From the IMG/VR virus record IMGVR_UViG_3300008470_000345, positions 1 through 25,867 of that record: a stretch of DNA of 25,867 nt; one strand, 5' to 3'. Within the stretch, counting starts at the first letter, position 1, and each line of letters begins with the position of its first letter. This document shows positions 1 through 25,867 of this stretch, in pieces. The DNA comes from a virus. The notes beneath the pieces were generated by a model, which worked only from the letters and a program-made list of their open reading frames with translations, searched no databases and had not been told where the DNA came from. Both the position numbers and the translations under genes were made by a program.

Positions 1-296
1 CAATGAGTTCTCAAGCCAACTGTGCGGACTGTAAAAACCTTGTATTTATTGTGGTTAATTGCTCTGTGTACCTGATAGCCCCTGTTGCCGAAAATACAGC
101 CGGCTGGTCTCGCCAGAATAGTATTTTTGTCAACGATGCGAGCAATCGGGGTTCTGTGCCAAGAGGAGATAGTTTTTTTATAAAAGTAAATGCCGCTTGC
201 GCCTGCCTCGCCCCGTTCCTGACTTTGACTCATCCACACATGACAGACCTCTTGGTGCGTGCGGAAAGTAGTTCTCGGTTTTTTGGGTTTGTCCAT
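1..296 (-). CDS. Small phage protein, DUF8033-like, partial
   Basis: This reading frame opens with ATG at 294-296 on the minus strand and stays open to the left edge, giving 98 codons with the C-terminus missing. An AAGGA ribosome site lies about six bases before the start. The N-terminal half (residues 18-40, with VCHVWMSQSQ and then IYFYKKTISSW) and the following TPIARIV resemble a family of small phage and archaeal proteins that I recall as DUF8033, which share an HxWxxQSQ motif and an FxxxxIYSYG-like strand. That comparison is from memory. The function of the family is unknown to me. It is the last visible gene of the leftward operon and is preceded by a structured intergenic RNA at 337-399. 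The overlapping plus-strand frame looks like a shadow. Confidence 0.6.
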   Translation of the reverse strand, partial: MDKPKKPRTTFRTHQEVCHVWMSQSQERGEAGASGIYFYKKTISSWHRTPIARIVDKNTILARPAGCIFGNRGYQVHRAINHNKYKVFTVRTVGLRTH

Positions 297-336
297 CGTT
301 CTTCCTTTCTGGCCGAATAACGGCCCCTGTTAAAAT

Positions 337-399
337 AGGCAAGTAAAAAAGGCTGTCGAGGATTGACGCTACTGCGAAGTCTCGGCCTTGCCTGTACTT
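337..399 (-). terminator. Structured intergenic hairpin, terminator-like, with alternative pairing
   Basis: Read on the minus strand, AAGGC plus CGAG (389-381) pair with CTCG-aca-GCCTT (360-349), and six T follow directly (350-345). This is the form of an intrinsic terminator. AAGTA (399-395) can pair with TACTT (345-341) outside it. A competing stem, AGGCAAG (393-387) with CTTGCCT (343-337), shares bases with the terminator stem, so the two folds exclude each other. The element lies between the 80-residue gene and the partial gene at the left edge. It could attenuate or regulate the latter. Pairings were read by eye. Confidence 0.5.
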
Positions 400-408
400 A
401 CGTTGCCA

Positions 409-651
409 CTAATTTGCTGAGTTGAGTACTTCCTCAATCTCTGCGTCGATGGTGTCCCAAGTGATGCCAAGAGTACAGTCCTGCTTGCGGTCGATAAGAG
501 CCAAGACCTGCGCGGCCTGCTGTTCAGTGATGGTTGTGTCCGTGTCTGCTGCCCTCATCATCACATCCATAACAGTCCACAACGCATAGGCAATGACATC
601 GCCTGGTTTGTAGGTTTCGCTCAAATGTTTTATCAAATCTCTCACTAACAT
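409..651 (-). CDS. Small conserved phage-type protein, unknown function
   Basis: An 80-residue acidic protein. The N-terminal part (RDLIKHLSETYKPGDVIAYA) and the C-terminal part (IDRKQDCTLGITWDTIDAEI) resemble small hypothetical proteins that often occur in phage early operons, with a helical start, a DVIAYALW-like core and a QDCxLGITWDTI motif. I know no function for it. AAAGG lies upstream with normal spacing. It is the sixth gene read from the left-operon promoter and follows the 23-codon membrane peptide by 16 bases, so the two are probably co-translated. No signal peptide or membrane segment is seen. Confidence 0.65.
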   Translation of the reverse strand: MLVRDLIKHLSETYKPGDVIAYALWTVMDVMMRAADTDTTITEQQAAQVLALIDRKQDCTLGITWDTIDAEIEEVLNSAN

Positions 652-667
652 AGTCCAGCCCTTTCAA

Positions 668-739
668 TTAAGTCCATCGTTTACATAAAGCCGTAATAAC
701 GGCTATTGCCAGCCCTACAAATAGGATCCGTTCCAGCAT
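668..739 (-). CDS. 23-residue putative membrane peptide
   Basis: A 24-codon frame reading MLERILFVGLAIAVITALCK and ending RWT. It has a strong AAAGGAG ribosome site about seven bases before the ATG, better than that of many neighbours. Residues 4-19 form one hydrophobic helix flanked by charged ends, so a single-pass inner-membrane peptide is likely. It sits 13 bases after the stop of the 83-residue gene and 16 before the start of the 80-residue gene, in the same direction, which supports real translation within the operon. Membrane peptides of this size in phages can act in lysis, superinfection exclusion or modulation of host proteins. Nothing here says which. Confidence 0.5.
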   Translation of the reverse strand: MLERILFVGLAIAVITALCKRWT

Positions 740-752
740 AGTTCAGCTCCTT

Positions 753-1004
753 TCAGTCGGTGTACAGTGCGCCGGTATTCATAGCATGAATAACGATACT
801 GTTACCCGACGAGATTTCAGCATCAGTCAATGTCACTTCGCTGTCGTCGATTAAGTTGTGAATATGAAATAGTTCCAGAGCCTCATCGTAGATTACATGC
901 TTGCTACTTCTGAGGTTGCCGTTCAGCATGACAACAAAGTCCTGACCGCGCACGGCCAGCTCTTTCAATCGCTTCATCGTTTTAACTTGTTCGCCTTTTG
1001 CCAT
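753..1004 (-). CDS. Small phage protein, unknown function
   Basis: An 83-residue protein with a basic start (MAKGEQVKTMKRLKELAVRG) and an acidic C-terminal half. The central strand FVVMLNGNLRSSKHVIYD, followed by IDDSEVTLTDAEI, resembles short hypothetical proteins of phage early regions whose common feature is an LNGxLRSSKxI strand. The function is unknown. A clear AAAGGGG ribosome site precedes the ATG. The upstream junction holds copy 1 of the covarying RNA element (1032-1086), which ends about 28 bases before this start codon, so translation of this gene could be influenced by that structure. Confidence 0.65.
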   Translation of the reverse strand: MAKGEQVKTMKRLKELAVRGQDFVVMLNGNLRSSKHVIYDEALELFHIHNLIDDSEVTLTDAEISSGNSIVIHAMNTGALYTD

Positions 1005-1031
1005 AATTCAAGCCCCTTTCGATATAAGTTT

Positions 1032-1086
1032 CAGTTAAACCGCCAATTATGTTTGACATACGGCCATAATCCGCTGTTGGCGGTGA
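1032..1086 (-). ncRNA. Structured RNA element, copy 1
   Basis: A 55-base intergenic element repeated at 1595-1649. The outer arms CCGCCAA (1040-1046) and TTGGCGG (1077-1083) are perfect inverted repeats. An inner hairpin has a five-pair stem TATGT/ACATA (1048-1052, 1056-1060) and a three-base loop. In copy 2 two of these five pairs change while remaining complementary, which is direct evidence for a conserved fold. On the transcribed minus strand the element starts about six bases after the stop of the 78-residue gene and ends about 28 bases before the next start. A competing local hairpin, CCGC-CAACA-GCGG, is also possible. Confidence 0.65.
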
Positions 1087-1091
1087 GGGTG

Positions 1092-1328
1092 CTAAAGTGG
1101 TTTACCTGCCATTTTAACGGCTCTGTCGTAAAACTCTTGAGCCTGTTTCTTTGTTCGATGCGTACCCGATGCGTGTCTTCCGTCCTCGTAGCCGATGTCG
1201 AGGTGATATTTATAGGAGGGCATATATTTACTGGTTAGTGGGTCGTCATTTTTTGAGGGGTTATTTTTGCCCTCAAATGTTCGCTGTTTAATGGTACAGC
1301 TTATGGGTATTCCATAATACAGTTTCAT
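1092..1328 (-). CDS. Small basic protein, unknown function
   Basis: A 78-residue basic protein (MKLYYGIPISCTIKQRTFEG to AVKMAGKPL). It starts with a short beta-like stretch and ends in a Lys/Arg-rich helix (THRTKKQAQEFYDRAVK). Its charge would suit nucleic-acid binding, but no named domain is recognised, so that is only inference. The start is supported by AGGAG seven bases upstream. It lies in the leftward operon between a long hairpin (1369-1400) and copy 1 of the repeated RNA element. Confidence 0.6.
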   Translation of the reverse strand: MKLYYGIPISCTIKQRTFEGKNNPSKNDDPLTSKYMPSYKYHLDIGYEDGRHASGTHRTKKQAQEFYDRAVKMAGKPL

Positions 1329-1368
1329 AATTCATTCTCCTATATTAAAGTAATGGTTAAGTAAATTT

Positions 1369-1400
1369 ACCGGAAAGCTGATAATTAACAGCCTTCCAGT
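1369..1400 (-). repeat. Long intergenic hairpin
   Basis: A 12-base-pair stem (1389-1400 with 1369-1380, allowing two G-T pairs) and an AT-rich eight-base loop. It begins nine bases after the stop of the 51-residue gene and lies 40 bases before the next ATG. No T-run follows on either strand, so a classic intrinsic terminator is unlikely. An mRNA processing or stabilising hairpin fits better. Confidence 0.5.
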
Positions 1401-1408
1401 AAACATGC

Positions 1409-1564
1409 TTATATGGCCGTAATGGTATCGAATAAATCCCATAAATCATGCTTGAACCAGAATTCAGCGTCTTTATTGTACTCTGTAATCATAAGACTGG
1501 CCGTTTGAGGGTCTTTATTTTCTCTAATACACCAGCCGATGATAGTATCAATTATTGTTTCCAT
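1409..1564 (-). CDS. 51-residue acidic protein, unknown function
   Basis: A short gene starting METIIDTIIGWCIRENKDPQ and ending DLFDTITAI. It is preceded by AAGGGAG about six bases before the ATG. The protein is acidic and Trp/Phe-rich in its second half (EFWFKHDLWDLFD), with no signal peptide, metal motif or recognised domain. It lies in the leftward operon between copy 2 of the RNA element (ending about 30 bases upstream) and the long hairpin at 1369-1400. The ribosome site and the consistent operon position support it as real. Its role is unknown. Confidence 0.55.
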   Translation of the reverse strand: METIIDTIIGWCIRENKDPQTASLMITEYNKDAEFWFKHDLWDLFDTITAI

Positions 1565-1594
1565 AATAAACTCCCTTGTATTAAACTCGATTAG

Positions 1595-1649
1595 CAGTTA
1601 AACCGCCAATTACTTTTGAAGTACAGCCTTGCTCCGCTGTTGGCGGGGA
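1595..1649 (-). ncRNA. Structured RNA element, copy 2
   Basis: Second copy of the element at 1032-1086. Outer arms CCGCCAA (1603-1609) and TTGGCGG (1640-1646) are identical to copy 1. The inner hairpin is TACTT/AAGTA (1611-1615, 1619-1623) with the same TTG loop. Relative to copy 1 the third pair is T-A to C-G and the fourth is G-C to T-A, both compensatory. It starts about three bases after the stop of the 88-residue gene and ends 30 bases before the start of the 51-residue gene, the same position in the junction as copy 1. Confidence 0.65.
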
Positions 1650-1652
1650 TGA

Positions 1653-1919
1653 TTATTCTGTATTGGTTGCATATTCTTTTGCCAGTGCTTCAGTTGCAAA
1701 CTCTTCAACCCAACAGTGATGATTTGTGTTGTCAAAAGCAACCCACGCACCATTTTCTTGATAATAGCCGGATACATAGGGTGCAGGGTATTCGCCCGAT
1801 TGATAACTATCCTCGCCGCTAACCACTGCTTCGTCTTTGTCAGCCAGTATTTCGCCCAATATCCTCTCTGCCTTTTCGCCTTGCAATACCATCGCTCTAA
1901 TCTCTTCTGTTATATTCAT
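1653..1919 (-). CDS. Small acidic protein, unknown function
   Basis: An 88-residue acidic protein with a helical N-terminus (MNITEEIRAMVLQGEKAERI), a Tyr/Ser-rich middle (residues 38-56) and a C-terminal part, WVAFDNTNHHCWVEEFATEA, that looks like a compact alpha/beta fold. No family is recognised. GAAAGG lies about seven bases before the ATG. It is the second gene of the leftward operon. A nine-pair hairpin separates it from the first gene and copy 2 of the structured RNA element follows its stop. Confidence 0.65.
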   Translation of the reverse strand: MNITEEIRAMVLQGEKAERILGEILADKDEAVVSGEDSYQSGEYPAPYVSGYYQENGAWVAFDNTNHHCWVEEFATEALAKEYATNTE

Positions 1920-1978
1920 TGTTCAACCTTTCAATTATAGCCTACCTCATCAGTGTCCAGCCAGCGACCGCCAGACAG

Positions 1979-2000
1979 ACGCGCCGAACAGTCGGCGCGT
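1979..2000 (-). terminator. GC-rich intergenic hairpin
   Basis: A perfect nine-base-pair stem, ACGCGCCGA (1979-1987) with TCGGCGCGT (1992-2000), and a four-base loop. It lies 18 bases after the stop of the first operon gene and 60 bases before the next start. On the minus strand no T-run follows, so it may attenuate or protect the transcript rather than end it. Confidence 0.5.
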
Positions 2001-2017
2001 TTCGGTTGGTTCTCCTT

Positions 2018-2416
2018 TCATTCTGAACTAATTAGCTCCAGTGCATCCCTGACCATACTCTCCAAACTGGTATTAACATTTTGTCCACCAGTGTAGTCTC
2101 GATCACTCTTAGCAGTCCTGACATATATAGAGTTGTGCCAGTTGCGGTTGAATCGGACATCCCCAACATTGAAATACACATGCCGTCCAGTCTTATTGGT
2201 GATGAAGCCAGACAGGTAATAATGCCCCTTATTGAAATTGACAAGCTGAGCCGTTGCGGGTAATTGTTTCTTCAGCCAAATCTTAAACAGCCGAGCAAAC
2301 TCATTGAAGTCCGGCCCTGTTGTACCGCCAGAAGTAAACCGCCAGTCCATGAAGCCCTCGACATCCTTTGGAACTTCCTCTTGATATTGTGTTACTGACT
2401 CTCTTGTGATTTCCAT
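2018..2416 (-). CDS. First gene of the leftward operon, unknown function
   Basis: A 132-residue protein starting MEITRESVTQYQEEVPKDVE. The ATG at 2416 is chosen over an upstream in-frame ATG (2470) because AGGGAG lies seven bases before it and the longer frame would run through the operator-like inverted repeat. Visible features are WRFTSGGTTGPDFNEFARLF, a basic helix (KIWLKKQLP), GHYYLSGFI, and YFNVGDVRFNRNWHNSIYVR with an RDYTGG turn. Similar proteins of unknown function occur, in my memory, in phage early regions. As the promoter-proximal gene it may be made early and in quantity, which is an inference from position only. Confidence 0.65.
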   Translation of the reverse strand: MEITRESVTQYQEEVPKDVEGFMDWRFTSGGTTGPDFNEFARLFKIWLKKQLPATAQLVNFNKGHYYLSGFITNKTGRHVYFNVGDVRFNRNWHNSIYVRTAKSDRDYTGGQNVNTSLESMVRDALELISSE

Positions 2417-2447
2417 TGTGTTACTCCCTAATAAGTGTTCGATTATC

Positions 2448-2477
2448 TGGCACAAGAACGCAACGCCCATTGTGCCA
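2448..2477. promoter_or_regulatory. Inverted repeat at the leftward start site (operator or 5' hairpin)
   Basis: Arms TGGCACAA (2448-2455) and TTGTGCCA (2470-2477) are perfect inverted repeats with a 14-base spacer, so their centres lie 22 bases apart, about two helical turns. The right arm begins about where transcription from the 2485-2513 promoter should start. It may be a repressor operator, or a stem-loop at the 5' end of the mRNA. Confidence 0.5.
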
Positions 2478-2484
2478 CTACTAT

Positions 2485-2513
2485 ACTATACACCGAAAAC
2501 AGCCAACTGCCAA
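2485..2513 (-). promoter_or_regulatory. Leftward sigma70-like promoter
   Basis: On the minus strand TTGGCA (2513-2508) and TATAGT (2490-2485) are separated by exactly 17 bases. Each box matches the consensus at five of six positions. It lies about 70 bases upstream of the first gene of the leftward operon, so it is the natural driver of all the minus-strand genes. Confidence 0.65.
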
Positions 2514-2850
2514 CCTTTTTATTGAGAAAGGACGAAAAAACTTTGGAATAAGCCCGTAACAGCCTGAAAACAGCGATACAAGGCCAAGATTTCCGGCCAA
2601 GCACAGCCATCCTGCCATAAAGCAGAGTAACCTTGCAACCCGAGCCGGTGTTTCGTGTGGATGGAGCGTACAACCAGCTGGAGTGAAAAGACCGTACAGA
2701 ATAAGAAAAGCGAGATTTCCCGACAAAGGACAGCCAACCTGCCATCCTACAAAGAAGAAAACCCTCAGCGTCCCGAACTGGCGTTGCGTGTGGATGGAAT
2801 GTCCAACCCGCTGGAGGCAAAGGCGAGAACTGTTGGCGATAGCCCATATC
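2499..2850. repeat. Diverged tandem repeat in the non-coding region
   Basis: Two imperfect units about 125-130 bases long, roughly 2572-2695 and 2699-2825, align over most of their length. The clearest match is the stretch starting CGTGTGGATGGA at about 2655 and 2786. A shorter motif, ACAGCCA followed by CTGCCA or CCTGCCA, occurs three times, at about 2499, 2603 and 2730. Long minus-strand frames over this stretch have low-complexity, unphage-like composition and overlap one another, so I do not call them genes. Possible roles are an origin, a packaging recognition region, or decayed duplicated coding DNA. Confidence 0.5.
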
Positions 2851-3190
2851 CACAAATAAAGGGGAAAGAAAAGAAAAAGGGAGAGCGGTAGCTCGACAGG
2901 GCGACGCTGGCCAAGAGCCAAACTCTTGTATCGTTCCAATAATTGGGCATTGCCCCCGCTATTCCAAGCCTATTCCCCGCCCAACACAGGCCATTGGCAC
3001 AGTGCGAGCGGTATGTGCCACCCAAGAACAGGCCTCACAGGCAGGAAACGCACTCAAAAGAAAGCGGGGGGGCCCCTGGCGTTCCCAGATCGAACCACGC
3101 CCCCCCGCCGCTCTGCGGCGACTCCCTACCTACCTCGCCCGGAAAAAAACTTAATATATTTATAAATAGACCTTTCTTGTCTCAAAAGTC
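2514..3190. other. Long intergenic region between divergent operons
   Basis: No convincing gene is seen here on either strand. It contains most of the tandem repeat (to about 2850), an A/G-rich stretch (about 2860-2890), a segment with several short G- or C-rich words (2940-3060), and the strong GC hairpins at 3064-3120. Its position between the leftward early-type operon and the terminase genes is where origins or packaging sites are often found in phages. Confidence 0.45.
3064..3120. repeat. G7/C7 hairpin plus adjacent GC hairpin upstream of the terminase genes
   Basis: GCGGGGGGG (3064-3072) pairs perfectly with CCCCCCCGC (3100-3108). An inner GTTC/GAAC pairing (3081-3084 with 3092-3095) can also form inside the loop. 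It is followed by CGCCGC-TCT-GCGGCG (3106-3120). The second hairpin shares bases 3106-3108 with the first stem, so the two compete at the edge. No T-run follows. It is a candidate cos/pac or replication site, or a barrier between divergent operons. Confidence 0.5.
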
Positions 3191-3197
3191 AATAGGG

Positions 3198-3226
3198 TTG
3201 ACTTTAAAGAGGATCTTATCCACAAT
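3198..3226 (+). promoter_or_regulatory. Candidate rightward promoter
   Basis: TTGACT (3198-3203) and CACAAT (3221-3226) are 17 bases apart, matching the sigma70 consensus at five and four of six positions. It lies upstream of the small membrane ORF and the terminase genes and would drive the rightward late genes. Confidence 0.4.
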
Positions 3227-3292
3227 GCAATTAAACCACTGCCTTGCATTGAGTTATGAATTCCTCTTAACATTTACAATCCGCATACCTAA

Positions 3293-3406
3293 ATGGAAAA
3301 AAAATTTCTTTTCGTTGTTTTGGGAATAGTATTTGCATTTTTGGCTTTGTGGTGTATATTTTATTTATGGACGATGCTGAACGGATTCTGGCGGATCAGA
3401 TTTTGA
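3293..3406 (+). CDS. 37-residue putative membrane peptide
   Basis: ATG at 3293 opens a 38-codon frame, MEKKFLFVVLGIVFAFLALW continuing through CIFYLWTMLN to RIRF. Residues 5-29 are almost entirely hydrophobic with basic residues at both ends, the form of a single-pass membrane peptide. It overlaps the start of the putative small terminase gene by 40 bases in another frame. No good ribosome site is seen, so this is less certain than the peptide at 668-739. Coupling of its translation with the terminase start is possible. Confidence 0.3.
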   Translation: MEKKFLFVVLGIVFAFLALWCIFYLWTMLNGFWRIRF

Positions 3407-4077
3407 CCGATAATGGTATTGGGAAATACTGCGGTACTCGGACCGGGGCGTGGGATAAGAAAAAGAAATTCTACCAGAAAGAGTCCGTTTGGGAGCTATT
3501 TTCGGGGAAACGCGGGCTTTACCGTGACACCTTTACCGACCATACCGGGTATATCAATCACGAAATGGCGAATAGGGTGGCTCAGGCTGAGATCGATAAG
3601 ATATTGTTCAATCGAGCCAGAGGTGGGGATAAGATTGCTGCGGCAGAAGCCGCGGACACTTCCGACGAGTTCTTTGTGGACGCTTCGCAATTCAAGCAGA
3701 CCGATGGTCCGCTGGATAACTTGGGGGTTATTGATTGGGTATTCAACCATATCAAGATTAAAGATGTTGACCCTGCGACAGCTCCATGCCCGGGTGCATA
3801 TTTCCTTTTACAGCGATTACAGTCGGACAATGATGCTTTGGACGATTTTTACAAGACGGTCTGGCCGAAGACAATCCCCAGCCGATCAGTGATTGAGGAC
3901 GCGAGACGAAAAAATGATGACGGTCGATCGAATACTGACCTACTTAACAGCCTTGAAGCCGAGATGGAAGACGATGTTACAAGTGAGATACCCCTATTAT
4001 GCCTCGATCTTGAAGAAACACCCAGAGATCAAGACGCGGGCGGGGAACATCGCGTATCGGAAGAAGCTACTGAGTAA
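3367..4077 (+). CDS. Putative terminase small subunit
   Basis: A 236-residue, mostly helical, charged protein directly upstream of the large terminase, where TerS normally lies. TerS recognises phage DNA and starts packaging by loading TerL. No classical helix-turn-helix can be named. The C-terminal third (APCPGAYFLLQRLQS, then FYKTVWPKTIPS and RRKNDDGR) resembles proteins found next to TerL in other phages, from memory. I chose ATG 3367 over the GTG codons at 3349/3352, but neither has a clear ribosome site. The last 30 or so residues, after EAEMEDDV, overlap the TerL frame and look atypical. The assignment rests mainly on position. Confidence 0.45.
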   Translation: MDDAERILADQILTDNGIGKYCGTRTGAWDKKKKFYQKESVWELFSGKRGLYRDTFTDHTGYINHEMANRVAQAEIDKILFNRARGGDKIAAAEAADTSDEFFVDASQFKQTDGPLDNLGVIDWVFNHIKIKDVDPATAPCPGAYFLLQRLQSDNDALDDFYKTVWPKTIPSRSVIEDARRKNDDGRSNTDLLNSLEAEMEDDVTSEIPLLCLDLEETPRDQDAGGEHRVSEEATE

Positions 4078-5824
4078 GGCCGCAGGAAACGAGAAGTTTC
4101 AGCATGAACTCTGGATGATGTGCAAACGAGACATGCTGTTCTGGATTAACTTTTTCGTCCACACCTACGACCCGCGGCTCATTCCGAAGTCCACAGTGGT
4201 CCCGTTCATCACCTACCTCTTTCAAGATGTCACCATGGACGATATTTGTCAAGCCATCGATAACGGTCAGGATGAGGGTTCCGAAAAGAGCCGTGATATG
4301 GGCGCTTCGTGGATGTACCTGTTGGTTTTCCTGCATCGATGGCACTTCCGCGATTACCAGTCTTTCCGGCTTTTGAGCGAGACAGCCGACAAAGTGGACA
4401 AGTCGGACGATCCGGACAGCCTGTTCTGGAAGTTGGATTTCGTACTGAAACATGAGCCGAAGTGGATGAAACCAAAATTCAAGCGTAACTTCCTTTTGCT
4501 CAAAAACGAACACAACGAATCGACTATCACCGGTTGTACGACGACCGGCGATGCCGCCCGTGGTGGCCGCTGTACAGCTATGCTCATCGATGAAATGGCG
4601 GCAATTCGCGATGCGAACGCCTTAATGTCCTCAACTCAGCATGTAACCAGGTGCCGGCTGTTCAATTCGACCCACCAAGGCAGTGCTGGAGCCTTTTATC
4701 GCATTATGAATGATGGCCGAACTCCTAAGATGATACTGCACTGGTCGCTTCACCCGGTCAAACAGAGAGGCCTCTACTGCTTTATCGGCGGCAAGCTGAT
4801 ACAGTACGACCCGACCTACGAGGCCAAGGTGCGCCTATACGGTACCAACGAAGTAGTCGATTTCCCAAAGGAATACCCGTTCCGTGACGATGGCAAGCTC
4901 AGATCGCCGTGGTACGATTACGAATGCGACCGGGCTTCGCACCCGATGGAGATCGCTCAAGAGCTGGACATGGATCCGTTCGCTTCCGACGCGATGTTCT
5001 TCGATGGGATTCAGGTCGATTATATCAAACGAACTCATTGTCGGACCCCAAACCTTGTCGGGTATCTGGAATACGATGAAGACACGCTGGAGCCGACAGA
5101 GTTCATTGAGCAGGAGGGTGGACCGCTTCAACTGTGGATTCCGCTTGGCGCCGATGGTCGCCCAGCCAAGTCACTGTTCTGCGGTATCGGGATAGATGTA
5201 TCAGCCGGTACCGGCGCCAGTAATTCGACCGCTTCTGTCGGCGATATGTACACCCACGAAAAAATAGCCGAGTTCGTTGACCCGTGGATAAAGCCAGAAG
5301 CCTACGCCCGTTTTGTGCACGCTCTGGCTAAGTTTTTCAATAACGCATACCTTGTGTGGGATGGTGGTGGAGCTGGCGGTACCTTTGGCGATGAGCTTGT
5401 CGAAAAGGGGTACCGCAATTTTTATTATCAGCGGATGGAAGACCGTATGTTCAAGCGTGGCACCGACAAGCCAGGCTTCTTCCTGAATCCGAATCCGAAA
5501 CGCCGTCTTCTCGGCGCGTATCGCAAAGCCCTGAAAGATGAGAACTTCATCCAGCGGTCTGAGGAAGCCAATCAGGAGTGCATGAGCTATATCTTCACGA
5601 CCCGCAACACAGTCGAACATTCATCTGAGTACAATAACATCGACCCGTCTGGTGCCAAGGCTTCGCACGGCGACCGTGTGATCGCTGACGCTCTGCTGAA
5701 CCACGCTTTTGGTATGTCGAAAGGTCAGCCCATAAGCGAAAATAAAAACATAACCAACTGTTTCGCAGCGAGATCAGCCAAGCGGCATAAAAAATTAAGA
5801 ATCGGCGAACAGAATTTTTGGTAA
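3914..5824 (+). CDS. terL: Terminase large subunit (packaging ATPase and nuclease)
   Basis: About 636 residues, a normal length for TerL, the motor that pumps DNA through the portal and cuts the concatemer. The ATPase half has a Walker A-like EKSRDMGASW (4283-4312), Walker B MLIDE (4580-4594, with Asp at 4589) and a coupling motif FNSTHQG. The RNase H-like nuclease half has GIGIDVSAG (Asp at 5195), VWDGGGAGG and SHGDRVIADAL (Asp codons at 5672 and 5687), giving the expected acidic cluster. The start is uncertain. TTG 3893, ATG 3914 or 3917, and ATG 3974 are all in frame without a strong ribosome site, and all overlap the preceding ORF. Conserved-looking sequence begins about residue 20. The downstream gene follows after 28 bases. 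Confidence 0.9.
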   Translation: MMTVDRILTYLTALKPRWKTMLQVRYPYYASILKKHPEIKTRAGNIAYRKKLLSKAAGNEKFQHELWMMCKRDMLFWINFFVHTYDPRLIPKSTVVPFITYLFQDVTMDDICQAIDNGQDEGSEKSRDMGASWMYLLVFLHRWHFRDYQSFRLLSETADKVDKSDDPDSLFWKLDFVLKHEPKWMKPKFKRNFLLLKNEHNESTITGCTTTGDAARGGRCTAMLIDEMAAIRDANALMSSTQHVTRCRLFNSTHQGSAGAFYRIMNDGRTPKMILHWSLHPVKQRGLYCFIGGKLIQYDPTYEAKVRLYGTNEVVDFPKEYPFRDDGKLRSPWYDYECDRASHPMEIAQELDMDPFASDAMFFDGIQVDYIKRTHCRTPNLVGYLEYDEDTLEPTEFIEQEGGPLQLWIPLGADGRPAKSLFCGIGIDVSAGTGASNSTASVGDMYTHEKIAEFVDPWIKPEAYARFVHALAKFFNNAYLVWDGGGAGGTFGDELVEKGYRNFYYQRMEDRMFKRGTDKPGFFLNPNPKRRLLGAYRKALKDENFIQRSEEANQECMSYIFTTRNTVEHSSEYNNIDPSGAKASHGDRVIADALLNHAFGMSKGQPISENKNITNCFAARSAKRHKKLRIGEQNFW

Positions 5825-5852
5825 TATCAGCTTTTCAGTGAAAGGGTGCAAA

Positions 5853-6059
5853 ATGGACTTCGCGGAAGCGTTAAAAATGGCTAAGATGGGTAGCGAGATT
5901 GCCCGGTATAGCTGGAAGTCGAAGTTTTACCTTACTGCGGAGTATGCCAAGCATTACCCGCCATCTATTGTCGCTGTGGACGCGGTTTCGAGGAAAAGAA
6001 CCCCTTGGCAACCGACCACTGAGGACTTATTTGCAGAAGACTGGTGGATAATTCCGTAA
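5853..6059 (+). CDS. DUF2829 / Tad2-like small protein
   Basis: A 68-residue protein with the hallmarks of DUF2829: the start MDFAEALKMAKMGSEIARYS followed by W, a central strand, and the C-terminal PWQPTTEDLFAEDWWI, which matches the family pattern of PWxPSxxDLLAxDW. Some DUF2829 members are Tad2, phage proteins that bind the cyclic ADP-ribose-type signal of the Thoeris defence system and so protect the phage. Other members are uncharacterised, so anti-defence activity here is inference. AAAGGG lies about six bases before ATG 5853. An in-frame GTG at 5838 would include the ribosome site and is less likely. It lies between terL and the orphan RNA upstream of the portal gene. Confidence 0.7.
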   Translation: MDFAEALKMAKMGSEIARYSWKSKFYLTAEYAKHYPPSIVAVDAVSRKRTPWQPTTEDLFAEDWWIIP

Positions 6060-6076
6060 AAAAAATTAAAAAACCC

Positions 6077-6110
6077 TTGACAAAACCAAAATCAGTCGTA
6101 TTTTTATAGA
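6077..6110 (+). promoter_or_regulatory. Candidate promoter with perfect -35 box
   Basis: A perfect TTGACA (6077-6082) follows an A-rich stretch. The best -10-like words, TTTATA (6103-6108) and TATAGA (6105-6110), lie 20-22 bases away, longer than ideal. At the standard 17-base spacing only ATTTTT is present. It would start transcription just before the structured leader and terminator. Confidence 0.4.
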
Positions 6111-6222
6111 TTGAAAGAAGTTTTAAGGACAATCAGGTTTCGCGGCGGCTTAATTACCCGCCAAGCGATTAACGCAAAAAGCTAACGGCAATACAGGGCT
6201 GTATACTTGTATTGCCGTTTTT
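6111..6222 (+). ncRNA. Putative small or leader RNA upstream of the portal gene
   Basis: The roughly 110 bases between the TTGACA promoter candidate and a strong terminator hold no ORF but several local stems: GGCGG/CCGCC around an eight-base loop (about 6145-6165), GCG/CGC around ATTAA, then the long terminator hairpin. This is the layout of a small RNA, or of a leader whose terminator controls the portal gene. I could not match it to a known riboswitch class. Confidence 0.4.
6184..6222 (+). terminator. Intrinsic terminator upstream of the portal gene
   Basis: A perfect 12-base-pair stem, AACGGCAATACA (6184-6195) with TGTATTGCCGTT (6208-6219), a 12-base loop and a run of five T (6218-6222). 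It ends 28 bases before the portal start codon. This is one of the two strongest terminators in the window. Confidence 0.8.
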
Positions 6223-6249
6223 CTGAGCCTAAGACACAAGGGACTGTGT

Positions 6250-8247
6250 ATGGCCGAGGATAAAAATAAACTGGAGTTTAACATTGACGAACTGTCCGAG
6301 GCGGCTGGTTACAGCTTGAAACAGCTTGAGCCTTTCCGCCGTAATCGCAAGGCTGCGCTCGAGCAATATGTCGGTGCTCACTATTCGGATAACGCCGCCG
6401 CCGATAAGGTTCCAGTCAATCTTCTTGAGTTGGCTGTCAACATCTACTTACAACGCCTTGTAGCCAGTAGCCCCAAGGTTGCAATTAACACACCTATCCC
6501 ACAGCTCCGCGAAATATCGGAGCGTTTCAAACTTGCAATCAATCACCTTATCGAAGATGAAATTGACTTAGAGAAGACTCTCGAACAGGCTGTTACCAGC
6601 GCGATGTTTTCTCAGGGCATTGTCAAGGTGGCGATGAACGAGTCACAGGTTGAGTACCTTGGAGTATTGCACGATTCAGGCCAGCCGTTCGCCAGCTTCG
6701 TGACTCTTGACAACTGGATTCAGGATATGACGGCTGATGATCGTTCGCAAGGCCAGTTCGAGGCCGACCGATATGCTATGACCAAGGCTGATATTCTAAA
6801 GATGTACGAGAATCTTAACCCCGACGAGGTGGACGCAAAGAAAGATCTATTTACCCCTTACGGCAACGAGGCCCATAACCTAACTGACAATAGCGCGTCA
6901 ACTCGCACGGAGTTCGAGGAACGAGTTTCGGTATGGGATGTCTGGCTACCAAAGTACGGTATCGTCGTGACCTGTCTGGACTCAGGCGATCACGGTCAGC
7001 CATTCGGCAAGCCAATCAATATCGCTAAGTGGAATGGTGTCGAGACGGGACCATATCATCTTCTTGGCTTCGCCGATGTAGAGGCTAACACAATGCCGCT
7101 GGCTCCAATCGCTTCCATGATTGATATACATGATTTGGTCAACAGGTTATTCAGAAAGCTCGGACGGCAGGGCGAAAGGCAAAAGACTTTTGCCGCGATA
7201 CCGAGGGGAGCGAGTGCCGACGGCGAGCGTGTTCGCGATGTAAACGATGGCGACGTTCAGGAGTTTGATAGCCCCGACAAAATCCAAGAGATTAGCACGG
7301 GCGGTATCTCAGTCGAGAACCTTGCTTTCCTTTTGCAGTGCAAAGACCTGTATTCGTATCTGGCTGGAAACCTTGACACCATGGGTGGGCTTTCAGCTCA
7401 GGCAGACACCTTGGGTCAAGAAAACCTGTTGTCAGCCGGCGCGTCACAGAGAATAACCCGTATGCAGAAAAAAGTTTATAAGTTCGTCAAAGGCATTTGC
7501 ACGGCTCTTGCTTTCTATATCTGGACGGACCCGCTTATCGACATACCTGTAGTCAAGCGAGTGCCTGGCATGGATGATGTCGCTGTCCGCGATTCTTTCG
7601 GGCCGAATGACGAGCGTAACGAAAACGACTTCTTCGAGTACAATATCAAAATCGAGCCGTACTCGTTACAGCACCAAGGACCAGAACGAAAACTCCAAGC
7701 CCTGCGAACAGTCTTTACCGAAATGCTGATGCCTCTGATGCCGGTAATGGCGCAGAGTGGTATCGGGATAGACTTCGAGTATTTCTTCCGAACGATCAGC
7801 GAGCTGTCGAATGTTCCCGAACTCGACAACATACTTATATATATGGACCCGAAACACCAGCAAGGGATGGTCGGCCAACCGCCGCAAAAGGCGGCGCAAA
7901 CCAAACATACTTCTGTGAGGGTTAACCGTCCAGGTGCAACTGAAAAAGGTAAGAACCAAACACTAATGCACACTTTGCTTGGCAATAAGCAGCAGGCTTC
8001 CGAGGGAGCCGCGGCATTTAGGCCAACAGGAAAAAGGAACTTTACTATGGAAAAATGCGATGAACATTCGGGATGCATGGAAGCAATAGGGAATCTTAAA
8101 GATAGCGACAAGGAACAATGGACAGCGATCAATAAAATCAAAAACCGACCGCCAGTATGGATTACGATAGTATACACAATATCCACGGGTGTATTCACTC
8201 TCGTTATTGGTTTGCTGTTGGGATACTTAAAAGCAAAAGGAGCTTAA
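6250..8247 (+). CDS. Portal protein, fused to a C-terminal holin-like membrane segment
   Basis: A 665-residue frame. Residues 1 to about 599 are portal-like: the ring at the head vertex through which TerL pumps DNA. Support is its place after the terminases, its length, and the segment NRLFRKLGRQGERQKTFAAI, then the region with DLYSYLAGNLDTMGGLS, DTLGQENLL and QRITRMQKKVYKF, typical of a family of phage portal proteins. AAGGGA precedes the ATG. Residues 600-665 differ in type: a short charged helix, KDSDKEQWTAINKIKNRPPV, then one membrane helix and a basic tail, as in XhlA-type holin-associated proteins. An internal ATG with its own ribosome site begins that part. The fused C-terminus is unusual for a portal. 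Confidence 0.8.
   Translation: MAEDKNKLEFNIDELSEAAGYSLKQLEPFRRNRKAALEQYVGAHYSDNAAADKVPVNLLELAVNIYLQRLVASSPKVAINTPIPQLREISERFKLAINHLIEDEIDLEKTLEQAVTSAMFSQGIVKVAMNESQVEYLGVLHDSGQPFASFVTLDNWIQDMTADDRSQGQFEADRYAMTKADILKMYENLNPDEVDAKKDLFTPYGNEAHNLTDNSASTRTEFEERVSVWDVWLPKYGIVVTCLDSGDHGQPFGKPINIAKWNGVETGPYHLLGFADVEANTMPLAPIASMIDIHDLVNRLFRKLGRQGERQKTFAAIPRGASADGERVRDVNDGDVQEFDSPDKIQEISTGGISVENLAFLLQCKDLYSYLAGNLDTMGGLSAQADTLGQENLLSAGASQRITRMQKKVYKFVKGICTALAFYIWTDPLIDIPVVKRVPGMDDVAVRDSFGPNDERNENDFFEYNIKIEPYSLQHQGPERKLQALRTVFTEMLMPLMPVMAQSGIGIDFEYFFRTISELSNVPELDNILIYMDPKHQQGMVGQPPQKAAQTKHTSVRVNRPGATEKGKNQTLMHTLLGNKQQASEGAAAFRPTGKRNFTMEKCDEHSGCMEAIGNLKDSDKEQWTAINKIKNRPPVWITIVYTISTGVFTLVIGLLLGYLKAKGA
8047..8247 (+). 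CDS. In-frame internal ORF, holin/XhlA-like membrane protein
   Basis: Within the portal frame, ATG 8047 is preceded by AAAAGGAA seven bases upstream, a proper ribosome site. From it a 66-residue protein would be made: an N-terminal charged helix with Cys and His (MEKCDEHSGC), then KDSDKEQWTAINKIKNRP, then one membrane helix (about residues 41-62, WITIVYTISTGVFTLVIG...) and a basic tail. This matches the small XhlA/holin-associated proteins of many phages, which help disrupt the inner membrane at lysis. In related layouts I would expect a stop codon before it. Here none is present, so it may be produced both as a fusion tail and alone. Confidence 0.5.
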   Translation: MEKCDEHSGCMEAIGNLKDSDKEQWTAINKIKNRPPVWITIVYTISTGVFTLVIGLLLGYLKAKGA

Positions 8248-8600
8248 TGGCAGCATATTGTTACAAGTGTAATAGTTGCGGCAAGACAGCCGAGGTCATA
8301 AAGTCGATGGCTGATTCAGACAAGGACGAGAAGTGTTCAGCCTGTACGAATGTAATGGACAGAGACTTGCCGGCTGAACATGGCGGCAATCGTGACACGC
8401 CCGGCAACTGGCCGATGGAGTCTTACGCGGCTGGTGGACATCCTGACGATGCAAAGGCCAATGAAAAGATCGCGAGAGACAAAGGAGTACCGACGCATTT
8501 TTCAAAAGATGGAGACCCCATATTTACGAGCCGTTCGCACCGCAAGAAATTCTTGCAGGCGCACGAACTGATTGACCGGAACGCTGGTTATAGTGACTAA
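8247..8600 (+). CDS. FmdB-like zinc-ribbon phage protein
   Basis: A 117-residue protein whose ATG overlaps the portal stop codon (TAATG) with AAAAGGAG just upstream, so translation is probably coupled. It starts MAAYCYKCNSCGKTAEVIKS and has a second pair of cysteines in EKCSAC, giving a four-cysteine zinc ribbon of the FmdB type. After it come RDLPAEHGG, NWPMESYAAGGHPDDA and PIFTSRSHRKKF, which I recall as a conserved tail in phage proteins located near portal genes. Its role is unknown. DNA or protein contact during head assembly or late regulation are possibilities only. Confidence 0.7.
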   Translation: MAAYCYKCNSCGKTAEVIKSMADSDKDEKCSACTNVMDRDLPAEHGGNRDTPGNWPMESYAAGGHPDDAKANEKIARDKGVPTHFSKDGDPIFTSRSHRKKFLQAHELIDRNAGYSD

Positions 8601-8640
8601 GCACCGGTAAACCGATAACCCAAATCCAAGGAGAAGTACG

Positions 8641-9699
8641 ATGGTTGAAACTGACGAAAACAAAAAGATCGAGGTAGAAAAGGTTGAGCCTGGCAAAGAA
8701 GCTGGTGCCGAGGAAACGGGAAAAGTTGACGAGGAATTGCAGAAGACCACCAACTCGCTCGACGATCTGATGGATGATACCGAGACCGACGAGGAAGACG
8801 ACGAAAAAACCGAAACCGACGAAAAAACCGAAACCGACGAAAAAACCGAGGCCGAGAAAAAGGCCGATGAAGAAAAAACAGCGTCCGACAAAAAGCCGGG
8901 CGAAAAAGGCGACAAACCGACCGACGAGAAATCCGGTCAAGAAGCCGACAAGACAGCCGAAAAGGATGAGATAGATGATTCCCTTTTGGAACGAGCTGTC
9001 AAAGCGGGGATGTCGATAGCCAACGCGAAAGCGGTTGGCAAAGCGTCAGTTTTGGAGTCTGTTGTTTCCACTATGGAAGCTACCGCCAAAAAAGCTGACG
9101 GGTCGCCCGCGGAGGATAAGGGCGACAAGGAAAAAGCCGTCGAGTTTACCGACGAGCAGAAAGCAAGGCACCAAGAGCTGACTGACGATGGTTTCGACAC
9201 TAAGCTGGTCGATACTATAAAAGCTCAGGACGCAAGAATGAATGCGCTCGAGGCTGATAACAACCAGCTCAAAGAGCAAGTCAGTAGTGGCAGCAAGTCC
9301 GACGAGAAAACCGATTTTAGCGACTCCATTCGAGACTTCGATTCGCGAATTGAGGGATTGAAAGACGAGGCTACTTTCGGAAAAGGCAGTATTGATGATA
9401 TGCCAAAGGATAGCGAAGCGTATAAACAGCGTTCTGCTATCTTAGCGGAAATGGGAGCGATTGTTGCGGGAGCCAAAGCCATGAGCTTTGAAGTCCCGAA
9501 ACTTCCCGATGTTTTCGCGAAAGCCGTCTTAAATGCGACTGGCAAACCCGTGACCGCCAAGAAAGTCGAAAAGCAACTTAGCGAACGTGCTAAGGGTGCT
9601 ATCGGCAAGCCGGGCGGTGGTAAACCAAAGGCAACAACTAATGCGGCTAAGGCAGAGGCAGCTAACAAGGAAATAGACAAAGCGCTGGATGCAGAATAG
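8641..9699 (+). CDS. Acidic scaffold-like protein
   Basis: 352 residues, extremely rich in Glu, Asp, Lys and Thr, lying between the portal region and the major capsid gene where scaffolding proteins are normally found. Scaffold proteins guide procapsid assembly and then leave the shell. Residues 1-115 are low complexity, with a tandem DEKTET repeat (8800-8853). The middle and C-terminal parts are helical (LTDDGFDTKLVDTIKAQDAR, then a coiled-coil-like segment to EQVSSGSK), and the end is basic and Ala/Lys-rich (KAKGAIGKPGGGKP-like), as in many scaffold tails that bind coat protein. AAGGAG precedes the ATG. Identification rests on position and composition, not on a named domain. Confidence 0.6.
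   Translation: MVETDENKKIEVEKVEPGKEAGAEETGKVDEELQKTTNSLDDLMDDTETDEEDDEKTETDEKTETDEKTEAEKKADEEKTASDKKPGEKGDKPTDEKSGQEADKTAEKDEIDDSLLERAVKAGMSIANAKAVGKASVLESVVSTMEATAKKADGSPAEDKGDKEKAVEFTDEQKARHQELTDDGFDTKLVDTIKAQDARMNALEADNNQLKEQVSSGSKSDEKTDFSDSIRDFDSRIEGLKDEATFGKGSIDDMPKDSEAYKQRSAILAEMGAIVAGAKAMSFEVPKLPDVFAKAVLNATGKPVTAKKVEKQLSERAKGAIGKPGGGKPKATTNAAKAEAANKEIDKALDAE
8800..8853 (+). repeat. 18-base tandem repeat in the scaffold-like gene
   Basis: Two complete and one nearly complete copies of an 18-base unit encoding DEKTET lie in tandem in the acidic N-terminal half. The near-identical codons suggest recent slippage expansion. Confidence 0.75.
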
Positions 9700-9726
9700 C
9701 CGCTGTAAGTTCAGGAGAGCAGAGCA

Positions 9727-10797
9727 ATGAGTATTAAATATAACGAGATAGCAGACCTGCTGACGACCACTTATGACAAGGTAGAAATTGACATAGTTGA
9801 CTTGTCACAGGAGATGCTTGATTACATCGTGGTTCCCTACTTTATGAAGAAAAAGGGCGGCATGAGACAGATCGGCGGCGGCGTAGGTGTCGCGCAGATT
9901 CTTATGATCGAACACGGTGGCAGAAGCCGATTCGTCGGTGAGTACGACCAGGATGTGATCTTGGTTATTGACCACCTTACGAAAGCAAGGGTTGATTTCT
10001 GTCTTATGACAGACAATGTTGCTTACTCGATAGGTGAGTTGCGAGCAAACCGGGGCAAGGAGAGAATTACAAATGTAATCGCGCCTAAGAAACGGGCGAT
10101 GCAGTTGCGTGTAATCGAGACCATCGAGTATGCGTTCTTCCAGACCCCTGATGTTGACGATGACTTGACCCCGTGGGGTTTGAAGTACTGGATTGTCAAG
10201 AGTTCTGCGGCGGCTGGCTACAACGGTGGCTACCCGTCAGGCTTTACGACAATGGCAAACTTGAACTTGACGAAAGTTCCTCAGTTCAGGAACTACACTG
10301 ATAACTACACCAGCGTCACCAAGGACGACTTGATTCTCAAGATGAGACGGGCGCATCGCAGGACCAAATGGAGAACTCCTAAGAAGCAAGGTGGGTTCAC
10401 TGGCGATACTGGCCCAAGGCGTTTCATGCTTGCGAATGAAGCGACATGTGAAGAGTTCGAGAACATCGGTGAGGGTCAGAACGAGAATCTTGGCCGCGAT
10501 ATTTCGCCTTACAATGCCGGTCGCTCGGTTAATGGTGTGAGGAAGACACCGGAAGGCGAGATACTTTTCAAGAACAGCCCGTTTGTTTACGGTGAGTATC
10601 TTGACGCTGATTCGACTGACCCGATTTACGGTATTGACATGAAGTATTTCCATTGTATCACCCGCAAGGGCGACAATATGTCAATGGGTGAGTTTGGAAA
10701 AGCACCGAACCAGCACCGCGTTATCAAGGCAGACTTCGATCATGCGTACCAGTTCCTGTGCTCCAACAGACGTGCACAGTGGGTAATCAGCAAATAG
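9727..10797 (+). CDS. Major capsid protein
   Basis: 356 residues. It resembles a family of phage major capsid proteins seen in environmental phages, with the central signature WGLKYWIVKSS, YNGGYPSGFTTMA and FRNYTDNYTSVTKDDLILKM, then PRRFMLANEATCEEF, and near the end DPIYGIDMKYFHCI and APNQHRVIKADFDHAYQF. That likeness is from memory. CAGGAG precedes the ATG. It lies directly after the scaffold-like gene and before a decoration-like gene, the standard order of a head module. Such proteins form the icosahedral shell, probably with an HK97-type fold, although the fold cannot be read from sequence alone. It should be the most abundant virion protein. Confidence 0.8.
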   Translation: MSIKYNEIADLLTTTYDKVEIDIVDLSQEMLDYIVVPYFMKKKGGMRQIGGGVGVAQILMIEHGGRSRFVGEYDQDVILVIDHLTKARVDFCLMTDNVAYSIGELRANRGKERITNVIAPKKRAMQLRVIETIEYAFFQTPDVDDDLTPWGLKYWIVKSSAAAGYNGGYPSGFTTMANLNLTKVPQFRNYTDNYTSVTKDDLILKMRRAHRRTKWRTPKKQGGFTGDTGPRRFMLANEATCEEFENIGEGQNENLGRDISPYNAGRSVNGVRKTPEGEILFKNSPFVYGEYLDADSTDPIYGIDMKYFHCITRKGDNMSMGEFGKAPNQHRVIKADFDHAYQFLCSNRRAQWVISK

Positions 10798-10866
10798 TAG
10801 TACCGAGAGGGCGTACCAGTGGGTGCGTATTAAATAAATTGACAACTTCAATTTGGAGATAGAACG

Positions 10867-11997
10867 ATGATTGATTATTATCAGGGTGCGAGTTTCAAAA
10901 AAGGTATGGTGTGGTTTAGCGGTAGCGACGCTATCGCAAAAGGTCAGGGTTTATGTTTCAACCTTGACGCTTTAACCACTACGACCAAGCAGACCGCAAC
11001 CGACAAGTGGGGCGCGAGAGCGCAAAAGTATGTCCAGCTTCCAGATAGCACGAATAACTTGGCTTTTGCTGGTGTTAGCACGCAGAACTATCCTGCTCGT
11101 GCTCAAGGTCAGTTGGTAGAAATATGGTTACCTGGTGGTTGTGCTATGGTTTCACAGATTGCGGCTTCGACCATCAATTCCACGCTTCTGACGGCTATCG
11201 CTTCAGACAACGCTCAGCTTGCCGGCCTGTTCGGCAACGCAGGGTTCGAGGGCCGTGGTACGGCACTGGCTTTGCAGACAGTGGCGTTGGCAGACGGCGG
11301 CGATATTGCCGAAGTCGCGCTTGCTGGTTCAGCAACAGCCGCTTATAGTTCCGCTACCAAACTGACTACCATTAGCCTGACAGGTATTGGTACCGCGGCT
11401 GGTTACGGTGACGATGACATTACCGCGACCGATTTCGAGGTTGCTGTCCTTGGTGGAGCTGATGATACCTATGGTGGCGATGCTACACTTGGCGAACTGG
11501 CTACAATCGGTATCTATCCAGTTAAGACGGCACCGACAGCCGACACGATTACGGTCACCGGTGACACCGGCGATTGTGATCTAACTCTCGTCATGCGGAA
11601 AGTTGGCAAGACAGTCCTTGTCTATCTGTTTGACGGTGAGGAAAGTGGCTTGACCGAGTATCTCAGTCCGCAGGACGCAACATCAACTGTTAACGCTATG
11701 GTTGGCGGAGTTAGTTTCATCTGCGGTGGCTACACTATGGCGGCTGATTCAACGGACGTACTGGCCGATGGCACTCGGAACGGAATGCAAAAAGGTTTTG
11801 TTGGTTTGGGTACTCTTACTACCAAGACTTATAAGAATTCCCCGACAAGTGCAATACAGAACGATGGCGCGACAGGTTATGCAAGTGTAATAATCGACGC
11901 GGCTGACGAGTTCAGTATTTTGCAGTGGCGGTCAGCAGGTGGTATGACTACTGGTTGGTGGGTTGAGCTTGCCTCGGCTGGCGCAACAGTAGCTTAA
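10867..11997 (+). CDS. Putative capsid decoration or structural protein
   Basis: 376 residues, rich in Gly, Ala and Thr with alternating beta-type sequence and no membrane segment. The N-terminal part (GASFKKGMVWFSGSDAIAKG, then FAGVSTQNYPARAQGQLVEI) looks like capsid cement proteins that coat the shell. FEGRGTALALQT and the C-terminal GYASVIIDAADEF followed by W flank a middle stretch, about residues 145-290, that looks like an inserted beta domain. TTTGGAG precedes the ATG. It follows the capsid gene after 69 bases and is closed by a strong terminator 25 bases after its stop, so the two are probably expressed together at high level. No named domain is certain. Confidence 0.5.
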   Translation: MIDYYQGASFKKGMVWFSGSDAIAKGQGLCFNLDALTTTTKQTATDKWGARAQKYVQLPDSTNNLAFAGVSTQNYPARAQGQLVEIWLPGGCAMVSQIAASTINSTLLTAIASDNAQLAGLFGNAGFEGRGTALALQTVALADGGDIAEVALAGSATAAYSSATKLTTISLTGIGTAAGYGDDDITATDFEVAVLGGADDTYGGDATLGELATIGIYPVKTAPTADTITVTGDTGDCDLTLVMRKVGKTVLVYLFDGEESGLTEYLSPQDATSTVNAMVGGVSFICGGYTMAADSTDVLADGTRNGMQKGFVGLGTLTTKTYKNSPTSAIQNDGATGYASVIIDAADEFSILQWRSAGGMTTGWWVELASAGATVA

Positions 11998-12021
11998 TAG
12001 CGTGCGTATGGGTTTGGGTTG

Positions 12022-12055
12022 AGCTGTTCGGGGCTTCGGCCTCGGACAGCTTTTT
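12022..12055 (+). terminator. UUCG-loop intrinsic terminator after the capsid genes
   Basis: AGCTGTTCGGGGC (12022-12034) pairs with GCCTCGGACAGCT (12039-12051), 13 pairs with two G-T, around a TTCG tetraloop, followed by five T (12051-12055). It should reduce transcription into the connector and fibre genes relative to the capsid genes. Confidence 0.85.
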
Positions 12056-12096
12056 ACCAGACCCTAAAATTCAAACCTTTATTGGAGATTAGTAAG

Positions 12097-12618
12097 ATGG
12101 AAAAAGATGTAGAACAGCAAATCGGTCAGTACCTTGTTACAGTTATCGGGCAGATAACTCGTCGCAACGACATTCCAGATTGTGTTATCGACGAAATCGT
12201 CACGATCAAGAACTTGGTTGATCGGATAGATGGTCGAATCTCTGTTGTTGTTATCGCCGCGATTCTTCTGAACGCTGGCTTTAACATCGAGACTGGCAAG
12301 TACAATGGCGAGGATGATGTCAAGGATGCGCCCGAGCCAGCCGAAAATCTCGGCACCGAAGCAAAGAATGGCGAGGATGAAGCGGTCCAGGCCGACAAAG
12401 CCGCCCAAGACATAAAGAACAAGGAGTTCGAGGAAGCGGTAAGCGACAACATACCCAACGACACGAAAGTCGAGTTCATGCTCGACGGTGCGCTTATCAA
12501 GGGTGTGATTGTCAAGAGCAGGAAGAACGGCGACGATGTGGTTTACGACATCGAGATCGATGGCGTTACGGAACCGTACACCAACATACCAGAAGCGGAT
12601 GTCGATACGCTGGAGTAA
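12097..12618 (+). CDS. Acidic protein between head and connector genes, unknown function
   Basis: 173 residues. ATG 12097 is chosen because TTGGAG precedes it and the longer frame would start inside the terminator. The N-terminal half is helical with a hydrophobic stretch (RISVVVIAAILLNAGFNIE). The middle (about residues 75-115) is acidic and Ala-rich. The C-terminus (KVEFMLDGALIKGVIVKSRK, then VVYDIEIDGV) looks like a small beta barrel. No domain is recognised. Its position suits a minor head or head-completion protein. It ends three bases before the adaptor-like gene. Confidence 0.55.
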   Translation: MEKDVEQQIGQYLVTVIGQITRRNDIPDCVIDEIVTIKNLVDRIDGRISVVVIAAILLNAGFNIETGKYNGEDDVKDAPEPAENLGTEAKNGEDEAVQADKAAQDIKNKEFEEAVSDNIPNDTKVEFMLDGALIKGVIVKSRKNGDDVVYDIEIDGVTEPYTNIPEADVDTLE

Positions 12619-12621
12619 GAA

Positions 12622-13626
12622 ATGGCTGAGTCAACACTATCACTGAATTATGCGGAAATGCGGATTGCGATAGCCCATTACTTAGGGCTGACGCTTACTT
12701 CTACCGACTGGTCTGCGGATGAAATAGTCCTTATCAACATGATATTGAAACGGGGCTTACGGCAGTTCTACAAGCCGCCGAAGATCAGAACCGACCAAGA
12801 GCCGCACCGGTGGAGTTTCCTGAGTCCTACGACGACGCTGACGACGATAGCTTCCTATGCGACCGGTACACTGGCGATAACTGAGGACGACGCCACAGTG
12901 ACGCTCAGTGACGGCATATTCCCGTCGTGGACAGCCACACACGGCACGCTGGTCGTTGGCACGACAGAGTATGCTATTGACAGCAGGACGGACGACACGC
13001 ACCTTGAGTTGTCAGCAGTTTGGCCAGAAGACACAATTACCGCCGAAGAATACACGCTCAGGCACAACGGCAACTACGACATGGATGAAGATTTTGGCGG
13101 CATGGATGGCCGGTACCTCACTCATGGCGAGGGTGTGAACAAGCCTGACATCCTGATAGTGAACGAAGCGACTATCCGCAAGATGAGAGCCAGCACAACT
13201 TCTCGTGGCGAACCGCAGAATGTGGCTATTCGCCCGAAAAATACAACTGTAACCAGTAGCGTTGGTCAGCGGTTCGAGGTAATGTTTTACCCTATACCCA
13301 ACGACGCTTACACGCTGTATTACCGGAAAATAGTACAGATCGGCGTCGTGACATCGATTCTGGCCTATACGCTGGGCGGTATGGCTTACGGCGAGGCGAT
13401 TCTTGCGAGTTGCCTGGCTGTTGCAGAACAGCAGGAAAATGGAGTTCGAGGACCGGAGTGGGAGAGCTTCATATCGAACCTAACCAGTGCTATTCAGGAA
13501 GATATGACTGCGATGCAGACGGATTATCACGGCTATAATAGTGACGATTCAGATGCTATCCACCGAAAGGGCAGAGGCAGACATCGCGATCCGAATGTTA
13601 TCGCAACTTATAATGGCGAATTTTAA
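12622..13626 (+). CDS. Putative head-tail adaptor (gatekeeper-type) protein
   Basis: 334 residues. The N-terminus (MAESTLSLNYAEMRIAIAHY) and ILKRGLRQFYKPPKI form helices as in adaptor proteins that dock under the portal. Residues about 60-150 form a beta-rich insert (TGTLAITEDDATVTLSDGIF, then PSWTATHGTLVVGTTEYAID) of a kind seen in such proteins. After it come FEVMFYPIPNDAYTLYYRK and a C-terminal helical part with a Tyr/Gly-rich tail. GGAG at the end of the previous gene serves as ribosome site. Order after the capsid genes and before the fibres fits a connector in a short-tailed phage. The match is by pattern, not a confirmed domain. Confidence 0.55.
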   Translation: MAESTLSLNYAEMRIAIAHYLGLTLTSTDWSADEIVLINMILKRGLRQFYKPPKIRTDQEPHRWSFLSPTTTLTTIASYATGTLAITEDDATVTLSDGIFPSWTATHGTLVVGTTEYAIDSRTDDTHLELSAVWPEDTITAEEYTLRHNGNYDMDEDFGGMDGRYLTHGEGVNKPDILIVNEATIRKMRASTTSRGEPQNVAIRPKNTTVTSSVGQRFEVMFYPIPNDAYTLYYRKIVQIGVVTSILAYTLGGMAYGEAILASCLAVAEQQENGVRGPEWESFISNLTSAIQEDMTAMQTDYHGYNSDDSDAIHRKGRGRHRDPNVIATYNGEF

Positions 13627-13683
13627 TCTTAGAGGCCGCGTGCTGTATGCGGGTGTCAAAGCAGCAGAAAAGAGATTTGTAAG

Positions 13684-13770
13684 ATGAACAAAATCAATAC
13701 GTTTAATTACATGGCTGGTGCTGGAGTTTTGCAGGGTACATGGGACGACCCATCGGCTGTCGGTGGAGGC
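13684..13770 (+). repeat. Shared 5' gene segment, copy 1
   Basis: The first 29 codons match those at 18273-18359 at both DNA and protein level. About 36 bases in the centre (encoding AGAGVLQGTWDD) are nearly identical, while the sequences after it are unrelated. This is typical of an N-terminal virion-attachment module exchanged between fibres. Confidence 0.75.
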
Positions 13771-14619
13771 GCGTATGCCTTGCCAGGCACCATCCGGTAT
13801 GTTGACTCGGTAAACGGCAGCGATATGAATACCGGCGCGGATTGGGAAAACGCTCTGGCAACCCTTGACGCGGCTATCGGCAAGTGTACGGCAAACAATG
13901 GCGATGTGATCATTCTCGCGCCATGGCACGCTGAATCTGAAACAGCCGCGGTCAGCATAGTTACGGCTGACATTGCCGGTATCACAATAAAAGGATTGCG
14001 GCAGGGTGGCTTAGTCCCGACATTCACTCTTGGCAACGCAAGTGCGGTATTCACTGTTTCGGCGGCACTCCGGTTGATGGGCGTCAAGATCATAAGCGAT
14101 GTTGCTGACTGTGCGATGGGTCTTTCGCTTGGGGCGGCGGCTGATGGCTCTATTGTCGAGAACTGTATTTTGACTGACGGCGCCGCTGCCAAGGAATTGG
14201 TAATTGGAATAAATGTTGCCGCTGCCTGCGACAACATTATAATCCGAAATAACCGATTCTACACGGTGCCGGCGGGTGGGTGCGCCAGTGCCATCAAGTT
14301 GGTTGGCGAATCAGCCCAGTCTATCCTTAGCGGCAACAGGATACAGGGCGACTATTCTGTATCCTGTATTGATGGCGCGACAGCCCTTTCGACTCTGTTG
14401 ACCATAGCTGACAACTACATGATTAACATTGATACCACTGCTGGAGGCTGTATTGTCATGCACTCTAACACAACTGGTATGACATGCAACAACAGGATGA
14501 TGAGTGGTCACTCCATGGCTAATTCATGGATTGCCGCGGGTATGGTCTCAATCGAGAACTATGCCACCGGAGCTGTTTCAGCTTCTGGTCTGGTTGAGCC
14601 TGGTGTTGACGGCGACTAA
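13684..14619 (+). CDS. Right-handed beta-helix fibre-type protein with shared N-terminal segment
   Basis: 311 residues. Residues 1-29 (MNKINTFNYMAGAGVLQGTW and following) are nearly identical to the start of the 474-residue fibre gene at 18273. From residue 35 the sequence RYVDSVNGSDMNTGADWENA followed by GDVIILAPWHAE is the usual opening of a pectate-lyase-type parallel beta-helix. Repeating strands with Asn turns follow (IVENCILTD, IIIRNNRFY, ILSGNRI, MTCNNRMMS). Such helices form tail spikes or fibres that bind or cut surface sugars. No catalytic residues can be assigned, so adhesion is as likely as an enzyme. There is no signal peptide, as expected for a virion protein. The gene is preceded by a weak AGAGA ribosome site. 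Confidence 0.65.
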   Translation: MNKINTFNYMAGAGVLQGTWDDPSAVGGGAYALPGTIRYVDSVNGSDMNTGADWENALATLDAAIGKCTANNGDVIILAPWHAESETAAVSIVTADIAGITIKGLRQGGLVPTFTLGNASAVFTVSAALRLMGVKIISDVADCAMGLSLGAAADGSIVENCILTDGAAAKELVIGINVAAACDNIIIRNNRFYTVPAGGCASAIKLVGESAQSILSGNRIQGDYSVSCIDGATALSTLLTIADNYMINIDTTAGGCIVMHSNTTGMTCNNRMMSGHSMANSWIAAGMVSIENYATGAVSASGLVEPGVDGD

Positions 14620-14634
14620 TAATCAATGAGTAAC

Positions 14635-14660
14635 GGGGCGCGTCTTTCGAGTCGCTCCCC
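14635..14660 (+). terminator. UUCG-loop hairpin between fibre genes
   Basis: GGGG/CCCC, GCG/CGC and CT/AG pairs, broken by two mismatches, enclose a TTCG loop, followed by a short T-rich stretch. It resembles the stronger terminator at 12022-12055 and may attenuate transcription into the next genes. Confidence 0.4.
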
Positions 14661-14682
14661 ACACTTATTTTGGAGCAATAAG

Positions 14683-15009
14683 ATGAAATCAGATCTAATA
14701 ATTTATGGTGCTTACACGAACTTCGTGTTCAGGCTGGTAAACCCGTCCGCTGATTTGCTGTATAATTTTGTCACAGGGGCGGCGGTAACAGTTTTATCAG
14801 CACCTACCTACGCGGCCACAGCTTCGGCGGTGACGCGTGACGCTTATATCGCAGGGTATCCGATCAGGTTGCCTGACAACTTGCCTGACGGCAGTTGGGT
14901 CTTGCTGGTTTACGATGCTGGTTCACCAGCGAATACCGATAATCCGTCTGTTGGTAAGCGGCTCCAGTGTATAAATGGCAACATTATCGGTTTGCCAATC
15001 TCGCTGTAA
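14683..15009 (+). CDS. Small tail-associated protein, unknown function
   Basis: 108 residues. ATG 14683 is chosen because TTTTGGAG precedes it by about eight bases. An upstream in-frame ATG would run through the hairpin at 14635-14660. The sequence (MKSDLIIYGAYTNFVFRLVN to GLPISL) is a run of beta strands with LPDGSWVLLVYDAG in the second half, like small beta-sandwich proteins found among phage fibre genes. No enzyme motif or membrane segment is seen. It may be a fibre base or chaperone-type subunit for the fibre encoded just upstream. Confidence 0.55.
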   Translation: MKSDLIIYGAYTNFVFRLVNPSADLLYNFVTGAAVTVLSAPTYAATASAVTRDAYIAGYPIRLPDNLPDGSWVLLVYDAGSPANTDNPSVGKRLQCINGNIIGLPISL

Positions 15010-15029
15010 AGCGAAAGGAGTCGGCGATT

Positions 15030-16031
15030 ATGACAGAATTCAGAACGAGAACACAGTACGACGAATGGAAGTTAGGGCAAATCAGGCTACCGCTTGCGAA
15101 GTTGTTTGATGAGCCGAACTGCGGATGCGATTGCCCGAAGGAGGCTCCGTTTTTCCTGTGGGTGCGAAAAATGAAAAAGAATTTAGTTATACTTATGGTT
15201 TTGAGTTCTGTTTGCTTTGGTTGGCAATGGAATTATACACCTCCAAGCGGCGGCACGGCAACTTTTGTTGTGGCGGCTAATGATGCTCCAAATCATGTTA
15301 AACAACGTGCAGATTATGTTTGTGATGGTACTGCCGATGATATTCAGATACAAGCAGCACTTGATGCTCTACCGGCTCCAGGAGGTGGAGTTTGTCTTTC
15401 GGGAGGTAATTTTACCATTTCCTCAACCATTGCTTTGCCAGACAACGCAACACTAGGGGGTGTCGGCTACGCGACAACTATTGAACTTGCTGCCAGTTCT
15501 GATACAGTGATGATTGATAACGACGACCAGAGTTCAGGTAATAGCAATATATGTATCCGCAACTTGACCCTCGATGGGAATTATGCTAATCAATCGGCTG
15601 CTGTTGGGTATCATGGTATTTATTGGATAAAACCAACTAACTGTATAATAGAAAATGTGCAAATAAACGACTGTAGGGGTTGGGGCTTATTTGTTACGAC
15701 AGATGCTCACGGTAAGTATGTCAATGTTGTCTGCGACGGCCCTGCTGCTGGCGGTGATGGTTATGGTTGTATTCGCATAGACGCAAATGATACATACATG
15801 GCTTTCTGTGTGGCCAGAAATTCTCTTTATACTACAAGGGTAGGAGGAGCTTATGGATTCTGGCTAATGGGTACTAATCTAACCATGATAGAGTGCATCG
15901 GTACTAATAACTGGAACGAAAATCTTGTATTTTCTGATATACTAATGCTACAATTATTGGTGGAAGTTTCTCTGGCAGCACAAACGGTAGTGGGATGCAC
16001 ATCAACTCTATTAGTAGTAACCACGATATAA
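15030..16031 (+). CDS. Beta-helix protein, 5' fragment with internal signal-peptide-like segment
   Basis: ATG 15030 is preceded by AAAGGAG. The first 47 residues (MTEFRTRTQYDEWKLGQIRL to FFLWVRK, with CGCDC) look like a separate short phage protein. They run straight into MKKNLVILMVLSSVCFGW, which has the form of a Sec signal peptide, then a parallel beta-helix from about GTATFVVAANDAP with DNATLGGVGYATTIELAA and later Asn-rich strands. From about 15171 the DNA is visibly AT-richer than its neighbours. This suggests a secreted bacterial beta-helix gene joined to a phage start. After about 15938 this frame reads nonsense to its stop at 16031, and the protein continues in another frame. Confidence 0.6.
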   Translation: MTEFRTRTQYDEWKLGQIRLPLAKLFDEPNCGCDCPKEAPFFLWVRKMKKNLVILMVLSSVCFGWQWNYTPPSGGTATFVVAANDAPNHVKQRADYVCDGTADDIQIQAALDALPAPGGGVCLSGGNFTISSTIALPDNATLGGVGYATTIELAASSDTVMIDNDDQSSGNSNICIRNLTLDGNYANQSAAVGYHGIYWIKPTNCIIENVQINDCRGWGLFVTTDAHGKYVNVVCDGPAAGGDGYGCIRIDANDTYMAFCVARNSLYTTRVGGAYGFWLMGTNLTMIECIGTNNWNENLVFSDILMLQLLVEVSLAAQTVVGCTSTLLVVTTI

Positions 16032-16252
16032 CTTTTGTCGGTACACTTTTTGATGATAACAATAACGGTGGAACAACCGTAGATAATGCAACATACAACA
16101 TTACTTTCATTAAATGCTCTTTTACAAATAACAATTCTGTTGGGTCTGCGTCTTATGATGGCATCAATTTGGATGGAGTAAATCATACTTTTAGTCATGT
16201 GTATTTAGCGATAATGGCAATACATCGACAGATGTTGGTAATGGGATGTTGA
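15938..16252 (+). pseudogene. Beta-helix protein, middle fragment in shifted frame
   Basis: Continuation of the beta-helix after a -1 shift near 15936-15941. It reads TNATIIGGSFSGSTNGSG, then HINSISSNHDITFVGTLFDD and NITFIKCSFTNNNS, with the same strand and Asn-turn rhythm as the upstream part. It loses sense after VNHTFSH at about 16198, where the next frame takes over. It has no ribosome site of its own and is not a separate gene. Confidence 0.55.
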
Positions 16253-16929
16253 TGAAATCAACCAGTTTGAGAACGACAATAAGAGATTGTCTTTTTCAAG
16301 ACAATGGTAACGATGGGCTTCGTGGTGCTGGTAGTTATCATATTATAGATAGTTGCACGTTCGATTCTAACGATGATAATGGACTTGTAACTATAACGGG
16401 GATGTCTCACTCAAAATTCACAAATTGCCGCGTATTTAATAACGGCGATGAAGGGATGAGTTTTTATGCGGGTACTAACTTTCTTATTTACGGCAATACT
16501 TTTTATGACGACCAAGGAACTGCATCTCAAAAACATCTACAGCTTGCCGCTGCTTGTAACTCTGGGGTTAAGATTATTGGTAACTATTTTGGCACAGCAG
16601 AAGCTGATGTACTTGTCATAGATAATACAGCAGGAGTGGCGGAGTTCAAAGACAACACCGGGTACGATGATAAGTGGGGTGCTATTGGTGTTAGAACATT
16701 TGGCGATGGCACAAATAAAGTCCAGATATCTGCAACAGGCAACCAGACCTTTGCAGGAACGGCAGGATTTTATCCGAGATTCCTAACTCAAGCAGATGAA
16801 CCTGCTGCTGGAACAGGAGCTACTCAATTAGATACAAGTGAAATATGTATATGTAAAGATTCAGATGATAATAAAGTATATTTTTGTTTTAATGATGGTG
16901 GGACAATAAAAACTGCTGAGGCGTTATAA
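16246..16929 (+). CDS. Beta-helix protein, 3' fragment
   Basis: The third segment of the same protein. Its frame is open from about 16195 (CVFSDNGNTSTDVGNG, then MLMKSTSLRTTIRDCLFQDN) and keeps the beta-helix pattern (YHIIDSCTFDSND, SKFTNCRVFNNGDEGMS, LIYGNTFYD) to about residue 110 of the fragment. The C-terminal 100 residues differ: TGNQTFAGTAGFYPRFLTQ, then EICICKDSDDNKVYFCFNDG, a compact tip resembling C-terminal domains of phage fibres. The listed start is the first ATG. No ribosome site precedes it, so separate expression is doubtful. With the two upstream fragments the whole would be about 630 residues. Confidence 0.55.
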   Translation: MLMKSTSLRTTIRDCLFQDNGNDGLRGAGSYHIIDSCTFDSNDDNGLVTITGMSHSKFTNCRVFNNGDEGMSFYAGTNFLIYGNTFYDDQGTASQKHLQLAAACNSGVKIIGNYFGTAEADVLVIDNTAGVAEFKDNTGYDDKWGAIGVRTFGDGTNKVQISATGNQTFAGTAGFYPRFLTQADEPAAGTGATQLDTSEICICKDSDDNKVYFCFNDGGTIKTAEAL

Positions 16930-16954
16930 ATAAAAAAGAAAAAGGTAAAAAACA

Positions 16955-17311
16955 ATGGCCAATGAAATTATATTCAGGCGAGTTCCAGGTCAAACTTATG
17001 CGATAACCATTCGGGATATTGAGAATTTGCTTAATATCTGGAAAGTGGCGGCTACTGCGGCTTTTGAAGCGTTTGGTACGGATGCCAGAACTCTTTCAGA
17101 TTACGGTATAAATGCCGCAGAAACTTATGGCAACGGTATGTTTTCTGCTAATATGCCGGGAGGAATAGCTGCCACCGCAAAGCTTATGATTGAAGTTTAT
17201 CGAAGGGCAGGAGAAAGTCTTGCAGATGATGACGCTTTTGATGGATCGTTTGAAATCCTTGGAGATGGTTCTTTAACGAAAAAAGAGTTGACTAATTCAA
17301 TTTACGGATAA
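16955..17311 (+). CDS. Small tail-associated protein, unknown function
   Basis: 118 residues. It begins MANEIIFRRVPGQTYAITIR, with a middle part ESYGNGMFSANMPGG-like and the C-terminal LGDGSLTKKEL. Proteins with this pattern (a YAxIRD strand, then TGxYSANMPGGI and a short acidic tail) occur among phage fibre genes in my memory. They are small beta-sandwich proteins without known function. AAAGG lies upstream of the ATG. It follows the beta-helix gene by 25 bases and probably belongs to the same transcript. Confidence 0.55.
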   Translation: MANEIIFRRVPGQTYAITIRDIENLLNIWKVAATAAFEAFGTDARTLSDYGINAAETYGNGMFSANMPGGIAATAKLMIEVYRRAGESLADDDAFDGSFEILGDGSLTKKELTNSIYG

Positions 17312-17316
17312 ACGAT

Positions 17317-17508
17317 ATGGTGAAGTGGATAAGATATTGGTTCTGCCAGAAGTGCAGACATAAGTTTTATACCGGCAAAAAACAGGTTTGGTATCGGTGG
17401 TTATGGCGCAGATGCCCTAAGTGCGGACAGTTTACTGTCAAGAGCAAAGGTCCGGTCAAGGAAAATGCCAGAAAGGGTCGGTGCATAAAGGAGGCTTGCG
17501 ATGAATAG
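17317..17508 (+). CDS. Small basic zinc-ribbon protein
   Basis: 63 residues, strongly basic and Trp-rich. Two CxxC pairs, FCQKCRHKF and RRCPKCGQF, 20 or so residues apart form a likely zinc ribbon, and the tail is Lys/Arg-rich (SKGPVKENARKGRC). A nucleic-acid-binding or structural zinc role is plausible. It starts six bases after the previous stop and overlaps the next gene by eight bases, so it is tightly built into the tail operon. The ribosome site is weak. Confidence 0.55.
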   Translation: MVKWIRYWFCQKCRHKFYTGKKQVWYRWLWRRCPKCGQFTVKSKGPVKENARKGRCIKEACDE

Positions 17509-18043
17509 TGTCTATGCCAATTCCGACGCGACAGCCGCAAACCAAGCGGAAATTTTAGCCGAAGTCGAATTCACTGAGCACCATATTCATAATGTAGAGC
17601 GATGGTTCGGGTTACATTCGTCTATTGTTCTTGGCGTGAATGAGGGCGAATGCGGATCTGTGACACCCTTTGAGTCTTCTGATTGTGGCGATAGCGATTG
17701 GGGCGAATGGATACCATTGCTGGGTACCGGCGACACTCCCTGTATAGACGGAATGACAAAGTATGATTTCCATAGGATGATTATATCCGATGTTGACGCC
17801 GAAGCTAACAAAAAGCCGCATATCATTCAGATCGCTAGGGGGGCTACTGGCGCGGCGGGGTTGGAGGCTGGGGATTATACAACATTCATTTGTTTGCCTG
17901 AAAAAGATGGCAAGGCGTTTCCAGTCGATGTGCTAAGTCCCCGAATAGATGTTGGTGTAGCGGTATGGTTGCGACATTTAGTTGTAGGGCAGGATGCCGA
18001 TGCGTTTTCTTTTTACTGTGGAATCCACGAATACGAAGTGTAA
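17501..18043 (+). CDS. Tail-region structural protein, unknown function
   Basis: 180 residues with a very good ribosome site (AAAGGAGG) inside the end of the previous gene, whose stop it overlaps. After a helical start (DATAANQAEILAEVEFTEHH) comes a beta-rich part: WIPLLGTGDTPCIDGMTKYD, then HIIQIARGATGAAGLEAGDY and a C-terminal VGVAVWLRHLVVGQDADAFS. The compact Gly/Asp-rich style suits a trimer-forming virion protein at a fibre base or tip. No family is firmly recognised. Confidence 0.5.
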   Translation: MNSVYANSDATAANQAEILAEVEFTEHHIHNVERWFGLHSSIVLGVNEGECGSVTPFESSDCGDSDWGEWIPLLGTGDTPCIDGMTKYDFHRMIISDVDAEANKKPHIIQIARGATGAAGLEAGDYTTFICLPEKDGKAFPVDVLSPRIDVGVAVWLRHLVVGQDADAFSFYCGIHEYEV

Positions 18044-18045
18044 TT

Positions 18046-18273
18046 ATGGCTAAAATACAATTTCGTTACCCCATGAAAGGGAAGAATACTAACTTTGCCG
18101 CCTCGACCCAGCCGATGTTTAGCAGTCCGCGCATGCTGAATGTCAGGCCGCGTGAAGTGCTGGGGAACCGAGCAAGGGGTGGACAGAGGCCGGGCCAGGC
18201 CAAACAGTATAACGAGGACTTGGGGGGTCCAATTATTTCAATCTGTGAAGTGGTCACGGTCGAGGTTTCGTAA
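18046..18273 (+). CDS. Small virion-associated protein with ARGGQRPGQ motif
   Basis: 75 residues, basic. The centre reads SPRMLNVRPREVLGNRARGG directly followed by QRPGQAKQY. This SPxMxNVRPxxxLxxRARGGQRPG motif I recall as a common N-terminal segment of phage tail-region proteins in related genomes, where it may belong to a longer protein. Here it stands alone. ATG 18046 is two bases after the previous stop, and its own stop overlaps the start of the next fibre gene (TAATG), so translation is probably coupled. Function unknown. Confidence 0.55.
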   Translation: MAKIQFRYPMKGKNTNFAASTQPMFSSPRMLNVRPREVLGNRARGGQRPGQAKQYNEDLGGPIISICEVVTVEVS

Positions 18274-18359
18274 TGAACAAAATCAATATATTCGATTATT
18301 TGGCTGGTGCTGGAGTTTTGCAGGGCACATGGGACGATCCTGAATCCGTGGGCAGCGGT
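18273..18359 (+). repeat. Shared 5' gene segment, copy 2
   Basis: Encodes MNKINIFDYLAGAGVLQGTW and the next residues, matching the start of the beta-helix fibre gene at 13684. The centre is nearly base-for-base identical, while the bodies of the two genes are unrelated. Confidence 0.75.
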
Positions 18360-19697
18360 GACTTTGACGATTATCTTCCCCTTGCTGGTGGAACCATGTC
18401 CGGCGATTTTGATGCAGGTGCTAATAATGTAAAGAATGTAAATCAACTGTGGATTAACACTAACGGTTCAATTAGGTTTAATACCTCTGATATAATTATT
18501 AGATATACCAATAGCGACCTACTTACCATATCTGGTGGTAGTTTAGCGTTTGACCCCATTACCCGTGGCATCGAGGGAAGTTGGGCTTGGGATGGCGATG
18601 ATAAGACGTGGGTATTGGAAGACGGGGCAAAAACTATTAGGATTAAAAATGCCGATGCCGACGCATTGAAAATTATAACGGCTGGCCCTCTTAATTGGAT
18701 AGACTGTGATACGAGTGGCGAGATTTTAACTTTTGGTAATAGCACAGACAATCAAACTTATGTATTCGATGGCAGTGGTCTTGCAACATTCCATGGTTCT
18801 ATTAGAGTTGGCGACGCATATACCCTCCCTGCCGCTAAAGGTGACAATGGACAGATATTGAAAACCGATGGTGAGGGTGTTGTTACTTGGGAAGATGAAA
18901 GTGCTGGCGACGCACCTGACGACACGGCATATAATGAGGGTATATGGAACGCTAACTCCGACGCTGCAACGAAGAACGCTATCCGTGATGAGATCGAGGC
19001 GATTTACGCAGCGATACCCACTGTGGATGATACTGCTTACAATGAGGGCACTTGGAATACCAATTCTGACGCGGCCAGCAAGAACGCCATCCGCGACGAG
19101 ATCGAAGCTATCTACGCGGCAATACCTACCGTTGACGATACTCCCTACATTTCAACATCTTGGAATGGGAATAGTGACGCGGCAACCAAAAATGCACTTC
19201 GTGATGAAATCGAAGCTATCTATGCGGAGATAATTTCGGCAACTGTGGCTGCGCCAGCTCTTGAGGCCGGTGTGGAAGAAATTATGGGAATACATCCCTG
19301 CAATATCACGATGAACGATAATTCAACCGATAATTGGGTTCGCAATAGTGCGTATCTGGATTGCAGTTCAGGTGTCGTATATGGCTATTTCCCTATTATT
19401 GTCCCTAATGGTTCATCGATAACTGCTTTTAAGGTGTATGCTGACGATAATGGTTATTCGGGAGATGTGCAACTTATCAGAACACTTACAAATACCGATA
19501 CAAGCCACAGTCATTTTGTAATGGCTGATTATAACACAGAATATGATACGCTCTATGATGCAGACCCATACCCCGGACTGCCCTTGGCAGTTAATAACGA
19601 AGCCTATAACTACTCGCTTCAAATCAAACTGCAAGACGGAGCTTACCCAACCAGACTTTACGGCGGCTATGTAAAATACACCTTGCCAACTCCATAG
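18273..19697 (+). CDS. Tail fibre protein with shared anchor and tandem repeats
   Basis: 474 residues. Residues 1-29 are the shared anchor. Next comes YLPLAGGTMSGDFDAG, the widespread fibre repeat form of LPLTGGTMTGDI, then a beta-rich shaft (WINTNGSIRFNTSDIIIRY) and DNGQILKTDGEGVVTWEDE, a motif common in phage fibres. Residues 216 to about 320 are three tandem 36-residue repeats (DDTAYNEGxWNxNSDAAxKN followed by a charged helix), probably a coiled-coil or helical trimer stalk. The last 140 or so residues are a distinct beta domain ending YGGYVKYTLPTP, a likely receptor-binding tip. The start codon overlaps the previous stop. The role in host recognition is inferred. Confidence 0.7.
   Translation: MNKINIFDYLAGAGVLQGTWDDPESVGSGDFDDYLPLAGGTMSGDFDAGANNVKNVNQLWINTNGSIRFNTSDIIIRYTNSDLLTISGGSLAFDPITRGIEGSWAWDGDDKTWVLEDGAKTIRIKNADADALKIITAGPLNWIDCDTSGEILTFGNSTDNQTYVFDGSGLATFHGSIRVGDAYTLPAAKGDNGQILKTDGEGVVTWEDESAGDAPDDTAYNEGIWNANSDAATKNAIRDEIEAIYAAIPTVDDTAYNEGTWNTNSDAASKNAIRDEIEAIYAAIPTVDDTPYISTSWNGNSDAATKNALRDEIEAIYAEIISATVAAPALEAGVEEIMGIHPCNITMNDNSTDNWVRNSAYLDCSSGVVYGYFPIIVPNGSSITAFKVYADDNGYSGDVQLIRTLTNTDTSHSHFVMADYNTEYDTLYDADPYPGLPLAVNNEAYNYSLQIKLQDGAYPTRLYGGYVKYTLPTP
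18918..19232 (+). repeat. 108-base tandem repeat, three copies, in the fibre gene
   Basis: Units begin at 18918, 19026 and 19134, exactly 108 bases apart, each encoding 36 residues. Units 1 and 2 are closest. Unit 3 diverges at its start (PYISTSW for AYNEGTW). Many synonymous differences separate the copies, so the array is not very recent and the protein repeat is probably under selection. Confidence 0.8.
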
Positions 19698-19712
19698 TAA
19701 CAGGAAAATAAT

Positions 19713-21617
19713 ATGACTTTATCAGCTTACAGTCCGACTCACGAAGACACAGGGATAGCGGTATCAGCCGTACTATCGTGGGCTGATTCTGTCGATAGCG
19801 ATCACTACGAAGTGTACTTTAGCGTGACCGAAGCTGATGTTACTGCCAAGGCCACAGCCTGTTACCGTGGGAATGTAACTGAGAAAACCTACGACCCGCG
19901 TGTAACACTTGATTACAACACCGAGTATTTCTGGCGGATAGTAGCTGTGCTGTCCGGCGAGAGTGATGTTGACAGCGGCAATAAGAGTTTTACGACGCTT
20001 TCTGCGAATTCATTACCAGTCGCGGTCAATTACAGGAAACGATTATGTGCGGCGGCAGACGATAAGTTCTTCTACGAAAACGACGAGAAGCCGCCAAGGA
20101 TGATAGTGCTTACCGACCTGACGCTGGACACTGACAGCCCTTTCAGTATGTTGGGTTACCAGCAGAAAGTTTATATCGCCAACGGTACGATTCACAAGGT
20201 TGTCGATTTCGTCAACACCAAGATAGTCGTCACTGGAATGACCGATGAGCCGACCAGAGGCCTCACCTTGACACAGGCGACGACTGGCGCGGAAATGATA
20301 GTTGATTTCGTCAATGACGGCAATACGCAGATATACGGCAGGACGATTGGCGATACAGCCTTTGAAGAAAATGCCGGGTACGATCTTACCAGCGAGGGAA
20401 TGACGACTGTGCAGTCAACTGATATAACAGAGCCTACTGTCCCGCACTATTACGATTGGACTACTTTTGCCGGTGATACGACCAACTTCGGCCAGCTCCC
20501 AGCTCGCTTTAACATATTGAAGCAATACCGTAACCGGCTGGCGATAAGCGGTAACGACAACGACCCGCACCAGTGGTATCTTTTGCGTCAGGACAATCCA
20601 TACGATGCTAAGTACGCGCAAGACGACTTCCAGTCGCCGGTCGCCGGCCAAGATGCTGGGGCTGGGAAGATAGGCGACATAGTGACAGCCTGTATCCCTT
20701 ACGGCGACGACTATTGCCTGTGGGGGTCTGTCGGGGCTATATGGGTTATGAGGGGTGATCCAGCCGACAACGGCTCTCTGGACAGCCTGGACGACACAGT
20801 GGGCGTTGTGGATAAGGATGCGTGGTGCAAGGACGATAGGAAAAATCTGTATGTACTGGATGTCACCGGGTTGTACAGGATACCTTACCCGCTGGGCAAG
20901 CCACAGGCGTTGGTTGACGAAGATGTGATACCGACCTTTATCGACGATCTGAAAATAAACCCTGAGAACCAGCGGATTACTTTGCAGTATGACCAGAACC
21001 GCAAGGGAGTTCAGATCTGCGTAACGGATATACAGCTTGGTACCAACTCAAACTACTATTACGACCTTGTTACTAAGGGCTTCTTCCCTGAGATATACCC
21101 CGACAACGGCTCGGTGTATTCGATGCACTTCTACAATGCTGACGAGCCGAAGTACCGCAATCTGTTGTTAGGCTGTGCTGACGGTCATATCCGGGTCTTC
21201 GACGATGCGGCCAAAGACGACGATACTGGCACGCTTGCCGTTCCTGCCTCAGAGCCGATTGATAGCTGGGTGCTTTTGGGTCCACAGATAATTGGACCTG
21301 ATTACGACACCCTTGCTATTCTCAACTGGTTGTACTTTATAACCGCCGGCGGTGGCGCGGGCGGTTCGATAGCAGATTCAAACGATATAACCTACGATGT
21401 ATTTTTTGGCAACGATGCTGAAACAGTGATCGAGAAGTGCGATGCTGACAGTACACCTTTTAGTGGAACGGTAACTGCGCCCGGGCGAAGCAATCGCAAG
21501 CGGCTCAGAGGCAAAGGCGTCTTCGCAGGAATAAAGATAGGTAACGATACCGCCGGTCAGACTTGGGGTATCGAACGAGTTACAGGCAGTGCGTTAAGAT
21601 TTGGGCCAGTTCGATGA
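19713..21617 (+). CDS. Tail nozzle/stabilisation-like protein with N-terminal FN3-like domain
   Basis: 634 residues. Residues 1 to about 95 form a fibronectin-III-like domain (PTHEDTGIAVSAVLSWADSV, then DYNTEYFWRIVAV and SFTT). The rest is a beta-propeller-like chain with NRLAISGNDNDPHQWYLLR, AGKIGDIVTACIPYGDDYCL, GAIWVMRGDP and VDKDAWCKDDRKNLYVLDV. This pattern resembles tail stabilisation or nozzle proteins of short-tailed phages (P22 gp10 / T7 gp12 type). I know the likeness from pattern only. Such proteins form the tail below the adaptor. AGGAAA precedes the ATG, and the stop overlaps the next start (ATGA). The FN3-like head domain may hold fibres or bind the cell surface. Confidence 0.55.
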   Translation: MTLSAYSPTHEDTGIAVSAVLSWADSVDSDHYEVYFSVTEADVTAKATACYRGNVTEKTYDPRVTLDYNTEYFWRIVAVLSGESDVDSGNKSFTTLSANSLPVAVNYRKRLCAAADDKFFYENDEKPPRMIVLTDLTLDTDSPFSMLGYQQKVYIANGTIHKVVDFVNTKIVVTGMTDEPTRGLTLTQATTGAEMIVDFVNDGNTQIYGRTIGDTAFEENAGYDLTSEGMTTVQSTDITEPTVPHYYDWTTFAGDTTNFGQLPARFNILKQYRNRLAISGNDNDPHQWYLLRQDNPYDAKYAQDDFQSPVAGQDAGAGKIGDIVTACIPYGDDYCLWGSVGAIWVMRGDPADNGSLDSLDDTVGVVDKDAWCKDDRKNLYVLDVTGLYRIPYPLGKPQALVDEDVIPTFIDDLKINPENQRITLQYDQNRKGVQICVTDIQLGTNSNYYYDLVTKGFFPEIYPDNGSVYSMHFYNADEPKYRNLLLGCADGHIRVFDDAAKDDDTGTLAVPASEPIDSWVLLGPQIIGPDYDTLAILNWLYFITAGGGAGGSIADSNDITYDVFFGNDAETVIEKCDADSTPFSGTVTAPGRSNRKRLRGKGVFAGIKIGNDTAGQTWGIERVTGSALRFGPVR

Positions 21618-24220
21618 GTTTAGAAAATGATGTAATTCGGATAAGGCAACAGCTTCGCTACTTGCAGAAGTACGGCATAGGTGGCAACGCAGGGGATAGT
21701 GTGTTTATCACCTACCATGAGTCTGATGTTCTGTCTGTACCGTCTAACCCGACTGGTGACGGTAGCACTGGCGGCTGGTCAACGACAGCAACCAACGACG
21801 CGAACTGGATGAGCACGAAACTGGCTGATGTAATTGCAAACGGAACTTGGTCAGCTCCGATACGAATAACCGGTCTCGACGGTGTTGACGGAGGGACCAA
21901 GTACTACATTAAGCCGATTGACGGTACGGCTATTCATAACAGCACGGGTGAACTGACCATAGAAGCGAGGAAACTTGAAAGTGGCTCAGATACGATATTG
22001 TCGGCAGGCGACATTAAGTTATACGACCCTGATGATAATGCTATTACGGTTGGTAATGGCTATGCGTCTGGCAGCGATGGTTATACAGGCGTTCTCGACT
22101 CAGGCGACATCGATGGCAGTAAAATCGTTGTTCTGAAAGAACTGGGTGAGTCTGTCTTGGACTCTATTGTTTTGGTTGACATTGCCGATGGAGCTGACGG
22201 TGACGATTCGATTCATGGGTCTATTTCGGCTGATAATGGGCTGGCGTGGGTGCAGGCAAAACATGGCGGCTCGTGGGCACCAGTCGGCTCCACTTCGACG
22301 CTGACAGTCAACTTCTACCAGGGTGGGGCTTCGATAAATACTCGTACTGTGATCGTGACCAGAACAGATGCTAACTTAGCGGCTCCTACCATCAATACCG
22401 TGGATGGCATTACATATACGCGGGTAGGTACCGGTACACAGGTGATTACCATTGAATTCACGCATGTAGCCAGCGGTATTAAGGTATCTGAAACGCTTTA
22501 CACTTCGCAGGGCGGTGACGAGGGCGATACTGGACCGGCTGGCGCCGATGGTAGTCTTTACTATATCAAGCCGACCGCGGGTACAGCTATTCACAACAGC
22601 TCAGGCGAACTAACGATTGAGGCGCGACACCTTGTTGGGGGCGTAGATGTTATCTTGTCGGCAGGAACAATTAAGCTATTCGACCCGTCAAACAACGAAG
22701 TGACAGTTGGTAACGGTTATGCGACTGGAAGTGACGGCTATACAGGAGTTCTCGATTCAGGCGACATCGATGGCTCGAAGATCATAACCCTGAAAGATGG
22801 CTCCGGTGGAACACCACTTGACACTATTACTCTGGTAGATATAGCTGACGGTGGCGACGGCAACGATGGTAACGATGGTGCAGACGGTGACGACGCTATC
22901 CATGGTTCGATCTCCGCGGATAACGGGCTTGCGTGGGTACAGGCAAAACATGGCGGCTCGTGGGCACCAGTCGATGCGACTTCGACTTTAACAGTCAACT
23001 TTTATCAAGGTGGAGCTTCAATCAATACTCGTACCGTCGTGGTGACCAGGACAGACGAGAATTTGGCGGCTCCGTCACCTGATACTGTTGATGGTATCAC
23101 TTATACGCGGGTTGGCACTGGAACACAGGTGATAACTATTGAATTTGAGCATGTTGCCAGCGGCCAGAAAGTATCTGAAACTCTTTATACTTCACAGGGT
23201 GGGGACGAGGGCGACGATGGAGCCGATGGCGATTTAGTTCCGATACTGTTCGGAGTTGACTTTAAGAGCAACGACCCGACAAGTACGGCGGTGAGCTGGT
23301 CAGCGGGTAAAATCGTTTACGGGGCTACCGAAGTAACCATGACCGCTGGTGGTAATACGACCAACAAGTATATCTATTGGGATGGTCCGACAGCGACAGT
23401 GCTTGCTTCGACCGCTTCGCTGGCGACGGCAACGACGGGCGCAGATCGGTGGCTGGTCTGCATCAATGACTTCGGTACCGCCACTCCAGCTATGGCGCAG
23501 AGACTAATAAACGCTGGTATGATTGAAGTAACTACTTTGGCGGCTATCGTTGCCGACATTGGCAGTATAACAGCCGGTGAGATACTTCTCAGCGGTCTCG
23601 ATGGAAGTGCTACAACTGCGGCTCTGGCCCGATACCAGTTAAAGATTAACGCTGGCGGGGTACAGGGTAGATGGCGGGGTACAGGAAAGCCAGCTTGGAG
23701 CGATACCGAAAGCGGGTCTGGCACAACATATAACTCAGGCTGGCGAGAAATAGTTGACATTACCGGCAACGAAGTAAAGGTCTCGTTTGACAGTTTTGAT
23801 AGCGGCGATAGCGCTGGACTGGAAACAGCCAATCCTATCCCTAAATTCATAATGCACGCAGAACCTTATGCGTATACAGCCCTAAGCTGGTACACGGCCA
23901 ACTCCATAAAAATCACAGCCGCAACAGGAGGAAAGATTACAGGGCAGTACGAGTTCTACTCTGCCTTGGTTGGGCAGACAACCTATTGGAAAGTGTCGGT
24001 TGTCAAGATAGCTTCTCCGAATGTTTATACAGTTGTTGCCGAAGACAATGATACAGGTTATCTTGACGAAGACCCTATGGAAGTAGGCATTGATTTCGAT
24101 TGTGACGATGGCGAGGTGTATTTTGTTGAGATAATGTTTAAGGGTAGTGCTACATACGCTTATATGCGAGGTTCTTCTCAGTATGCAGAACCAACGACTT
24201 TTGCAGTTAAAAAAACATAG
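21614..24220 (+). CDS. Large collagen-like central fibre or tip protein
   Basis: 868 residues, starting at the ATG that overlaps the previous stop (ATGA). An upstream in-frame ATG inside the previous gene is less likely. After a short coiled coil (residues 1-22) and Gly/Asp-rich linkers come two copies of a roughly 210-residue module (21902-22527 and 22559-23214), each beginning YYIKPxxGTAIHNS, separated and followed by collagen-like GDEGDTGPAGADG strings. Then come AVSWSAGKIVYGATEVTM, RWLVCINDFGTA and TTLAAIVADIGSITAGEI, the central-fibre style seen in lambda J-like and other host-specificity proteins, and a C-terminal jelly-roll-like domain. It is probably the main receptor-binding fibre. 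No enzyme motif is seen. Confidence 0.65.
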   Translation: MSLENDVIRIRQQLRYLQKYGIGGNAGDSVFITYHESDVLSVPSNPTGDGSTGGWSTTATNDANWMSTKLADVIANGTWSAPIRITGLDGVDGGTKYYIKPIDGTAIHNSTGELTIEARKLESGSDTILSAGDIKLYDPDDNAITVGNGYASGSDGYTGVLDSGDIDGSKIVVLKELGESVLDSIVLVDIADGADGDDSIHGSISADNGLAWVQAKHGGSWAPVGSTSTLTVNFYQGGASINTRTVIVTRTDANLAAPTINTVDGITYTRVGTGTQVITIEFTHVASGIKVSETLYTSQGGDEGDTGPAGADGSLYYIKPTAGTAIHNSSGELTIEARHLVGGVDVILSAGTIKLFDPSNNEVTVGNGYATGSDGYTGVLDSGDIDGSKIITLKDGSGGTPLDTITLVDIADGGDGNDGNDGADGDDAIHGSISADNGLAWVQAKHGGSWAPVDATSTLTVNFYQGGASINTRTVVVTRTDENLAAPSPDTVDGITYTRVGTGTQVITIEFEHVASGQKVSETLYTSQGGDEGDDGADGDLVPILFGVDFKSNDPTSTAVSWSAGKIVYGATEVTMTAGGNTTNKYIYWDGPTATVLASTASLATATTGADRWLVCINDFGTATPAMAQRLINAGMIEVTTLAAIVADIGSITAGEILLSGLDGSATTAALARYQLKINAGGVQGRWRGTGKPAWSDTESGSGTTYNSGWREIVDITGNEVKVSFDSFDSGDSAGLETANPIPKFIMHAEPYAYTALSWYTANSIKITAATGGKITGQYEFYSALVGQTTYWKVSVVKIASPNVYTVVAEDNDTGYLDEDPMEVGIDFDCDDGEVYFVEIMFKGSATYAYMRGSSQYAEPTTFAVKKT
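21902..23214 (+). repeat. Internal duplication of a roughly 210-residue module
   Basis: Unit 1 (21902-22527) and unit 2 (22559-23214) are offset by 657 bases. They share long stretches of protein sequence (AIHNSxGELTIEAR, GYTGVLDSGDIDGSKI, GSISADNGLAWVQAKHGGSW) with many silent changes. Unit 2 carries nine extra residues in a Gly/Asn/Asp-rich loop (GNDGNDGADGDD). Confidence 0.85.
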
Positions 24221-24232
24221 GAGAGCAGTACG

Positions 24233-24955
24233 ATGGCAAGAATATGGGATGGGAAGCGTGAGACGGAATGGTGGAAGCCCAACGAGGCTCTCAGGCAGGG
24301 TTCGCAGAATTGGAATACGCAACAGTGGAAAGATTACGCGGCAACGCCAATCAATAGCCGCTTTTCTTCTTACACGCGCGAGGGCCAGTTCTTTGACACA
24401 GATCCGCGTAGCTCCAGTAACTTTTCCGCTTGGGGCGGTGGCCAGTTGAGCAAGTCTGATATTTCAAACGCGAACTGGGCGCAACAGCAGGAGGCGGTAA
24501 AGAGTCTTCAAGGTGCAACCGACGAAGCCAAGGCTGAAAACTTGCGGAGATACGAGGAAATTCTCGTTGGCTATCAGGGCAGAAGTGAAACTGCGACGGC
24601 TGGCTACGATAAACTGTTGGCATCGATGACTGGGCTTGGCGATGCAGAAAAAGAGGCGTTGCGGCACTCCTACGATGTGTCAGGCTCAAGGCAACAGCAA
24701 TCCCTTGTAAACAGCGGCCTTGCTTCAACTACGATACGACCAGCGGTACAGGCTGGGAATACTTCTGCGATGAACAGGGCGCTGTCGCTACTCAATGAAA
24801 GGTTGCAGAGAGAGCGTGTTGGTGTCGAGGGCCAGCGGATAGGTGCGGAGGCTGGGTACACTGGCGATACGCTTGGGTTCCAAGAGCGACGGGAAGACGA
24901 GTACCCTGACGTAGCGAGTTACTTACAGCTAATGCAACAATTTGGAACTGCATAA
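24233..24955 (+). CDS. Putative internal virion protein, Gln/Arg-rich
   Basis: 240 residues. GGAGAG precedes the ATG. It starts MARIWDGKRETEWWKPNEAL and is mostly helical. The second half (QQQSLVNSGLASTTIRPAVQ, then RALSLLNERLQRERVGVEGQ, TGDTLGFQERREDEYPD) resembles phage proteins of short-tailed phages encoded after the tail genes, from memory. These are often internal core or ejection proteins that enter the cell with the DNA. No enzyme motif, signal peptide or membrane helix is visible. The next gene follows after 12 bases. Confidence 0.5.
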   Translation: MARIWDGKRETEWWKPNEALRQGSQNWNTQQWKDYAATPINSRFSSYTREGQFFDTDPRSSSNFSAWGGGQLSKSDISNANWAQQQEAVKSLQGATDEAKAENLRRYEEILVGYQGRSETATAGYDKLLASMTGLGDAEKEALRHSYDVSGSRQQQSLVNSGLASTTIRPAVQAGNTSAMNRALSLLNERLQRERVGVEGQRIGAEAGYTGDTLGFQERREDEYPDVASYLQLMQQFGTA

Positions 24956-24967
24956 GGAAAACATATT

Positions 24968-25867
24968 ATGGGCATTAGAGTAAAACATCAACCGAGTGTA
25001 GAGTCGATGGCTCGACTGGCTTACGGTTCCGGGCAAGGTGAAAAGCGTCGGTACGATCAGGCACGGGTTGACGACCTGATGAAGTTTGCCGCGCAGATGC
25101 AACAGCGAGACAGGCAGCAAGCCAGTTCCGACTTCTTCCGCAAGCAACAACTGGACGCTAACAGGGATAGTGCAACGGCTCGTCGTTTGGAATCGGATGC
25201 TGACAGAACGCACGAAATGGGTATGTTCGACAAGCGACTTGATGCGTCAGGTAGGGCTTCTGACAAGCAGAACGAAGCCTACAAAGACAGGATTGGTTTT
25301 CAAGACGAACTTACCAGGGGCAGCGTTGTATTCGAGTACACCCAACAGCAACAGCGTGAAATGGAAAAGGCCGCACAGGGCAGGGCGTGGGTGCAGCAAC
25401 AGGTTGCCACCGGAGCTTGGACAGAACAACAAGGCCAACAGGCCATGTCGCAGATCGATGCGAAGATGCTGGGTATCAAGCCGGTACCTAAGTATGACGA
25501 CACTCCGACCGGCATGGATACGTTCCTGAAAAACGTAGTTACCGACCCTGAGACGGGAGACCGGTACTACTTGGAAGCCAACGGCAGAATTAAGCCGCTG
25601 GACGGTAGCGAGATTAGCGTTGCAGATTACGCAAAGCTCTACGATAAAGTGGATGCTTCGATGATGACGCTGGACGACGATTCAGGCGACCCGAAATCAG
25701 CTTCGCCAAAAAAGATACACGCAAGAGTCATGGAGATGATAAATGGATTCAAAAGTATGTCGCAGGGCGGCGGAGGACAGCAACGCAAACAGCAGGAGCC
25801 AGAGTTAGACCAAGGCCAGCCGGAATCCGCACCCATACCGGGCGACCCGGGCGCACCAGAATCGCCG
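24968..25867 (+). CDS. Putative internal virion/ejection protein, partial
   Basis: ATG 24968 opens a frame that runs without a stop to the right edge, 300 codons with the C-terminus missing. AGGAAAA lies upstream. Residues 1-150 are helical and very rich in Gln, Arg and Asp (MKFAAQMQQRDRQQ, FVFEYTQQQQREMEKAA-like), probably a long coiled coil. A small folded part follows (DPETGDRYYLEANGRIKPLD), then helices and a disordered Gln/Pro/Gly-rich stretch (QGQPESAPIPGDPG). Composition and position after the tail genes fit an ejection or core protein. Other long helical virion proteins cannot be excluded. Confidence 0.5.
   Translation, partial: MGIRVKHQPSVESMARLAYGSGQGEKRRYDQARVDDLMKFAAQMQQRDRQQASSDFFRKQQLDANRDSATARRLESDADRTHEMGMFDKRLDASGRASDKQNEAYKDRIGFQDELTRGSVVFEYTQQQQREMEKAAQGRAWVQQQVATGAWTEQQGQQAMSQIDAKMLGIKPVPKYDDTPTGMDTFLKNVVTDPETGDRYYLEANGRIKPLDGSEISVADYAKLYDKVDASMMTLDDDSGDPKSASPKKIHARVMEMINGFKSMSQGGGGQQRKQQEPELDQGQPESAPIPGDPGAPESP

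Follow-up and report, generated by a model that had tools for sequence, protein, structure and literature searches.

The leftward (minus-strand) operon of an IMG/VR viral contig, from an uncultured phage, carries, in two of its gene junctions, a repeated 55-nt element whose predicted fold is kept while its paired bases change. The contig, a 25.9-kb viral fragment of 25,867 bases, is called the window below. Copy A was located at 1032-1086 and copy B at 1595-1649 (both minus strand; mRNA sense TCACCGCCAACAGCGGATTATGGCCGTATGTCAAACATAATTGGCGGTTTAACTG and TCCCCGCCAACAGCGGAGCAAGGCTGTACTTCAAAAGTAATTGGCGGTTTAACTG, respectively), exactly where an earlier sequence-only reading had placed them, and these are the only two copies in the contig. 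The repeated intergenic element is real. The copies agree at 46 of 55 positions without a gap, and the score of this self-repeat was 37 compared with a best score of 18 in 20 shuffles of the window, which is far above the chance expectation. The borders of the homology are sharp, the flanking sequences are unrelated and the element is confined to the junction. Its placement shortly after a stop codon and before the next start had also been noticed correctly, although the spacings had to be amended: copy A begins 5 nt past the TAG (1094-1092) of a 78-aa ORF (1092-1328) and ends 27 nt ahead of the ATG of an 83-aa ORF (753-1004), and copy B begins 3 nt past the TAA (1655-1653) of an 88-aa ORF (1653-1919) and ends 30 nt ahead of the ATG of a 51-aa ORF (1409-1564), all of these ORFs being on the minus strand.

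Both copies are predicted to fold into a three-way junction of 15-16 pairs, which is composed of a 7-pair outer stem, a 4-pair hairpin and a 4-5-pair hairpin with a CAA loop. The arms of the outer stem (P1), CCGCCAA/TTGGCGG, are identical in the two copies, as the sequence-only reading had stated. They lie at 1040-1046 and 1077-1083 in copy A (1040-1083 with the enclosed part, minus strand) and at 1603-1609 and 1640-1646 in copy B (1603-1646, minus strand), and the outer part of the stem showed a pairing probability above 0.97 in each. In mRNA sense, the inner hairpin reads TATGT-CAA-ACATA in copy A (1048-1060, minus strand) and TACTT-CAA-AAGTA in copy B (1611-1623, minus strand); the two compensatory double changes that had been claimed for this stem (TATGT/ACATA versus TACTT/AAGTA) and the constancy of its TTG loop (CAA in the mRNA) were both borne out. 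The 4-pair hairpin had been overlooked, and it is this second hairpin that turns the fold into a three-way junction. An unpaired 3' tail, TTTAACTG (1032-1039 in copy A, minus strand), is the same in both copies.

Next, we compared the two copies column by column. They differ at columns 3, 18, 19, 21, 25, 29, 30, 36 and 37. Four of these nine differences make up the two compensatory double changes, one is a one-sided stem change (G-C/G-U) that still leaves a standard pair, and four lie in loops or in the flank, so that no pair of the consensus fold is broken in either copy. The substitutions are located in both hairpins and in one loop and spare the junction residues, the outer stem and the tail; the ends of the element are conserved and its centre is variable. 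When nine substitutions were placed at random, all pairs stayed intact with at least two double changes in 0.03% of the trials for the plus-strand fold and 0.05% for the mRNA-sense fold, and 3 of 3000 column-shuffled alignments equalled the observed RNAalifold energy; since these estimates take the structure as given and come from two sequences (n=2), they are strong hints, not proof. The 55-nt element shows the covarying base pairs by which a conserved structured RNA is recognized. It could be argued that the element has no RNA function and is a recent accidental duplication, whose differences keep the pairs by luck. Only two copies exist, and the folding of the single sequences has a modest advantage over dinucleotide shuffles (z of -0.9 to -1.9), both of which fit this explanation. 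However, the simulated probability of the observed pattern, with two double changes, one single change and no broken pair, is about 3-5e-4, which supports the earlier claim that the fold is kept while the bases change, and the placement in the two junctions is equal. We therefore consider such an accident very unlikely.

The question of which strand is functional was also considered. On the plus strand, which runs opposite to the genes, the same three-way junction of 16 pairs is the minimum-energy fold of both copies. On the mRNA strand the outer stem is firm, and the minimum-energy folds contain GCGG/CCGT in copy A and CAGC/GCTG in copy B as the second hairpin. The fold is slightly better, or more regular, on the plus strand, so that the RNA sense is a presumption, and two copies alone would not tell the functional strand. 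We took the functional molecule to be the mRNA because the genes run in that direction, and not from the covariation. REP and BIME palindromes are repeated and intergenic, lie just after stop codons and may stabilize the upstream mRNA. REP-type elements are characterized by many dispersed copies and a dedicated transposase; the contig, which covers part of the viral genome, has two copies. The element is also repeated and palindromic and follows directly after stop codons, but it has only two copies, forms a three-way junction and shows no REP foot. A DNA-level or mobile element of this kind, namely a REP- or MITE-like palindrome or a recombination site that was copied after stop codons and folds as single-stranded DNA or as a cruciform, would account for the sharp homology borders, the unrelated flanks, the conserved ends around a variable centre and a fold at least as good on the plus strand. 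However, none was found outside the two positions in 25.9 kb, no target-site duplication is visible, and the REP-type GTAG foot and the attC boxes RYYYAAC/GTTRRRY are absent by inspection. Such an origin seems unlikely.

To characterize the element further, cmscan was run against Rfam, on positions 1-3400 at E-values up to 5 on both strands and on the window at gathering thresholds. No Rfam family matched copy A or copy B on either strand at E up to 5. At the copies, neither hammerhead RF02276 nor any other hammerhead type was detected, the core words CUGANGA/GAAA are absent, and the twister, twister-sister, pistol, hatchet, HDV and hairpin ribozyme models gave nothing at E up to 5. Known ribozyme classes were thus excluded for the copies by Rfam and by inspection of the cores.

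We also looked for the element in other genomes. Exact-pattern scans of IMG/VR and GTDB contigs, with CCGCCAACAGCGG...TTGGCGG, GTTAAACCGCCAA...TTGGCGG and core words with the outer stem left free, yielded no convincing copy. Matches in L001, L002, L006 and L008 were by appearance chance matches in coding sequence, and a match in L007, with 17 nt and TGTTGGCGGT in common around the start codon of an unrelated tail-type gene, is probably due to chance. BLASTN of the copies against phage and plasmid records gave matches with E about 4 or none, and protein searches with three of the operon genes gave no relatives. Alignment of the terminase (TerL) identified 80 relatives, with L015 as the best (70%) and L009-L014 at 51-56%; many TerL relatives are fragments that stop short of the leftward operon. 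A covariance search of related phages, which the sequence-only reading had proposed as a check, recovered no further copy: models of both strands gave nothing below E 1 in 47 TerL relatives, the closest ones among them, and the mRNA-sense model found no copy in 23 whole records. Fold-keeping homologues thus do not seem to occur in the 47 relatives or in the viral and genome contigs covered. Given that no homologue was found outside the contig, the structure rests on two sequences. The element is probably lineage-specific. A literature search, which was not exhaustive, found no account of it.

The dimensions of the fold raise the possibility of a degenerate tRNA or tRNA-like fragment that is processed by host tRNA nucleases. 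The element has a 7-pair acceptor-like stem, a 2-nt linker, a 4-pair D-like hairpin with GG in its loop and a 5-pair hairpin, so that its stem lengths resemble a cloverleaf minus the anticodon arm. In addition, a tRNA-like three-way fold located directly after a stop codon in L010 (8357-8280, minus strand) has a T-arm-like GCCGGUUCAACUCCGGC and a UUAACU tail. However, this site was chosen after the fact and is a weak lead with a score of 7.5 bits with model R1, the element itself has neither a T-loop nor CCA, and ARAGORN and the Rfam tRNA models found nothing in the window. A tRNA origin is thus extremely improbable.

Two ways in which the element might regulate expression had been suggested from the letters alone. 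One is a switch, in which a local CCGC-CAACA-GCGG hairpin competes with the outer stem. The sequence does contain this hairpin, but with a predicted pairing probability of at most 0.025, and the state that includes it reaches about -5.4 kcal/mol as compared with -11.3 to -13.8 kcal/mol for the three-way junction. The three-way junction is thus favoured by 6-8 kcal/mol, and the CCGC/GCGG switch was discarded on energy. The other is translation control of the next gene, which might work if the element masked the Shine-Dalgarno sequence of that gene. This sequence lies outside the element, 10-20 nt beyond it, and its predicted accessibility (0.50 for copy A and 0.42 for copy B) is not below that of shuffled spacers, 71% (A) and 41% (B) of which were at or under the observed value. 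The accessibility calculation argues against Shine-Dalgarno occlusion, and equally against translational coupling through a CCC/GGG outer helix. We also found no match to a promoter or an intrinsic terminator at either copy in the mRNA (leftward) sense. No leftward site at the copies combines a G+C-rich hairpin with a T run, the element ending in the tail TTTAACTG, and the Rfam and terminator searches gave no match at this tail.

These results also bear on the possibility that the copies are bound by an RNA-binding protein, of the phage or of the host, which would repress the downstream message or protect it, in the manner of an operator-like hairpin or of HK022 put-like antitermination. The base-specific conservation of the outer stem, the CAA loop and the tail alongside covarying inner pairs would be consistent with such a site, as would the repetition of the copies inside one operon. 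However, no candidate protein was identified, and the next Shine-Dalgarno sequence, beyond the element, is as accessible as it is with shuffled spacers. We regard a protein-binding site as rather unlikely.

The other junctions of the operon also contain structured sequences, their order being hammerhead, element B, 16-pair hairpin and element A. The first junction, between genes 1 and 2, holds a type-II hammerhead ribozyme at 1936-2007 (minus strand; RF02276, 46.8 bits against a gathering score of 37), which was the only cmscan hammerhead match in the window. The 16-pair hairpin, TTTACTGGAAGGCTG/CAGCTTTCCGGTAAA (1339-1405, minus strand), lies in junction 1408-1329 between the two element-bearing junctions; it is unrelated to the element in sequence and looks like a nuclease-processing or stabilizing hairpin. 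In the T7-type arrangement of RNase III hairpins, one structured site per gene junction leads to separate mRNAs. The 16-pair hairpin would fit this idea better than copies A and B, the helices of which have only 4-7 pairs around a three-way junction, and inner hairpins of 4-5 pairs do not reach the length of ordinary RNase III sites. Other features of this part of the window include a possible gene for a 23-residue membrane peptide (MLERILFVGLAIAVITALCKRWT) at 657-728 (minus strand), which has a good ribosome-binding site, and a region of about 0.9 kb without a convincing gene at 2420-3300, which separates the leftward operon from the packaging genes. This region contains a repeat (2639-2688 and 2772-2821), the copies of which are 80% identical and 133 nt apart.

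We then examined what the relatives carry at their junctions. In L062 (about 1968, minus strand) and L065 (2122-2050, minus strand), hammerhead II matches of 41.8 bits, which exceed the gathering score, lie upstream of the terminase. In L015, a leftward-operon junction contains a hammerhead-II-like sequence with a full core (6717-6649, minus strand) that scored 26.1 bits, under the gathering score, and junction 7465-7371 (minus strand) contains another in which CCGATGA replaces CTGATGA in the core. The hammerheads of the relatives sit in the region that corresponds to the operon of the window. Of the operon genes, the ORF upstream of copy B alone has a relative in L015 (37% over 75 aa), and the junction that follows this relative is a 54-nt spacer without the element. 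In L010, two 96-nt copies (3213-3308 and 3382-3477) are 95% identical, and the second overlaps an Rfam tRNA match.

The leftward operon of L059 contains at least seven intergenic repeats of about 90 nt, each directly upstream of a ribosome-binding site (5097-5185, 5474-5562, 5818-5907, 6337-6426, 6669-6760, 7145-7238 and 7621-7711, minus strand), and two weaker copies (4548-4628 and 2131-2211). These repeats appear to have an HDV-like layout: P1 begins with a G-U pair, a P4-like helix is formed by GGCC/GGCC or GCCC/GGGC, and C-TAAG lies ahead of the 3' strand of P2. The P2 strands show compensation (GACTC/GAGTC, GACCC/GGGTC, GATTC/GAATC, GAACC/GGTTC and GGGTCAG/CTGACCT). Since Rfam, including RF02682, gave no match on the repeats, they may be called HDV-like by architecture only. 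A non-exhaustive literature search turned up no operon that carries an HDV-like repeat at many of its junctions, and these repeats are possibly more striking than the 55-nt element. Given the hammerhead in the window and the hammerheads and HDV-like repeats in its relatives, this phage group tends to place putative cleavage elements of different classes at the junctions of its leftward operon.

Based on this company, we propose, with somewhat less than even confidence, that copies A and B act in cis as structured RNA within the mRNA of the leftward operon and would there mark gene boundaries, as a form of mRNA punctuation by cleavage or end protection. The hammerhead, the 16-pair hairpin, the hammerheads of the relatives and the HDV-like repeats of L059 all point to this role. 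The element would be transcribed together with the genes of the operon, and the predicted three-way junction would fold just after the point where the ribosomes of the upstream gene stop. A host nuclease, or the RNA itself, might then cut at or near the stem, or the fold might protect the 3' end, and the next gene would be translated from the Shine-Dalgarno sequence outside the element. Neighbouring genes could in this way have separate stabilities. The repeated placement, the covariation, the lack of exclusive Shine-Dalgarno occlusion and the lack of a promoter or terminator match speak for punctuation, and the lack of a homologue, the unsettled strand and the orthologous L015 junction without the element speak against it. 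Punctuation of the mRNA seems to be the most economical reading of the two copies.

Earlier new ribozyme classes, such as twister-sister, pistol and hatchet, were sought near known ribozymes. If the cut were made by the RNA itself, then the element would belong to a class of self-cleaving ribozymes not yet described, with the form of a compact three-way junction, and would cleave the mRNA at each copy. This would agree with the hammerhead II in the same operon, with the hammerhead or HDV-like elements at equivalent places in relatives, and with substitutions that avoid the junction residues, outer stem and tail. However, no catalytic core of any known class is present, the conservation of unpaired bases says little when the copies are two and closely similar, and the outer stem is invariant, unlike the stems of most small ribozymes. 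Self-cleavage by the element is thus distinctly unlikely, and there is a slim chance for the broader scenario in which a new small ribozyme class and the hammerhead would together cut the operon mRNA, different lineages filling the same junctions with different ribozyme classes.

Type-II hammerheads, intergenic hammerheads of phages and active tandem hammerheads in polycistronic RNA have been described (PMC3088659). Copies A and B are likewise small folded RNAs between phage genes of one operon, but they lack the CUGANGA/GAAA core and a match to RF02276 or any other Rfam family, and have another junction architecture. HDV-like theta ribozymes, which adjoin tRNAs, have been reported from gut phages (PMC10879173); they are also small phage ribozymes, and the junctions of L059 contain HDV-like repeats, whereas copies A and B do not fold as nested pseudoknots and have no C-UAAG joining segment. 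Structured RNAs between phage genes are known. The 55-nt element, a repeat within a hammerhead-bearing operon that has no RNA family and keeps its fold through compensatory changes, makes a concrete candidate for a new motif, either of RNA processing or of a ribozyme. That some relatives have hammerheads, and another has HDV-like repeats between its genes, would point to cutting at the junctions as a selected trait of this phage group, for which the cutter is exchangeable.

Elsewhere in the window, two structural genes share an 88%-identical 68-nt start (13684-13751 and 18273-18340), the translation of which, MNKIN.F.YLAGAGVLQGTWDDP, is a repeated N-terminal module.
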